NCBI GenBank assembly: GCA_030377965.1
Contig: JAUCGE010000008.1
Span: 1-64,000, forward strand
From: Desulfobacterales bacterium HSG16
GTDB lineage: Bacteria; Desulfobacterota; Desulfobacteria; Desulfobacterales; HSG16
Length of the DNA stretch: 64,000 bases
Direction of reading: 5' to 3'
The notes beneath the pieces are model-generated. The model was not told the DNA's origin. It did not search any database and saw only the letters and a list, made by a program, of their open reading frames with translations. Positions 1 to 64,000 of the stretch are shown piece after piece (the stretch's first letter is position 1; each line of letters starts with the position of its first letter). Position numbers and translations under genes: made by a program.

Positions 1-1205
1 TGGAAACGTATGGCAGGCTGCACAAGAGTTCCGCCCCTGGCGTGGATCGAGTGACCATTCGTGAATACGGAATGGATCTTGAAGAGAATGTCAATGATCT
101 AGTCGAGCGTTTAAAGACTGGACGATACCGGGCAAAACTTATCAGGAGGAAGAATATTCCAAAAGGGAATGGGAAAGTTCGCCCTTTAGGGATACCAGTC
201 ACAGAAGACAAGCTTTTGCAGACGGCATGCAGCGATATTCTCATGGCGATCTTTGAGCAGGATTTTCTACCCAATAGTTTTGGCTACCGACCAAAAATCG
301 GCGCATTGGATGCGGCTGAAACATTGGCTAAAGAATTACGCTTTGGGGGATACAATTACGTTGTTGAAGCTGATATAAAAGGCTATTTCAACAATATCGA
401 TCATGACTGGATGCTGGAGATGCTGAAGCAGCGTGTCGATGATAAATCGTTTCTGCGATTGATCAATAAGTGGCTGAAAGCTGGCGTACTGGAAGAAGAC
501 AAGAGCATTATGAAACCGGAATTGGGAACGCCACAGGGTGGTTCCATATCTCCTGTTTTAGCGAATGTTTATCTCCATTATGCTTTTGATTTATGGTTTC
601 AAAGAGTGGTGCCTAAACATATGCGGGGCAAAATTTTCTTTGTAAGGTATGCAGATGATTTCGTATGTCTGTTTAAATTCAAGGGAGATGCCGAAGATTT
701 TTATAAATGGCTGCCTCAACGGCTCGCTAAATTTGGACTGGAGCTATCGGCGGAAAAGACCAGGATCATCCCGTTCAATGTGTATCATATGGAAAGCAGT
801 TTTGATTTTCTGGGCTTGGAATTTCGGTGGCGTTGCAGTCGAAAAGGCAAACCGTATGTGTTCCCTCGCACTTCATTGAAGAAGATGAGGTTTGCTCTAC
901 AAGATTTTCGGCAATGGTGCAGGAAAAATCGGCATCTTGGCACAAGGAAAATTTTTGAGAGAGTCAATGCCAAGCTACGTGGACATTACGGATATTTTGG
1001 TTTTTCATGCAACTATGATCGTCTAAACCAATTTTATTATAGATCAATGATGATTCTTAAAAAGTGGTTGAACCGAAGAAGCCAGAAGCGTCAGTGTTCA
1101 TGGAAGAAATTTCGGCGAATGATGAAAGTCTTTGGTATTGAAACACCAAAAATCAGAAAGCGGATTCCACCTGTTTATAAACAGCTTGAACTTTTCTTTT
1201 GCTGA
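1..1205 (+). CDS. ltrA: Group II intron reverse transcriptase/maturase, 5' end outside window
   Basis: The reading frame is open from base 3 and its first residues already match the RT domain (SAPGVDRVT, the usual GAPGVDG block), so the true start lies upstream of the window; a GTG at 42 is internal. RT blocks in order are GNGKVRPLGIP, NSFGYRP, DIKGYFNNIDHDWM, GTPQGGSISPVLANVYLHY, the catalytic FVRYADDF, and FDFLGLEF. The C-terminal maturase (X) region is basic and ends in KQLELFF; no HNH endonuclease domain follows. Such proteins splice their own intron and copy it into DNA. The intron domain V/VI lies 23 bases downstream, as expected for an ORF in domain IV. The frame is intact, so the element could be functional. 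Confidence 0.93.
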   Translation, partial: ETYGRLHKSSAPGVDRVTIREYGMDLEENVNDLVERLKTGRYRAKLIRRKNIPKGNGKVRPLGIPVTEDKLLQTACSDILMAIFEQDFLPNSFGYRPKIGALDAAETLAKELRFGGYNYVVEADIKGYFNNIDHDWMLEMLKQRVDDKSFLRLINKWLKAGVLEEDKSIMKPELGTPQGGSISPVLANVYLHYAFDLWFQRVVPKHMRGKIFFVRYADDFVCLFKFKGDAEDFYKWLPQRLAKFGLELSAEKTRIIPFNVYHMESSFDFLGLEFRWRCSRKGKPYVFPRTSLKKMRFALQDFRQWCRKNRHLGTRKIFERVNAKLRGHYGYFGFSCNYDRLNQFYYRSMMILKKWLNRRSQKRQCSWKKFRRMMKVFGIETPKIRKRIPPVYKQLELFFC

Positions 1206-1227
1206 TTGCGGAAGCGAGCATTCTGAG

Positions 1228-1300
1228 GAGCCCGGTGCGGGAAATCCGCACGCCGGGATCTGAGCGGGGGGTGTCGGGTAACCGGCATCTCTACCGCGAC
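1228..1300 (+). ncRNA. Group II intron domains V and VI (3' end of intron)
   Basis: Bases 1228-1260 fold as a canonical domain V. The strand starts GAGC with the catalytic AGC triad at 1229-1231. A lower stem pairs 1231-1235 with 1253-1257, an upper stem pairs 1236-1240 with 1246-1250, a GAAA-type loop caps it, and a two-base bulge sits at 1251-1252. Bases 1264-1297 form the domain VI stem. The sequence ends AC at 1299-1300, which fits the AY rule for intron 3' ends, so 1300 is the likely splice site. The fold was read by eye. Confidence 0.8.
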
Positions 1301-1437
1301 TGTCTTGCTAAAATTTGGGGCATCCTTTATTTAAAGATTTGATTCAGTGAGAATTATGGACAGTGATAATCGTGTGGTTATAAACAATCATAACACGACC
1401 AACCAAACCAAAAACAAAACAGCGATTCACTTCGTTT

Positions 1438-1470
1438 CCGGCTCTGCCTCTGTCATTGAGGCAGAGCCGG
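1438..1470. repeat. Perfect 13-bp inverted repeat, 7-nt loop
   Basis: CCGGCTCTGCCTC at 1438-1450 is the exact reverse complement of 1458-1470. The loop is tgtcatt. The stem is GC-rich and very stable, but no T-run follows, so it is not a typical intrinsic terminator. It could be a REP-like element or the core of a decayed mobile sequence. Confidence 0.85.
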
Positions 1471-1590
1471 GGTACGAGGATTTTTATGGTAATGATCCAA
1501 TTGAAAACATTGATCAATCAAGCGAATGGGGAAAAAATCAATGGGGCTTGTATGAAGAACGGACCCGAGTCCTCCTCTGAATTCGAAGCT

Positions 1591-1630
1591 GGGACTATTT
1601 CGACCCACATCAATTGGCTGAAATAGTCCC
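1591..1630. repeat. 11-bp inverted repeat, 18-nt loop
   Basis: GGGACTATTTC at 1591-1601 pairs exactly with GAAATAGTCCC at 1620-1630. No gene is in phase with it. Its role is unknown; it could be the tip of another small palindromic element. Confidence 0.75.
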
Positions 1631-1703
1631 GAATAAGTGGTTTAGTCTGAGATTGGACACTTCGCCTTGATCACACTTGACACCCTTGATAATCCGTTCA
1701 TAT

Positions 1704-1955
1704 GTTTTTGCGGATAAGTCTATAAGTGTTGACCCGGTTTATATTCTAAATAATCAGGTGGTTACGATATGGTTTGTCAAAAAAATATGCTTGGCTTCCG
1801 CCACCCCTTAATGGCGGAAACCCTTGAAAAATGGGGGTTGTCACTCCATGACAGTATTGATTTTGGGGTGGCAAATCTCATCAGGTCAAGGCTAAATAGC
1901 ATAGTATTTCAGTTGGTTAATCCAGGTCAACACTTATAGACTTATCCGGTTTTTG
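1704..1955. mobile_element. MITE: 238-bp element with 24-bp terminal inverted repeats and 7-bp target duplication
   Basis: Bases 1711-1734 and 1925-1948 are perfect 24-bp inverted repeats with outer end CGGATAAGTC. They are flanked directly by the same 7 bases, GTTTTTG (1704-1710 and 1949-1955), which is what a transposase-made target duplication looks like. The 190-bp interior has no open frame and contains a hairpin (1796-1803 with 1812-1819) plus complementary GCCACCCC/GGGGTGGC segments. It must have been moved in trans by a transposase that is not in this window. It lies 11 bases past the stop codon of the minus-strand lipoprotein gene. Confidence 0.85.
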
Positions 1956-1966
1956 TGTTCCCGACA

Positions 1967-2410
1967 CTATTTATTCTCTGGGCTTACAATAGGATTCATC
2001 TGCCGTTTCGGATCAATTTTTTGCACCCATCGGCCTTCTTCGATAATCCAGTCGGTTGTTATCTGCCCTTTTGTTTTGCGTCCCTTGTAAGAAACCTCTT
2101 CCCTGATCGTGACCTTTGCCTGGGTCTTTGATGGCTGTATTTCAATTACTTGAATGTCATAAGCAATAAATCTCAGGCCCCTTGGTCTGTTCATAAACTG
2201 CTTTTTTGTTATGCTGTCCCGATATTCCTTGTTGTAATAATCATAAACATCATCCCAATAGCCATTGTTTCTTGCTTCAAGCATTCCCTCTACGCGTTTG
2301 CGAAGGTCATCTTCGGTATTTCTCAAATTCATCCAGGAGGCGCATCCAGAAGAAAAAAAAATTGCTGCCATTACAAAAACAGCGGGAAAGAAAATTATTA
2401 TCCGCCTCAT
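1967..2410 (-). CDS. Predicted lipoprotein, unknown function
   Basis: A 147-residue protein. Residues 1-22 form a lipoprotein signal peptide (MRR, hydrophobic core, lipobox FSSGC with Cys23), so it should be lipid-anchored in the envelope. The mature part has an alpha helix followed by a region rich in beta strands (RFIAYDIQVIEIQ, KVTIREEVSY, TTDWIIEEGRWVQKI). This resembles the cone-shaped NTF2/SnoaL-like folds, but I do not recognise a named family. Its ATG overlaps the stop of the upstream UshA-like gene in an ATGA, so the two are co-translated and probably act together. The MITE begins just beyond its stop. Confidence 0.8.
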   Translation of the reverse strand: MRRIIIFFPAVFVMAAIFFSSGCASWMNLRNTEDDLRKRVEGMLEARNNGYWDDVYDYYNKEYRDSITKKQFMNRPRGLRFIAYDIQVIEIQPSKTQAKVTIREEVSYKGRKTKGQITTDWIIEEGRWVQKIDPKRQMNPIVSPENK

Positions 2411-3651
2411 TTGCTATCCCCCCCCTGTTTTGAATTTTTGTTATATTGTTCCTGCTCTTTTTGAGGTTTCCTGGAGGATTCCTCCGGGTGTTGCTTGAGT
2501 CCTTTCATCAATTCTTCATGCTTTTTACCGAAGGCTTTTTTCCTGAGTGAATTTTTGTTATATTGTTCCCGCTCTTTTTGATATTTTTTGAAAAATTCCT
2601 CTGGGGTTTGCTTGAGTCCTTCCCTCAATTCTTCATGCATTTTATCGAAGGCTTTTTTCCTGGCCTCCTGTCGTTTATCACTCCATGTTTTCGCGACCCT
2701 GGCATTGATAATTTCTGTAATCCTTTTATTTGCAGGGACTGAATTACCCAGCTTTATCTGCTTGTTCATGGTCACTTCAATCCCGCCATTCTCTTTAATG
2801 GAGACTTGTAACTGCCCTATGTATTTACCCTGTGTCGGTATCTGAAAAACTTTTGCGGTTTCACTGATTTTGTTATCCTTACCCTCGCCCTTGTCCTTAT
2901 TGCCCTTATCCTTATCCTCGCCGTGGTCATGACAGGATGAATTGTTACCGCTTGACAAGACAATATCAATGCTTTCAAATTGTTTGCTCAAAGCAATGTT
3001 CGAATCATAATCAAGGTTGGAAAGCAGAACAACTATATCCGATTTTCCTTTTACCTGTTTCAGAACTTCGGCAAGCCCTTTTTCAGGAGATATAATTCGT
3101 ATTTTTTCATTTCTTGCATTCGCAGGAAGCTTGTCAAAACCATCTTCTGGCAGCACGCCGAGGATTGCAATCTTAATTTTTCCCACTTTTTTGATCACAT
3201 AAGGGGAGACAGAAGGGAAATCTTTGGGATCAAATTCCAGATTGCTCGATATATAAGGAAAAGAGATTTCCGAGCTTCGCTTGTCAAGATATTCGGTACC
3301 AAAAATAAAATCCATAGACCCTATATTCATAGCATCATATCTCATGATATTCATGGCTTGCAGACTGATATCAGCCCGCATCAGCTTGTCTTTACTATCA
3401 TCTGCGAATATTCCACCGCAGTCTATCAGCAGCATGGCTGGATTTGTCTGCCGAATACTCTCAATTATATTGGCTCTACGGGCAAGACCGCCCGCTGTTG
3501 CTCCGCCTCATTCTGATATTGGTCTGACTCTGCCTTGCAATTCGCCACTATATATAATGGTCAGATTTGTGGAATCTGTGGAATCTGCGGCCATCGAAAT
3601 ATTGGATACCGCTATAGTCAGGGTTAAAATAATATAAAATGCTTTTCTCAT
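2407..3651 (-). CDS. UshA-like (5'-nucleotidase/metallophosphatase fold) exported protein, predicted selenoprotein with in-frame TGA
   Basis: The start is ATG 3651, preceded by the strong site AAAGGAG. Residues 1-22 are a signal peptide (cut after SMAA). One in-frame TGA occurs at codon 48 (3508-3510); the frame is otherwise open on both sides to 2407, giving 414 residues if it is read through. Homology continues across it: LTIIYSGELQGRV before, GGLARRANIIE and LLIDCGG after, the usual order at the N terminus of UshA-like proteins. In relatives the TGA position corresponds to the second Cys of a CGC motif, five residues before GGLARR. A hairpin resembling a bacterial SECIS follows at the right distance. 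The canonical DxH metal motif is absent (YSGELQG), so phosphatase activity is doubtful. Later there is a His/Asp/Lys-rich segment (CHDHGEDKDKG) and a duplicated 39-residue helical C-terminal repeat. Starting at internal ATG 3435 would remove the signal peptide and fold start. The alternative is a nonsense mutation. Confidence 0.72.
2432..2665 (-). repeat. 117-bp tandem duplication inside the UshA-like gene
   Basis: Bases 2432-2548 and 2549-2665 are imperfect direct repeats, each encoding 39 residues built around RKKAF..KHEEL..GLKQ.PEE and ending EQYNKNS. The period is a multiple of three, so copy number can change without breaking the frame. Divergence between the copies shows the duplication is not very recent. 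Confidence 0.85.
3478..3495 (-). promoter_or_regulatory. Bacterial SECIS-like stem-loop downstream of in-frame TGA
   Basis: On the minus strand the sequence GCGGGC-GGTCTT-GCCCGT forms a six-pair stem (one G-U) with a six-base loop. The loop begins 19 bases after the TGA and starts with GG followed by U, matching the described bacterial SECIS pattern (a GG or GU at the start of the apical loop, roughly 16-37 bases from UGA). The E. coli fdhF element has a very similar apical AGGUCU. It would bind SelB with Sec-tRNA. Confidence 0.7.
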
Positions 3652-3668
3652 GACTCTCCTTTAAAAAA

Positions 3669-3740
3669 TGTGTATGATTTTAAGTTTGACATAACCGGGT
3701 TAATGTATAACGTTAAATCCGGAAAAGCAATGATGCTTTT
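3669..3740 (+). promoter_or_regulatory. Leader of polysaccharide island with 5' hairpin (copy 1)
   Basis: Blocks TGTGTATG (3669), GTTTGACATAAC (3684-3695), a -10-like GTATAACGT (3705-3713) and the hairpin AAAAGCA-atga-TGCTTTT (3723-3740) occur in the same order and nearly the same spacing at 18832-18901. A transcript starting a few bases after the -10 box would carry the hairpin at its extreme 5' end. No -35 box is well placed in both copies. The start site is inference. Confidence 0.55.
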
Positions 3741-3767
3741 AAAAAAAATTAAAGCTAAGAGGAAGAT

Positions 3768-4628
3768 GTGGGCGCAAAAATACTGGTTCGAACATCTGCA
3801 AGCGAACCGATAAGCAAATTTATCAATCCAATGGGGATATGGCTTCATCTGTGGTCTTATCGCAATTTGATCAGGCAGCTAACCTGGCGGGAGGTGACAG
3901 GACGCTACAAAGGGTCTTTCATTGGCCTGGGCTGGTCATTTATCCATCCTTTGGTAATGCTTTGCGTATATACATTCGTATTTTCGACCATTTTCAAGTC
4001 CAGATGGGGGATTTTGTCTGATGAAGGAACCTCTGCATTCGCTTTTACCCTTTTTATGGGCCTGATCAGTTTTCATATTTTTGCAGAGGTCGTAAATGCA
4101 GCACCGAATTTGATTTTGGCAAACGTCAATTTTGTTAAAAAAGTGGTTTTCCCTTTGGAAATTCTTCCTGTTGTAAGTTTTTTAAGCGCATTGATCCACT
4201 CTATTTTCAGCCTGTTGATTTTATTTGCTGGCATTGTTATTTCAGGCAATTTTCTGTCCTGGACAGTGCTTTTATTGCCTGTAGTCTGGCTGCCCCTGTT
4301 TTTTACCACCCTCGGATGTGGTTTTGCTCTGGCTTCCCTTGGAGTTTTCATCCGGGATCTGTCAGCGAGTGCGGGGATAATGACAACCATACTTTTTTTT
4401 CTTACCCCAATTTTTTATCCCATTACGGCAGTTCCGGAATCTTTTAAGATAATCTGCATGTTGAACCCTCTCGCTGCTTTTGTGGAAAATGCCCGTAAAG
4501 TCGTATTGTGGGGAATGACTCCTCAATGGCAGGCATATCTTGTCGGTCTTGCCTTCTCTCTGTTTGTGTTGTCGTTGGGATTTGCATGGTTTATGAAAAG
4601 CAAATCAGCTTTTGCGGATGTCGTATAA
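3768..4628 (+). CDS. wzm: Polysaccharide ABC exporter permease (Wzm/ABC-2 type)
   Basis: Inner-membrane half of an ABC exporter that moves lipid-linked O-antigen or capsule chains to the periplasm. The N-terminal cytoplasmic helix carries the family pattern RNLIRQLTWREVTGRYKGS followed by LGWSFIHPL (about residues 33-60), then six hydrophobic segments and the LTPIFYP motif (about 218-224) typical of ABC2_membrane proteins. The start is GTG 3768 with AGAGGA upstream; ATG 3831 (MGIWLHLW) is an alternative giving a more usual length. It is followed within a few bases by its ATPase. Confidence 0.93.
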   Translation: MGAKILVRTSASEPISKFINPMGIWLHLWSYRNLIRQLTWREVTGRYKGSFIGLGWSFIHPLVMLCVYTFVFSTIFKSRWGILSDEGTSAFAFTLFMGLISFHIFAEVVNAAPNLILANVNFVKKVVFPLEILPVVSFLSALIHSIFSLLILFAGIVISGNFLSWTVLLLPVVWLPLFFTTLGCGFALASLGVFIRDLSASAGIMTTILFFLTPIFYPITAVPESFKIICMLNPLAAFVENARKVVLWGMTPQWQAYLVGLAFSLFVLSLGFAWFMKSKSAFADVV

Positions 4629-4631
4629 TTG

Positions 4632-6080
4632 ATGGTTAACGTTGAAAATGATATGAATACTGAATTTGCAGTTCGCGTCAGCCATGTGAGCAAATGCTAT
4701 CATATATATGATAAGCCAATAAACAGGTTGAAGCAGGCTTTGTTGTGGAACAGGAAAACATATCATAAAAAATTCGTAGCCCTGACCGATATTAATTTTA
4801 TGGTGAAAAAAGGAGATGCGTTAGGGATTATCGGCAAAAACGGATCAGGTAAATCCACTCTGTTACAGATCATATGCGGAACTTTGACTCCCTCTTCGGG
4901 AACAGTCGAGATTGATGGAAGAACAGGCGCTCTGCTTGAGCTTGGTTCAGGCTTCAACCCTGAGTTTACAGGAAGGGAAAATGTATTCGTCAACGGTGCT
5001 GTCATTGGACTTGCAACTCATGAAATAGAGGAGAAATTTGATGAAATAGCGGCTTTTGCTGATATCGGCCAGTATCTGGAACAGCCGGTAAAAACTTATT
5101 CAAGTGGAATGCTTGTCAGGCTGGCCTTTGCTGTTCAAACGGTTGTGGAACCCGATATCTTGATTGTGGATGAAGCCCTGAGCGTGGGAGATATTTTTTT
5201 CGCGCAAAAATGTGCAAAGCGGATGCAGGTATTGCGAGAGAACGGAACTTCTTTGCTTTTTGTTTCCCATGACATGGCAAGCGTTCGAGATTTATGTAAA
5301 AATGCTGTATTGCTATACAAAGGACAAGCCCTTTTTAACGGCCCTGCACAAGACGCTATTATCAGGTACTATAAGACAGACCCAAATTACATACCAAAAA
5401 ATGAGAAAAAATGGGAAGACTGCCCAAAAATTGATCAGATAAAAGAAAATCCGAAAGGAGGAGCGGAAGAAAACGACAATCATTTTCATGAAATGGAAAA
5501 ACAGGCTGTCTGGCATTGTCCTGTAATTGATAACGAAGACCGGAATCGGAAAAAAGCAGAAATTATAGCTGTGGATATCCGTGATCAGGATAACCATCAA
5601 ACCTTTGATTGCATACTGGGCAGAAAGCTGAAATTTACAGTGTTATACAGAGTGTTTATGGAAGACCCTGTGCATATAGCCCTGACAGTCAAAAATCGTT
5701 ATGACCAGACCGTGTTTTCCAGCGGATCATACAACCAGCGGATTGACCCGCCCCTGCTTGGGATAGGAAAACAAGCCATTTTCAAAATGGATATAGCGAT
5801 GATGCTGGAAGGAGGACAATATACGATAAGTATTGCACTTGGCTTAATTGGAGCCAAGAGTACTCTGGTGGAAAAGTTGGATGAAACCCCTCAACTTGGG
5901 CCTTTGCAGGTGATATGGAATTATGAAGAAGAAAAAGCGCCCTTTTTCGGGATGTTCGGCCTGCCGTTTTCTGCCAGTTTTTGTACGCCAGATAATGCTT
6001 TTCTCGGTTTTGATGTGGTATCCACCGACAGGTTTGGAGACGATTTTAAGTCGGAAAAAAAATGTCCTGCATCTATATAG
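4632..6080 (+). CDS. wzt: Polysaccharide ABC exporter ATPase with C-terminal glycan-binding domain (Wzt)
   Basis: Energises export through the adjacent permease. Walker A GKNGSGKST, the Q-region, signature YSSGMLVRLAFA, Walker B DILIVDEAL and switch His (FVSHD) are all present in the first 230 residues, in the short form typical of Wzt/TagH. After a charged linker the last about 160 residues (from AEIIAVDIRDQ) look like the Wzt C-terminal beta-sandwich, which in studied cases recognises the modified non-reducing end of the glycan and so couples chain termination to export. A terminal modification such as the sulfotransferase or acyltransferase encoded next door could be the signal (inference). 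A TTG at 4629 is also in frame; ATG 4632 was chosen. Confidence 0.93.
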   Translation: MVNVENDMNTEFAVRVSHVSKCYHIYDKPINRLKQALLWNRKTYHKKFVALTDINFMVKKGDALGIIGKNGSGKSTLLQIICGTLTPSSGTVEIDGRTGALLELGSGFNPEFTGRENVFVNGAVIGLATHEIEEKFDEIAAFADIGQYLEQPVKTYSSGMLVRLAFAVQTVVEPDILIVDEALSVGDIFFAQKCAKRMQVLRENGTSLLFVSHDMASVRDLCKNAVLLYKGQALFNGPAQDAIIRYYKTDPNYIPKNEKKWEDCPKIDQIKENPKGGAEENDNHFHEMEKQAVWHCPVIDNEDRNRKKAEIIAVDIRDQDNHQTFDCILGRKLKFTVLYRVFMEDPVHIALTVKNRYDQTVFSSGSYNQRIDPPLLGIGKQAIFKMDIAMMLEGGQYTISIALGLIGAKSTLVEKLDETPQLGPLQVIWNYEEEKAPFFGMFGLPFSASFCTPDNAFLGFDVVSTDRFGDDFKSEKKCPASI

Positions 6081-6125
6081 CCAGACCTGTATCGAATTAA
6101 TGGTATATTTAAGGATTTCAATATA

Positions 6126-7010
6126 ATGATCATCTGGCTGGCATCATATCCGAGATCTGGGAACACCCTGCTTCGAACCATATTGAAACATTGTTTCGAT
6201 ATTTGTTCTTATGCGGATGAACCGATCCATTATGAAAGCGAGTTCAAGACCAATCCGAATCTGATCGGTCATATAGAGATGAAAGGCCAATGGGACGATT
6301 TCTATGAACATACTAAAAACTCGCAAGAAACGGTTTTCATAAAAACCCATCTGCCCCCAAAAGACAACCAACCTTTTATTTATATTGTCCGTGATGGCAG
6401 ATCTGCTGTAAAAAGTTATAAAAAATTCTACCAGGATTTCACACCACTTCGTGGAATGGTAGACCTGATTATCGGAAACGATGCCTATGGTAATTGGTCT
6501 GATCATTATTATCTTTGGAATGATAGGGAAAAAATCCGTTCCATGTCACTCCGGTTTGAAGATATCGTTGATATTGATATGAAAACATTGCTGAAAATTG
6601 CAAATTTTATCGGTTTCAAGGGCGAAATCCGTAAATGGGTGAATCCCCGTGATGAACTCAAAAAAATTGAGCCTGGTTTTTTCAATAAAGGAAGTCAGGT
6701 TTTTGAACCTGATGGTAATTGGTCGGCATCGAATGAGTACCTGTTTTATCGGCTGCATGGAGAGCTTATGCAAAAATTTGGATATTACAACAGCGAGTTT
6801 ATCATGCCTGAGTCTGGTTCAGTGTTCAAAGGAGCAGAACCGCTGATTGATGACCTGATAAAAATAATTAGATCATTGCTTGAAAAAAATGCTGAACTTG
6901 CCAGTACCTGCAAAGAACGTCTTGATCTGATCGACAGGTTGCAAAAGATCTGCGTTGAGCGGCTTGATCTGATTGGGCGTCTGCATCGGACGTTGGCAGC
7001 CAACGATTGA
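6126..7010 (+). CDS. Sulfotransferase-family protein
   Basis: Likely PAPS-dependent transfer of sulfate to a glycan hydroxyl. The 5'-phosphosulfate loop is WLASYPRSGNT (residues 4-14), and the 3'-phosphate motif is IYIVRDGRSAVKSY (85-98), both as in Sulfotransferase family 1/3 proteins. The tail (about 245-294) is a predicted coiled coil with a repeated ERLDLI.RL unit, which may tether it to other glycan enzymes. Position between the ABC exporter and an acyltransferase suggests it decorates the exported polysaccharide. The substrate cannot be told from sequence. Confidence 0.85.
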   Translation: MIIWLASYPRSGNTLLRTILKHCFDICSYADEPIHYESEFKTNPNLIGHIEMKGQWDDFYEHTKNSQETVFIKTHLPPKDNQPFIYIVRDGRSAVKSYKKFYQDFTPLRGMVDLIIGNDAYGNWSDHYYLWNDREKIRSMSLRFEDIVDIDMKTLLKIANFIGFKGEIRKWVNPRDELKKIEPGFFNKGSQVFEPDGNWSASNEYLFYRLHGELMQKFGYYNSEFIMPESGSVFKGAEPLIDDLIKIIRSLLEKNAELASTCKERLDLIDRLQKICVERLDLIGRLHRTLAAND

Positions 7011-7036
7011 ACTCAACAAATAAAATTTATAACATA

Positions 7037-7558
7037 ATGGTCAATTGGTGTAAAATAGTATATAAATTAATTGCAAATAGCGTTGGATGTCTTGCCGGAT
7101 GGCTCAAAAACACTCATCTGAAGCTGTCCATGCATTATTGCGGAAACAATGTCATGATTTATCAGCCAGTTGTATTTTACGGCCCGGAAGCTCTTGATAT
7201 AGGTGATAATACATCTGTTGCACCTTTTGTACATATATGGTGTGGAGGGCGCGTGATTATCGGGGCAAGATGTATGATCGCAAGCCATGTCGCAATTACT
7301 TCTCTGACCCATGATTATAATGAAAAAGAGATGTGGAAAACCATGCTGGCCAGTCCGGTCGTTATAGAAGATGATGTATGGATAGGAGCACACGCACAGA
7401 TTATGCCGGGGGTAACAATTTCAAGAGGATCTGTAATTGGTGCCGGAAGTCTTGTAACGAAAGATATTCCTCCTTATGCAATAGTTTATGGCGTTCCGGC
7501 ACAAATCAAAGAATATCGATGCTTGGTGGATACCATCAAAAACTGTAAAGAGGTTTGA
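7037..7558 (+). CDS. Left-handed beta-helix (hexapeptide) acyltransferase
   Basis: Probably O-acetylates a sugar of the polysaccharide. Hexapeptide-repeat turns run through VVFYGPEALDIGDNTSVAP, GGRVIIGARCMIASHV and VVIEDDVWIGAHAQIMPGV, then the conserved end VIGAGSLVTKDIPPYAIVYGVPAQ. The catalytic His is probably in THDYN, as in the WcaF/CysE-like family. ATG 7037 is used; a TTG at 7007 overlapping the previous stop (TTGA) would add ten residues. Confidence 0.9.
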   Translation: MVNWCKIVYKLIANSVGCLAGWLKNTHLKLSMHYCGNNVMIYQPVVFYGPEALDIGDNTSVAPFVHIWCGGRVIIGARCMIASHVAITSLTHDYNEKEMWKTMLASPVVIEDDVWIGAHAQIMPGVTISRGSVIGAGSLVTKDIPPYAIVYGVPAQIKEYRCLVDTIKNCKEV

Positions 7559-7562
7559 CAAT

Positions 7563-9575
7563 ATGGGAGCAATCCATTTCTCCATTGACAGAAAGCTTGT
7601 CAATTTACTTCAGACATTCCTGAATATTGATGTTTTTATCGAAACTGGGACATATAGAGGGGATGCCATTGAGCTGGTCAGACCTTTTTTTAAAAGACTG
7701 TTCTCTATTGAATGTTCCGATGAATATTTTCAGATGGTGTCAAAAAAATATTCGGATGATGAAGCTGTTACAATCATGAAAGGTGATTCACGCTCCGTAT
7801 TGTCAGAAATCGTATGCAATCTGAACGGTCAAAACTTACTGTACTGGCTTGATGCACACTGGTGTGCGGATGAGAACACAGCCGGAGAGTTTTCTCAGTG
7901 TCCGCTGATTGCGGAAATCGATTCCATAGGGAATTTGAATCAAAACAGCGCCCTTTTAATAGATGATGCCCGCCTTTTCATGTGTTCACCTGGAAAACCT
8001 CATGAATACAGCCAGTGGCCAAATTTAAACGATATAACAAAATCTCTTGATCGGTTGAGTGACACTCATAATTTGATGATTATAAACGATGTCATACTCT
8101 TTTATCCCGAAGCCATTGACGGTCAAGTCAGGCAGTTTGCACATGAACATGGAGTTAGCTGGCTCGATATTACGACAAAAGCCTCGGAATATGATCGTTT
8201 GACATCCGAACATAAGTGCCTGGTTAGAGATCACGAAAAACTTACAACAGATCAGGCAATTCTTGCCAAAGATCACGAAAAACTTACAACAGATCAGGCA
8301 ATTCTTGCCAAAGATCATGAAAAACTGATTTACGAGGCATCTTTAAAAGACCGGGAAATTGCAAATTTTGCCGGTCTGGCACAGGAACGCCAGCAGACCG
8401 TCGAATATCAGAAACAGGCCATGGATGGGCTTTGTATAAAATATGAGAATGAAATTGAAAAGCTTGGTACTACAAACCGTGAACGTCTCCATATCATAGA
8501 AAATTTCGAGAAGATGCGGACAGAAATGATCCTGAGCCAGGAAAACGAACGCAAAGCTTTCGAGGCGTTGATCAAGGAAAAAGATAAAAATATTATAAAT
8601 TTGTCACAAATAGCGGAAGCCCGCCTCGAAGTGATCCACAAACAGCAGGAAGCTATCGAAGGCTTTAAACGCAGGAACTTAAAGCTGCGTCTGAAAACTT
8701 GGCTGGCCCCGCGTATCGGAAATCTATACCATTACCAGCCAAGATCACTTCATATTCCCGGATGGTACACAAAAAACAAGCTGATTGATGAACAGCCATC
8801 GATAACAATTGTCACCCCTTCCTATGGCCAGGCAGATTTTATTGAAGAAACTATAAAAAGTGTTATAGATCAGAGATATGACACACTTGAATATAAAGTA
8901 CAAGATGGCGGATCAACGGACGGTACAACTGAAATATTGAAGGCTTACGAAGATCGACTGGCCGGGTGGGAATCGAAAAAAGACCGGGGACAGGCACATG
9001 CTATTGATATGGGATTTAAGAATACAAAAGGCGAGATAATGGCCTATCTGAATTCGGACGATCTTATCCTGCCGGGTACTTTGCATTATGTTGCCGACTA
9101 TTTTAAGAAACACCCGGATGTAGATGTAATATACGGCCACAGGGTCTTGGTTGACGAATACGGACAGGAAATCGGCAGATGGGTCATGCCCAGTCATGAT
9201 GATGAAGTGCTTTCCTGGGCGGATTTCATTCCACAGGAAACCATGTTCTGGAGAAGGCGTATATGGGAAAAAGCAGGAAATCTGATAGATGAGAGTTTCA
9301 AATTTGCCATGGATTGGGATCTTATTTTGAGATTCAGAGAGGCTGGAGCAAAGTTTGTCCGTGTACCACGTTTTCTTGGAGCGTTCCGGGTTCATCCTCA
9401 TCAAAAGACTTCAGGTGAAATTGAGGATCTGGGTACAAGGGAAATGAATAGATTGAGAAAGCGATGTCATGGCCGGGATGTAAACGATGCCCAGATTCAG
9501 CAGGCGATCCGTCCTTATCTTGTACGACACATTTTGTTTCATAAATTATACAGAGCTGGTCTGTTGCGCTATTAA
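7563..9575 (+). CDS. Fusion of a methyltransferase-like domain, coiled coil and GT2 glycosyltransferase
   Basis: About 670 residues. The N-terminal 190 residues resemble a class I SAM-methyltransferase fold (VFIETGTYRGDAIELVRPFF as the glycine-rich first strand, LFSIE as the acidic end of strand 2, YWLDAHWC). The middle (about 200-380) is charged coiled coil, including two exact 14-residue repeats. The C terminus from SITIVTPSYGQADF is a GT2 glycosyltransferase (VQDGGSTDGT, DRGQAHAIDMGF, AYLNSDD as the DxD-type motif, then FAMDWDLILRF). It probably adds a sugar and a methyl group to the growing chain. The start is ATG 7563; the frame extends upstream inside the previous gene without a start signal. 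Confidence 0.85.
   Translation: MGAIHFSIDRKLVNLLQTFLNIDVFIETGTYRGDAIELVRPFFKRLFSIECSDEYFQMVSKKYSDDEAVTIMKGDSRSVLSEIVCNLNGQNLLYWLDAHWCADENTAGEFSQCPLIAEIDSIGNLNQNSALLIDDARLFMCSPGKPHEYSQWPNLNDITKSLDRLSDTHNLMIINDVILFYPEAIDGQVRQFAHEHGVSWLDITTKASEYDRLTSEHKCLVRDHEKLTTDQAILAKDHEKLTTDQAILAKDHEKLIYEASLKDREIANFAGLAQERQQTVEYQKQAMDGLCIKYENEIEKLGTTNRERLHIIENFEKMRTEMILSQENERKAFEALIKEKDKNIINLSQIAEARLEVIHKQQEAIEGFKRRNLKLRLKTWLAPRIGNLYHYQPRSLHIPGWYTKNKLIDEQPSITIVTPSYGQADFIEETIKSVIDQRYDTLEYKVQDGGSTDGTTEILKAYEDRLAGWESKKDRGQAHAIDMGFKNTKGEIMAYLNSDDLILPGTLHYVADYFKKHPDVDVIYGHRVLVDEYGQEIGRWVMPSHDDEVLSWADFIPQETMFWRRRIWEKAGNLIDESFKFAMDWDLILRFREAGAKFVRVPRFLGAFRVHPHQKTSGEIEDLGTREMNRLRKRCHGRDVNDAQIQQAIRPYLVRHILFHKLYRAGLLRY
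8229..8327 (+). repeat. 42-bp tandem repeat in coiled-coil region
   Basis: Two identical 42-bp units (8229-8270, 8271-8312) and a third partial copy encode DHEKLTTDQAILAK repeats. Exact identity of the two units suggests recent duplication or active slippage; the period keeps the frame and two heptads of coiled coil. Confidence 0.9.
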
Positions 9576-9610
9576 TTTGACATAACAACAATTCAAGAGA
9601 TAAAAAAACA

Positions 9611-11764
9611 ATGAAAAAATCAGTTTCCATTACAAATGACCATATGAAGTCGGCCTTGCTCTTCGCTGTTCTACTTTCCATACAATGGCTTTTGTTCAAA
9701 CAATATGCATACCGGGAAATTCTTTGGGGATATCCTGATTTTTCAGATCAGAGTGCATACCTGTCCAGAGCATTCAGCCTGTATGACATGATTTTGCACA
9801 AAGGACTGTTCAATGCTTTGGAATGGGATTTCTTCAAAGCCAGAGGTACAGGTTCTTTTCTTCATTTGCACGGAGCGTTTTCCTTTTTATTGAACGGGCC
9901 AGACAGATTCAATGCCATTACATTAAATTTTTTGTATTATGCCCTGTTTCAGGCAATGCTCATCTATGTTGTGTATTTTTTCAGTCGCTCCAAAAAAGTA
10001 GCATTCATTTCTCTTGGTATTTTAATAGCGTCTGTATTTCCTTTCAATTATGCAGGTGGATATCATGATTTCAGAATCGATTTCATTTCCTTTTGTCTGT
10101 TTGGAATTTTTCTATTATCAGGACTTCGTTCCGATGTTTTTATGGATAAAAAATGGTCGGTTGTCACCGGTGTGGTCGGAGCTTACCTCTTCATGTTTCG
10201 CCACAACACTATTGTCTATCTGACCGGAATATATTTACTGACCGGTGCGGGAATTATCCTGCTGGAATTTTTTCGGGCAAAAACCATTCGGACAATACAT
10301 CAAAGCAAAAGGTTTATTGGCTTTCTTATGTCTGGTGTCACATATATAATACTGGTTTTGCCTTTTCTTTGGGTCAGCTTCAACGCCATTGCTTCATATT
10401 ATCTTTCTCAGAGCATGAATCGAAGTGCGATCCGAAAGGCTCAACTGGGCATTGAAACTGTGTGGGAATCTATGGCGTTTTACCCGATTCAACTGCTGAT
10501 AAACCATCTGGGGCTGTGTGCGTTAACGCTTGCCGTCTTGTGTATATGCCTGCTGGGCGCTGTAACGTTGTTTTACATGGGGAAACGACAGGTTGCTTTG
10601 GAAGGCGAAGATAGCTCAAACCATATAAAGATATCATATTGGTATGCGTACAGCTTTATCCTGATCTGTTTTTTAGTTCCATTATGCGTGTTGACATTCA
10701 ATGCGTCCAAGTCCCCGGTTGTCGGAGGTATTTTATATCCTTCCCTGCTGGCAGTATTTGTTGTAACCATCTTATATATATATTCATATTCCACCTCATG
10801 TTCGATACATGTATCTGAAAAAATGAGATACATGACATCGTTGCTTGTTGTGATTTCGCTGTTTACAGGTATCTGGATACATGCGGCAGCGTTGACGAGA
10901 CCAGGTTTTCTGTCCAGGGATCGGGAACGAGTTGAGGGGATCGTCAATATGCATCTTGAAATGGGTCGGTTTGCGGCTCGGATGGGCTTGGTCTTTCCCA
11001 CGATTCTGTTCGACACAATTCGAGATGACCTGGCTCCGAGGATTGCAACAACTCTACTATATGAGCAGGACAAAAAACTGGTGGTTTTTTCCAATGTCGG
11101 AAGGACGGGACAGATTTTTTCCAAAGCGGAGGCAAAAATCATGGATGAACTGAGCAAAACGGATTTCATGCTGCTTAGGGAAGGCCCCAAGCTTTGTTAC
11201 GGTTTTGACATCTTACCGTATAATCGGTTGATGGAAAAACTACGGCCGAAGCTGAAAGCCTATGCAAAAGAAAAAATGATGTTTCTCAAAAAATGGCGGA
11301 TCGAAAATCATACCTTTGAGTTATATGCAACCTGGCAGATCCAGTTGAAAAAAGAAAAAAACCTGTTTGGAGACTCCGGCGGCTGGATTACTCATGAAGG
11401 GTTTTCGGCTATGATTCCGGCAGATATTTTAATGCACAGACCCATAATGCGTTTTGAAGGCGATATTCATAAGGAACCATTCAAAGGAAATTTTCCAGCG
11501 GCCAAAGCAAAAATTCGATATCAAGAAAGCGAATTGTTCAAAACAGTTCCATCATCACTGCTTGTAAAGGAAAATCGTTATGAATTGTTGATAGATGTAT
11601 CTGAATTCAAAATTTCAGATGATCAGAAAACTTGTGAAATCAAAATCGAATTCGACAAATATTTCATTCCAGCAGAACTTGGTATCAATTCAGATACAAG
11701 AAAACTGGTGGTTCAAACGCCTGAAAATCTTCAGCTAACACCAATAACAACAAAAGAAAAATAA
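9611..11764 (+). CDS. Polytopic membrane protein, probable GT-C-type glycosyltransferase
   Basis: A 717-residue protein. Residues 1-450 hold about ten to twelve hydrophobic segments, and the last 250 residues form a soluble, probably periplasmic domain. An acidic motif sits in the first loop (WGYPDFSDQSAYLSRA), where GT-C enzymes using polyprenyl-phosphate sugars carry catalytic Asp residues. It lies next to a polyprenyl-phosphate glycosyltransferase and a UPF0104 protein, the usual company of GT-C enzymes. No family was recognised with certainty; an O-antigen ligase or polymerase role cannot be excluded. Confidence 0.7.
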   Translation: MKKSVSITNDHMKSALLFAVLLSIQWLLFKQYAYREILWGYPDFSDQSAYLSRAFSLYDMILHKGLFNALEWDFFKARGTGSFLHLHGAFSFLLNGPDRFNAITLNFLYYALFQAMLIYVVYFFSRSKKVAFISLGILIASVFPFNYAGGYHDFRIDFISFCLFGIFLLSGLRSDVFMDKKWSVVTGVVGAYLFMFRHNTIVYLTGIYLLTGAGIILLEFFRAKTIRTIHQSKRFIGFLMSGVTYIILVLPFLWVSFNAIASYYLSQSMNRSAIRKAQLGIETVWESMAFYPIQLLINHLGLCALTLAVLCICLLGAVTLFYMGKRQVALEGEDSSNHIKISYWYAYSFILICFLVPLCVLTFNASKSPVVGGILYPSLLAVFVVTILYIYSYSTSCSIHVSEKMRYMTSLLVVISLFTGIWIHAAALTRPGFLSRDRERVEGIVNMHLEMGRFAARMGLVFPTILFDTIRDDLAPRIATTLLYEQDKKLVVFSNVGRTGQIFSKAEAKIMDELSKTDFMLLREGPKLCYGFDILPYNRLMEKLRPKLKAYAKEKMMFLKKWRIENHTFELYATWQIQLKKEKNLFGDSGGWITHEGFSAMIPADILMHRPIMRFEGDIHKEPFKGNFPAAKAKIRYQESELFKTVPSSLLVKENRYELLIDVSEFKISDDQKTCEIKIEFDKYFIPAELGINSDTRKLVVQTPENLQLTPITTKEK

Positions 11765-11771
11765 AATAAAT

Positions 11772-12713
11772 ATGGATATATCTTTTGTCATACCGGCTTA
11801 TAACGAAGAAGAGAGCATTGGTATTCTTCATGGAAAAATTTCGGAAACAATGAAATCAGTGACCGAACGATATGAAATTCTGTTCGTGGATGATGGCAGT
11901 ACAGATGCCACTTATAAACGAATGAAAGAAATCAGTGAACACGACGATCGTGTTCGAGTGCTGAAGTTCAGACGGAATTTTGGGAAATCAGTGGCCCTGG
12001 ACGAGGCTTTCCGCCGGGTTTCCGGGGAAATTGTTTTCACTATGGATGCTGATCTGCAAGATGACCCGAATGAAATCCCCCGGTTCATCGAAAAAATAGA
12101 GCAAGGGTATGATTTGGTTTCCGGATGGAAACAGAAGCGAAAAGATCCCGTATTCAGCAAAAACCTACCATCCAAACTCTTCAATTTCATGATAGGAGTG
12201 GTTTCAGGCCTTCGGCTGCATGATTACAATTGTGGGTTTAAAGCCTACCGCAGAACGGTCGTAAACCGAATTTCTCTGTATGGAGAGCTTCATCGGTATG
12301 TACCTGCCATTGCACACTCATCCGGCTTTCAGGTGACAGAAATACCGGTTCGACACCATTCCAGACCTTATGGTACATCCAAATTTGGAATCAGCCGTTT
12401 TTACAGGGGTTTTTATGATTTTATCACCGTTGTTTTTCTGACCAGGTATCTGAAACGGCCTATGCATCTGTTTGGGGGAATCGGCCTTTTGTTTTCCACA
12501 ACGGGCTTTCTGACTTGTTTCTATCTCACCATTCTCTGGTTCGGAGGGGAAAGCATCGGAAGCCGACCATTGTTGATTCTCGGTGTGATGCTGATGCTGA
12601 TCGGGATACAATTCATATCCACCGGGCTGGTTGCCGAGATGATCACATATGGGAGGCAACAGAAAAGCCGCGAAGATCTTGTGGAAAAATATCTGAATGG
12701 AAAAAATGAATGA
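11772..12713 (+). CDS. Polyprenyl-phosphate glycosyltransferase (DPM1/GtrB-like GT2)
   Basis: Transfers a sugar from a nucleotide donor to undecaprenyl phosphate at the cytoplasmic face. GT2 motifs are FVIPAYNEEESI, LFVDDGSTDAT, LKFRRNFGKSVALDEAF and FTMDADLQDDP (the metal-binding DAD/DLQDDP). The acceptor-side motif YNCGFKAYRR and HHSRPYGTSKFG follow, and two transmembrane helices sit at the C terminus (about 232-292), as in GtrB and ArnC. The lipid-linked sugar could feed the GT-C-like protein just upstream. Confidence 0.93.
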   Translation: MDISFVIPAYNEEESIGILHGKISETMKSVTERYEILFVDDGSTDATYKRMKEISEHDDRVRVLKFRRNFGKSVALDEAFRRVSGEIVFTMDADLQDDPNEIPRFIEKIEQGYDLVSGWKQKRKDPVFSKNLPSKLFNFMIGVVSGLRLHDYNCGFKAYRRTVVNRISLYGELHRYVPAIAHSSGFQVTEIPVRHHSRPYGTSKFGISRFYRGFYDFITVVFLTRYLKRPMHLFGGIGLLFSTTGFLTCFYLTILWFGGESIGSRPLLILGVMLMLIGIQFISTGLVAEMITYGRQQKSREDLVEKYLNGKNE

Positions 12714-13747
12714 CGGGCATGAAAACAGTAAGCGCCGGTAAAAAAAGATTGAAATGGTCTGGAATTCTGCTGACACTGCTCATTGTCGCTATATTGCTGG
12801 TATCCGTGGATATCGGAAAAGCTATGGACATGTACAGCCGAATTTCTGGCAAAGCATTATGTCTGTCCGTTGTCATCTATTATCTTACCATGATACTTCG
12901 GACTCTTCGTTTCAACTGGCTGCTGAATCAGGGAACAGGAAAAACCATATCTCCGGGGCAATTGCTGCCCATCGTGCTGGTGCATCAGTTCTACAACCGG
13001 GTACTTCCTTTTCGGACCGGCGAGGCTTCTTATGTGGTATTGCTCAAAACCGTCTGTCAATATGATGTCTCATCTGGAATATCGACATTACTTGTGGCTC
13101 GGATCTATGATGCCCTTACGGTCATGGTAATTTTTCTGATCGGGCTTTCCTTTTTTGCTGGGAAGTACCATTTTGCGGAAAGTTATCTGCTCGCTTTCGG
13201 GTTTATCCTGTTTCTTCTGTTGATTTTATGGAAGCTGCCGTTTATGGTCAACAAAAGTCGTATTATGTTATCTAAAATCGGAAATTATTTTTTTCGAAAT
13301 AAAGAAAATGGAAAAAAATGGGTTTTTCGGATGAATAAGAGTATGAAAGCTATTGAAAAGGATGTCTCATTGATCAACCGATTCCGCAGTGTGTTCTGGC
13401 TGACGCTGAGTTCACTGGGAATCTGGACTGGGCTGTTCGGCATGTTTTATATGTTCATGTATTCCTGCCGACTGATTCCCATGTCACTGGATGCTTTCTG
13501 GCAGGTAATCACGGCTGCGACATTGTCGATCTATACCTTTGTCCTGCCAATCAATGTGATTTCAGGTCCGATGGAAGCAAGCTGGGCTGTCGGATTCATA
13601 ATGGTAGGCATCGACAAGGACGCTGCATTGGCTTCTGGTTTTGGAATCAACTGGTTGTCCCACCTTGCAATTACCGTTCTTGCGTTGCCGTCCATGTTTT
13701 TTATCGGAAAACAAACTGAATTTTTTGGAAAAAATTGGAGCAGATAA
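12710..13747 (+). CDS. UPF0104/lysylphosphatidylglycerol synthase TM-region family membrane protein
   Basis: Integral membrane protein with about eight hydrophobic segments and the family signature block [26 protein letters not shown] and RIYDALTVM. Members are often found beside polyprenyl-phosphate glycosyltransferases and are thought to move or present lipid-linked intermediates; the exact function is not established. Its ATG overlaps the stop of the glycosyltransferase gene (ATGA), indicating coupled translation. Confidence 0.88.
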
Positions 13748-13748
13748 A

Positions 13749-14834
13749 ATGAAAACAGCGCTTATAACCGGAATAACCGGACAGGATGGAGCGTACCTGG
13801 CCGATTTTCTGTTGAAAAAAGAATATACGGTACATGGTATCAAACGTCGATCATCTTCTTTTAATACCAGCCGTGTCGATTACCTATATAAAGATTTGCA
13901 TGAAGAAAATGTAAATTTTTTCATGCATTACGGGGATCTGACCGATGCAACCAACCTGATCCGTATCATCCAGGAAACACGGCCAGATGAAATATACAAT
14001 CTTGCTGCCCAAAGCCATGTACAGGTTTCGTTTGAAACTCCCGAATATACGGCGAACAGCGATGCTCTTGGAACTCTTCGGCTTCTCGAAGCGATCCGGA
14101 TACTTGATCTTGCTGATAAAACCAGGTTTTACCAGGCATCAACGAGTGAACTTTACGGCAAAGTACAGGAAACTCCCCAGAAGGAAACAACCCCTTTTTA
14201 TCCACGTAGTCCTTATGCTGCCGCAAAGCTGTATGCCTACTGGATAACGATCAATTACCGTGAAGCCTATAATATGTATGCCTGCAACGGTATTCTGTTC
14301 AATCATGAATCCCCCATCAGGGGAGAAACCTTCGTGACCCGGAAAATATCAAGGGCCGTTGCCCGGATTAAGCTTGGATTGCAGGACAATATTTATCTTG
14401 GAAATCTGGATGCCAAACGAGACTGGGGATTTGCTGGTGATTATGTAAAAGCCATGTGGATGATGCTGCAAAAAGATGAGCCGGATGATTATGTTATCGC
14501 GACGGGTGAAACTCATTCAGTAAGAGAATTTGTTGAAAAAGCCTTTGATCATGTAAAAATTCCCATTGTCTGGGAAGGTGAAGGGATTGATGAAAAAGGA
14601 ATTCATCCAGATACGAAAAAAGTTTTGGTACAGGTGGATAAACGCTATTTCAGGCCCACGGAAGTTGATTTTCTGCTCGGTGATCCTTCAAAAGCCAGAA
14701 AAGAGCTTGGATGGGAATTTAAGGTTTCCTTTGAAGAACTCGTAAAAAGAATGATTGATACGGATATCAAGGAAGCTGAAAAAGACCTTATGTGCTGTGA
14801 GGCTGGATTTCCAACTTATAATCAGTCGGAATAA
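13749..14834 (+). CDS. gmd: GDP-mannose 4,6-dehydratase
   Basis: Converts GDP-D-mannose to GDP-4-keto-6-deoxymannose, the first step to GDP-L-fucose. The protein has 361 residues, full length. It has the Rossmann motif [19 protein letters not shown], the family-specific [12 protein letters not shown], the catalytic triad region [11 protein letters not shown] and YAAAK, and the substrate segment [20 protein letters not shown] 13749 directly follows the upstream gene. A truncated second copy lies at 18926-19264. Confidence 0.97.
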
Positions 14835-14871
14835 AGGCTTTCGAAAAAACACCATGTGGGAACAAAAAAAG

Positions 14872-15804
14872 ATGGAAAAAGATGCTAAAATCTATGTAGC
14901 CGGTCATCGCGGCCTTGTGGGATCGGCAATAGTCCGAAAACTTAAACAAGACGGGTATGAAAATCTTGTTTGTAAAACCAGGAAAGAACTCGACCTTGTA
15001 AGCCAGGAAGCCGTATTCGATTTTTTTCAAAAAGAACGGCCAGACTACGTGTTTCTGTCTGCTGCCAGGGTCGGCGGAATTATGGCCAATGCCACATATC
15101 CAGCAGAATTTGTATATGAGAATATTTCAATTGAGACGAACGTGATACACAGTGCGTGGCAATCTGGAGTGAAAAAGCTTTTATTTTTGGGTAGTTCCTG
15201 TATCTATCCCAAAAACTGCCCTCAGCCAATGAAAGAAGAATATCTGCTGTCGGGATACCTGGAGACTACCAACGAACCATATGCGATTGCCAAGATTGCG
15301 GGTATCAATATGTGCCAGGCATACAATCGGCAATACAAGACCCGATTCATCAGCGTGATGCCCACCAATCTTTACGGACCAAACGATAATTTCGATTTAA
15401 AAAATTCCCATGTGCTGCCTGCTTTGATCAGAAAGTTCGATGAAGCAAAACAAAAAAACGAGAAAGAAGTGGAAATATGGGGAACAGGAACTCCTCGCAG
15501 AGAATTTTTACATGTGGATGACCTGTCGGACGCATGCCTGTTTCTTATGGATAATTACGAGGATTCTTCGATAATCAATATCGGAGTCGGAAAGGATATC
15601 ACTATTCGCGAACTCGCTGATCTCGTTGCCGGTGTTGTGGGTTTTTCAGGAAATCTCAGGTACGATTCATCAAAACCAGACGGGACACTCGTAAAACGGT
15701 TAGACACCTCAAAAATCAATGGTCTGGGATGGTATCCCAAGATTTCTCTTGACGAGGGAATTCGGCATGCATGGCAGTGGTACAGAACAAATGATATCTG
15801 TTAA
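14872..15804 (+). CDS. fcl: GDP-L-fucose synthase
   Basis: Epimerises and reduces the Gmd product to GDP-L-fucose with NADPH. The Rossmann motif is [16 protein letters not shown], the Ser/Cys site is GSSCIYPK, and the catalytic Tyr-Lys pair is in [21 protein letters not shown] and [10 protein letters not shown] follow. The start ATG 14872 (MEKDAK) is favoured over ATG 14854 because the shortened copy at 19270 starts at the same codon with a conserved upstream GGGAA. It forms a two-gene pathway with gmd. Confidence 0.96.
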
Positions 15805-15822
15805 ATCGCCGAAATCTTATCA

Positions 15823-16932
15823 ATGACTGATTTTTCTATCGTTATTCCTAATCTGAACCAGAGCGGATTTCTGCCCTGGGCACTGGAAAGCCTCAAATCC
15901 CAGGATAAAGCCTATTATGAACTCGCCCTGATGGACGGGGGATCGACAGACGGCTTCGGGCAGGCCGTGAAACCATATCTGGGTATGGTTTCATGGATGA
16001 GCATCGGCCCTGACAATGGACAGGCAGCCGCCATATTCGAGGGGTTTGAAAGAACTTCGGGTGATATAATGGCATGGCTCAATGCCGACGATTATTATTT
16101 TCCGGGGGCTTTCTCATGGGTCGAAGCCTGTTTTGAAAATGACCCGGACATTGATGTTCTTTACGGAGACGCTGTCCATGTGGATGAGAATGGATTTTTT
16201 ATATCATATTTTCCACATACCCGCGCCTTTGACCCCGATTCTTTACCATCTTCATGCTATATTTGCCAGCCAGCCTGTTTCGTGCGCCGCAGGGCATATG
16301 AATCTGCTGGAGGGGTGAATCCCGATCTATGTTATACAATGGACTGGGACCTCTGGTGCAGGCTCGCGCAGAACGGCGCAAAATTTCGCTATCTTCCAAA
16401 ACTCCTGGCAGCGGTCAGATATTATCGGGGAACCAAGACTTCAAGCTGTGATCCCATTCGTTACAGGGAGATAAGAAGAATCGAACGGATGTATAAAAAA
16501 ACGAGTCTGCCTCTGTCATGGCTCGGTTTTTATCTAAACGATCTGGCTGAAAAAGAAAGCAGGCAAGTGAATGATATCCCTACTTTTCTCGTCCTGAGCG
16601 CTCTCAAAAGGTTTAAACATGCCTGGGGGGGAGGACATCATGATTCGCTGAATCGAATGGCTGACAAAAATGAAGGCAGAATCCGCATTCCCTGGTATGA
16701 TTCGCGACAATGGAAAAAACTTCACCTTGAGCTTGAACCCGATAATATCGGATATCGTGTCGAAATCGACGGCAGGCATGAGTTTTCAGTCTTTCCAGAT
16801 AAGGGACGTTTTACCATTAAGTTTTCGGAATCATATGAACTGGAATCGATACAAAAGGAACGGACTGTTTCGATTCAACCTCTTGTAGTAGGAAAGCCCT
16901 GGAAGCTTTTAAGGTTTTTCTGTGATACCTGA
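15823..16932 (+). CDS. GT2 family glycosyltransferase
   Basis: The GT-A domain spans residues 1-230: FSIVIPNLNQSGFL, LMDGGSTDG, GPDNGQAAAI, AWLNADDYYFPG (DxD-like NADD) and the acceptor-side TMDWDLWCRL. The last about 100 residues form an extra domain of unknown role rich in beta strands. The NADD and DNGQAAAI blocks resemble the GT2 half of the fusion protein at 7563-9575, so the two may be distant paralogues. The sugar donor cannot be told from sequence. Confidence 0.9.
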   Translation: MTDFSIVIPNLNQSGFLPWALESLKSQDKAYYELALMDGGSTDGFGQAVKPYLGMVSWMSIGPDNGQAAAIFEGFERTSGDIMAWLNADDYYFPGAFSWVEACFENDPDIDVLYGDAVHVDENGFFISYFPHTRAFDPDSLPSSCYICQPACFVRRRAYESAGGVNPDLCYTMDWDLWCRLAQNGAKFRYLPKLLAAVRYYRGTKTSSCDPIRYREIRRIERMYKKTSLPLSWLGFYLNDLAEKESRQVNDIPTFLVLSALKRFKHAWGGGHHDSLNRMADKNEGRIRIPWYDSRQWKKLHLELEPDNIGYRVEIDGRHEFSVFPDKGRFTIKFSESYELESIQKERTVSIQPLVVGKPWKLLRFFCDT

Positions 16933-17740
16933 AGCAGCAGCAAGCCCGGCAGATGAAACAGGCCGCCCTCTTGTCAGTATCATATGCGCTGTAAAAGATT
17001 GTGAAGGGTATATTGAGAGACTGGTTAAAAACATCGATTCACAGATTTTCCCATCAAAGGAATTGCTGATAATCGATGGAGCCTCGAAAGATAAGACAAA
17101 GGATATCTTGAAAAGTTTAGGCCATATGATAGATTATCAAGTATCGGAGCCTGATACTGGTATATATGATGCAATGGACAAAGGAATCGAAAAAGCGAGG
17201 GGCAAGTGGCTTTATTTCATGGGTGCGGATGATATTTTTTTTTCTTCCTCAACTTTGAACTCAATCTTTTGTGCAGAACCTCTGCCAAAACAAGTTTGGC
17301 TCCTGTTCGGCAATGTGGTCGATGACAGGGGGAAAATATTTGAAAGCTGTTTCAATAAAAAGCTCTGGTTAAAAAATACCCTTCATCATCAAGGCACTTT
17401 TTATCACAGGGAGGTGTTTAAAAACTTTCGATACAACATACCTTTTGATGAAAAGGAAAACAGTTCTGGTTTTCGGATTTCAGGCGATTATCGTTTGAAC
17501 CTGAAATTGTTTTTTGAAAAAGTGCCATATCACAAAATCAATGGAATCATCGCCATATGTGGAAAGGGAGTTTCAAAACAGGGCAGATGGATCGGCTACA
17601 AAGAGGAAATAATTATCCGGCATCAGTTCATGGGTACTTTTTTTGCCACTCCTTTCGACATTTTAACTTTGCTCAGATTTGTATTCAAGCGATTTTTGCA
17701 GGTTTGCGGCCAATATGCCGCCCCGCTGGGGCTGAAATGA
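16922..17740 (+). CDS. GT2 family glycosyltransferase (WcaA-like)
   Basis: A 272-residue GT-A enzyme with SIICAVKDCEGYIERLVKNI, LLIIDGASKDKT, SEPDTGIYDAMDKGIEKARGKW and FMGADDIFF (DxD-type GADD). The pattern DGASKDGT...EPDTGIYDAMNKG is typical of colanic-acid-type glycosyltransferases. GTG 16922 overlaps the previous gene by 11 bases, which implies coupled translation. Confidence 0.92.
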   Translation: MIPEAAASPADETGRPLVSIICAVKDCEGYIERLVKNIDSQIFPSKELLIIDGASKDKTKDILKSLGHMIDYQVSEPDTGIYDAMDKGIEKARGKWLYFMGADDIFFSSSTLNSIFCAEPLPKQVWLLFGNVVDDRGKIFESCFNKKLWLKNTLHHQGTFYHREVFKNFRYNIPFDEKENSSGFRISGDYRLNLKLFFEKVPYHKINGIIAICGKGVSKQGRWIGYKEEIIIRHQFMGTFFATPFDILTLLRFVFKRFLQVCGQYAAPLGLK

Positions 17741-17755
17741 TTTTTTGTTTTTTTG

Positions 17756-17791
17756 CTACTTGTCTTCCTGAAAATCCATCAGCCACAGCAT
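17756..17791 (-). pseudogene. Remnant of an Rpn-family nuclease gene
   Basis: On the minus strand 17791-17756 encodes MLWLMDFQEDK and a stop, nearly the same as LLWLMEFQDDK in the intact Rpn-family gene beside it (DNA about 18502-18530). About 27 of 29 bases match. The rest of this copy is gone, so it is a small leftover of a second gene or of a partial duplication. Confidence 0.55.
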
Positions 17792-17821
17792 ACCTGATAC
17801 AGCACAGCAAAATAAGTTATT

Positions 17822-18742
17822 TCAAACTTCCCTGCTCTGTTTTTGTTCCCTGATCCAAAGCTCGATTTCTTCAAGCGAATTGCAGTCCATAATATGATCG
17901 CTCAGATCAAGCAACAGTTCGGAACTCATACCTTTCAGTTTGTCAGTCAGGCTTTCAGGTGAAAGGTGATATTTTTTTTGAAGCATTCGATCTAAAACCG
18001 TTATAGTTGCTTCTACAGCCACTTCCTTAGCCATTTCTTCTTTAATCATCTGCATAATCATGACATTCTCCTTATGTTCTCTTATTTCACCAAGTACCGC
18101 ACAGCGTTCCTCTTCACGGACTTCGGCATATATGTCGATAAAGTCCGAATATTTGTCAAACAACATTGGGCCGGCAAGCTGAAAAAGGCCGATATAAGCC
18201 TGCCTGATGACTTCCCACCGTTCTTCCGGTGTATATTTCATTTTTGGCAGCAGAATTTTAACGACAGGATTGGGTACATGATAATAGTCTCTTGCGTTTA
18301 AATCAAACAATTTGATGAAAAGATACTCAAATTGCAGAAACACTTTGTCATTAAACCTGGTTTCCAACCGACGCATTACATCTTTGCGCCACTTTTTACG
18401 GTCAGTGAACAAAACCGTAGGAACCACAAGAGCTTTTGGATATGCTTCCATCAGTTCCGCAGTATAGATGAGCAGCTTGTAAATGGAAAATTTAAGCTTG
18501 TCGTCCTGAAATTCCATCAGCCACAGCAGAAGCTGCTGATTATCGAAAGAAAAGAGAATCGGCATGTCCAGTATCAGGTTGGAATCTGCGAGCCTGCGTT
18601 TTTTCGGTTCCTCGCGAACAAATTCAACATGGCGGACAGTTCCCCATTTTTGCCTGGCCTGTGGCAAAATCCATTCCAGTGCTTCCTCTGGAAAATCGAG
18701 AAGCAGATTTTTGAAATTATGATCATGTGATTCATGGGGCAT
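17822..18742 (-). CDS. Rpn-family recombination-promoting nuclease/putative transposase
   Basis: About 306 residues. It starts at ATG 18742 with AAGGAG nine bases upstream (two TTG codons precede it). HDHNFKNLLLDFPEEALEWILP at the N terminus and ADSNLILDMPILF with LWLMEFQDD (the D...ExQ-type PD-(D/E)XK nuclease core) identify the Rpn/YhgA-like family. These proteins cut DNA and spread by gene duplication; some act in phage defence. It lies opposite to the surrounding glycan genes, next to a remnant of a second copy and just upstream of a broken gmd-fcl cassette, so this is a rearrangement spot. Confidence 0.88.
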   Translation of the reverse strand: MPHESHDHNFKNLLLDFPEEALEWILPQARQKWGTVRHVEFVREEPKKRRLADSNLILDMPILFSFDNQQLLLWLMEFQDDKLKFSIYKLLIYTAELMEAYPKALVVPTVLFTDRKKWRKDVMRRLETRFNDKVFLQFEYLFIKLFDLNARDYYHVPNPVVKILLPKMKYTPEERWEVIRQAYIGLFQLAGPMLFDKYSDFIDIYAEVREEERCAVLGEIREHKENVMIMQMIKEEMAKEVAVEATITVLDRMLQKKYHLSPESLTDKLKGMSSELLLDLSDHIMDCNSLEEIELWIREQKQSREV

Positions 18743-18831
18743 GGGCAACAACTCCTTAAAGGATTATCAGAGACTGTCAGTCTACGGATGAAATAAGAAA
18801 AAATATTTTTTCATGACTTATCTCCGAAAAT

Positions 18832-18901
18832 TGTGTATGGTTTTTTGTTTTACATAACATTTACGTATAATGTCATGACTGAAAAGGCAATAATGCCTTT
18901 T
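18832..18901 (+). promoter_or_regulatory. Leader with 5' hairpin (copy 2), upstream of the broken gmd copy
   Basis: Contains TGTGTATG (18832), GTTTTACATAAC (18847-18858), a consensus -10 in GTATAATGT (18865-18873) and the hairpin AAAAGGCA-ataa-TGCCTTTT (18882-18901). Compared with copy 1 at 3669-3740 the stem has gained one G-C pair on both sides, so pairing is conserved while sequence changes. A GAGGAAA site precedes ATG 18926. Confidence 0.6.
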
Positions 18902-18925
18902 AAATATTTTATGAGGAAATTTAAG

Positions 18926-19264
18926 ATGAAAAAAGCACTTATAACCGGAATTACCGGCCAGGATGGAGCATATCTGGCGGATTTTTTGTTAAAAAAAGGA
19001 TATACGGTACATGGCATCAAACGCCGGTCATCTTCTTTGAATTCGAGCCGGGTCGATTATCTTTACAAAGACATTCATGAAGAAAATGTCAAATTTTTCA
19101 TGCATTACGGAGATTTGACAGATGCAACCAACCTGATCAGTATCATCCAGGAGACACAGTCGGGTGAAATTTACAACCTTGCAGCCCAGAGCCATGTGCA
19201 GATTTCCTTTGAAACCCCGGAATATACAGCAAACAGCGGCACCCTTGGCACAATGCGGGAATAA
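18926..19264 (+). pseudogene. gmd: Truncated second copy of GDP-mannose 4,6-dehydratase
   Basis: 112 residues that match the first 110 of the intact Gmd closely ([37 protein letters not shown]), then TLGTMRE and a stop. The deletion removes about 780 bp relative to the intact locus, from inside gmd to just before the fcl start, joined near a shared CAC. The catalytic SELYG and YxxxK residues are lost, so it cannot be active. It still has its own promoter-like leader and a good ribosome binding site. Confidence 0.9.
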
Positions 19265-19269
19265 AAAAA

Positions 19270-19932
19270 ATGGAAAAAGATGCGAAAATCTATGTGGCCG
19301 GACATCGCGGACTTGTGGGGTCGGCCATTGTCAGAAAACTTGAACAGGTCGGGTATGAAAATCTTATTTGTAAAAATAGAAAAGAACTTGATCTTGTAAA
19401 TCAAAACGCAGTATTTAATTTTTTTGAAAATAAAAGGCCCGACTATGTATTTCTATCTGCTGCCAGAGTCGGCGGTATTATGGCTAATTCCACATATCCG
19501 GCAGAATTTGTCTATGAGAATCTTGCAATTGAGACAAATGTTATCCACGCCGCATGGAAATTCGGGGTAAAAAAACTTTTATTTTTGGGCAGCTCCTGCA
19601 TTTATCCTAAAAACTGCCCCCAGCCCATGAAAGAAGAATTTCTGCACGTCGATGACCTGGCAGATGCCTGCCTTTTTCTCATGGATCATTACGAAGATCC
19701 TTCGATAATCAATATTGGAGTAGGAAAAGACATCACGATCAGCGAACTCGCGGATCTTGTTGCCAGCATCGTGGGCTTTTCCGGGAATCTTAAATATGAT
19801 ACATCAAAACCGGACGGCACACTTGTAAAACGACTTGATACTTCCAGAATCAACAATCTGGGATGGTATCCCAAAATTTCTCTTGAAGAGGGAACCAGAC
19901 ATACCTGGGAATGGTACAGGAAAAACAGATAA
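19270..19932 (+). pseudogene. fcl: Internally deleted second copy of GDP-L-fucose synthase
   Basis: 220 residues against 310 in the intact gene. The N-terminal 115 residues and C-terminal 105 residues match the copy at 14872-15804, but 90 residues are missing in frame between PQPMKEE and FLHVDDL, including the catalytic YAIAK. Short GAAGAA/GAGAA homology flanks the deletion in the intact copy. The frame stays open, so a stable truncated protein is possible, but synthase activity is not expected. It directly abuts the next glycosyltransferase gene (TAAATG). Confidence 0.9.
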
Positions 19933-22083
19933 ATGATAGATATTGTCATAGTTAATTATTTCAGCACGGAGCATTTGATAAAATGCCTCGAATCGGTAAA
20001 ATCGGCTCTTAAAGGTTTGAAAGCCGAAATTTATGTTCAGGATAATGCATCTTCGGACGGAGTAGAAAGAATAAAATCTCTTTTTCCCCAGGTACGTCTT
20101 ACAAAAAATGCGAGTAATATCGGTTTTGGAAGGGCAGTCAATCAGGCGCTGGAGATGGGACGCGGCAAATATGTAATATTGCTGAATCCTGATACTTATG
20201 TAGTAGATGATTTTTTCAAAATTTCTATAAATTTCATGGAAGAACATCCAGATATCGGTATTATGGGACCAAAAATTCTTGATCATGATGCCAGACTCCA
20301 GAATTCTGCAAGGGCATTTCCAAATTTGCTGACAGCTTTTTTCGGACGGTCTTCTTTTCTTTCAAAACAATTTCCCAACAATCCGATTACATCGAAAAAT
20401 CTTTTGAGCATGAAGTCCGACGGCAAAACGCCCATGCCAGTAGATTGGGTTTCAGGCGCATGTATGGTAGTCAGAAGGCAGGCTATAAAAGAAGTCGGAG
20501 TTTTCGATGAACGTTTTTTTATGTACTGGGAAGATGCGGACTGGTGTAAAAGAATGTGGACGGCAAACTGGAAAGTTATCTATTATCCCAATGTGACAGC
20601 TTATCATTATGTGGGCGGCAGCAGTGAAAAAAAGGTATTCAGGTCTGTTGTAGAATTCCATAAAAGTGTGTATCGCCTGTTCGACAAACATTTTCATTCC
20701 CTGCTGTTTATATTAAAACCTCTGGTACTTGCGGGACTAGGGATGAGGCTGGTCTGTGTTCTTTTGATGCACTATTTTCAAAGTTCGTTTCAAAAAAAAG
20801 TTTGCCAGAATGTAATAAAGCCTGAAAAACGTACACAAAGTTTAAGTTCTAAAAGAATAAAAGTGATAGATGTCATCACTAGAATGAATATCGGAGGACC
20901 GGCCATTCATGTCTATTTTCTGAACAAAGGACTTGATCCTGATCGATTCGATACCCTTCTTTTGACAGGAAATATATCTCCCAATGAAGGGGATATGAGT
21001 TATCTCTTTCATTTGAATGAAAAAAAACCGGTCATCATTCCAGAATTACAGAGGGAAATCCGCTTGATATCTGATATGAAGGCATTTTTAAAGATATTTG
21101 CGATACTGGTTCGTGAAAAACCCGATATCCTTCATACCCATACTGCAAAGGCCGGATCGAGTGCAAGATTCACAACTATTATCTATAATTTGCTCGGCAG
21201 GCACGATGTAATAATGATCCATACTTTTCACGGGCATGTATTCGAAGGTTACTTCAGCAAGATGACCTCAAAAATGTTCGTTAATATCGAACGTCTCCTG
21301 GCGATGGCTTGCGATGCCATTATTGCTATCAGCCATACCCAGAAAGAGGAACTGGCAAATAAATATTGTATCGCGCCTGAAGAAAAAATAAAAACCATAG
21401 GTCTGGGTTTCGATCTGAGTCCTTTTTTTTCAAGCAGATTTTTGAAAGGGCAATTCAAGAAATATATGAATATCGACGAGAATATGCTTTTGATAGGTAT
21501 CGTTGGCAGACTGGTTCCCATTAAAAACCACAGGATGTTCATAGATGCCGCAAAATTATATGTCGATAACAACCCGGACATTGAGGTTAAGTTTGTCATC
21601 GTTGGAGACGGGGAACTCAAGCCGGAGCTCATGGATTACTGCAAAAGTAAAAATCTTGCAGAATCGGTTATTTTCTGCGGATGGATAAAAAACGTTCCTT
21701 TTGTATACGGAGATCTCGATATTCTCGCCCTGACATCTTTAAACGAAGGAACCCCTGTTTCTATTATAGAAGCTATGGCAGCATCAGTGCCTGTGATATC
21801 CACCGATGCCGGGGGGGTTCATGATCTTTTAGGGCCTGAAATAAAAATGTCGAAACATGGTTTTTCCATCTGTAAGCGCGGTATTCGCTGTCCCAAAGAT
21901 AATACAGCCGCCTTTGCCAGGGGACTCGAATACCTGACTGCGTCCAGCACTGAATCCATTCGTTTTCAGGTAAAAAATGCTCATAATTTCGTGTCGGAAC
22001 GCTACAGCCATCTGCGTCTGATAGATGATATCCAGAATTTGTATGAAAACCTTATCAAAAAAAGAGCCAATGGCAGTCGATAA
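19933..22083 (+). CDS. Two-domain glycosyltransferase: GT2 fused to GT4
   Basis: A 716-residue protein. Residues 1-270 are a GT2 enzyme of the rhamnosyltransferase type (DIVIVNYFSTEHLIKCL, VQDNASSDG, NIGFGRAVNQAL, LLNPDTYV, FFMYWEDADWCKR). From about residue 300 a GT4 glycosyltransferase follows (VIDVITRMNIGGPAIHV, ILHTHTAKAGSSAR, GIVGRLVPIKNHRMFIDA, and the nucleotide-sugar motif EGTPVSIIEAMAASVPVISTDAGGV). The two domains probably add two successive sugars. It lies between the broken fcl and the flippase and may be expressed from the leader at 18832. Confidence 0.92.
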   Translation: MIDIVIVNYFSTEHLIKCLESVKSALKGLKAEIYVQDNASSDGVERIKSLFPQVRLTKNASNIGFGRAVNQALEMGRGKYVILLNPDTYVVDDFFKISINFMEEHPDIGIMGPKILDHDARLQNSARAFPNLLTAFFGRSSFLSKQFPNNPITSKNLLSMKSDGKTPMPVDWVSGACMVVRRQAIKEVGVFDERFFMYWEDADWCKRMWTANWKVIYYPNVTAYHYVGGSSEKKVFRSVVEFHKSVYRLFDKHFHSLLFILKPLVLAGLGMRLVCVLLMHYFQSSFQKKVCQNVIKPEKRTQSLSSKRIKVIDVITRMNIGGPAIHVYFLNKGLDPDRFDTLLLTGNISPNEGDMSYLFHLNEKKPVIIPELQREIRLISDMKAFLKIFAILVREKPDILHTHTAKAGSSARFTTIIYNLLGRHDVIMIHTFHGHVFEGYFSKMTSKMFVNIERLLAMACDAIIAISHTQKEELANKYCIAPEEKIKTIGLGFDLSPFFSSRFLKGQFKKYMNIDENMLLIGIVGRLVPIKNHRMFIDAAKLYVDNNPDIEVKFVIVGDGELKPELMDYCKSKNLAESVIFCGWIKNVPFVYGDLDILALTSLNEGTPVSIIEAMAASVPVISTDAGGVHDLLGPEIKMSKHGFSICKRGIRCPKDNTAAFARGLEYLTASSTESIRFQVKNAHNFVSERYSHLRLIDDIQNLYENLIKKRANGSR

Positions 22084-23620
22084 AAAAAAGAAGAAACCTG
22101 TTCCTGTAAAAGGAATAGGCAGAAACAGTGTATTAAACCTGATCGGGTACGGTCTTCCCCTGATCGTGGCGGTTTTTGCCATTCCCTTGCTTGTCAAAGG
22201 ACTTGGAACCGACCGATTTGGCATATTAACTCTTGCATGGGTTCTGATCGGATATTTAAGCATGTTCGACATGGGACTCAGCCGCGCTTTGACCAAAATG
22301 GTTGCGGAAAAACACGGTGAGAATAAAGATGACAGCCTGAAAGAAATTTGCGGCCTGATATGGACAGCAGTTGTACTTATGGCTGGTTTTGCCATATGTG
22401 TCGCTGTTATATCGAGCTTTTTCCTACCCTTTCTTGTAGAAAGAATCCTGTCGATTCCTGATCATCTCAAATCTGAAACTCTGATCTCGTTTTATCTTCT
22501 GGTATGGTCACTTCCAATTGTCATTCCTTCTATAGGAATACGGGGAGTTCTGGACGCTTTTGGACGGTTTGATTTGAGCAATGCGGTACGCATTCCATTA
22601 GGAATTTATACTTTTGCCTCTCCCTTGCTGGTTCTGCCCTTTTCTCAGAGCCTGGCCCCGGTCATTGCCGTTTTAGTCGCAGGCCGTATTACAGCCTGCA
22701 TCGCACAGATTCTGTTCTGCATAAAAATCGTGCCGGGAATTATCAGAACACACAATTTTAGAAAAGATATGGCAGGCAGACTGCTCCGTTTCGGCGGGTG
22801 GATGACTATAACTAATATGATAAGTCCTGTCATGAATTTTTTCGACCGGTTCATGATAGGTTCCATAGTCTCTTTGACTGCCGTGGCCTATTATGCCACA
22901 CCGAGCGAAGTTGTAACAAAGATATGGCTTTTTCCCATAGCGATTTTAGGGGTTTTATTTCCCGCTTTTTCAGCAGGTTTTGCCATAGATCCAGAACATG
23001 CTCTCAACCTTTTTGTAAAAGGCATCAAATATATTTTTTTGTCGCTCTTTCCCGTGACAATAGCTATAATCCTCTTTTCAAAACAAGGACTTTCTTTCTG
23101 GCTCGGCAGTGATTTTGCTGAAAACAGCACGTCAATAATGCAGATTTTAGCTGCCGGCGTATTTATTCACAGCATAGGTCAAGTATCTTTTGCCCTGATA
23201 CAGGGAATTGGCAGACCGGATTTGACAGCAAAACTGAACATGATCGAGTTGCCGGTTTATGTGGCCGTCATGTGGACTATGACCGTATATGCCGGGATTT
23301 TGGGAACCGCTATTGCATGGACTCTGCGGATAATGATAGAAACTGCCATCATGACCATATTGGCCTTAAAACTGCTGGGTACAGGAGTACACCAGCATGT
23401 CTTTCGGAAACCCTCGTATATTATGGCAGCAGCACTTATTTTTTTTCTCGCTGCATCTCTTGTAAACGGGATAGTGATAAAAACTATCTTTTTTATCGCA
23501 TTAATCTGCGCTTATATACCATTGACATGGTATAAAATATTAACTTCGGATGAGAAAAAATTCGTCATCGATAACACTTTAACCCTGTATAAAAAAAGGA
23601 TGAAAAAAAATGAACCCTGA
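22070..23620 (+). CDS. Wzx-like polysaccharide flippase (MATE/MVF superfamily)
   Basis: About 516 residues with roughly 12-14 hydrophobic segments. The N-terminal pattern NSVLNLIGYGLPLIVAVFAIPLLVKGLGTDRFGIL and SMFDMGLSRALTKMVAE is that of Polysacc_synt membrane proteins. It would flip undecaprenyl-linked oligosaccharide across the inner membrane. This is the second export system of the island besides the ABC exporter. Its ATG overlaps the end of the GT2-GT4 gene by 14 bases. Confidence 0.92.
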   Translation: MAVDKKKKKPVPVKGIGRNSVLNLIGYGLPLIVAVFAIPLLVKGLGTDRFGILTLAWVLIGYLSMFDMGLSRALTKMVAEKHGENKDDSLKEICGLIWTAVVLMAGFAICVAVISSFFLPFLVERILSIPDHLKSETLISFYLLVWSLPIVIPSIGIRGVLDAFGRFDLSNAVRIPLGIYTFASPLLVLPFSQSLAPVIAVLVAGRITACIAQILFCIKIVPGIIRTHNFRKDMAGRLLRFGGWMTITNMISPVMNFFDRFMIGSIVSLTAVAYYATPSEVVTKIWLFPIAILGVLFPAFSAGFAIDPEHALNLFVKGIKYIFLSLFPVTIAIILFSKQGLSFWLGSDFAENSTSIMQILAAGVFIHSIGQVSFALIQGIGRPDLTAKLNMIELPVYVAVMWTMTVYAGILGTAIAWTLRIMIETAIMTILALKLLGTGVHQHVFRKPSYIMAAALIFFLAASLVNGIVIKTIFFIALICAYIPLTWYKILTSDEKKFVIDNTLTLYKKRMKKNEP

Positions 23621-24911
23621 AACCTACTTTCGGTTAAAAGAAAACAATACAGATATAAAAACCGAAATCATCGCTGGAATCACAACTTTTCTTGCCACCA
23701 TGTACATAATAGTGGTCAATCCTGCAATTATAAGCAAGACAGGTATGCCCTTTGGCGGTATTCTAACGGCAACCGTACTTGTAAGTGCATTTTCGAGTAT
23801 AATGATGGGCATTTACGCGAAAAATCCCATAGTTCTCGCTCCAGGTATGGGACTCAACGCATTTTTCACTTATTCGGTTGTGTTCGGAATGGGTGTCAAG
23901 TGGGAAGTTGCATTAGGCGCTGTTTTCTGGTCAGGCATTATCTTTATCCTGCTTTCGGTCTTCAATGTGCGTACACAGATAGTAAAGGCTATTCCCCAGC
24001 AGATAAGATATGCCATAGCAGCCGGGATCGGGTTGTTCATCACCCTGATCGGGTTTACAAATGCAAAGTTCATTGTAGCCAATCCTGCTACAATCCTGGG
24101 TTTTGGTGGGATGAATCCAATTACCCTAACCTTTGTTATCGGTCTTATAGCCACTTCGATCTTACTGGTCAAACGTTATAAAGGGGCTATGATGTTCGGT
24201 ATTATAATCACGACCATCCTGGCAATTCCTATCGGCAGACTGTGGGGAGATGCCGTTCTGATTTCATGGAAAGGTATTTATGCTGCCCCGGATTTCAGCC
24301 TGTTGTTCAAACTTGATCTGGTCAATTCACTATCTCTTGCGATCTGGCCGGTGATATTTGCATTTCTTTTCACAGATATGTTCGACAGCCTGTCTACATT
24401 CATCGGCGTAGCAGAAGCAGCAGATCTGACCGATGAGGACGGAGAACCGAAAAATCTAAAGCAATCTTTAATAGTTGATTCAATTTCAACCACAATCGCA
24501 GGGCTTTTCGGCACAAGTGCAGGCACCAGCTACATAGAATCGGCAACCGGTATAGAAGAAGGCGGAAGAACTGGACTTACAGCAGTTATCTGCGGTCTTC
24601 TTTTTCTGCCTTTCATGTTTTTTTCGCCCCTGCTCTCCATAATCCCTGCTGTTGCTACTGCTCCGGCTCTTGTTTTAGTCGGCGTGTTCATGATGAAACC
24701 AGTAACGGGCATAAACTGGAAAAATCTTGATGACGCGATTCCGGCCTTTCTGGCATTGATCCTGATTCCAACCACATATTCGATTACCCAGGGAATTATC
24801 TGGGGATTGTTGAGCTGGACTTTATTGAAACTCGCTATTGGAAAAAAAGAAGAAGTTCCCCTGATGCTTATTATCATTGATGTGTTTGCGGTGATTGCGC
24901 TTGTGCTTTGA
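23610..24911 (+). CDS. NCS2/AzgA-type purine (adenine/guanine/hypoxanthine) permease
   Basis: A 433-residue proton-coupled purine transporter of the inner membrane. Family marks are the N-terminal EIIAGITTFLATMYIIVVNPAII, APGMGLNAFFTYSVV, FLFTDMFDSLSTFIGVAEAA, and GTSAGTSYIESATGIEEGGRTGLTA (substrate-binding region), with about 12-14 membrane segments. It overlaps the flippase gene by 11 bases, so it is transcribed with the glycan genes, though it has no evident role in glycan synthesis. Confidence 0.94.
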   Translation: MNPETYFRLKENNTDIKTEIIAGITTFLATMYIIVVNPAIISKTGMPFGGILTATVLVSAFSSIMMGIYAKNPIVLAPGMGLNAFFTYSVVFGMGVKWEVALGAVFWSGIIFILLSVFNVRTQIVKAIPQQIRYAIAAGIGLFITLIGFTNAKFIVANPATILGFGGMNPITLTFVIGLIATSILLVKRYKGAMMFGIIITTILAIPIGRLWGDAVLISWKGIYAAPDFSLLFKLDLVNSLSLAIWPVIFAFLFTDMFDSLSTFIGVAEAADLTDEDGEPKNLKQSLIVDSISTTIAGLFGTSAGTSYIESATGIEEGGRTGLTAVICGLLFLPFMFFSPLLSIIPAVATAPALVLVGVFMMKPVTGINWKNLDDAIPAFLALILIPTTYSITQGIIWGLLSWTLLKLAIGKKEEVPLMLIIIDVFAVIALVL

Positions 24912-25067
24912 TGTTTTTTTTGAAATAATTGCTTTCGCTGTTTCCCAGATATCCAGGAATCAGCGAATGAACAATTGGTATATCTGGTGGTATATCGGGC
25001 GGTATATCGGGGGCTTGTCTCCCCGCCTGTGTTTGGTTTGAACAACCCTAAAAGGGAGGAATGAAAA

Positions 25068-26456
25068 TTGCAGCAACCCTGGACATTACATGTCAGAGAT
25101 TTTGGAAGAATCAAGACTGCCGATATTGAAATTGCTCCCATGATGCTGTTTATCGGCCCGAATAATACTGGCAAAAGTTATCTTGCCTCCCTTCTCTGGG
25201 GGATCCTGAATTACAGAGATATTTTACCTTATGAAGATATAACTTCAAGTGAATATTATAAAAAATGTAAAGAACTTTTTCTATCGCTTTATGAGAACAA
25301 GAATAAAAGTTTGGACGATGAATTTATCGTTTCCGTTGTCTGCTGGTTCAATGAAAACTTGAAAAAATGGAAAGACGAAATTATAAGAAATACGTTTACA
25401 TCCTATGATTTGAAAATAGGCGAATTGTCGATAGAATTGAAAAAAGGTTCTATTTCAACGCCTTCCATAGAATGGCGTGAATCAACTGGCTTTAAGGGAT
25501 TTGATGGTTCATGCTTTCTCTATACCAAATTGATGAAAGCAGAGGATTTAAAAGATTCGGCTATTTATCAGTGCATAGTTAAACTGGCTAAATTCCTGTT
25601 GTTTGAAAAATTTTTCTCTCCTATATATCTGCCTGCTTCCAGAACGGGTTTCATGCTGTCGTATAAGACTCTTACGGCAGCTTTGATGGAAGGTTGGGGA
25701 TTAAAAAAAAGAAAACCAATCGATTTCTCTCAACCGATCATTGATTTTTTACAAAATCTGACTTTCGTGAATATGAACGATAAAAACAGTCCGTCTGCTC
25801 GGCGAATTATCATGCCAATAACAAAGGACTTCCCTTTTGAGAATAATAAAAAACACCCTTCAAGTGATAATTATGCATATATAGCTCGTTCACTGGAAGA
25901 CGAAATCCTCGAGGGCAGAATCGAACAATCCGAAGAACCTATGAGCAGCTTTTCTTATAAACCCGTAATGACACGGAACAGATCTTTGCCCTTTCATCTA
26001 ACATCTTCATTGGTAACTGAATTGGCTCCTTTGGTTATTTTTCTCAAGGGAAAGTATGATCTAAATGCCCTGATTTTCGAGGAACCTGAATCGCATTTGC
26101 ATCTAAATGCCCAGCGCATCCTTGCAAAATATCTCGTTAAGTTGCTCAACAACGATCTTCCTGTCTGGATTACCACCCACAGTGACATTTTTTTTCAACA
26201 GATCAACAACTTGATTGCCTCAAACCCGGATCGGAAGGCAAAACTCAAACAAGCCTCTTATAAAGACGATGAGATGATTAAATTTGATGATATAAAGGCT
26301 TACCAGTTTAATATCGATAAGGCGGACGGAATGACCGAAGTGGTTCCCCTCGAACAGACAGAGGACGGCTTTGTCGCTCCTACGTTCAATCAGACAATTT
26401 TTGAACTTTCCAAAGAAACAAGTAATCTTATGACGGATTCCGACGATGTTGAGTGA
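25068..26456 (+). CDS. AAA (OLD/SMC-like) ATPase of a putative two-gene defence module
   Basis: 462 residues. It starts at TTG 25068, eight bases after GGGAGG; the ATG at 25062 is out of frame. Walker A GPNNTGKS is at residues 30-37, Walker B LIFEEPE at about 335-341, and the switch ITTHSD about 30 residues later. The DEAD-type EEPESHLHLNAQ pattern is that of AAA_15/AAA_21 ATPases found in OLD, Gabija-, PARIS- and Septu-like systems. There is no nuclease domain in the chain itself. It overlaps the next gene by 11 bases, and that gene looks like the nuclease partner. Confidence 0.85.
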   Translation: MQQPWTLHVRDFGRIKTADIEIAPMMLFIGPNNTGKSYLASLLWGILNYRDILPYEDITSSEYYKKCKELFLSLYENKNKSLDDEFIVSVVCWFNENLKKWKDEIIRNTFTSYDLKIGELSIELKKGSISTPSIEWRESTGFKGFDGSCFLYTKLMKAEDLKDSAIYQCIVKLAKFLLFEKFFSPIYLPASRTGFMLSYKTLTAALMEGWGLKKRKPIDFSQPIIDFLQNLTFVNMNDKNSPSARRIIMPITKDFPFENNKKHPSSDNYAYIARSLEDEILEGRIEQSEEPMSSFSYKPVMTRNRSLPFHLTSSLVTELAPLVIFLKGKYDLNALIFEEPESHLHLNAQRILAKYLVKLLNNDLPVWITTHSDIFFQQINNLIASNPDRKAKLKQASYKDDEMIKFDDIKAYQFNIDKADGMTEVVPLEQTEDGFVAPTFNQTIFELSKETSNLMTDSDDVE

Positions 26457-27039
26457 AACTTTCGAACAAAGACTTTTGTGGATCGACCCTAATTACTTTG
26501 AACGCGGCAATGAAAGTATTGTTATCCGAGAAAATACAGAAAATGGCGTGTTGGAATTAGGTTGCACGGTCAGAAATGATTCTTTGAAATTTAATTTGGA
26601 AAGTAAGAATCGTTTATCGTATCTTAAACATAAAAAAGTTGCCGATGCTGTCATTTTTGAAATCGTGGAGCCTGATAGTGTAAGGATTCATATTATTGAA
26701 TGTAAAACGACGGTCAACTCCGGTTCCTCCAAAAAAAGCTCGTCCTGGGAACATGTCAAACTTCAATTTTGCGGTGCGTTGCAAAATGCTTTGGGAGTGC
26801 TGGGAATATTGGGATTATCTGCCATAAGAGACGTAAAATTTTATACTGCATTCATAAATGACAGGATCAGTCCTGAAAATAATCCTAATCCGGTAACTTT
26901 GAGAACTGGTTTTGGAGAAAACAGTCAGATCCCTCCTTTGGACTGGATGAGTGATAAAATTTCAGTTCTTTCCATATCATCCGCTCATCATCGAAAGATA
27001 CAATTGAATGCCGAAGGGAAAGGTTCTGTTACACTTTGA
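26446..27039 (+). CDS. PD-(D/E)XK-like protein paired with the upstream ATPase
   Basis: 197 residues of no recognised family. A nuclease-like core is visible: KVADAVIFEI (Asp67), a strand, then IHIIECKTTV (Glu85-x-Lys87), which fits the D...ExK active site on consecutive beta strands, followed by a helix (HVKLQFCGALQNAL). With the overlapping ATPase gene it makes a plausible two-component antiphage or toxin system. Function is inference from motif and context. Confidence 0.65.
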   Translation: MLSETFEQRLLWIDPNYFERGNESIVIRENTENGVLELGCTVRNDSLKFNLESKNRLSYLKHKKVADAVIFEIVEPDSVRIHIIECKTTVNSGSSKKSSSWEHVKLQFCGALQNALGVLGILGLSAIRDVKFYTAFINDRISPENNPNPVTLRTGFGENSQIPPLDWMSDKISVLSISSAHHRKIQLNAEGKGSVTL

Positions 27040-27106
27040 ATAATATGATTGCTCTGCATTTTCACCCTTCAATTTTGATATTCGTCCTGGGATAAGGAGA
27101 GCCAAT

Positions 27107-27421
27107 TTGTGCGGAATAACCGGATATATTTCAAATAAATATCATACATCATGCAAAGACAAACTGAATGCCGCAATTGACGAGCTTTCACATCGCGGCC
27201 CCGATGATGCTGGCAATAGCTTTAAAAGCGCATCAGATACCGAAGTTGTTTTAAAATCATTTCAGCAATGGGACACAGGGTGTCTTTCCCGGTTTATCGG
27301 AATGTTTGCGATAGCTGTTTGGGACAGACATGAAAAAAGACTCGTTCTTGCAAGAAATCGCATGGGGATAAAACCTTTATATTATAATGTCAATAATGGC
27401 TGTAAAAAAATAAGGAGATAA
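27107..27421 (+). pseudogene. Remnant of glutamine-hydrolysing asparagine synthetase (asnB-like)
   Basis: The start is TTG 27107 with AAGGAGA upstream, giving a Cys as residue 2, the catalytic nucleophile of class II amidotransferases (CGITGYIS). LSHRGPDDAG is kept, then about 50 residues, including the RLSIIDL and YNGEIYN blocks, are missing. SDTEVVLKSFQQW to GMFAIAVWDR...GIKPLYY follows, and the protein ends after 104 residues without the synthetase domain. Such genes usually sit in glycan islands and amidate sugars; this one is dead. Confidence 0.85.
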
Positions 27422-27426
27422 GAAAA

Positions 27427-28734
27427 ATGTCTGACGCACATATTATCGTATTTGAAGATGAGTGGTATCAAAATTTTTATCCCATATCCGCAAGCCGACC
27501 CGTTTATCATGTTCTTGCTGGAGCGAAAACAGCCATCGAACGTATTTCTCATCATTTCAAAGGATTTGAGATTAGCTGCCTTTGCAGGCCCTTTCTTACT
27601 GATCTTTATGGAAATACCGATGAGAAAAACAGCCTTGAACGGATCGCTGTAAAAGACAGCGGCAAGATTATTCTGATCAACGGGGCCTGTGTAATCAGAC
27701 AGAAAGACAGGCAGTGGGCCACAGAACTGAAACATACAGAAGAATCTGTCGCATGGGTTGATGGTGACAGGCTTGTGGCTGCCGTGCTGCCTGCAAAAAT
27801 GCTGACAGGACTGGCAAATGAGATAAAAAGCCTTTATGAAGCCGGGCATACTCAAAAAATTGTGGATTCTTCGGGCGTGATCAAAGATTCAAAGGCTCTG
27901 ATGTTTTCATATATATGGAATCCCATGCTTGAAAATCCTGAAATGATCGAGTCGGATTTTAAAGAATATTACAGTGATGCCTGCAAAGACGATTCCATTG
28001 GCGATTCATTTGTTTATGGGCGTGATAAAATTTATACAGGAACCGGGGTCAGCGCTGATGCGAATTCGGTTATTGATGCCCGTAAAGGGCCTGTGATTCT
28101 GGAAGATGGGGTCGAAATACAGCCTTTCTGCCGGGTTGAGGGGCCTGCATTCATCGGAAAAGATGCAAAACTTGTGGGCGGTAAAGTCGTTTCCGGCTGT
28201 TCCATCGGGCAGGGGTGTCGTATCGGCGGGGAAGTGGAACAGAGCATTTTCATTGCCAATACCAATAAATATCATGATGGGTTTATCGGCCATGCTTATA
28301 TCGGTGAATGGGTCAACCTTGGTGCTTTGACCACAAATTCAGATCTGAAAAATAATTATTCGGAAATTGATGTGTGGCAAAACGGGAAAAGGGTTATGAC
28401 AGGCAGCATAAAAATAGGCTGCTTCATCGGAGATCATACAAAGATCGGGATTGGCATGACCATCAATACCGGGTGTAACATCGGTTTTTCAATCAACCTG
28501 TTCGGCGGCTCTTTTATTATGGGAAAAGAGATACCGAACTTTGTATGGGGAGATGACAATCTCAGGTTGAGAGGCTTCTTGAGCCATGCTGTGGAAACTG
28601 CAAAAACGGTCATGGAGAGAAGAGGCCATGTCTTTGATCAAAGACATGAAATGCTTTTTGAGTATCTGCATGATCGATCTAAAGAAGCGATAGCCAAGTG
28701 GACAAGGGGCGGAAGAAAAAAATCGAAAAAATAA
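27427..28734 (+). CDS. GlmU-like sugar nucleotidyltransferase with beta-helix domain
   Basis: 435 residues. The N-terminal half resembles the putative sugar nucleotidyltransferases of the alternative bacterial GlmU family (IIVFEDEWYQNFYPISASRPVY, INGACVI) rather than the standard GXGTRM pyrophosphorylase. The C-terminal half is a left-handed beta helix (GPVILEDGVEIQPFCRVEGPAFIGKDAKLVGG, AYIGEWVNLGALTTNSDLKNNYSEI, GCFIGDHTKIGIGMTIN), typical of glucosamine-1-phosphate acetyltransferases. It probably makes UDP-N-acetylglucosamine or a related activated sugar. Confidence 0.85.
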   Translation: MSDAHIIVFEDEWYQNFYPISASRPVYHVLAGAKTAIERISHHFKGFEISCLCRPFLTDLYGNTDEKNSLERIAVKDSGKIILINGACVIRQKDRQWATELKHTEESVAWVDGDRLVAAVLPAKMLTGLANEIKSLYEAGHTQKIVDSSGVIKDSKALMFSYIWNPMLENPEMIESDFKEYYSDACKDDSIGDSFVYGRDKIYTGTGVSADANSVIDARKGPVILEDGVEIQPFCRVEGPAFIGKDAKLVGGKVVSGCSIGQGCRIGGEVEQSIFIANTNKYHDGFIGHAYIGEWVNLGALTTNSDLKNNYSEIDVWQNGKRVMTGSIKIGCFIGDHTKIGIGMTINTGCNIGFSINLFGGSFIMGKEIPNFVWGDDNLRLRGFLSHAVETAKTVMERRGHVFDQRHEMLFEYLHDRSKEAIAKWTRGGRKKSKK

Positions 28735-28750
28735 TTTTTTGCACTCAATC

Positions 28751-28794
28751 AAAAAAGCCCCTGTTCTTTAAAAAAGGAACAGGGGCTTTTTTTT
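28751..28794 (+). terminator. Bidirectional intrinsic terminator
   Basis: GCCCCTGTTC (28757-28766) pairs with GAACAGGGGC (28777-28786). The stem is preceded by six A and followed by eight T, so it can work on both strands. It ends the plus-strand GlmU-like gene and the minus-strand BI-1 gene that face each other here. Confidence 0.95.
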
Positions 28795-28849
28795 AATTAC
28801 GATTGCTTATAAAGCGGTCTATTATAATACTGCAAGACTTGTCTTGATA

Positions 28850-29575
28850 TTAATCGCTGTCTCCAAATATTCTGAGCAGCATCAGGAAAAGATTGATAAA
28901 ATCAAGATAAAGTGTGAGCGCTCCCATGATAGCGCCTTTTCTGGCAACGCCTTCTCCGAGTCCAGCAGGTTGAGAAATGGCCATTTCCTTGATTTTCTGG
29001 GTGTCATATGCTGTCAGGCCGGTGAAGATCAGAACACCCGCATATGCAATGAGCATGTGTATGAAATGGCTCTGCATGAAAATATTCACAACAGAAGCTA
29101 AGATAATCCCGAACAGCCCCATCATCATGAAATTTCCAACAGATGTCAAATCTCTTTTTGTGACCATTCCATAGATACTCAAGCCTGCAAACATGCCCGC
29201 ACAGATAAAAAAGGTGGAGGCTATGGACGAACTTGTATATACAAGAAAGACAAATGACAACGTAAGCCCGTTAAGCGCAGCATACCCGAGAAACAGGGCT
29301 GTGGCGGTTGATGCCTTTATCTTGGATATTCTGGCACTCAGAAAAAAGACCATTCCCAGTTCCCCGATAATGAGTCCGTAGAACATAAATCTGTTGCCGA
29401 AGATAAGATTCTTCAGAAAAGCGCTTTGTGACGCAAAAAGTGCAATGCCGCCTGTCAAAGCCAGGCCGACAGCCATCCAGTTATAGACGCTTCGAATGAA
29501 AGAATTGACCATTACATCCTGTTGAGCGCGCTGACCTACCTGCTCAAAGACTTTTTCCTGTTCATACTGCTGCAT
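28850..29575 (-). CDS. Bax inhibitor-1/YccA family membrane protein
   Basis: 241 residues with seven hydrophobic segments. Family marks are the soluble N terminus, GLALTGGIALFAS, and the C-terminal LTAYDTQKIKEMA plus LYLDFINLFLMLLRIFG. Bacterial BI-1 proteins are pH-sensitive calcium-leak channels or protease regulators (YccA inhibits FtsH); the role here is unknown. A strong AAGGAGG site precedes ATG 29575. Confidence 0.95.
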   Translation of the reverse strand: MQQYEQEKVFEQVGQRAQQDVMVNSFIRSVYNWMAVGLALTGGIALFASQSAFLKNLIFGNRFMFYGLIIGELGMVFFLSARISKIKASTATALFLGYAALNGLTLSFVFLVYTSSSIASTFFICAGMFAGLSIYGMVTKRDLTSVGNFMMMGLFGIILASVVNIFMQSHFIHMLIAYAGVLIFTGLTAYDTQKIKEMAISQPAGLGEGVARKGAIMGALTLYLDFINLFLMLLRIFGDSD

Positions 29576-29722
29576 GATTTCCTCCTTAATAAAGGTTTAC
29601 ATCCAATTAAAGATTATAGCTTTTTTTAAAAACATATTATAATACTGTGTATATTGTTTTTCAAGGGAAAAACAGGTTGTCCGACGTATTGAAAAGGCTT
29701 TTGTGCAAATTATGGTAAAAAA

Positions 29723-29980
29723 ATGAAACCGGATCAATTATATCAACAGCTCAAGGATCTCGCCCAGAAACTCGATATCACGGTTTTGGAGAAGAGTTTA
29801 AAGAACGTGGGCCTTCACGTTAAAAGCGGCTATTGCAAAATCAAAGGGAAGAAACATTATATCATGGATAAAAATCTCCCGATACGCAGAAAGACCAGAC
29901 TTCTGGGCAACTGCCTGAAAAAAATGCCCTGTGATGATCTCTATGTGCTGCCGGTTGTTCGGAAGTTTTTGGAGAAATAA
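29723..29980 (+). CDS. Small conserved-looking protein upstream of xseA
   Basis: 85 residues, very basic (pI high), not recognised. Two halves: a helical N terminus (PDQLYQQLKDLAQKLDITV) and VKSGYCKIKGKKHYIMDKNLPIRRKTRLLGNCL. It lies 40 bases before xseA in the same direction. Codon structure and position support a real gene; no function is assigned. Confidence 0.7.
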   Translation: MKPDQLYQQLKDLAQKLDITVLEKSLKNVGLHVKSGYCKIKGKKHYIMDKNLPIRRKTRLLGNCLKKMPCDDLYVLPVVRKFLEK

Positions 29981-30020
29981 CGATTGAACGAATGTACCCA
30001 TATATGTTAGAAGCATCATC

Positions 30021-31397
30021 ATGACTGACTTGAGTGTAAGAAAACATATATATACGGTTTCGGAACTGACCGGTCGTATTAAGGGCCTGCTGGAGGAAAA
30101 TTTCCCTTTTGTCTGGATTTGCGGGGAAATCTCCAACCTGCGTATCCCTGCTTCCAGGCATTGCTATTTTACTTTAAAAGATGAAAAAGCCCAGATCAGC
30201 GGGGTAATGTTCAAAGGCCAGACCCGGAATCTGAAATTTGAAATTGAAGATGGCCTGTCTATCAACGGTCTTGGCAGAATCGGTGTGTACGAGCCGAGAG
30301 GATCTTACCAGGTAATTTTCGAATATCTGGAACCAAGAGGCGTGGGGGCATTGCAGGTAGCCTTTGAGCAGCTCAAGGCACGTCTTGCTGCCCAGGGTCT
30401 TTTTGATGCCGAACATAAGCGGCCCATTCCGTTTCTGCCTGAAAAAATAGCCGTCATTACATCGGCTTCCGGCGCTGTGGTTTTCGATATTATAGATATT
30501 GTCTCCCGGAGGTTTCCTGGTGTAAAGCTCTGTGTCATACCGGTCAGAGTTCAGGGGCGTGGAGCAGAAGAAGAAATCGTTTCAGCCATAGACATTGTAA
30601 ATGGTTCAAACGATGTGGATTGTGCTGTTCTTGCTCGCGGCGGCGGCTCACTGGAAGATTTTCACGCTTTCAATTCGGAGATGGTAGCTGATGCTGTATT
30701 CAACTGTAAAGTTCCGATCATTTCAGCCATAGGTCATGAAACAGATTTTTCGATATCCGACTTTGTCGCGGATTTAAGAGCACCGACTCCATCTGCTGCA
30801 GCAGAACTTGCCGTTCCTGTTCGTGTTGATCTCGAAAATAAAGTTACCAGGCTTTCTCTTGCTCTTCAAAAAAGTTTTGAAAGACGAATCGAAACACGCA
30901 GGCATAATCTGACCGGTCTTTCAAAAAGACTTGCACATCCAGCAAGAAGAATTGAGGATATGCGGCTTAAACTTGATGATTATGAGACAAGGCTTCACAG
31001 GCTGACCGGCTGGTATCTCAAAACATGGAAAGAACGCCTTTCATGGCAGGCTCAAAGGCTTTTTTCAAATACTCCATTAACCAGAATAGACAGGCTGCGT
31101 ACAAAGGCTCTCCGCTATAATGAAAATATGGAATATGCCATGAAATCATTTATTTCCACCCAGCGAATGAACGTAAAAGAGCTTGATGGAAGGCTTTATG
31201 AACTTGATCCAAAAAAAATTCTTCAGCGAGGCTACAGTATCACACGTACAATGCCTGGCGCTGAGGTGGTAAGAAATGCCCGGAGCCTTGAACCGGGACA
31301 GAGGCTTGAAACAGTATTGGCAGACGGCTCGTTTATCAGTCGTGTTGAAAGTGTAAAGAAAGATGATATTGAAAGGATAAAAAAAGATGGCCGCTAA
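30021..31397 (+). CDS. xseA: Exodeoxyribonuclease VII large subunit
   Basis: Catalytic subunit of ExoVII, which degrades single-stranded DNA in repair and recombination. An OB-fold N terminus (HIYTVSELTGRIKGLLEENFPFVWICGEISNL) is followed by the Exonuc_VII_L core: ITSASGAVVFDIIDIVSRRFP, RGGGSLEDFHAFN, ISAIGHETDFSISDFVADLRAPTPSAAAEL, then a long coiled coil. The 458-residue length is normal. It overlaps xseB by 11 bases. Confidence 0.97.
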   Translation: MTDLSVRKHIYTVSELTGRIKGLLEENFPFVWICGEISNLRIPASRHCYFTLKDEKAQISGVMFKGQTRNLKFEIEDGLSINGLGRIGVYEPRGSYQVIFEYLEPRGVGALQVAFEQLKARLAAQGLFDAEHKRPIPFLPEKIAVITSASGAVVFDIIDIVSRRFPGVKLCVIPVRVQGRGAEEEIVSAIDIVNGSNDVDCAVLARGGGSLEDFHAFNSEMVADAVFNCKVPIISAIGHETDFSISDFVADLRAPTPSAAAELAVPVRVDLENKVTRLSLALQKSFERRIETRRHNLTGLSKRLAHPARRIEDMRLKLDDYETRLHRLTGWYLKTWKERLSWQAQRLFSNTPLTRIDRLRTKALRYNENMEYAMKSFISTQRMNVKELDGRLYELDPKKILQRGYSITRTMPGAEVVRNARSLEPGQRLETVLADGSFISRVESVKKDDIERIKKDGR

Positions 31398-31620
31398 ACA
31401 GACCTTTGAAAAAGCGATCAAACAACTTGAACAGATCGTCAACGATCTTGAAACTGGTGATCTGCCCCTTGAAAAAGCCTTGAAGAAATTCGAAGATGGT
31501 GTGACGCTGTCAAAATTTTGCAATGAACAACTGGATAAAACCGAAAAGAAAGTCACCCTTCTGCTGAAAGATGGCCAGGGAAATCTGACAGAAACGCTTT
31601 TTTCGACCAGTAGTAAATAA
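31387..31620 (+). CDS. xseB: Exodeoxyribonuclease VII small subunit
   Basis: 77 residues matching the XseB helical hairpin (TFEKAIKQLEQIVNDLETGDLPLEKALKKFEDGV.L...C). Several copies bind the coiled coil of XseA. The start overlaps the end of xseA, keeping the subunits coupled. Confidence 0.96.
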   Translation: MAAKQTFEKAIKQLEQIVNDLETGDLPLEKALKKFEDGVTLSKFCNEQLDKTEKKVTLLLKDGQGNLTETLFSTSSK

Positions 31621-31672
31621 GAATGGTAAATAAGAATGGTAAACAAAAATGATAAATAAGAACGATAAATAA
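31614..31672 (+). repeat. 13-bp tandem repeat across the xseB stop codon
   Basis: Four units of TAAATAAGAATGG or close variants (31614, 31627, 31640, 31653) plus a partial fifth. The first contains the xseB stop, so every unit begins with TAA. It fills the whole gap to ispA, and slippage here would not affect any protein. Confidence 0.85.
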
Positions 31673-31688
31673 CTGGGCGAATGTCATT

Positions 31689-32627
31689 ATGGATTTCGAT
31701 CTGAAAACCTATCTGGACGGAAAAAACCGTAAAATAAACCAGGCACTCGAAAAACTGCTGCCTCAAAAATCTCTGCGGATTGTCATGGCCATGCGCCATT
31801 CTCTCATGGCTGGCGGAAAACGACTTCGACCGGTGCTTTGTCTTGCAGCAGCAGATACGGTTTGCGGAAATTCTGCCAATGCACTGCCTGCTGCCTGCGC
31901 TATTGAGATGATTCATACCTATTCTCTGATTCATGATGACCTGCCTGCAATGGATGATGATAATCTGAGAAGGGGCGCGCCCACCTGCCATGTAGCATTT
32001 GATGAGGCTTCGGCAATTCTGGCAGGTGACGGACTTTTGACCCTTGCATTCGAAATTTTATCATCTGCCGAAAATTTATCGCCTGCCAGAAATTTATCAT
32101 CAAGTGGCTTGAAAAATCCAGATAAAGCAATTGACATACTGAAAATTATCAATCGGTTATCCAGAGCAGCCGGGTATGAGAATATGATCGAAGGTCAGAT
32201 GCAGGATATTGCATCCGAAGGAGTACTGCTTGATGTCGATCAACTCGAAAAATTACATGCTTTGAAAACAGGGGCCATGATATCTGCTTCTGTATATGCA
32301 GGCGCTGTCATGGGTAGAGCTTCGGATGAACAGATCAGCCATCTTGAAGAATATGCTTACAATATCGGGCTGGCCTTTCAGGTGGCGGACGATATCTTAA
32401 ATGTCGAAGGTGATCCTGAAATTATGGGCAAGGCAGCCGGGACAGATAATGACCGGGGAAAAAATACTTATCCGGCCCTGCTCGGTCTGAAAGAGTCAAA
32501 GGCAGAAGCGGTAAAGCTGGTGGACAGGGCCATAAAATCTCTTGAAATATTCGATAAAGAGCCGGCCAGTATCAAATCCGGCCCTCTTTGCGCCATTGCA
32601 AAGTATATCATTGAGAGAAAACTTTGA
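31689..32627 (+). CDS. ispA: Farnesyl/geranylgeranyl diphosphate synthase (polyprenyl synthetase)
   Basis: Condenses isopentenyl diphosphate into C15 or C20 prenyl diphosphates. The first Asp-rich motif is DDLPAMDDDNLRRG and the second is QVADDILNVEGDPEIMGK. GGKRLRP binds IPP. An Asn/Ser-rich insertion (about residues 125-145, SAENLSPARNLSSSG) encoded by short DNA repeats separates helices and is unusual. It sits between xseB and dxs, the classic order. Confidence 0.95.
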   Translation: MDFDLKTYLDGKNRKINQALEKLLPQKSLRIVMAMRHSLMAGGKRLRPVLCLAAADTVCGNSANALPAACAIEMIHTYSLIHDDLPAMDDDNLRRGAPTCHVAFDEASAILAGDGLLTLAFEILSSAENLSPARNLSSSGLKNPDKAIDILKIINRLSRAAGYENMIEGQMQDIASEGVLLDVDQLEKLHALKTGAMISASVYAGAVMGRASDEQISHLEEYAYNIGLAFQVADDILNVEGDPEIMGKAAGTDNDRGKNTYPALLGLKESKAEAVKLVDRAIKSLEIFDKEPASIKSGPLCAIAKYIIERKL

Positions 32628-32658
32628 ATTTTTTCAATTAATTCGATTCAAAGTTTTT
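32618..32658 (+). terminator. AT-rich hairpin at the ispA stop, possible terminator
   Basis: AAAACTTTGAAT (32618-32629) pairs with ATTCAAAGTTTT (32646-32657), with a T-run at the end. The stem overlaps the last codons and stop of ispA. It is weak because it is AT-rich, so partial termination before dxs is a guess. Confidence 0.45.
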
Positions 32659-32759
32659 ATACCAAAAAACTTGTAGGGCTGATTTTTAATCCGCCCCGAA
32701 TTTTCATCGTTTGTTGTGTCCAACAGGGCATGTAGCGTTTATAAAAGAAAGGGCATCAC

Positions 32760-34712
32760 TTGGAACTGTTGAAAAAAATCGATTCTCCATCGGATTTGAA
32801 ATGTTTTTCGTCATCAGAACTTGAAAAACTTGCAGCAGAGATTCGTTCGGTTATTGTCGATGTGGTTTCAAAAAATGGAGGACACCTGGCATCCAGCCTG
32901 GGATCAGTGGAACTGGCCATTGCAGTTCATTATGTTTTTGACAGTCCGAATGATAAAATTATCTGGGATGTCGGCCACCAGTCATATACCCATAAATTGC
33001 TGACCGGCAGGCAGGAAAAATTTGACACCATTCGTAAACATGATGGTTTGAGCGGTTTTACCCGCAGAAGTGAAAGCCCCCACGATGCCTTCACTACCGG
33101 CCACAGCAGTACATCCATCGCGGCAGGGCTTGGTATTGCCTGCGCGAAATGCCTGAAACAGGAATCATCCAAGGTCATCTCGATTATAGGAGATGGATCA
33201 ATGACAGCCGGACTGGCATACGAAGCATTGAACCAGGCAGGAGATCTTCATAAAGATCTCATTGTCATCTTGAACGACAATGACATGTCCATCGCAAAAA
33301 ATGTGGGGGCTTTATCCTCGTTTTTAAGCCGTAAATGTTCAGCAAAAAGATTGCAGACTTTAAGATATAAGACAGGGGAATTTTTAAGATCTCTGCCGAA
33401 AATCGGAGATGATATCTATAAACTGGTGAAAAGGTCGGAAGAATCTTTCATGACATTTGTAACCCCTGGAGTTTTGTTCGAAGCCTTTGATTTTGAATAT
33501 TTCGGGCCAATTGATGGCCACAGGCTGGATCATCTGATAGATATTTTACAAAATATCAAGGAATTAAGAGAACCTGTACTGCTCCATGTTACAACGAAAA
33601 AAGGAAAAGGATACGCTCCTGCCGAAGAAAACCCGGTTTATTTTCACGGTGTAGGCAGTTTCAAGGTGGCAACAGGCAAATGCATGAAACCAAAAGCGCC
33701 GATTCCCACGTACACAAATGTGTTTGGCGATACAATGCTTGAACTTGCCCGGGAGGATAAGCGAATAGTAGCTGTTACAGCAGCAATGCCGGAAGGCACC
33801 GGACTCCTGAAATTTTCCGAAAAATTTCCAGACCGTTTTTTTGATGTGGGCATTGCAGAGCAGCATGGAGTGACCTTTGCCGCAGGACTTGCTACAGAGG
33901 GTTTTAAACCGATTGTTGCTGTTTATTCCACCTTTCTGCAAAGAGCCTATGATCAGATTCTTCATGATGTGTGCATAGAATCTCTGCCCGTCATTTTTGC
34001 CCTGGATCGGGGCGGACTTGTGGGCGAAGATGGCTGCACTCATCACGGAGTCTTTGATTTTTCATACCTGAGAGCAATGCCCAATATGGTGGTCATGGCC
34101 CCGAGGGATGAAAACGAATTGCGCCGTATGCTCAAAACAGCAATTGATCATGACGGTCCCATAGCCTGTCGATATCCAAGAGGTTCTGGAAAGGGCGTGG
34201 ACATGGATGAAACAATCACCCCTGTTCCCATAGGAAAAGCAAAAATTCTTATGGAAGGAGATGATCTTGTAATCTTTGCAATCGGGTATTCGGTATGTGA
34301 AGCCTGTGACGCTGCAATCCGCCTGAAAAAAGAATCGAATATATCCGCAACCGTTGTTGACTGCCGATTCGTAAAACCTCTTGATACAGAATTAATTGTC
34401 TCTCTGGCAAAGAAAATTCCGTATATCATTACAGCTGAGGAAAATGCGCTTCAGGGAGGATTTGGTTCAGCGGTGTCAGAGGCTCTTGTCGATAATCGGG
34501 TGACAGGTTTTGCAATGGAAAGAATCGGCATAGAAGATGCCTTTATCGAGCATGGAGTACAATCAATATTGAGAAAAAATTGCCGGGTGGATGCAGATGG
34601 CATTGTCCGGGCTGCTTTAAGACTTTTACCTGAAAAACCTGAAAAACCTGAAAAACCTGAAAAAAAAGATTTAGCAGCAAACTATATGACCGAAAACAAG
34701 AAAGGCGCTTGA
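32760..34712 (+). CDS. dxs: 1-deoxy-D-xylulose-5-phosphate synthase
   Basis: First enzyme of the MEP isoprenoid pathway, joining pyruvate and glyceraldehyde 3-phosphate with thiamine diphosphate. Motifs are HLASSLGSVELAIAVHYVFD, DVGHQSYTHKLLTGR, the ThDP-binding IGDGSMTAGLAYEALNQAG...LNDNDMSI, and the transketolase pyrimidine domain with AEQHGVTFAAGLA. The start is TTG 32760 behind AAAGG. The C terminus carries a run of EKP repeats that is not part of the normal enzyme (normal length about 620-635, here 650). Confidence 0.96.
   Translation: MELLKKIDSPSDLKCFSSSELEKLAAEIRSVIVDVVSKNGGHLASSLGSVELAIAVHYVFDSPNDKIIWDVGHQSYTHKLLTGRQEKFDTIRKHDGLSGFTRRSESPHDAFTTGHSSTSIAAGLGIACAKCLKQESSKVISIIGDGSMTAGLAYEALNQAGDLHKDLIVILNDNDMSIAKNVGALSSFLSRKCSAKRLQTLRYKTGEFLRSLPKIGDDIYKLVKRSEESFMTFVTPGVLFEAFDFEYFGPIDGHRLDHLIDILQNIKELREPVLLHVTTKKGKGYAPAEENPVYFHGVGSFKVATGKCMKPKAPIPTYTNVFGDTMLELAREDKRIVAVTAAMPEGTGLLKFSEKFPDRFFDVGIAEQHGVTFAAGLATEGFKPIVAVYSTFLQRAYDQILHDVCIESLPVIFALDRGGLVGEDGCTHHGVFDFSYLRAMPNMVVMAPRDENELRRMLKTAIDHDGPIACRYPRGSGKGVDMDETITPVPIGKAKILMEGDDLVIFAIGYSVCEACDAAIRLKKESNISATVVDCRFVKPLDTELIVSLAKKIPYIITAEENALQGGFGSAVSEALVDNRVTGFAMERIGIEDAFIEHGVQSILRKNCRVDADGIVRAALRLLPEKPEKPEKPEKKDLAANYMTENKKGA
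34629..34664 (+). repeat. 9-bp microsatellite (CCTGAAAAA)4 in the dxs tail
   Basis: Four perfect head-to-tail copies encode (EKP)n near the C terminus of Dxs. Length changes keep the frame, so the tail may vary between strains. Confidence 0.9.
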
Positions 34713-34719
34713 TATTTCT

Positions 34720-35466
34720 ATGGCGCAGAAAAAAGAAAGACTGGATCGTGTCATGGTCAGCAAAGGACTTGCTGCAAGCCGACAGAAGGCTGTTGCAATG
34801 ATCATGGCTGGAAATGTACGCGTCAATGACCTGCCAGTTCATAAAGCCGGAACTCAGATTAAAGAAAATGATAAAATTACCGTAACTGGCAATGACTGCC
34901 CCTATGTGAGCAGAGGCGGACTCAAACTTGAACCGGGGCTGGAAACTTTCGATATTCAGATTGCAGGGTCTGTCTGCATGGATGTCGGCGCTTCGACCGG
35001 GGGATTTACCGATTGCCTGCTTCAAAATGGAGCGGCTTTTGTGTATGCAGTGGATGTGGGATACGGACAACTGGCATGGAAAATCCGTCAGGATAAACGG
35101 GTTGCTGTGATAGAACGAACTAATATCCGCTACATGGAAAAAGAGAAAATAGATCGGCCTGTGGATATTGCCGTCATTGATGTCTCATTTATTTCCTTGA
35201 AAATCGTAATGCCTGAAATATTAAAATTTCTAAAAAATCAGGCAGATATCATAGCTTTGATAAAGCCCCAGTTTGAAGTGGGGAAAGGAAAGGTCGGAAA
35301 AGGAGGAGTGGTTCGCGATACAACTCTCCATGATGAAGTAATCGAATCCCTCTGCCTTTATTTTGATACTTTAAACCTGGCTCGAAAAGGACTTTTGCCA
35401 TCACCCATACTCGGACCTAGCGGAAACCGGGAATTTTTGATTTGGCTGGCCAGGTGCAATACCTGA
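34720..35466 (+). CDS. tlyA: TlyA family rRNA 2'-O-methyltransferase
   Basis: 248 residues: an S4 RNA-binding domain (RLDRVMVSKGLAASRQKAVAMIMAGNVRVND) joined to an FtsJ-type methyltransferase (YVSRGGLKLE, VCMDVGASTGGFTDCLLQNGA, VIDVSFISL, ALIKPQFEVGK). Relatives methylate 16S and 23S rRNA; some are called hemolysins. It follows dxs by seven bases, as in many bacteria. Confidence 0.95.
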   Translation: MAQKKERLDRVMVSKGLAASRQKAVAMIMAGNVRVNDLPVHKAGTQIKENDKITVTGNDCPYVSRGGLKLEPGLETFDIQIAGSVCMDVGASTGGFTDCLLQNGAAFVYAVDVGYGQLAWKIRQDKRVAVIERTNIRYMEKEKIDRPVDIAVIDVSFISLKIVMPEILKFLKNQADIIALIKPQFEVGKGKVGKGGVVRDTTLHDEVIESLCLYFDTLNLARKGLLPSPILGPSGNREFLIWLARCNT

Positions 35467-35584
35467 AAAAAACGGGATTTAAATCTTGATTTTCATTTTT
35501 TTAACATATATTCTGCCAAAATCTTAACTGTTTAAGAACAATAGGCCGATAAGACGTGAAAATACAATGAAGAGAGGAGCTTAA

Positions 35585-37657
35585 ATGACTGAAAAGGCTG
35601 ATAAACTGAGAAATATTGCGCTGATTGGCCACGGGGATGCCGGAAAAACTTCACTGGGGGAAGCTATGCTTTTTTCCGCTGGTGTAACAAATCGGCAGGG
35701 GCGTGTGGAAGACGGAAATACCGCTTTGGATTTTGAGCCGGAAGAACTCAGGCGTCTGGTTAGTATCAGCACCGGATTTCATCAATATCCGTGGAAAAAG
35801 CATAATGTCAATATTATTGATACGCCAGGTGATCAGAATTTCTTTTCAGATACAAAAACCTGTATGCAGGCCGCAGATGGCGCAGCCATTATCATAGACA
35901 GCGTCAACGGGGTGAAAGTCCAGACAGAACAGGCATGTGAGTTCGCGAAGGGATTCAACCTGCCCTGCGTAATTTTCATCAATAAACTCGACCGTGAAAG
36001 AGCTGATTTTTCAAGAGCTTTCGAGGATGCGACATCGACTCTTAATCCAAAACCGATAATGCTTCAACTCCCTATCGGGTCAGAAGCAGATTTTAAGGGA
36101 ATCGTGGATCTGATTTCCATGAAAGCATATACTTATGCGGACGGAAAAGCCACGGTTGGAGAGATCCCGGCTGACATGAAAGACGATGTGGACAGTGAGA
36201 GAGAAGCTTTGGTGGAAAACGTAGCCGAGGCTGATGATGGTCTCCTGGAAAAATATCTGGAAGGCGAAACTCTGACTGATGAAGAAGTTATCGCATCTTT
36301 AAGAGCCGGAACCCTGGCCCGGACATTTGCTCCCGTGCTGTGCGGATCAGCCACCAACAGCATAGGCGTCGATCTTTTTATGGATTTCATAGTTAATACA
36401 ATGCCTTCCCCGATAGATCGCGGTACTGTTACTGGCGTGGACCCTTCATCCGGTGAAGAAATTGAGCAGGCTCCTGATGCGGATGCTCCGTTTTCAGGGT
36501 TTGTTTTTAAAACCGTTGCCGATCCTTATGCGGGCAGGCTCTCGATTTTTCGCGTGGTATCTGGAACAATCGGTTCCGATGGTCAGTTTGTCAACGTCAC
36601 CAAAGACGCAAAAGAGAGATTTAACCTGTTACTCAAGATTGAGGGCAAGGAACAAAAACCTGCTACAGGCGCAGGACCCGGAGATATCGTTGCTGTGGCC
36701 AAGTTAAAAGAGACCACGTCAGGAGACACTCTCTGCGGTGAATCTGCACATATCAAATATCAATTGACAGAACCGCTTCCAGGCGTGATTTCCTTTGCTG
36801 TATCAGCAAAGAACAAGGGAGAAGAAGACAAAGTCTTTAGTTCTCTTTCAAAACTCATGGAAGAAGACAATGCCTTGAATCTGGACAGAAATTCCGAAAC
36901 CAAGGAAATCCTTTTATCGGGAAGAGGCCAGGTACATATCGAATCCACGGTAGAAAAACTGAAAAGAAAATTCAACGTGGAAGTACAGCTCAAGACTCCG
37001 AAAATTCCCTACAGGGAGACAATCAAGAAAAAATCGAGAGTACAGGGCAAACACAAAAAACAGACCGGCGGACACGGCCAGTACGGTGATTGCTGGATAG
37101 AGATGGAACCCGTACCCAAGGGCGGAGGCTTTGAATTTGTCGATGCCATCGTAGGCGGCTCTATCCCTAAAACCTATATCCCGGCAGTCGAAAAAGGAAT
37201 TCTGGAATGCTGTGAAAAAGGCGTACTCGCTGGCTTTCCCACCGTAGATTTCAGAGTGAGGCTGGTTGACGGCTCCTTTCATGCTGTCGATTCTTCTGAA
37301 ATGGCCTTCAAGGTAGCAGGTTCTCTGGCCTTTAAAAAAGCTGTTATAGAGTCCAAGCCAGTATTGCTCGAACCTATCATGGACCTGACTGTGACCACAC
37401 CTGATGATTTCATGGGTGATATCATGGGAGACATGAACGGACGCAGGGGCAGAGTTCTTGGCATGGACAGCCAGGGCAGATACCAGATAATCAAGGCTCA
37501 GGTTCCAATGGCAGAAATTCAGACATACGCGCCAGACCTGACCTCCATGACCGGAGGACGTGCTGTTTTTACAGTCGAATTCTCCCACTATGACGAAGTT
37601 CCTGCTCAGATAGCAGAAAAGGTTATCGAAGAGATAAACAAGGAAAAAGAAGCCTGA
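35585..37657 (+). CDS. Elongation factor G-like GTPase (EF-G paralogue)
   Basis: 690 residues with all five EF-G domains. G1 is GHGDAGKT (15-22; usual EF-G has AHIDAGKT). G3 is DTPGDQNF, so the catalytic His of DTPGH is replaced by Asp; G4 is NKLD. The C-terminal domains IV/V are intact (GGHGQYGDCWIEMEP, GGSIPKTYIPAVEKGI, DFMGDIMGDMNGRRGRVLGMD). This is the divergent EF-G/EF-G2-like group, a second copy beside the housekeeping fusA. The lost His suggests slow or altered GTP hydrolysis. A GAGAGGAG site precedes ATG 35585; the gene has its own terminator. Confidence 0.93.
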   Translation: MTEKADKLRNIALIGHGDAGKTSLGEAMLFSAGVTNRQGRVEDGNTALDFEPEELRRLVSISTGFHQYPWKKHNVNIIDTPGDQNFFSDTKTCMQAADGAAIIIDSVNGVKVQTEQACEFAKGFNLPCVIFINKLDRERADFSRAFEDATSTLNPKPIMLQLPIGSEADFKGIVDLISMKAYTYADGKATVGEIPADMKDDVDSEREALVENVAEADDGLLEKYLEGETLTDEEVIASLRAGTLARTFAPVLCGSATNSIGVDLFMDFIVNTMPSPIDRGTVTGVDPSSGEEIEQAPDADAPFSGFVFKTVADPYAGRLSIFRVVSGTIGSDGQFVNVTKDAKERFNLLLKIEGKEQKPATGAGPGDIVAVAKLKETTSGDTLCGESAHIKYQLTEPLPGVISFAVSAKNKGEEDKVFSSLSKLMEEDNALNLDRNSETKEILLSGRGQVHIESTVEKLKRKFNVEVQLKTPKIPYRETIKKKSRVQGKHKKQTGGHGQYGDCWIEMEPVPKGGGFEFVDAIVGGSIPKTYIPAVEKGILECCEKGVLAGFPTVDFRVRLVDGSFHAVDSSEMAFKVAGSLAFKKAVIESKPVLLEPIMDLTVTTPDDFMGDIMGDMNGRRGRVLGMDSQGRYQIIKAQVPMAEIQTYAPDLTSMTGGRAVFTVEFSHYDEVPAQIAEKVIEEINKEKEA

Positions 37658-37673
37658 AAAAAAGAGTGAAAAC

Positions 37674-37720
37674 AAGGCCGGTATCAGCATTATTTCTCAC
37701 GCTTATACCGGCCTTTTTTT
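37674..37720 (+). terminator. Intrinsic terminator of the EF-G-like gene
   Basis: AAGGCCGGTAT (37674-37684) pairs with ATACCGGCCTT, followed by a run of seven T ending at 37720. The 20-base loop is long but the stem is strong. Confidence 0.93.
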
Positions 37721-37825
37721 ATTTCCATCTATCACATCATATCGATTCTGCATATTCTGAAATCAAAGATCACTGGCTTGCCATCAGATATATTATTTCT
37801 TGGAATTAAATCAGGAGTATCAAAG

Positions 37826-38299
37826 ATGAACAAAAGAATTGCATTGATCTGTCTGTCCGGTTTTATTCTGTCAACTATAGCCTGCTCTTCAGGAAAATTG
37901 CCTGAGGTCAGGATCACCAACGGAAAATTGCTGCCATGTCCAGCAAGCCCCAACTGCGTTTCCAGCCAGGCGGAAGATAAGAAGCACAAGGTGGCTCCAA
38001 TTCCCATTCCTGCCGATAAAACCAATGATATCCGTACAGTTATAGTAAATGTCCTGAGTTCAATGAAAAGAGTTGTGATTGTTAAAAACACTGAGAGTCA
38101 CATTCATGCAGTATTTTCAACAAGTATCTTCCGGTTTAAAGATGATGTGGATTTTTTAATTGACAGAAAAGAGGGATTTATCCATATCCGCTCTGCTTCG
38201 AGAATCGGGCATTCGGATTTTGGCGTGAACAGGAAACGGATTGAAAAATTGAGAAAAATTATCAACCATCATTATCAACCATCAGGAATTTCCAGATAA
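37826..38299 (+). CDS. DUF1499 family lipoprotein
   Basis: 157 residues from ATG 37826 (AGGAG upstream; an earlier in-frame start at 37778 would hide the signal peptide). Signal peptide with lipobox STIAC. The DUF1499 pattern follows: CPASPNCVSSQ, a long spacer, then IHAVFSTSIFRFKDDVDFLID and IHIRSASRIGHSDFGVNRKRIE. Function unknown; probably in the periplasm or anchored in the envelope. Confidence 0.92.
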   Translation: MNKRIALICLSGFILSTIACSSGKLPEVRITNGKLLPCPASPNCVSSQAEDKKHKVAPIPIPADKTNDIRTVIVNVLSSMKRVVIVKNTESHIHAVFSTSIFRFKDDVDFLIDRKEGFIHIRSASRIGHSDFGVNRKRIEKLRKIINHHYQPSGISR

Positions 38300-38440
38300 A
38301 TAAAATATCGCATTCTGCCAAGTTACTCATTGGAAATGGTGTAGGGTAGACAAAATATAGATGACTTACCTGGCAGGATTTTCGTGAAATTTGGTATATT
38401 ATTTTTTTGAAATTCCCTCAATAAAAGCATGTGAGGCAAT

Positions 38441-39673
38441 ATGAGTACAGAAACAAAAAATCCACTGGCACAAAGTCTGACACTTCCATGTGGAGCGGAG
38501 ATAAAAAACAGATTGTTCAAATCTGCTATGAGTGAAATTATGGGAACAAAAGACCATGGCCCATCAGAAGAACTGTCACACCTCTACAGCCGCTGGGCAG
38601 AAGGTGGTACTGGCCTTCTGGTCACTGGCAATGTAATGGTGGATCGAAACGCCCTTGGCGAACCTCGTAATGTGGTCATGGATAATGAAGGAGACATTGA
38701 TGCCCTTTCAAGATGGGCTGAAAGCGGAAAGAAAAATAATACCCACATATGGGTACAATTGAATCATCCGGGACGTCAATCGCCTTCTTTCCTCTCACCC
38801 AAACCTGTGGCCCCATCTTCCATTCCTTATGATTCCGCGTTGAAACATGCTTTTAATACGCCGAGAGAACTTACCGATGATGAGATATGGAACATAGTGA
38901 AAAAATTTGCATTTTCTGCATCCATTGCAAAAAATGCGGGGTTTACCGGAGTGCAGGTACATGCAGCACATGGTTACCTGGTAAGCCAGTTTTTATCACC
39001 TATGTATAATAAACGGGAAGATCAATGGGGCGGTTCCATCGAAAACCGAATGCGTTTTCTTATCGAAATTGTAAAAGCCATAAGAAATGAGGTTGGATCA
39101 AAATTCCCGGTCGGGGTAAAAATGAACTCTTCGGATTTCAAAACCGACGGCTTGACGGAAATCGAAGCATTGAAAGTAATTGAAGTTCTGGCCGATGAAG
39201 GAGTCGATTTAATAGAAATTTCTGGAGGAACCTACGAATCCCCGGTAATGATGGGCGGAGGAAAGAAAAAGAAGACTCGTACCCCTTTTTTCATTGATTT
39301 TGCCGAAAAAGCTGTTCCAGGTACAAAGACCCCCATTGTCCTGACCGGAGGATTTAGAACCGAATCTGCAATGAGTGAGGCTGTCAGTGAAGTTGGTGTG
39401 GCAATGGTCGGCCTGGCAAGACCTCTGGTTGTAGACCCGGAACTTCCGTTGAAGGTACTTTCAGGAGAAACATATCAAAGTCAGGTAAAGCCTTTGACTA
39501 CTGGAATCAAGCTGTTAGACCGCATCGCCATGCTGGAAATCACATGGTATGAAAATCAGATGCGCTACATGGGCAACGGTGAGGACCCACGGCCCGGGGA
39601 AAACGTTTACCGCACCGTGTACAGAATTTTTAAACACATGGGTTCCACAGCATTCAAACGCAGGCGGGCATAA
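38441..39673 (+). CDS. Old Yellow Enzyme family NADH:flavin oxidoreductase
   Basis: 410 residues forming an FMN-binding TIM barrel: LPCGAEIKNRLFKSAMSE, LVTGNVMVD, WVQLNHPGRQSP, GVQVHAAHGYLVSQFLSPMYNKREDQWGG (substrate His pair), FPVGVKMNSSDF, PIVLTGGFRT and VGLARPLVVDPELP (phosphate binding). It reduces activated alkenes with NAD(P)H; the true substrate is unknown. It lacks the C-terminal iron-sulfur and FAD/NAD domains of dienoyl-CoA reductases. Confidence 0.95.
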   Translation: MSTETKNPLAQSLTLPCGAEIKNRLFKSAMSEIMGTKDHGPSEELSHLYSRWAEGGTGLLVTGNVMVDRNALGEPRNVVMDNEGDIDALSRWAESGKKNNTHIWVQLNHPGRQSPSFLSPKPVAPSSIPYDSALKHAFNTPRELTDDEIWNIVKKFAFSASIAKNAGFTGVQVHAAHGYLVSQFLSPMYNKREDQWGGSIENRMRFLIEIVKAIRNEVGSKFPVGVKMNSSDFKTDGLTEIEALKVIEVLADEGVDLIEISGGTYESPVMMGGGKKKKTRTPFFIDFAEKAVPGTKTPIVLTGGFRTESAMSEAVSEVGVAMVGLARPLVVDPELPLKVLSGETYQSQVKPLTTGIKLLDRIAMLEITWYENQMRYMGNGEDPRPGENVYRTVYRIFKHMGSTAFKRRRA

Positions 39674-39712
39674 GAGCATAAAATTTTCCAAAATTTCAGC
39701 GAGAGTTGCACT

Positions 39713-39733
39713 CCGAGGTTTTTAAAACCTCGG
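39713..39733. repeat. 21-bp palindrome between convergent genes
   Basis: CCGAGGTTTT-T-AAAACCTCGG is a perfect 10-bp inverted repeat with a one-base centre, just after the oxidoreductase gene and before the end of the minus-strand gene. With a one-base loop it would form a cruciform or a hairpin with an opened tip; it may act as a weak two-way terminator. Confidence 0.7.
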
Positions 39734-39770
39734 GGCTGACACAAACAACATAAATAACGCAAAAATTTTA

Positions 39771-40649
39771 TTAACGGATCACAGCTCCACGGTACAGCGG
39801 CAATAGCCTTGTAAAAAGTTGGGCTATGTTCTCGGCTATATCCAGACCGCATTCCACAGCTTCATTCTTATTGACGGTGGTGAAAAATTCCAGATCAAAC
39901 GCATTTGTTTCCGGAGTGCCACCAATATAAGCTGCCAATGTTTCTGTGACCGGTTTCTGCCCGCTTTCACTGGTGTGCCAGCCATTATCAGAAGCCTGAA
40001 GCGTGCCTGAAGAGGGGATTTTGAGATTGCAGACAGTCAACTCGTCCTCAGCAGCTATTGAGCGGAGCGTCTCTTCGTTTTCCTGCTGGGTCAACCAGGA
40101 GATAAAAGTTTCCCAGTCAGTTGACACATCGTCTTTGTCATCAGAGCGTGCCACTCGAAATCCATAATGAAGGGAATTTTGATCAACTCTGACAAAAAAT
40201 CTGGCATGATAATCAGGTGCCTCATGACCGTGATGTTTGAGATCCTGCACATGCATTTCAGGTTTATGGCTGAAAGCCCACGATTTGAACTGAAACCGGT
40301 TGGTGTCGATTTTTTGAGTTATCGCTTCGCCTAGCTGGCTGCGGGAACGCCAGGTCGTTCCTGATGCACTTTTCTTGAAGTCCGTGGGAGCAAACCCGGT
40401 AAATGCTGGTTTTTTTCTTGATCCAGATTTAGATGATTTTCCAGCGGCTCCTTCAGCCAGTTTATTGAGCTTTTCCCATTCTCTGCGTTCCAGAATACGA
40501 CGCTGCAATTCAATATCGGTACTGATCTCTTCGCCGCTTTCCCAGCGGATAACCATTTTTTCTTTATGTATGGAAATGACCGTAAAGATACCTTTCTCAT
40601 TTTCGTATTGTCCATCAACATTAAATTCCATTTTTGCCGGCTGGTCCAT
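39771..40649 (-). CDS. Protein of unknown function
   Basis: 292 residues, not recognised. The start is ATG 40649, with a near-perfect AGGAGGT upstream, so it is a real gene. The N-terminal 45 residues (VDGQYENEKGIFTVISIHKEKMVIRWESGEEIS) look like a small beta-barrel such as a KOW/Tudor-like module. A basic linker (GKSSKSGSRKKPAFTG) then leads to an about 190-residue alpha/beta domain. No signal peptide or membrane segment, so cytoplasmic. Confidence 0.85.
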   Translation of the reverse strand: MDQPAKMEFNVDGQYENEKGIFTVISIHKEKMVIRWESGEEISTDIELQRRILERREWEKLNKLAEGAAGKSSKSGSRKKPAFTGFAPTDFKKSASGTTWRSRSQLGEAITQKIDTNRFQFKSWAFSHKPEMHVQDLKHHGHEAPDYHARFFVRVDQNSLHYGFRVARSDDKDDVSTDWETFISWLTQQENEETLRSIAAEDELTVCNLKIPSSGTLQASDNGWHTSESGQKPVTETLAAYIGGTPETNAFDLEFFTTVNKNEAVECGLDIAENIAQLFTRLLPLYRGAVIR

Positions 40650-40845
40650 GATACCTCCTGTTTGGGCTGCATTGTCAAATTGTTAATACTACAATACGAA
40701 AAGTTGGATACCTGAAAACACGGGTCTGATACTGCTTTGATGCAGGACACTCAAGTATTGCTTCCTTATTATAAGCATGATTTGCCCATTTTGCTCATTT
40801 TTTTTGCTTTTCTGCATCCATAAAAGATGCCAGTGTCCATCTGCT

Positions 40846-41214
40846 TTACCATCCAAGGATTGTTTTAGCTTTTTCCAGTGAGTTTACATCCTCGGTTTTA
40901 TATCCGAGTTCTTTTGCAGTGCGGTTGAACTGAAGATTGCCAATCTGAGAAGCAACATTATCGGACACGATACGTATCGCGCGGCTGATGCGCCTGGCTA
41001 CAGCATATTCAGTACCCTGACGGAAGATAAGACGTACTTCATCAGTGCTTGGTATGAACTCGGAAATATCTGTAATCACGATAAAACCAGGTCTGAGTTT
41101 ATCCACGCCCTCTTTGAATTTTTCGACGTATTCTTTTGCATCATCAACTTCAAAACGCCCTTTTAAAACGCAGAGAATCGCATTTCTAGCAGCATTAATT
41201 TTGAGTTGGTACAT
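40846..41214 (-). CDS. STAS/SpoIIAA-like small protein
   Basis: 122 residues from ATG 41214 (a TTG at 41247 is also in frame). The pattern NAILCVLKGRFEVDDAKEYVEKFKEGVDKLRPGFIVITDISEF follows the strand-helix-strand layout of STAS-like or SpoIIAA-like proteins, in which a small alpha/beta domain takes part in partner switching or lipid and nucleotide sensing. It lies downstream of a sensor kinase in the same orientation of reading, so a signalling role is possible. Confidence 0.75.
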   Translation of the reverse strand: MYQLKINAARNAILCVLKGRFEVDDAKEYVEKFKEGVDKLRPGFIVITDISEFIPSTDEVRLIFRQGTEYAVARRISRAIRIVSDNVASQIGNLQFNRTAKELGYKTEDVNSLEKAKTILGW

Positions 41215-41302
41215 ATTATGCCCTGCCTTTTCAGTAAAAAAGTTCAATCTTATTTAACTATATCTATGCTATAGTGCGTGTGGTGTCAAGAATGAATAAC
41301 GC

Positions 41303-44300
41303 TCAATTTTTGTTCAGAGCATTCCGCACAGAAATTAACAGATCACGCCTTACAACAGGTTTTATAGCAAACACTCTGATCCCGATTTCCCTGGCTTTTT
41401 CCTCCGAAATACTGCTGCTGTAGCCAGTACAGAGAATAATGGGAATATCAGTTCGAATCTTTATTATTGCAGAGGCCAGCATATCCCCGGTTATACCCGG
41501 CATGGTCATATCGGTGATAACCAGGTCAAATCGAGCAGGATCGGCTCGAAACACTTTGAGAGCTTCAATCGGATTCGTATAAGCATCAACATGATACCCC
41601 GATGTTTCGAGGATCTGTTTTCCTGTATCCACAATAAGCTCTTCATCATCGACAAAAAGAATTCTTTCATTGCCTGTGGGCAAAAGTTCAGTCTTTTCGA
41701 TTACGGGCATGACTTCCTGTTCGATTGCAGGAAAAAGAATACGGAATGTCGTGCCTTTACCCAAATCACTTTCAACTGTAATTATGCCCTCATGATCTTT
41801 CACGATTCCGTGTACCACGGCCAGCCCCATGCCTGTACCTTCACCTACTTCTTTTGTCGTAAAATAAGGATCGAAAATCCGGTTATTGATTCTGGTATCG
41901 ATTCCATATCCGGTATCACTGACACCCAGTTCGACATATCTGCCTGAAAGCGGTCTGTCGGAATGTGATTTACCAAAAAATGATTTATAAGACCTATTCC
42001 AGATATCGCTGTCAAGCCCGGCATTGATCAGACTCACCTTCAAAATTCCTCCGCGTGGCTGCATAGCGTGAGAGGCATTACTGCATAAGTTCAACATGAT
42101 CTGATGTATCTGTGTACAATCAGCCATGATTGTTTCCACTTCTTCTGAAATTTCTACACGAATTTCTATTGTGGCAGGAATCGAAACACGTATCAGCTTA
42201 AGAGATTCCTTGATTATGGAATTTACCTTCAAAGGAATCTTTTCATGTTTAGTTTTACGGCTGAAACTCAAAAGCTGATATATTACATCTTTTGCGCGAA
42301 GACTTGCCTTCAGTATCCCTTCAAGATTATGTAAGGCAGGATTCCATGAAGGAATATTATCTACCGCAAGTTCTGCATTACCTATGATAATACCCAGAAT
42401 ATTGTTGAAGTCATGTGCGATTCCTCCGGTCAAGGTTCCGATAGATTCTATTTTCTGAGAAAGGCGGAGTTCTTCTTCTTTTTTCTTCAAAGCTTCTTCA
42501 GCCCGTATCTGTTCAGTAATATCTTCAAGAATCAAAACTTTTCTTTTGTCATCTGTTATGTACAGCTTATACATGGCCAGAGCATCAGAGTTATCTTTAC
42601 AAGTAATTTTCAGCCTTACTTTTTCATATTTTTTATTTTCAGGATTTTGTAAAGAATTTTCCCATATTGAAATAATTTTCAAACGATAGGACTCATCAGG
42701 AAAGACTGTATCAAATAACAGCTGGATAGTGGGTATATCAGCAAGTGTATATCCAAAAACCTTTGTAAAGCATGGATTTACATACTCAATGTTATTTTTT
42801 TGCCCGATTATGGATATGGGAAAGGGCGCAAGTTCGACAACCTGCCCGAAGCGTTTTTCGATAGCGCCAAGAGCTTTTTCAACTTTTTTCAAATCCGTGA
42901 CATCCATACATATTGTCTGTAATAAATTCATATCATCAGAGTAATGAACTAAGGATGTAGTCAAAAGAGCATCATATTGAGTATTGTCTTTACGTATCAT
43001 CCTGGCTGGAAAATTGACAACATACCCTTTTGCTTTGATCATATTTATAAAGAGTTTTCTTTCTTCTGGATTGACATATGTATCCGCAAGGCAAATTTTT
43101 TTATAGTCATCAAGGGTGTACCCGCTCATATTCTCGAAAGCTTTATTAACAGTAATAACTTTACCGCTCATAGTCGCAAAACCTATACCAAAAGGCGACT
43201 GCTCGAAAAGAGATCTATACTTTTCTTCACTTGCCCTCAATGCCTCCTCTGTGTGTTTACGTTCTGCAATTTCAGCTTCGAGATCTTTATTTCTATCAGA
43301 GAGGGAAATCGTGTAATCATGAAGTTTTTCAGTCATGTCATCAAGTACTCCAGACAGCTGCCCGATCTCGTCTTTAGCAGTCATGTTCAAGCGCAGGGAA
43401 AAGTCACCTGATCGAACTCCATCTGCAAGATCAGCGGCTTTTTTCAAGGGTACGATTACCAATCTGTTAAATATGAGAATGATGCCAGCTATAATCATTA
43501 TTGCAAAAGCAATCATAAAAATATTTACATACCCTAATAACCTTATCGAACTTGTTATATCCGCAAAATCGGCGGTGGTTGCCATCACCCATCCGGTTTC
43601 TTCATGTTTCATGAAAGCAGTAAGTTTCTTCAGTCCGTCAGATGTATATACAACTATTCCCTTCTGCTTCATCATAGCCTTTTGATCATGATAGAAACGC
43701 CCTTCATCCGAGTTTAAAATCATCCTTCTGTCCCGGTGGGAAATAACAGCCCCTTCTTTATCAATAATAAAAGAATGGCCGGTTTCGCCAACTTTCACAG
43801 GATCTATATATGAAGCAGTGAAGAATTCAAAATCTACGATTCCGACCAGAGTTCCGACAATTTCTTCCCTTTCCATTATCGGTGATGACACAGAAAATAA
43901 AGGCATCCCTGAAAACGGGCTGAGAAAAACGTTCGAGATAAGAGGATTTCCAAAAGTCGCTCTCCGAGTTCTTTTCTGTTCATACAAATCCGCATTTGTA
44001 ATTTTTTCAGATTCGGATGAACAGACAATCATACCTTTTATATTGGTCACATAAAGAGCTTTATAAGACCGATTTTTCTCTTTTTCTCTTATCAGATACA
44101 GATTTGCTTTTTCTCTGGTAGCTTTGCCGATGAAAGTATCCCGAACTGCCATCTTGAAATAATATTGTTCACTCCATCTAACGATATCTTTTTTTATGAT
44201 CGTCATCCATGATGCAAGCTGTTTTACGCTTAAATCAGTCATCATGAGCAACTCTTCTTCAATCAAATTTTCGATAGCACTTCTGGAAAGGATATAAGAG

Positions 44301-44383
44301 ACAGAGCTTGAAATACCAAGACCAATAATGATCAAGGTGATTACAGGGATCAGAAATTTATTTCTAAGATTCGATTTTATCAT
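41303..44383 (-). CDS. Hybrid sensor histidine kinase (Cache-HAMP-PAS-PAS-HK-REC)
   Basis: 1026 residues. A transmembrane helix (about 10-32), then a periplasmic double-Cache sensor (VGETGHSFIIDKEGAVISHRD), a second helix near 290-310, and HAMP (VIVPLKKAADLADGV). Two PAS domains cover about 385-625. The kinase core has the H-box GGIAHDFNNILGI, N-box QIMLNLCSNASHAM, and G-boxes VSDTGYGI and GEGTGMGLAVV. A C-terminal receiver follows (ILFVDDEELIVD, ITDMTMPG with the phospho-Asp, FAIKPV). It senses a small extracytoplasmic ligand. A second kinase of the same HDFNN type lies at 50221-52215. Confidence 0.96.
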   Translation of the reverse strand: MIKSNLRNKFLIPVITLIIIGLGISSSVSYILSRSAIENLIEEELLMMTDLSVKQLASWMTIIKKDIVRWSEQYYFKMAVRDTFIGKATREKANLYLIREKEKNRSYKALYVTNIKGMIVCSSESEKITNADLYEQKRTRRATFGNPLISNVFLSPFSGMPLFSVSSPIMEREEIVGTLVGIVDFEFFTASYIDPVKVGETGHSFIIDKEGAVISHRDRRMILNSDEGRFYHDQKAMMKQKGIVVYTSDGLKKLTAFMKHEETGWVMATTADFADITSSIRLLGYVNIFMIAFAIMIIAGIILIFNRLVIVPLKKAADLADGVRSGDFSLRLNMTAKDEIGQLSGVLDDMTEKLHDYTISLSDRNKDLEAEIAERKHTEEALRASEEKYRSLFEQSPFGIGFATMSGKVITVNKAFENMSGYTLDDYKKICLADTYVNPEERKLFINMIKAKGYVVNFPARMIRKDNTQYDALLTTSLVHYSDDMNLLQTICMDVTDLKKVEKALGAIEKRFGQVVELAPFPISIIGQKNNIEYVNPCFTKVFGYTLADIPTIQLLFDTVFPDESYRLKIISIWENSLQNPENKKYEKVRLKITCKDNSDALAMYKLYITDDKRKVLILEDITEQIRAEEALKKKEEELRLSQKIESIGTLTGGIAHDFNNILGIIIGNAELAVDNIPSWNPALHNLEGILKASLRAKDVIYQLLSFSRKTKHEKIPLKVNSIIKESLKLIRVSIPATIEIRVEISEEVETIMADCTQIHQIMLNLCSNASHAMQPRGGILKVSLINAGLDSDIWNRSYKSFFGKSHSDRPLSGRYVELGVSDTGYGIDTRINNRIFDPYFTTKEVGEGTGMGLAVVHGIVKDHEGIITVESDLGKGTTFRILFPAIEQEVMPVIEKTELLPTGNERILFVDDEELIVDTGKQILETSGYHVDAYTNPIEALKVFRADPARFDLVITDMTMPGITGDMLASAIIKIRTDIPIILCTGYSSSISEEKAREIGIRVFAIKPVVRRDLLISVRNALNKN

Positions 44384-44515
44384 TCTCCTTCACCTTCAAA
44401 ATTTCCATAAATATGGTTGCATGACATTCTATATCTTCCCCCTTTGCAGCAACGCAGAATACGGGTAAAAAGACAAGCAGGACAGGTATATTATTTTTTT
44501 TGATTTCCCTCAAGA

Positions 44516-45562
44516 TCACAGACTGTTATCGACTCCCATTATAAAGGCAACAAGAAACACGCGATGGGACCCTGGAAGACAGACAACAAGTGTGTCAGAT
44601 GTCGATACTGCGGAAGAAAAACCCGCAAGTTTCGGAAACTTCTTCTTAATATTTCCTTTACACACAATTCCGTCAGTTCCGATTTTAAAAGATTTATCAG
44701 AATAAGAACGTCCCTTAGGTACACCTTTCCCAGCCCGGTGAAGAGTAGCTCCGAATATGTCAGCATGAAGAACCCGATATTCTTCATCGTCATAAAGGTA
44801 AAGCATATTTTTTATTTTTTTTGCGCTCGGAGGAGTTATAAAAGGGCCTCCAAATCCTTGAAAACCTCCACCAACTGCTACTATAGCAAGAGATTTATCG
44901 TTATTTTTTTTCAAAGGAAAAGGATAATACCAGGGATCTTTGATAAGGTTTTTCAATACATCCCTGGTTTTTGCAGAGTCTATGCTGCCTGAAAGTCCGA
45001 TAACTCTGGCGAAAATCTGGGGAGAAAGGGATTTTGCGGCTTCCAGAGCACCTTCACGATAATGTGCCATGCCGCATCTCCATGCCGCTGTTTTTCCGGC
45101 ATTAAGAAAGGTATCAGTATCAGAACACAATGGGGCAAGCCCTTTCATAATATCGAGCCATAATAACTGTTTACCGCTTTTTTCAGTGGTCAGATTAATC
45201 AATGCATTTGAAATCGCTGCGGGCAGTGTTTCAGGTTCTTCCGCCAGAAACTGAGGAACAGATGGAAACAGTTCTTTCCATGCCCTTAATACTTCCGGAT
45301 ATACAGGATTTTTTCCAAAACACCCTTGAGCGAACAATGCAAGAGATAAATCATATAACGAACATGCCAGTTTTTTCGCATTGGCATTGGGAAATCCTGC
45401 AACAAGATTCACCAGTGGTGCAACGATTCCGGTCAAATGATCAAAAAAGTCATTTCCATTCAAGCTCCTGTCAGAGCGGCTGGCATGGTTGAATTTTAAA
45501 TTAAACAGATCCCGGTCATTTTTTAAAATATCGGCAAAAGGCCCTGTTATGCGTCTTTCCAT
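44516..45562 (-). CDS. Unknown protein coupled to a MoxR ATPase
   Basis: About 348 residues, not recognised. The start ATG 45562 has GAGGTG seven bases upstream and overlaps the end of the MoxR gene by 16 bases, so the two are translated together. The N-terminal two thirds is helical (LYDLSLALFAQGCFGKNP, AISNALINL); the C-terminal third has glycine-rich strands (AIVAVGGGFQGFGGPFITPPSAKKIK). It could be the substrate or adaptor of the ATPase (inference). Confidence 0.8.
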   Translation of the reverse strand: MERRITGPFADILKNDRDLFNLKFNHASRSDRSLNGNDFFDHLTGIVAPLVNLVAGFPNANAKKLACSLYDLSLALFAQGCFGKNPVYPEVLRAWKELFPSVPQFLAEEPETLPAAISNALINLTTEKSGKQLLWLDIMKGLAPLCSDTDTFLNAGKTAAWRCGMAHYREGALEAAKSLSPQIFARVIGLSGSIDSAKTRDVLKNLIKDPWYYPFPLKKNNDKSLAIVAVGGGFQGFGGPFITPPSAKKIKNMLYLYDDEEYRVLHADIFGATLHRAGKGVPKGRSYSDKSFKIGTDGIVCKGNIKKKFPKLAGFSSAVSTSDTLVVCLPGSHRVFLVAFIMGVDNSL

Positions 45563-47157
45563 TTGAGCCACCTCAAATAATTAGTATATCGCTGATGAAG
45601 ATATTTCATCTTGAGAATATCATCATACATATGACTGTAAAATTTTCTGCCCTTTGACCATTCGCCAAGAATACGCTCTATTTTGACCTGCCTTTCCACG
45701 GCTTCCTGTTCTGTCACTCCTTCCAGCCCTTTCTCAAATTCGGTTGCAAGTTCTGCCACAGGGTCATCTCTGTCAAGATCCAACCGCTCGTATTCTCTGC
45801 ATGATTCATCAAACAAAAACCTTATCCAGCTGATATAATCGCTTCTGTATGCCTTATGCTCAGAATTTTCAAAAAAAGGGGAATCCGGATTCTGGACAAG
45901 TTTGTCATGCAGCACAAAAGGAAGTATCTGTCGAAGGTCTTCGTATGAAACTCTGGTATCTCCTCTGAACCATGCCATTGCCTTGACATAGACAAGACAT
46001 GTCATCATGGCCCGAACAGAAAGACCATTTTTCGTCTGGTTGCCAAAATCTTTTATTGCATCCTTACCTGTAGCATCACTGGTTATGGCCTGCCAGTCCA
46101 CAGCAGCCAGTTTCACGGTGTCTTTTGTCATATATTCGAGTTGACGCGCTCCTGATTCACAGAATTCGAACTGAGCTGCAAAAAACTCCATGCGTCTTCG
46201 CAGTTCCGAAGAAATACTGATACTTCGAATTTCCCTGTTCATTGCATCTATTTCTTTTTCCTGAAACACGATATCGACAGGCACTATCTCTTCCGGCCTG
46301 ATCTTATCTTCAATCCTGTCAACAAGCTCGTTTAAAAATCTGGTATTGAAATGAAGGGCTTTGACAACAACATCTATCCTGTCTCTAAGAGCTTCTATGA
46401 CCTGGTAAGTACCGCCGCCTCCGTCATCGTTTGCCGTAAGATACCATGCGGATTCGGGGCATTCGTAAACCTGGTCTAACAGTTCTGCGTAATTGTCACC
46501 CATGATGGTCAAAAGAGCGGACTGGGTTCTGGTGGGTATCCTGTTATATTCATCTATTATTTTGACCCGCATACCGAGCCACATCCTCCAGGCTATACTG
46601 ATATCCTGCATACTTTCAGCATTTACAAGAGTGGACGGCAGAGGATTGCCTAAAAGATCGGCTATGGTCATCTGAGGCTGACCGTGCTGAATAGCCCGCT
46701 TGATATCTTTTAAACCATATCCAGCCAGAATGCCCATCAATATGGCGACAGCGGTCTTGCCCCGACCCGGCCCTCCAACAAGAAGACAGCGCCTGCGTAC
46801 AGCAAGATTGAGCAGAGGCAAAAGCACATAACTGGAATAACTCTGTCCCGAAGGTAGTTCAATCGTGACCTTTTTATCCCCGAACACGAAACGCTGGTTC
46901 GGGCCGTCCTGGTATTCTATGTCATAAAATGGTGATATAATTGCATGATTGGTTATCCAGAAATAAGCCTGCCTTAATTTTTCATCCAGGCTCTGCTTGA
47001 TTCCCACATGTCCTTTCGAGATTGAAACCGGCTCGGTATAAAGAGCAGCAACATCAAAACCATGACCTCTTTCTTTGACCCTCGGATTAGTGGGAGATTT
47101 TGAAATACGCCTGTAATGTTCCATGCTTCTCATAAGATAAATATTTCCTTTTGACAT
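45547..47157 (-). CDS. MoxR-type AAA ATPase
   Basis: About 536 residues from ATG 47157 (a TTG at 47184 is also possible). AAA core: Walker A CLLVGGPGRGKTAVA, Walker B VKIIDEYNRIPTRTQSALLTIMGDN, sensor 1 WYLTANDDGGGGTYQVIEALRDRIDVV. The MoxR-like arrangement (IDE.NR...TQ.ALL) points to a chaperone ATPase that remodels a partner, often with a vWA protein; here the partner may be the overlapping gene. The long C-terminal region is unusual for MoxR proteins, which are mostly 300-350 residues. Confidence 0.9.
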   Translation of the reverse strand: MSKGNIYLMRSMEHYRRISKSPTNPRVKERGHGFDVAALYTEPVSISKGHVGIKQSLDEKLRQAYFWITNHAIISPFYDIEYQDGPNQRFVFGDKKVTIELPSGQSYSSYVLLPLLNLAVRRRCLLVGGPGRGKTAVAILMGILAGYGLKDIKRAIQHGQPQMTIADLLGNPLPSTLVNAESMQDISIAWRMWLGMRVKIIDEYNRIPTRTQSALLTIMGDNYAELLDQVYECPESAWYLTANDDGGGGTYQVIEALRDRIDVVVKALHFNTRFLNELVDRIEDKIRPEEIVPVDIVFQEKEIDAMNREIRSISISSELRRRMEFFAAQFEFCESGARQLEYMTKDTVKLAAVDWQAITSDATGKDAIKDFGNQTKNGLSVRAMMTCLVYVKAMAWFRGDTRVSYEDLRQILPFVLHDKLVQNPDSPFFENSEHKAYRSDYISWIRFLFDESCREYERLDLDRDDPVAELATEFEKGLEGVTEQEAVERQVKIERILGEWSKGRKFYSHMYDDILKMKYLHQRYTNYLRWLKWKDA

Positions 47158-47187
47158 TTGATGCTGAAATAAGGAACCCGGCAAAAA

Positions 47188-50184
47188 TCATTCCGGCAAC
47201 ACTACCGCACAGGATTTTTTCCCGTCAACCTTTATGGATAATGGCTGTTTTAAACGAACATGCCGAAGAAACCGGGTTTCATTTTCCACCGGCAGAGAAT
47301 CGAGCCATTCCCATTTTATAAAATCGGACGTGGTATCACAGTTTATAGTATTTCTATCGACAGAAACGGTAAGATAGCTTATGCCAAGAGATGTGATGTT
47401 ATTGAAAAAATGTGATCCCTGGGACGGGTCTGCCTTTAGCTGATCTATTGATGTTTCGATTATAGCACCCACGCCTGAAATATTGTTCCAGGTTACAGGG
47501 ATTCCAAGCCACCTGTCAGCAGAACCCCACCTGCCCGGACCGATAAGAAGATATTTACGATCTTCTTTTACAAGCACTTTATTGAGATTTCCAATTTCAG
47601 CAGCTTGTTCCACTGTACGGGCAGGGTCGAATGCCTCCGGCTTTATGAAGATGATATCTGCAATATCCTGCCGGTTTCCGTTTCCAAGAGCGCTGTTGGA
47701 ATAACAGACACATCTTTTGATATCATCTTTTACTATTTTTACTTCCATGTTCTGGTGGGTAAGTGCCATAGGCCGAATCTGGAGCAGAGCGAATTCGGGT
47801 TTACGATCCGGTGAGTCGAAAAAATTGACTGCAAACTCAATCTCTACAGGACATCCCATTCCCTTTCTACCGGTTTCGAGAAGTTCCGATATAATTTCAG
47901 GAAGTGGGAAAGAATTATATTTTAATATATTAGCAAAGGTCAATACTCTGCAGCCGTTAACGGCTGTAGTATCTCTTATCCTGTGGTCTGCGGGAATATA
48001 AGTGCTGCACAGGGTTTTTAAGGGAAAATGATCTTTGACAATTTCGTCATCGGTCTGAAGCCTGGTCAGGGTTTTATCATCTTTCAAGCCAAAATCAATG
48101 GGAAAATCACTGAGGTTTAAGGCATAAAAAGATCGCTGAGAATTTTTCAGTATGTCATCCACGCTGGAAAACTGGGGCAGAAACTGAGGATAACACGGAG
48201 AAAATCTCAAGGCTGCCTCTCCAGAAACGACTGTCCTGCCAAGTCCGACTGCAATATGGACTATCCCCTCTTCCGGTTTCATATAAGACATAGGATAAAA
48301 ATTATAGGATTGGGCCACCCCGGATATGGCAGGGTAAAAATAAACTCCCTGAGAAGTTCCTGCCAGCTGCTGGATAATCACCGCCATTTTTTCCTCTTCA
48401 GGCCGATGAGACGTACTTCTGGCAAAAACGGTCGAGGTTTCCATATAAGTAGAAGCATATACCAGCTTGACAGCATCAATCAGTTTTTTAAGACGTACTT
48501 TGAGGCTTTTATGATTGTTTGGAAGCATGTACGTACTGTAAATACCTGCTCGGGACTGATACTGGGCATCTTCAAGCAGACTGGACGAACGAACGGCAAT
48601 GGGATAATGTACCTGGGACAGATAAAATTTCAAATCCTGCATAAGCCATGAAGGATATTGGGTTTTTAAAAAAATTTCCGCTATTTTTTTATCCGACAGA
48701 TTCCTGTCGGGAAGATCTTTTAAATTGGACTTGGAGATAAAAAATTCAAATCCTTCCGTTGATATGACAAGAGTCTTTGGAATATAGACGGAAACACCCG
48801 GAAATTTTTTTTTCAAACTATCTTCCTGTTCTTTCAAAAGAGTAGATATAAAAGCAAGTCCCCTGGCCTTCCCGCCTATGGAGCCTTTCCGGATCTTGAG
48901 AAAATCTGTTTCAGGATCAAAATTTGTCTTCAAAAAATCGGTGATCACACCTTTCTGTCTATCTTTTCTCTGCTCATGAATACAGGAAATGAGATACTCT
49001 TTGAGTTCTTGTGGACCAGAAAAATCGCTTGCTTTTACCGGTCTAAGCAAGGACGCTAAATTGATCTCTGACCTTGCCATAAGCCAGCTGGAAAAATCGT
49101 TTCTCATGGCATGGTAATAGACTGATTCTTCAGGAATTGAAGGCAGCACTCTTTCCATTATCCTCATATTGGTAGCCCGTGCGACTTCTTTTCCGTCAGG
49201 CATTCTGAAGATAAAATCTCCAAACCCCAGATGTTTTACAAAAAAGGATCTGATATCCATGTGCAGGGAAGGCGAATTTTTGTTCAAAAAAACAGCAGGG
49301 ACATCTCTCGCTTTTTTACGATTCTCTTCTTCAGAGGAAAAAATCAAAATAGGAAGATCACATGTCTCTTTTTTTATGATATCGGTCAGCATGAATCCAG
49401 CATTTTTATTTTCCCTGCCGTTGACAGGATATCGGACATCGGTAAAAACGGACAGCAGATATGGCCTGTACTTATTATACAGTTCAATAGCTTCTTCATA
49501 GTTTTCAGCCACCAGGATTTTAGGCCGGATACGCATCCTGAGTATCCTATGCTCCTCGTTTAAGGATTCTTCCATGACAGCTTTGGTCTGCTTGACGATC
49601 ACTTTATATAACAAGGGTAAAAATGACGAATAATATGCAGGAGAATTTTCCACCATGATGATAACCCTGACTCTGGCTCTTTGAGTGTCATGTTCGACAT
49701 TCATGCCGTCTTCGACATTTTTAATGATCGCAAGCAGCAGGTCAGCATTTCCTGACCATACAAATTGACGGTCGATAGCTATTTTATCCGAATACCTGGG
49801 TTCTCCCAAAATATGTGCGGTGTTATGGACAAGAAGAAATATCGGAATATTGTGGTATCGATTTTTGACCTGAATCCCGAAATCATGAAGATCCATGTCA
49901 TCCATACGAGGCATGACAAAAACAAGATCAAAATGCTGCTGATTAAGGGCGCTGAAAGCTTCTTCTGTTGTTGAGACCATAGTTATTCTGGGAGGACAGG
50001 TAAGATTAAGGCCGCGATATTCATGAATGAGTCTTTCTGCGAGCCGACCTTCTTCTTCCATAATATATGCGTCATAACGACTGGAAACCAACAGGATATC
50101 ATTCACCCTTTTGGGCATGAGTTCGTGAAAGACCTTGAAGGACAGGTCGGAATCATCCGATTGCTGCAATTCTTCGATTACCAT
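47188..50184 (-). CDS. Receiver-like domains fused to a PEP-synthase-type ATP-binding domain
   Basis: 998 residues; ATG 50184 has GGGAGG directly upstream. Residues about 25-150 look like a receiver domain without the phospho-Asp (FDLVFVMPRMDDMDL). About 215-315 is a second receiver-like domain that keeps an Asp (LLSVFTDVRYPVNG). About 440-835 matches the N-terminal ATP-grasp-like domain of PEP synthase/PPDK (GGKARGLAFI, IAVRSSSLLEDAQYQSRAGIYSTYM, EIEFAVNF and FALLQIRPM). The swivelling His domain and the PEP barrel are absent, so it cannot be a true PEP synthase; it may phosphorylate a protein or nucleotide partner. It is followed four bases later by the MoxR gene and preceded by a histidine kinase. 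Confidence 0.88.
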   Translation of the reverse strand: MVIEELQQSDDSDLSFKVFHELMPKRVNDILLVSSRYDAYIMEEEGRLAERLIHEYRGLNLTCPPRITMVSTTEEAFSALNQQHFDLVFVMPRMDDMDLHDFGIQVKNRYHNIPIFLLVHNTAHILGEPRYSDKIAIDRQFVWSGNADLLLAIIKNVEDGMNVEHDTQRARVRVIIMVENSPAYYSSFLPLLYKVIVKQTKAVMEESLNEEHRILRMRIRPKILVAENYEEAIELYNKYRPYLLSVFTDVRYPVNGRENKNAGFMLTDIIKKETCDLPILIFSSEEENRKKARDVPAVFLNKNSPSLHMDIRSFFVKHLGFGDFIFRMPDGKEVARATNMRIMERVLPSIPEESVYYHAMRNDFSSWLMARSEINLASLLRPVKASDFSGPQELKEYLISCIHEQRKDRQKGVITDFLKTNFDPETDFLKIRKGSIGGKARGLAFISTLLKEQEDSLKKKFPGVSVYIPKTLVISTEGFEFFISKSNLKDLPDRNLSDKKIAEIFLKTQYPSWLMQDLKFYLSQVHYPIAVRSSSLLEDAQYQSRAGIYSTYMLPNNHKSLKVRLKKLIDAVKLVYASTYMETSTVFARSTSHRPEEEKMAVIIQQLAGTSQGVYFYPAISGVAQSYNFYPMSYMKPEEGIVHIAVGLGRTVVSGEAALRFSPCYPQFLPQFSSVDDILKNSQRSFYALNLSDFPIDFGLKDDKTLTRLQTDDEIVKDHFPLKTLCSTYIPADHRIRDTTAVNGCRVLTFANILKYNSFPLPEIISELLETGRKGMGCPVEIEFAVNFFDSPDRKPEFALLQIRPMALTHQNMEVKIVKDDIKRCVCYSNSALGNGNRQDIADIIFIKPEAFDPARTVEQAAEIGNLNKVLVKEDRKYLLIGPGRWGSADRWLGIPVTWNNISGVGAIIETSIDQLKADPSQGSHFFNNITSLGISYLTVSVDRNTINCDTTSDFIKWEWLDSLPVENETRFLRHVRLKQPLSIKVDGKKSCAVVLPE

Positions 50185-50220
50185 AAAACCTCCCGGTATG
50201 AAAAATCGCCCTGACGTTTT

Positions 50221-52215
50221 TCAGGGCATTTTGTTTTTATCAAGTATCGTTCTGATCAGATTTGCCAGTTCCTTTTTTACAATCGGCTTTAAGATAAAAC
50301 CCTCGATTCCTGCTTTTTCAATCGTTTCAGCATTGATCTGATCGCTGTACCCCGTACAGATGATGACCGGGATATCAGGCTTTAAGTATTTGACTCCGCG
50401 GGCCAGTTGAATGCCGGTCATATTTGACATGGCCATGTCGCTTATCAGCAGGTCGAAGTCATCCGGGTTTGAAGAAAAGGCTTCAAATGCGTCTCCAGGA
50501 TTGGTTACGGCAGTTACATCATAGCCAAGAGACAGCAGCATTCGCTTCCCTAACTTGACTATGGACGGCTCATCATCCACCAACAAAATTCGCTCAGTGC
50601 CGATTGAAAGGGGTCTGTTGTCTACGAATTGTTTAATTTCTTTGTGTAAAACAACAGGAAAATAGATATTGAATTCTGTTCCTTTGCCAGGCAGACTGTC
50701 TACAGAAACAACACCATCATGGCTCTTCACAATTCCATGTACTACAGACAATCCCATACCCGTGCCTTTGCCCACATCCTTGGTCGTAAAGTAGGGATCA
50801 AAAATCCGGTTGATAATATTCTGCTCAATTCCACAGCCTGAGTCTGCCACGGACAGCCTGACATATGGCCCCGAATGAATAAGGTGAAACAGTTCAGCTG
50901 AATTTGGATCTACTACGGTATGGTGAATCTCGATTTTGAGAATTCCGCCATCATCAGCCATTGCGTGGGCAGCATTAGTGCAGAGATTGATAATAATCTG
51001 ATGCATCTGGGTGGCATCAGCCATGATATATGAGGTTTTATCTGAAATATTTTTGATAATTTCTATATTCGAAGGAATCGACGCTCTCATCAGTTTCAAG
51101 GTTTCTTCTATGACAGGCCCGAGAGATATGGTTTTTTTCTTATTTTCCGACTTCCGGCTGAATCCGAGCAATTGGTGAACCACGTCTTTTCCCCTCAGCC
51201 CTGCGATTCTTATTTCCTCTAAATTCGCCCATATGCAATGTGATTGTGGGATGTCATCCATAGTCAGTTCGATATTGCCGAGAATGATTCCAAGAATATT
51301 ATTGAAATCATGGGCTATACCTCCAGCCATGGTTCCGATTGCTTCCATCTTATGGGCCTGCCGCAATTGGGATTCAAGGTGTTTTCGTTCTGTGATATCC
51401 TGGACATGAATGATAAAATACCCCGAAGTCTGCTCGCTCTCCCGTATTACAGCGATGCTGACCAAAGCCCATATGGTTTTGCCACTTTTATGAACATATC
51501 TTTTTTCGAATTTTGCTGAATCGATTTTTCCCGCAAGCAGCACCTGCCTGTTTAAATCGTGTTCTTTTATATCCTCTTCATGAGTAATATCGAAAAAGAA
51601 TTTTCCCATCAGATTTTCTTCAGTATAACCGAGCATTTCACACATGGCATGATTCACCATTAAAATCTGTCCGTTTTCTCCCTCAATGCACATTCCGACG
51701 GCAGCATGTTCAAATGTGACAATAAATCGTTTCGTGGTTTCATGTACAGCATCTTCCACGCGCTTTTTATCCGTGATATCGGAAAAAATGGTGGCAAACA
51801 TTCCTTTTTCAGGGGAAATGACTGAAATACCGAAATGCTTCCCCACAGGAGGAAACCATGCTTCAAATGAAGCAGCTTTTCCGGAGCTGACAACTCTGGA
51901 AAAGATATCTATATATTCAACGCTCCCATTTTTATAAAGTGTACTTGCCAATTCTCCCGTAACAGTTTCCTTTTTCATCCCGGTAATTTTTTCATAGGCA
52001 CTGTTGACCTCTATTATTCTGTAATCTATTGCATTACCTGATTCGTCATACACAATTTTTTGAAGAGCAACCCCCTCGTTCATGGATTCATACAAAGAAC
52101 GATATCTTTTTTCTTTTTTCTCGATTGAGTTACAATTCTTTTTAAGGTTCAGCATATATCGATGAAGCATGCATACCCATAATGCCAGACTAATTATAAT
52201 TATCAAACTTGTCAT
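50221..52215 (-). CDS. Hybrid sensor histidine kinase (TM-PAS-PAS-HK-REC)
   Basis: 664 residues. One N-terminal membrane helix (SLIIIISLALWVCML), then two PAS domains (about 40-280), the kinase core with GGIAHDFNNILGIILGN, QIIINLCTNAAHAM, VADSGCGI and GKGTGMGLSVV, and a receiver (ILLVDDEPSIVK, LLISDMAMSNMTG, LKPIV). There is no periplasmic domain, so the PAS domains probably sense redox or a cytoplasmic ligand. GGAG precedes ATG 52215. It lies 36 bases beyond the receiver/PEP-synthase-like gene and probably signals to it. Confidence 0.95.
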   Translation of the reverse strand: MTSLIIIISLALWVCMLHRYMLNLKKNCNSIEKKEKRYRSLYESMNEGVALQKIVYDESGNAIDYRIIEVNSAYEKITGMKKETVTGELASTLYKNGSVEYIDIFSRVVSSGKAASFEAWFPPVGKHFGISVISPEKGMFATIFSDITDKKRVEDAVHETTKRFIVTFEHAAVGMCIEGENGQILMVNHAMCEMLGYTEENLMGKFFFDITHEEDIKEHDLNRQVLLAGKIDSAKFEKRYVHKSGKTIWALVSIAVIRESEQTSGYFIIHVQDITERKHLESQLRQAHKMEAIGTMAGGIAHDFNNILGIILGNIELTMDDIPQSHCIWANLEEIRIAGLRGKDVVHQLLGFSRKSENKKKTISLGPVIEETLKLMRASIPSNIEIIKNISDKTSYIMADATQMHQIIINLCTNAAHAMADDGGILKIEIHHTVVDPNSAELFHLIHSGPYVRLSVADSGCGIEQNIINRIFDPYFTTKDVGKGTGMGLSVVHGIVKSHDGVVSVDSLPGKGTEFNIYFPVVLHKEIKQFVDNRPLSIGTERILLVDDEPSIVKLGKRMLLSLGYDVTAVTNPGDAFEAFSSNPDDFDLLISDMAMSNMTGIQLARGVKYLKPDIPVIICTGYSDQINAETIEKAGIEGFILKPIVKKELANLIRTILDKNKMP

Positions 52216-52240
52216 AACACATTCTCCGTTATAGAAAGAA

Positions 52241-53023
52241 TCAAACCTGAGCCTTTATAGATGCGTTACATATCTTCAGAGTTTTTCGGAGTGCGGTATC
52301 AAAACTATCAACATTCGGTTTTTTAGGATTGGCTGGAATTGCTTTTTCTATCCTGGCAAACTCGTCTGTAAAAAACCGATCAAGTTCGGGAATACGTGCA
52401 ACTGTATCTGACTCATTTCCCTTTTCTTTTATTTGCAGCATATGTCTCACCTTATCCTGGATTTTATCCTCGCGAAGGCAATGCTCCATCAACGTATCGA
52501 AAAGAACCGGGGGTTGTGTTCTGTGCCGCACTATCCATCGGCAGCATAAAATGGGTCTCAATATATAACAATAAGATTTTATGCGAACCAGCGGTTTATT
52601 TTCGATTCCTTTCATTGTATTTCGAGCCATAGCCAGATAATGCCAGCATGCAGCGCCTGGTAAAAAAGCCTCTTTACATAAAGACATCATGGGGCCTATG
52701 CCATTTTCGATCTTACGATACACAATAGGAGATTCCAGCCACTCGAAAAGAGCAGCATTAGACTTTCTCAACAGTCCAAATGCCTTTTTGATATCCCATC
52801 CGCAGATATCAATGTCGGAGTCAATAGGCATCTCAATAACATCCCGCTTCTGAAAAACTGAAACATACCAGTCTGTCGGATGGACATAAATGAATCTGAC
52901 ATCATAATCGCTGTCTTTTGACGGAAAGCCCCATGCTCTGCTGCCCGATTCACACGCATAAATTATGTTCACCCTGCGGGTTGTTTCAATTTCTGCCAAT
53001 TTTTTGAAAATAATATCTTTCAC
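52241..53023 (-). CDS. RlaP/YcgL-type nucleotidyltransferase (pol beta superfamily)
   Basis: 260 residues from GTG 53023, which overlaps the previous stop in a GTGA; an upstream in-frame start would lie inside the neighbour. The nucleotidyltransferase motif is YACESGSRAWGFPSKDSDYDVRFIYV (GSRAWG...SDYD), with a second Asp strand at DSDIDICGWDIKKAF. The rest is helical, as in the predicted RNA-repair pol-beta family (PF10127, COG3541). No RNA ligase is present in the window. Forms a pair with the next gene upstream. Confidence 0.88.
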   Translation of the reverse strand: MKDIIFKKLAEIETTRRVNIIYACESGSRAWGFPSKDSDYDVRFIYVHPTDWYVSVFQKRDVIEMPIDSDIDICGWDIKKAFGLLRKSNAALFEWLESPIVYRKIENGIGPMMSLCKEAFLPGAACWHYLAMARNTMKGIENKPLVRIKSYCYILRPILCCRWIVRHRTQPPVLFDTLMEHCLREDKIQDKVRHMLQIKEKGNESDTVARIPELDRFFTDEFARIEKAIPANPKKPNVDSFDTALRKTLKICNASIKAQV

Positions 53024-53925
53024 AATCCCCTGACTTTCTGCAAAATTTGATCGATATCCCTTAAAGCCCTCAATGCCTGATCCTGGTTTACCACACAATC
53101 ATCGATATTTCCGTAATGGTACTCAAGGCATTCGAGCAAAAGATCCTGAATTCTTTTTTCATCCGGCTTATAAGGAAGCGAAGATTTGGTGTAAAGGTTT
53201 TCAAGTTCCATTTCTTTTTCCGCAAAATATTCTTCCACCTGTCTTTGAGTCCATTCACCCCTTCTTATGGCTTTGAGCTGCTCCCGATTTCTTTCAAGAT
53301 CCAGATCATGCTCAGTCAATATCTGCTCAACTTCGTTCAAAAGGCGAACCACATGACAGGCAAACTTGATATCATATCCAAATTTTTCGATGATTTTTTT
53401 TCTTTTTCCCACAGGATTTTTGGTTCTCATTTTATGAATCTGAGAAAAAGCATAACCCTTAAATTTATGCCATGCCCCCTTGTGCAGAAAGAGATACCGA
53501 TTTTCCCTTACAAGTTCGCCAACTTTCGTGGAGTGTAAAATACACCGCCTTGGCACGAACAGGCTGTCTATCATATTGGGGTTATTATCCATGCAGAGCT
53601 TGAAAAACTTTACAATGGAAAAAATCGTGACATCATAAACTCTTCCTTTTCCTCCCATAGCTGATTCATCAAGAATATGATGTTTCTGAAACTGATCGAA
53701 TCTTGCCCCTGGTTTTGAAAATCCAAAAATTTCTCCCCTTAAATGGGGAAAGACATAATCTCTGGGAGGAATGCAGAATCCGTACACATCCATATCAGAA
53801 GTGTCATCGGAGGTACCATAAGCAACAGATCCCATTATAACCTCATAATGAATCGATGTCGGAAGAAAACCCGGATGAGGCCCTGCCAACCCTTTTTTCT
53901 TCAATTCCTGAAACAGACTTCCCAT
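53020..53925 (-). CDS. RlaP-type nucleotidyltransferase, second paralogue
   Basis: 301 residues from ATG 53925 with GGAG seven bases upstream; the reading frame extends further upstream only inside the neighbouring gene. The motif MGSVAYGTSDDTSDMDVYGFCIPP carries the GS...SDxD active site, with a later DVTIFSIVKF strand. A basic helical C terminus follows (KMRTKNPVGKRKKIIEKFGYD). It belongs to the same family as the downstream gene but is clearly diverged, so the two may form a heterodimer or act on different RNAs. Confidence 0.9.
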   Translation of the reverse strand: MGSLFQELKKKGLAGPHPGFLPTSIHYEVIMGSVAYGTSDDTSDMDVYGFCIPPRDYVFPHLRGEIFGFSKPGARFDQFQKHHILDESAMGGKGRVYDVTIFSIVKFFKLCMDNNPNMIDSLFVPRRCILHSTKVGELVRENRYLFLHKGAWHKFKGYAFSQIHKMRTKNPVGKRKKIIEKFGYDIKFACHVVRLLNEVEQILTEHDLDLERNREQLKAIRRGEWTQRQVEEYFAEKEMELENLYTKSSLPYKPDEKRIQDLLLECLEYHYGNIDDCVVNQDQALRALRDIDQILQKVRGL

Positions 53926-53926
53926 A

Positions 53927-54379
53927 TCATATCTCCAGAGGATTTTTAGCGCTTTTTTTTTCATGATCGGACATGATCCCGTAAAACACATAGATCGTAC
54001 TCCCGGTATCTGCAACCTGCAATTGACCGAATCCATTTTCGCACATATTATCCAGAGTATTTTTTGCTTCCTCAATGGTCAAGGAAGTTTCAGATGCGAT
54101 CTCAAAAGGCGTGACTCTGCCCCCTTTTTGAGTGATCAGCCGCAAAATACGGCGTTCCTTTTTTTCCTGTACGGCCTTTTTTTTCCCGGCACGGGCCTTT
54201 AAAACCATCCGGATACTGAATAACGCACCTCCAAGACATATGACCAGCAGGCTATAGACCACACCTGCTTCATCATCCGGTTCTGCTTTCCCCAAAGACA
54301 GATCATAGATGGCCTGAAAAAAGATCAGTGAACAAAAAATCGTAAAAAAAATTCCAGTAACGGTCTTTATGAAGTACAT
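53927..54379 (-). CDS. Membrane protein with C-terminal winged-helix-like domain
   Basis: 150 residues; AAGGAG precedes ATG 54379. Two membrane helices (about 5-25 and 42-62) and a basic stretch (KARAGKKKAVQEKKERRI) are followed by a winged-helix-like domain (RILRLITQKGGRVTPFEIASETSLTIEEAKNTLDNMCENGF). It could be a membrane-tethered regulator of the nucleotidyltransferase pair that follows one base later. Confidence 0.85.
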   Translation of the reverse strand: MYFIKTVTGIFFTIFCSLIFFQAIYDLSLGKAEPDDEAGVVYSLLVICLGGALFSIRMVLKARAGKKKAVQEKKERRILRLITQKGGRVTPFEIASETSLTIEEAKNTLDNMCENGFGQLQVADTGSTIYVFYGIMSDHEKKSAKNPLEI

Positions 54380-55060
54380 AAAACAAAACTCCTTGTTGTG
54401 CCATGTTTTCGTTTACTCCCATTCATCAACAATATTATATCCAGACCAAAAATTTTTATCAATACTCTTTTATAACAAGTTGCTTGAATATGACAACAAA
54501 TTCCCCGATTTCATTGATACCAGAGGCAAATCAGAATGTGTTGAAAATTTAACTTCATAAGCATATCAGTATCAATTTCTGGGCAGATAAGTATCTAAAA
54601 TATATTTTTAACATTTCGCACTCCATTTCACTGGCATCAAAAAAGGTTACAAGACTTTTGTAAAGATACTCAGGTGCTTGTGCAAAATTTTATAACCGCT
54701 CATTGTGGCATGATGATGGATGAAAACAAGAATAATTTCACCTGCCCTGCTTGCTTTTTGATCCGTCTTCTTCGTTGCTGGAAGCGGATTTCAGATTCAG
54801 TCAAAAACTTTATTGTGTAATAATCAAAATCATGTTACGGCAACAAGAATTTTCCGGGCATCAAGTTAAAGTCGAAGAATCTTCAATCAGTAAATGGCAC
54901 TTCACTGCCGGATTCGTTCAGACAATGATGCTGATCAAAGATTCAAATCGGAATGCAGGCAAATTGATGTAAATTAATAATACAGGTTTACCCTGGAGAT
55001 GGTAACTATCGTTCAGTACATGTGGGTGGATAACAATTAACTTTCTATACAGGTAAAGAT
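54380..55060. other. AT-rich intergenic region between divergent operons
   Basis: 680 bases between the minus-strand nucleotidyltransferase operon and the BrxC-like operon. No convincing gene; a 73-codon frame at 54751-54972 lacks a ribosome binding site and any family resemblance. It must hold both promoters, but I cannot place them with confidence. The length is unusual for this gene-dense window and could hide a small RNA or a decayed gene. Confidence 0.5.
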
Positions 55061-58000
55061 ATGGATAAAATAAAGGAACTGTTCGATCCGAAAAAAGATA
55101 TTTACCGGGCCATTGAGAAAGTTATCACATATGACGCATCCCAGGAACACAGACTCACAGCAGAAATTTCCGAGTATGTGGTCACTGAAAGTATTGAGGA
55201 ACAATTTGAAAAACTGCTTTCCAGAATGCAGATTGCAATGGAAGAGGGCAGTGAAAACGAAGTCGGTGTCTGGGTATCAGGATTCTATGGTTCGGGTAAA
55301 AGCTCGTTTACCAAATATCTGGGACTCGCTCTTGCTGAACGTAGTACAATCGGCGGAATTCCATTCAGGCAGCACCTTGAGGATCGACTGCATAAACCTC
55401 AGACCAAAGCTCTTCTGTCAACTGTGGCAAAACGATTTCCCGCAGCTATAGTATTTCTGGACCTGGCCAGCGAGATGCTTGCCGGAGCGACAATGGAAGA
55501 TATATCCACAGTCCTTTTCTATAAAGTGCTTCAATTTGCAGGTTTTTCAAGAAATCTAAAAGTCGCTTCTTTTGAACGTAAAGCTCAAAAAGATGGACGA
55601 TACGAAGAATTCAAGGAAATAATTCAAAATGATATCGGTGTTCAATGGTCTGAAGTTCAAAACGATCCCCTTGTAGTTGACAGTATGATTCCTGAAATCG
55701 CCCATCGAATGTATCCAGAGCTGTTTAAAACACCAACCTCTTTTTCAACTGAAACTACGGATTTCATCCAGTTCGAGAATGAACGTGTCATGGAAATGCT
55801 TGATATCATCCGGGATGCAGGCGGAAAGCAGCATATCGTCTTTATAATTGATGAAGTAGGCCAATATATCGGTACAAGGCAGAATCTCATTCTCAATCTT
55901 GACGGGCTGGCCAAAAATCTCAAACAGATTGGAAAAGGCAGAGTATGGATCATCAGCACTGCACAACAAACCCTTACCGAAGATGATCCACGAACAGCTC
56001 TGAACTCACCGGAGCTTTATAAATTAAAAGATCGATTTCCAATACAGATAGACCTCGAATCGAATGATATCAAAGAAATCTGTTATCGACGACTGCTCGG
56101 AAAATCACCAGATGGCGAATTATTTTTAAGTGATATATTTGAAAAAAACGGTCAAAAGCTGAGGCATAATACAAAACTTCAGGATGCAAAATACTATGAT
56201 TTTGATTTCAATAAAGAAACTTTTATCAATTTATATCCTTTTCTTCCAGCGCATTTTGATATTCTGCTTTATCTGCTCGGCGCACTGGCAAAATCGACAG
56301 GCGGTATCGGCCTTCGTTCCGCAATCAAAGTTATCCAGGATATTCTGATCGAAGGCACAAATAAAAAGACTCCCATTGCCGAACATCCTGTAGGATGGCT
56401 GGCAACGACCGTTACACTCTATGACACTCTGGCAAAAGATATCCAGAGAGCATTTCCTTCAATCCATCGTTCCATCGACAAAGCCCTCATTCGTTTTCCG
56501 GATTCAAAAATTCATCAGGGAGTGGCAAAGACAGTGGCGCTGCTGCAGATAATGGGCAACCTTCCGGTAACAATTCAAAACGTATCCAGCCTGATGCAGC
56601 CCGAAATCACTGCTCCATCGCTTCAAGACGATGTGAAAAAGGCCGTAAATGAAATGATTGGTGACCGACTCGTTCCCTTTGGCGAGCAGGATGGCAATCT
56701 TTGTTTTTTCAGCGAAAAGCTCAATGATATCGAACAGGAACGCGCTCAGTTTCCGATCAGAGCCATAGAGACACAGCGGATTTTCAATGAATCATTGAAA
56801 GATGCTTTCCCCCCCCTGCCTTCCATCCGTTTCGACGGAAGCCTTTCCGTAACATCAGGAATAAAATCACGGATAGGTACGTCTGCATCCGGCCTTTCAG
56901 GTGATAGGGAAACGATTCAAACCATAGTCGAGCTGGTAAAACCTGTAGATTATGAAACCGCCCGTACACGCACTATAGATGAATCCCGACAGCAAGGTTC
57001 CCAATACATGATTTTTCTGCTTGGTCGGAGTGTGCCGGAAATAGAAAAAAAGATTATTGAAATTTTTCGATGTCGTGAAATATGCAAACGATACCGCAAC
57101 GAACCGGATCAGGAAATAAAGGAATATTGCACAGCACAGATAGACAGAGCAGCGAAGATATCCCTTGAACTGAAAAATTTTTTCAAGCAATGCCTGTCCA
57201 AAGGAATATTTGTGTTTCGAGGACAAACTACGGCTGTTGACAACCTCGGTGACGATATCCTGGAAGCCTGCAAAAAAAATCTGTCAGATGTCGCTTCCCA
57301 GGTGTTCGACCGTTATTCTGAAGCACCTGTGAGAGCCGGAACATCCCTGGCTGAAAAATTCCTCCGAACCAATAACCTGACCGCAATGACATCCAAAGTT
57401 GATCCACTGGGAATTGTGCAGCTCGGAGAGGGGACACCGTCGATACAGTCGGATCATAAGTCCTTGTCAAGTATTCGCGGCTATATTGAACGAAACGGTA
57501 CTGCTGACGGAAAAAGACTGATCGAACACTTTGCCAGCGCACCGTTTGGATGGTCCAAAGATACTCTTCGCTATCTGGTGGCGGCATTGCTGCTGGCAGG
57601 AGAAATCAAACTGAAAGTGTCCGGTCGTGAAGTGACCGTAAACGGACAGCAGGCCATTGATGCCCTCAAAACCAACAATGCTTTCAAAGATGTGGGTGTT
57701 TCGCTGCGGGAAGGTCGTCCTTCAATTGAAGTCCTTGCCCGTGCTGCCGAACGTCTGACTGAACTGGTCGGAGATATGGTCATGCCCCTTGAAGATGACA
57801 TCAGCAAGACTGCGGCCAAGAATTTCCCCCGATTCCAGGCGCGTTATGCACCTCTGGGCGAAAAACTCGATACTTTGGAAATACCAGGAAAAGATCGAAT
57901 CGATTCATTGCAAAAAAATATTGCCGATCTCCTGTTTACAGATGCATCCGATGCTCCGGAACTGCTTGGAAGTGAAGAATCGATTCTTTATGAAAACCTG

Positions 58001-58738
58001 AGATGGGCAGGGGAAGTGGATGTTGCATTCAAGCAGGGACTCGAAAACACGATTAAATCATTACAGAGCCATAAAAAGGACATCGAGTCCTTGCCATCTT
58101 CCGGGATTCCGGGAGATCTTAAAAATGAACTGGCAGATGAATTCAAAAATCTTTCAGAACGACTCGCTAAAGAGGATTTTTACAAACACGCAAGCGATCT
58201 GAACACAGTCCTTACAAAAATACAGAAACATGCCAATGAAGCGGCATCTAAAATGAAGGAGGCACAAAAGACAAGCATTGAGGATGCAAAAAAAGAGCTT
58301 TACCGTCTTCCGGAATGGGCGGAATTGAACAGGAGAGAGCAGGTCGGTGTCCTTGATCAATTGGAAGGACTCAGGCTTGAAGCACAAGAAAAGCTGCAAG
58401 GACTCAAGAATCTCATGGAAGGACTCAGGCTTGAAGCACAAGAAAATCTGCAAGGACTCAAGAATCTCATCTCCCAGGAATTCAATATTCATTCAAAAGT
58501 TAAAGATCAGCGAAGTCGTATAATAGACACGGGAGAAAAGCGAAAGCGTAAAAAAGAAGATGAACGGCAAAAAAAGGCCAGTCAAGAAGGTTCTTATTTG
58601 AAAACCTTATCCATACCGGAAAGGATAGACTCTCTTCAATCTCTAAATGATCTGTTGGAAATACTCAAACAGGTTCGAGTCGATGCCTTGAAACATGAGA
58701 AAATGGAAATATTCTTCAAGTTGGATACCAGATCGTAA
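55061..58738 (+). CDS. BrxC-like giant P-loop ATPase
   Basis: 1225 residues. The start (MDKIKELFDPKKDIYRAIEKVI) and Walker A block VWVSGFYGSGKSSFTKYLG (residues 71-89) match the BREX protein BrxC, and Walker B is HIVFIIDEVGQYI (about 258-269). Large helical regions follow, ending in a coiled coil with a tandem 18-residue repeat and a very basic segment (KRKRKKEDERQKK). In BREX, BrxC acts with BrxA/B, PglX, PglZ and a Lon or BrxL protein; none of these is present here. It is followed by an ATPase and a nuclease-like gene in one operon. Confidence 0.88.
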   Translation: MDKIKELFDPKKDIYRAIEKVITYDASQEHRLTAEISEYVVTESIEEQFEKLLSRMQIAMEEGSENEVGVWVSGFYGSGKSSFTKYLGLALAERSTIGGIPFRQHLEDRLHKPQTKALLSTVAKRFPAAIVFLDLASEMLAGATMEDISTVLFYKVLQFAGFSRNLKVASFERKAQKDGRYEEFKEIIQNDIGVQWSEVQNDPLVVDSMIPEIAHRMYPELFKTPTSFSTETTDFIQFENERVMEMLDIIRDAGGKQHIVFIIDEVGQYIGTRQNLILNLDGLAKNLKQIGKGRVWIISTAQQTLTEDDPRTALNSPELYKLKDRFPIQIDLESNDIKEICYRRLLGKSPDGELFLSDIFEKNGQKLRHNTKLQDAKYYDFDFNKETFINLYPFLPAHFDILLYLLGALAKSTGGIGLRSAIKVIQDILIEGTNKKTPIAEHPVGWLATTVTLYDTLAKDIQRAFPSIHRSIDKALIRFPDSKIHQGVAKTVALLQIMGNLPVTIQNVSSLMQPEITAPSLQDDVKKAVNEMIGDRLVPFGEQDGNLCFFSEKLNDIEQERAQFPIRAIETQRIFNESLKDAFPPLPSIRFDGSLSVTSGIKSRIGTSASGLSGDRETIQTIVELVKPVDYETARTRTIDESRQQGSQYMIFLLGRSVPEIEKKIIEIFRCREICKRYRNEPDQEIKEYCTAQIDRAAKISLELKNFFKQCLSKGIFVFRGQTTAVDNLGDDILEACKKNLSDVASQVFDRYSEAPVRAGTSLAEKFLRTNNLTAMTSKVDPLGIVQLGEGTPSIQSDHKSLSSIRGYIERNGTADGKRLIEHFASAPFGWSKDTLRYLVAALLLAGEIKLKVSGREVTVNGQQAIDALKTNNAFKDVGVSLREGRPSIEVLARAAERLTELVGDMVMPLEDDISKTAAKNFPRFQARYAPLGEKLDTLEIPGKDRIDSLQKNIADLLFTDASDAPELLGSEESILYENLRWAGEVDVAFKQGLENTIKSLQSHKKDIESLPSSGIPGDLKNELADEFKNLSERLAKEDFYKHASDLNTVLTKIQKHANEAASKMKEAQKTSIEDAKKELYRLPEWAELNRREQVGVLDQLEGLRLEAQEKLQGLKNLMEGLRLEAQENLQGLKNLISQEFNIHSKVKDQRSRIIDTGEKRKRKKEDERQKKASQEGSYLKTLSIPERIDSLQSLNDLLEILKQVRVDALKHEKMEIFFKLDTRS
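58364..58471 (+). repeat. 54-bp tandem repeat in the coiled coil of the BrxC-like gene
   Basis: Bases 58364-58417 and 58418-58471 differ at only a few positions and encode EGLRLEAQEKLQGLKNLM twice. High identity suggests recent duplication. The unit is 18 residues, so copy number shifts the register of a helix but not the frame. Confidence 0.9.
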
Positions 58739-58757
58739 TCAAGGAGAGAACAGCATA

Positions 58758-59798
58758 ATGATCGATTCTGTTTCATTGACAAATTTTACGGCTTTTAAAT
58801 CCCTTGATCTGAAGTGTTCAAAGGGTATCAATATTTTTATTGGAGCCAACAGCACCGGAAAATCTCACCTGCTTAAACTGATGTATGCTCTTTGTTCAGC
58901 AAACAAGCAGGTCAATGCCCAAATTGACGAAAATCCGGCTCGTATTTTAGCCGATAAACTAAAAGGCGTATTCAAGCCAGAAGGTAAAATCGGCCGTTTA
59001 TGTCACAATAATGCCCAAAAATCAATCGTGCAGGCTGACTTTACCGGAGCCAGGGCTATTGAATTCGCATTCTCAATTGACCTGGATGAAATCCTTGTAA
59101 TCAATGACCTGGATTATCTTGCATACGACCAGATTCCTGTTTTTATCACCCCAAAAGAAATGTTGAGCAGCTTTCCAGGCTTTTCCAGTCTTTACCTGCA
59201 AAGGGAAATAACTATCGATGAGACTTATTTCGATCTCTGTCAGGCCCTGGAAATGCCAAAACTCAGAGACAAACCAGATAAGGTTACAGATCATCTGATC
59301 GATTGTATTAAAGCCGCATGTGGGGGTGAATTTTTACTGATAAAACAACAGCGATTTTATTACAAACCCAACAAAGGAATCATGCTGGAAGCAGAGCTTT
59401 CAGCGGAAGGTTTTCGCAAATTGGGGATGTTGCAGCGATTGTTGCAAAATGGCCGCATAAGTCCGGGGAAATCCGGGCCGCTTTTCTGGGATGAGCCGGA
59501 AGCGAATCTGAATCCGAAACTGGTGAAAACAATCGTCACAATCCTTATAGAACTGTCAAGAAGCGGACACCAGATTTTTCTGGCAACCCACGACTATGTC
59601 CTGCTCAAATGGTTCGACCTTTTAATGCAGCCCGATGACAACATAACTTTTCACGCTCTGTATCAAAATGACGAGGGCAGAATAGAACTCAACAGTACAG
59701 ATGATTATCTGAAAATTTGTCCGAATGCCATTGACGACGCTTATGCCGAACTTGTCGATCAGGAAATTGCACACTCAATGGGAGATCTTGGCAAATGA
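58758..59798 (+). CDS. AAA (OLD/SMC-like) ATPase of the BrxC-like operon
   Basis: 346 residues from ATG 58758 with AAGGAGAG upstream. Walker A is GANSTGKS (29-36), Walker B PLFWDEPEANLNPK (241-254), and the switch ATHDY (276-280). The whole chain is the compact SMC/ABC-like head of the AAA_15/AAA_21 group, with no fused nuclease. Such proteins act as phage sensors in several defence systems. The stop overlaps the next start (ATGA), so the two products are made in equal amounts. Confidence 0.88.
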   Translation: MIDSVSLTNFTAFKSLDLKCSKGINIFIGANSTGKSHLLKLMYALCSANKQVNAQIDENPARILADKLKGVFKPEGKIGRLCHNNAQKSIVQADFTGARAIEFAFSIDLDEILVINDLDYLAYDQIPVFITPKEMLSSFPGFSSLYLQREITIDETYFDLCQALEMPKLRDKPDKVTDHLIDCIKAACGGEFLLIKQQRFYYKPNKGIMLEAELSAEGFRKLGMLQRLLQNGRISPGKSGPLFWDEPEANLNPKLVKTIVTILIELSRSGHQIFLATHDYVLLKWFDLLMQPDDNITFHALYQNDEGRIELNSTDDYLKICPNAIDDAYAELVDQEIAHSMGDLGK

Positions 59799-60304
59799 AA
59801 ATTGAAGTTGACGGATTCGAGTTTGATTTCCAGGATGCCATAAACGCTTTTATTTTCGACGAAAAAGACAAGTCATCACCCACATATCATGGATTATCAC
59901 ATGCCATGAAAGCAGTTGATTTGATTGTTGAACTTGAAAATGATTATCTGTTTATTGAGGTGAAAGACTTTCACGAACCAGGTAAATATCAGGAAGGAAA
60001 TCGTTTCAATCATTTAAGAGATGTCTTGAAGTATAAATACCGTGATTCCTTTCTGTATCGCTGGGCAGAACAAAAGACGGACAAACCCATTCGATACCTC
60101 TGCCTTCTGACACTTGACAATGCACTTGTTTCAAGGATGAACAAAGAAATTCGCTTGCAGATTCCTTCAGGTACGTCTGTTGAAAGATGGCAGCGGGCTA
60201 TTGCGAAAAGCAGTGCGGTATTGAATGTGGAAAGATGGAACCGGAATTTTCCGAAATGGCCGGTCAATCTGGTGATGGCAGGACGGAATTTTGTTTCTGC
60301 CTGA
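59795..60304 (+). CDS. Small PD-(D/E)XK-like protein of the BrxC-like operon
   Basis: 169 residues, no recognised family. The nuclease-like core is AVDLIVELENDYLFIEVKDF, with Asp42 and Glu55-x-Lys57 on neighbouring strands, then a helix (FNHLRDVLKYKYRDSFLYRW) and a strand (IRYLCLLTLDNAL). This is the D...ExK layout of restriction-like nucleases. Together with the ATPase it resembles the pair at 25068-27039, though the sequences differ. Confidence 0.72.
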   Translation: MKIEVDGFEFDFQDAINAFIFDEKDKSSPTYHGLSHAMKAVDLIVELENDYLFIEVKDFHEPGKYQEGNRFNHLRDVLKYKYRDSFLYRWAEQKTDKPIRYLCLLTLDNALVSRMNKEIRLQIPSGTSVERWQRAIAKSSAVLNVERWNRNFPKWPVNLVMAGRNFVSA

Positions 60305-60370
60305 ATATGGCGGAGAGGGAACCTTGCTCTGTCAACTGGTAAGTACCTGATCATATATTATGTAACAATC

Positions 60371-60459
60371 CGTAGGGGCAATCCCTTGTGGTTGCCCTTT
60401 GCTGAAAATACAAAATGTTCCGTTTTCAAGCAGGGCAACCACAAGGGATTGCCCCTACG
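60371..60459. repeat. Long palindromic repeat: 28-bp perfect inverted arms
   Basis: Bases 60371-60398 and 60432-60459 are exact reverse complements (outer CGTAGGGGCAATCCC), with a 33-base loop that itself partly pairs (GAAAA with TTTTC). Palindromes ending in GTAGGGGC are widespread in environmental bacterial genomes as REP- or MITE-like elements. Here it may also stop transcription of the defence operon. Confidence 0.9.
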
Positions 60460-60553
60460 AAAATATTAAAAAATTATTGGTCGGGTACTTAGTTGCTTTC
60501 CAGGCAAAAACAGGATATGAAAAATTGAACCAACAAAAAAAGGTAATCGAACC

Positions 60554-63370
60554 ATGAAAAGAAAAATAATTCTTCGCATCGGCTTTCACCTGATATTCTG
60601 GGGGTGGAATTTTCTGTTCCTTCTCATCGCATACATAGGCATATTACCAGCTATAGGCGGTTCGTTGATTGAATTGACCGTAGCCGGAATTGTCCCGCTC
60701 GAATTTCTGTTTACCCTGACAGTCATTGTAGCAACACCGGCATTGTGTACGGGAGTTGGAATACGGAAACGCAAAGATCCGGTTTATCTGATGCGCCTTT
60801 TTTTCGGGTTTCAGCTTCCGATTTTTTTCCTGTTTTTGATACGATTGTTTGTCATACGGGAGCGGACAGGCGGTTCAACTCTTATACTCGTAACTCTTTT
60901 TATCAGCATTATAGCGTATAGCATAGAACTTATGCCCCAATCCTGGCGCGAAAAAAAGTGGATACCTCAATGGTTCAAATGGTTAAATTTTTTTTCCTGC
61001 ACCATTATGGTCATATCAAGTCTTTATTTCGGGAGTATTCTTTTGTTTTATGCCATTCCTGGAGCAGCAAGCTTTATCCTGGAATTTGTAAAATTCGAAT
61101 GGTTGTCCTTTTTATCTAAGATTATTTTTTCCCCAGGCTTCTGGCTGCTGCCTTTCATAGTCGTCTTTTTCGTTTTTACTTTTGTGCTTTTCATCGTCTG
61201 GACTGTGGTACTCGTTTTTCTTTATTTATCTTCAGCTTATCGGATAATCAGTTCTTTTTTCGAGCAATACGGCAAACAACATGTATTGATGTCTTCAGCA
61301 TCTATTTTCATTGTCTGGACAGGATTTTTTATTTTGAACTGCCAGCAGCCCCAGGCAAAAGTATTCAAGATGCTTGAAACCATGCCCGAAAGCAAGGAGC
61401 AATGTGCAAAGATCTTGAAACAATCTGATTCTGTCCGTAAAGGTCTGCTCAATGCATACCTGCATTATTACCGGTATGTCAGCCCAGTGGAAAAAAACAA
61501 CCATATCGAAGAAATGTATATTGACGTATTTTCCATGAATAGAAAAAATGCCGTATTTGTCCAGGATTTATATAACCTGTTGATGGCACCTTTTTTATAC
61601 GATGGCTCTAAAGATGATGATAAAAAAGCTGCAAAACTGTATGCCGACGTTTTCGACGTTCCCATTCAAAAAGCTGAAAGAAAGGCTATCCTCAGCGCAT
61701 TAAGCTCCACATACAACGAAGGGGAAGTGCAGGCCGGGCTGCTCGATATAGATAAGGAAATAGTATGGCTTGCAAAACAGGAAATCAAAATAGTTCCGAA
61801 ACAGGACATGGCTCAGGTCGAATTATTCGAAGTTTATGAAAATACGACATTCGACAGACAGGAAATATTTTATTCGTTTTCATTGCCTGAAAGCGCGGTT
61901 GTGACAGGATTGTGGCTCGGCAACAGTCCAGACAAAGCAAAGAGTTTCAAGTTTAAGGTTTCAACCCGAGGCGCGGCTCAAGCTGTGTATAAGCAGGAAG
62001 TCAGAAGGCAGGTTGATCCAGCTCTTCTCGAACAGGTGGGGCCGCGTCATTATCGTTTGAGGGCATTTCCAGTGCCTCCAAAACTTTATTCCACTTATGA
62101 TGAGCCCCAAAAAAAGCAGCCTCGTCTCTATCTCTGGATGACATTCAATGTAATGCAGCAGAACAAGGGCTGGCCCATGCCCCGGTTTGCAGAAAAACGA
62201 AATGTTTTTCGAAATGAAACAACTGAATTCGTTCAAAACGGCAAAAGTGTAAAACATTCGGGCAGATCGTGGCTTCCGAAATATCTGCCTGCTGACCGGG
62301 CATTCAAGCCAATGCCCCATGAGGCTTTTCTCACTCAGGGGTACAAGGTTATGGCAAAACCGATTTACGAAGATGGATACAGTCTGCCGAAATCAAAACG
62401 TTTTGCGGTAGTTGTCGATACTTCTTACAGCATGGCCTTACAATCCAGCAAACTGATGAGGGCATTTAAGTGGCTGAAAGATTTTTTATCTGCAAATAAC
62501 GAAATAGATGTCTATATCTGTTCGGTGTCAGGCATTGATATGTATCCCATGAATGATCTCAGAGGTTTTCATTCCACAAAATCCGTGTTTTTCGGCAACC
62601 TGAATTTCGGAGATATGATACGCGGATTCGAAGAAGTTCGGGGAAAAAAGAATTATGATGCAATGTTTCTCTTAACTGATGAGGGAAGCTATGAATTGTC
62701 CAAAGATGAAGATGACCGGCCTTCAATGAAGATTGATGATGGAAATACCCAGGTCTGGATGGTTCATCTTGGAGGACTTCCAAAGGCATATGATGATAAA
62801 ACTCTTGAATTGATTCAAAATAGCGGAGGCGGTGTATCCGAAAATGTGGAGTCAGCAATCAAGAGAATGGCCACCATAGATGCTGCCGGGCCGTCAGTGG
62901 TCAATGTGGTGGATGGATATTTATGGGAAAAATATCAGGAAAATAACGAAGAAAATTTGAATGACGAAAGACTGCCTGCGGATCGAAAAACCGGACAGGA
63001 AAACGGGAACATTTTTGACAGGATTGCTGCCCGGCAGATGATAGTGGCAATGAGCAGGCTTATGGATATGGATGATCTGGCAAATCTTGATACGGTACAT
63101 AAAACCGCAAAGAAATATGAGATAGTTTCTCCCTATTCGTCCATGATTGTGCTTGTCAATGAGCAGCAGGAAAAAGCCCTGGAAGATGCTGAGAAAAAAG
63201 ACGACAGGTTTGCACGGGAAGTCGAAGACGGGACAGAAACCCTTGAAAAGCCATCGAACCCGATGGAAACGGTATCGGGAGTCCCCGAACCTTCCACCAT
63301 TTTTCTTATGGCGGCGGGGGTTTTTGCATTGTTCATATTTCGACGGTTTCAAAACCAGAAATTTGCTTGA
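60554..63370 (+). CDS. PEP-CTERM integral membrane protein with VIT and vWA-like domains
   Basis: 938 residues. About seven to eight membrane helices fill residues 1-265. A VIT-type domain lies near 410-520 (VELFEVYENTTFDRQEIFYSFSLPESAVVTGLWLG). A von Willebrand A-like domain starts with FAVVVDTSYSMALQSSKL, whose DTSYS is a MIDAS-type motif. The protein ends with VPEPSTIFLMAAGVFALFIFRRF: the PEP motif, a hydrophobic helix and an Arg cluster that exosortases recognise. The layout fits the PEP-CTERM family integral membrane proteins (TIGR02921). It implies that an exosortase system is encoded elsewhere in the genome and links to the exopolysaccharide genes that usually go with it. Confidence 0.92.
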   Translation: MKRKIILRIGFHLIFWGWNFLFLLIAYIGILPAIGGSLIELTVAGIVPLEFLFTLTVIVATPALCTGVGIRKRKDPVYLMRLFFGFQLPIFFLFLIRLFVIRERTGGSTLILVTLFISIIAYSIELMPQSWREKKWIPQWFKWLNFFSCTIMVISSLYFGSILLFYAIPGAASFILEFVKFEWLSFLSKIIFSPGFWLLPFIVVFFVFTFVLFIVWTVVLVFLYLSSAYRIISSFFEQYGKQHVLMSSASIFIVWTGFFILNCQQPQAKVFKMLETMPESKEQCAKILKQSDSVRKGLLNAYLHYYRYVSPVEKNNHIEEMYIDVFSMNRKNAVFVQDLYNLLMAPFLYDGSKDDDKKAAKLYADVFDVPIQKAERKAILSALSSTYNEGEVQAGLLDIDKEIVWLAKQEIKIVPKQDMAQVELFEVYENTTFDRQEIFYSFSLPESAVVTGLWLGNSPDKAKSFKFKVSTRGAAQAVYKQEVRRQVDPALLEQVGPRHYRLRAFPVPPKLYSTYDEPQKKQPRLYLWMTFNVMQQNKGWPMPRFAEKRNVFRNETTEFVQNGKSVKHSGRSWLPKYLPADRAFKPMPHEAFLTQGYKVMAKPIYEDGYSLPKSKRFAVVVDTSYSMALQSSKLMRAFKWLKDFLSANNEIDVYICSVSGIDMYPMNDLRGFHSTKSVFFGNLNFGDMIRGFEEVRGKKNYDAMFLLTDEGSYELSKDEDDRPSMKIDDGNTQVWMVHLGGLPKAYDDKTLELIQNSGGGVSENVESAIKRMATIDAAGPSVVNVVDGYLWEKYQENNEENLNDERLPADRKTGQENGNIFDRIAARQMIVAMSRLMDMDDLANLDTVHKTAKKYEIVSPYSSMIVLVNEQQEKALEDAEKKDDRFAREVEDGTETLEKPSNPMETVSGVPEPSTIFLMAAGVFALFIFRRFQNQKFA

Positions 63371-63784
63371 AGAAAAAAATTATTGGTATTTTGAGCAACT
63401 GCCGGGAGATGAATTTCCCGGCAGCCTGCCGCTGGCTGCCTCTGAAAAATGCAGGCTGGACATTTGCTTGATTCATGAGAAAATTTTACCCACTGTCCTA
63501 TGATCTTCTTTTCAAATCGTGTATTTATTTCCTGAAGAAACTGGAAAAACCGGCTGGATAAATACCTTCAGGTCACATATACAGGAATCTTAGACAAAAT
63601 GCAGATTGGTGGCATAACAATTGCATTATCTCCTGCAGGTTTTAAGATTATTTTTTTGAAAAGGTCAGAGGGTTTCATGATTTACCTTCGTAGTACTTCG
63701 AAATCCGACAGCAATATCAAAATATTTATAATAAAGCTTATGAAATCTTAAGCTTAATGGTTTTAAAAGAAAAGGAGCGCCATA
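63371..63784. other. Intergenic region with one strong hairpin
   Basis: CTGCCGGGA (63399-63407) pairs with TCCCGGCAG (63416-63424) with an 8-base loop 28 bases past the PEP-CTERM gene; no T-run follows, so it could end transcription only weakly or stabilise the mRNA end. The remaining sequence is AT-rich, with a small inverted repeat AAGCTTA/TAAGCTT near 63736, and must contain the promoter of the TolC-like gene. Confidence 0.6.
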
Positions 63785-64000
63785 ATGTCCTTCCGAATAT
63801 TTCGATTCATATTGATTCTTATCCTGATTCCGGGTGTCGGGGAGGGTTCTGCCCGTGCATCAAGCATGTCGGATATTGAGGCTATTGAATCAAGGATATC
63901 CGGAAATGTCGTATTATCGGACCTTCTGGAATACGCTTTCTTGAAAAACCCATCTATTCAGGCAGCAAAGCACAAATGGAAGGCAGTGGTCGAAACCTAC
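63785..64000 (+). CDS. TolC-family outer membrane protein, N-terminal part (cut by window end)
   Basis: 72 codons open to the window edge. ATG 63785 follows AAGGAG at a normal distance. A signal peptide (SFRIFRFILILILIPGVGEGSARA) is followed by LSDLLEYAFLKNPSIQAAKHKWKAV, the first helix pattern of OEP/TolC proteins (LxxxLxxALxxNPxIxAAxxxxxA). It would be the outer-membrane channel of an efflux or type I secretion system whose other genes should lie beyond the window. Confidence 0.8.
   Translation, partial: MSFRIFRFILILILIPGVGEGSARASSMSDIEAIESRISGNVVLSDLLEYAFLKNPSIQAAKHKWKAVVETY

Follow-up and report, generated by a model that had tools for sequence, protein, structure and literature searches.

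A UshA-like gene with an in-frame TGA from a Desulfobacterales bacterium, predicted to encode an exported lone-selenocysteine protein beside an NTF2-fold lipoprotein

Is a gene that appears to be broken by a stop codon dead, or is its stop read as selenocysteine (Sec)? The question is raised by a minus-strand UshA-like gene in the window analyzed here, a 64,000-nucleotide stretch of contig JAUCGE010000008.1 from Desulfobacterales bacterium HSG16. The frame opened by ATG 3651 closes at TGA 2407-2409, and its sole interruption is the TGA at 3508-3510 (codon 48). An AAAGGAG motif lies upstream of this ATG, the N-terminus, MRKAFYIILTLTIAVSNISMA, is signal-peptide-like by inspection, and the product reads MRKAFYIILTLTIAVSNISMA...LTIIYSGELQGRVRPISEUGGATAGGLARRANIIE... 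when the TGA is translated as Sec. The ORF from an internal ATG at 3435 encodes 342 aa and has no signal peptide. The initial annotation, made from the nucleotide sequence alone, had described the start with its ribosome-binding site and signal peptide, the single interruption and the signal-less internal product, and our reading of the sequence and its translation agreed with it on all three. We put the probability at roughly 93% that 3651-2407 is an intact gene for an exported protein with Sec decoded at UGA codon 48; the gene that looks stop-broken is almost certainly intact because the stop codon inserts Sec. Coordinates are collected in Table 1.

Table 1. Features of the UshA-like locus and its surroundings in the window
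Feature	Position	Strand	Remarks
UshA-like selenoprotein gene (predicted)	2407..3651	(-)	414 aa, Sec at codon 48
Predicted signal peptide of the UshA-like selenoprotein	residues about 1-21		
Metallophosphoesterase-fold domain of the UshA-like selenoprotein (predicted)	residues about 28-328		
Charged helical C-terminus of the UshA-like selenoprotein (predicted)	residues about 309-409		
In-frame TGA, probably read as Sec48	3508..3510	(-)	TGA or Cys at this column in 33/33 aligned homologues
Ribosome-binding site AAAGGAG	3656..3662	(-)	Direct reading of the sequence
SECIS-like hairpin	3478..3495	(-)	Stem GCGGGC/GCCCGT, apical loop GGUCUU at +19 after UGA; overlaps the A-GGLAR codons
Partner gene, 147-aa predicted lipoprotein (SSGC lipobox), NTF2-like fold	1967..2410	(-)	ATGA overlap with the stop of the selenoprotein gene
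Wzm (ABC2_membrane) and Wzt (ABC_tran + Wzt_C) polysaccharide exporter genes	3768..6080	(+)	Divergent, recurrent neighbor
Group II intron, left contig edge	1-1300	(+)	Reverse transcriptase ORF 42-1205 (PF00078); Rfam RF00029 at 1226-1300

Selenoprotein families are classically recognized by exchange between Sec and Cys, and the initial annotation had predicted that homologues would carry either Cys or another TGA at codon 48. Homologues drawn from genomes of the same order and class and from GTDB contigs behaved in this way: with Sec typed as Cys in the alignment, and in a region near Sec that is short and gapped, the column held TGA in 25 of 33 homologues and Cys in the other 8, sharing about 20-38% of residues with the window protein. 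Many of them, read through the TGA, have one TGA, and it falls at the aligned position. TGA-bearing examples are PVRGUGGKTSGGLAR, PVHGUGGKKTSGGLAR, PIPQUGGKTAGGLAR and PCHSUGSKYSGGLAR; Cys-bearing ones are TVLQCNKEMWGGLPR, SIRCCGGRLSGGLAR and PIPTCGGRNMGGMAR. On a maximum-likelihood tree the Cys label changed at least seven times, each change being forced by well-supported branches. A search of genome contigs with the single window protein found no relative, and neither did a search of viral contigs with the alignment.

The nearby partner Cys was absent from 13 of the 25 Sec proteins, including the window protein, and its label required at least five forced changes on the tree. Sec had been proposed to replace the second Cys of the CGC motif seen in relatives, which the 33-sequence alignment supports (PCGC) and a 10-sequence alignment does not, placing it at the first Cys; we dropped the latter assignment for the former, with some doubt left by gap placement. 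Two CxU-type UshA-like genes with in-frame TGA also occur together in a locus of candidate division TA06 (L095, about 1140-2087 and 4893-5555).

Downstream of the TGA, the predicted hairpin consists of GCGGGC (3495-3490), GGTCTT and GCCCGT (3483-3478), with a G-U outermost pair. Its loop begins GGTCT at +19, just where the initial annotation had placed a GGU loop. Folding gave a split answer, as the hairpin is stable alone (3498-3476; -11.7 kcal/mol, z -3.0) but reaches only z -0.6 in a 50-nt context. Because the hairpin overlaps the GGLAR codons, the protein constraint had to be removed from the test, and we compared each hairpin with recodings in which synonymous codons were drawn by each gene's own codon usage. 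Against this null the window hairpin was not unusual (z -1.0, p 0.15), because of its overlap with the conserved GGLAR codons. The evidence for its significance is instead the comparison across homologues together with codons fixed against usage. Mean z against recodings was -1.39 for TGA genes (n=28) vs -0.05 for Cys genes (n=11; Mann-Whitney p 0.0002); among 19 close TGA genes the hairpin codons were GGC in 18, GGT in 17, CTG/CTT in 18, GCC in 18 and CGN in 18 (binomial p 1e-10 to 2e-4 against usage), so that GGC, GGT and GCC are fixed in 17-18 of 19 at codons with 20-34% usage; and the core GGCGGTCTKGC was present in 17 of these 19 vs 3 of 11 Cys genes (Fisher p 0.001), all of these p-values counting related sequences as independent and thereby overstating the strength. 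Across 17 gap-free sequences, 99% of cells were paired, two pairs contained 4 cells changed on both sides vs 0.7 in shuffles, and covariation was 0.213 vs 0.089 when shuffled. An Rfam search of the hairpin returned no family match.

The checks proposed in the initial annotation and run here all favored Sec, with the exception of selB. For the decoding genes that it had named (selA, selB, selC and selD), the outcome was mixed. The host has a tRNA-Sec (77.2 bits; ARAGORN anticodon TCA) and a selA at a contig edge (583.7 bits), but family searches found neither selB nor selD in the host assembly, which is 80% complete. Judged by eye, the host's best matches to the selB model have frame lengths suggestive of EF-Tu, IF-2 and LepA, and its best selD match is in an ORF of 568 aa that begins like a HAD-type hydrolase. 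Loss of selB at the selA contig edge was considered and rejected, as selB does not lie beside selA in relatives. Among the 17 homologue-bearing genomes, 14 had a selB over the cut-off. Two genomes, G032 (91% complete) and G184 (87%), have a TGA-bearing UshA-like gene and no selB over the search threshold. As a control for Sec decoding, we turned to formate dehydrogenase alpha-type (FdhA, molybdopterin), an enzyme unrelated to the UshA-like protein: both host FdhA genes, L144 and L147, have TGA at the canonical Sec site (ARLUHSSTVAGLA and ARIUHSATVAALA), and in L144 the TGA is followed by a GGTCT loop at +19, like that of the UshA-like gene.

Three ways of explaining the TGA without Sec were weighed against these results. 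It might be a sequencing error, or a real stop in a dead pseudogene, since a point change of TGC or TGT to TGA in a single metagenome assembly would look alike, and selB was not found in this 80%-complete assembly; yet the same TGA stands in 24 other homologues, mostly from different genera and assemblies, and the hairpin downstream is conserved, coding is intact on both sides and Sec machinery is present, which makes an error or a dead gene very unlikely. Reassignment of UGA in the host to another residue, such as Trp or Gly, would likewise produce a lone in-frame TGA, which by itself cannot separate recoding from reassignment. Against it, TGA at 2407-2409 is the gene's own stop, and close homologues in L051 and L054 also end in TGA; homologues that do not have TGA at the Sec column have Cys there, never Trp or Gly; and a tRNA-Sec with anticodon TCA is present. 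We give reassignment next to no chance. The stop might also divide the region into two products: a short peptide of 47 residues that is secreted, and a 342-aa protein that starts at ATG 3435, where the ORF is indeed open, and stays in the cytoplasm. The 342-aa protein would have no signal peptide and no first strand, and would miss the conserved Sec/Cys and GGLAR motif; homologues keep all of these in frame, and the frame is continuous in Cys homologues, so that two products seem extremely improbable.

In structure comparison, the AlphaFold model of the UshA-like protein (pLDDT 87.6) aligned with 5'-nucleotidases and SoxB over their N-terminal domain, at Z 33 to 28 (2z1a, Z 33.2). By predicted structure it has the N-terminal metallophosphoesterase fold in common with UshA, CD73 and SoxB, and differs from them in carrying a putative Sec, in having most metal ligands replaced and in lacking the C-terminal nucleotidase domain. 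We take CD73 Asp36, His38, Asp85, Asn117, His220 and His243 to be metal ligands and His118 to be catalytic. In alignments read by eye, His38, Asn117 and His220 correspond to Gln39, Ser112 and Asn212 of the window protein, His243 to a non-His residue and His118 to Met113, while Asp85 is kept as Asp77 and Asp36 is conservatively replaced by Glu37. The C-terminus is modeled as charged helices and not as a nucleotidase domain, and a Pfam scan of the protein gave no nucleotidase match and only weak matches to the charged helices. The combination of dinuclear metal ligands and C-terminal substrate domain that marks a functional 5'-nucleotidase is lacking.

These features bear on what the predicted Sec might do. 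The protein might still be a metal-dependent enzyme with Sec as a metal ligand and not as a redox or nucleophilic centre, as suggested by the 5'-nucleotidase fold, by Asp77 and Glu37, and by the precedent of formate dehydrogenase, where a lone Sec without a partner Cys is a metal ligand. The equivalents of CD73 His38, Asn117, His118, His220 and His243 are replaced, though (by eye), and the CxxU and CxU relatives suggest redox pairs, so we hold a metal-ligand role to be improbable. From the loss of ligands, Sec48 may instead work by itself, as a nucleophilic selenol or a redox centre.

Among NCBIfam models, the nearest to the window protein was NF041198 at 161.6 bits (E 2.5e-47; cut-off 275), followed by NF049981 at 66.8 bits (cut-off 140). 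NF041198, the UshA-like (seleno)protein family UshA_like_PCGU, appears in ocean metagenome reports as COG0737 UshA-like (PMC2398784; PMC13188914), and NF041198 and NF049981 are described as CxU and CxxU selenoproteins, respectively (PMC2398784, PMC13188914). With NF041198 the window protein has in common the exported UshA-superfamily domain and a Sec/Cys at the aligned column followed by GGLAR. It differs in having PISEU where that family has the CxU motif (PCGU/PCGC), so that the first Cys is absent, and in one extra residue on each side of Sec; its hairpin also coincides with the GGLAR codons, and the predicted fold of the CxU genes analyzed here is further 3'. As for NF049981 (UshA_like_Sel_2, family 2), the window protein has the same Sec-GGLAR spacing as our CxxU relatives (PCYTU, PCHSU), but the CxxU motif is absent from it, with Ile45 at the Cys position. 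All 20 of the 20 relatives scanned fell below the cut-offs of both models, which places the branch outside current annotation models; the PCGU-bearing P0008 was also under the NF041198 cut-off, at 156 bits. UshA-like selenoproteins are thus already known as a kind, and the window protein, as predicted from its sequence, is a lone-Sec variant in an unnamed branch. The known family, the absent partner Cys and the conserved partner gene had gone unmentioned in the initial annotation.

Pfam and NCBIfam searches of that partner gene returned no family. Its product has a predicted NTF2-like fold (pLDDT 84.5; structure matches with Z up to 12.4). By hand tally from the neighborhood listing, the UGG/CxxU-type loci with room number 23, and in 21 of them a partner homologue follows immediately downstream on the same strand; partner homologues are convergent in two CxU loci and stand beside none of 69 other UshA-superfamily hits. 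One locus, L052, carries the partner fused to a Cys-type UshA-like protein (224-1654). What is new here is this unnamed gene of predicted NTF2 fold and its conserved pairing with the putative selenoprotein gene.

The wider neighborhood also recurs. Clustering of neighboring ORFs from 22 loci, the window included, showed that 14 loci encode an exported protein of roughly 800 aa matching transglutaminase elicitor, 11 have Wzm, 9 have Wzt and 6 have a CAP-domain protein. Further exported families recur as well. Loci L156-L167, L057 and L169 also contain two unnamed exported families, a TonB-type barrel and WbsX-type glycosyltransferase genes. L157, a locus with a lone-Sec UshA-like gene, also encodes an exported rhodanese-like-domain protein (10325-12007) that falls in the cluster of the transglutaminase-like family. 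The window contig starts within a group II intron, so assembly may have split off the left part of the locus; exported c4-c5-c1 genes, which belong to the recurrent locus, are found on C236, a 5.2-kb contig of the same genome, and this contig may lie to the left of the window across the intron.

We propose that UGA codon 48 would be decoded as Sec by SelA, SelB and tRNA-Sec, presumably in a SelB-dependent manner, with the hairpin that spans +13 to +30 from the UGA, within the GGLAR codons, as the probable decoding signal. The protein would then be exported to the periplasm, having apparently kept the UshA/SoxB/5'-nucleotidase N-terminal fold while losing its C-terminal nucleotidase domain and the majority of its metal ligands. 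The CxxU partner Cys, three residues before Sec, would correspond to Ile45. Judging from gene neighborhood, the selenoprotein and the NTF2-fold lipoprotein may act together in cell-surface assembly or modification, a surface role suggested because the neighbors are a polysaccharide exporter and exported transglutaminase-like proteins. As a specific biochemical role, a one-selenol centre acting with the lipoprotein at the cell surface can be offered only tentatively.

Automatic annotation would yield a truncated cytoplasmic protein from this gene and, as neither NCBIfam model reaches its cut-off, a whole branch of exported selenoproteins has likely been missed. CxU, CxxU, lone-U and Cys versions occur on the same fold and are directly comparable, and the family's function becomes testable through three features: a Sec that stands alone, a metal site that has degenerated and a lipoprotein partner that is conserved. 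Speculatively, and with the odds against it, the selenoprotein and the lipoprotein might serve anaerobic bacteria as a periplasmic unit devoted to a large locus for surface assembly, one that contains a polysaccharide exporter together with transglutaminase-like and CAP-domain proteins that are exported. On that reading, a nucleotidase fold that once depended on metal would have become an enzyme working with one selenol, and its resolving Cys would have been lost or gained repeatedly.
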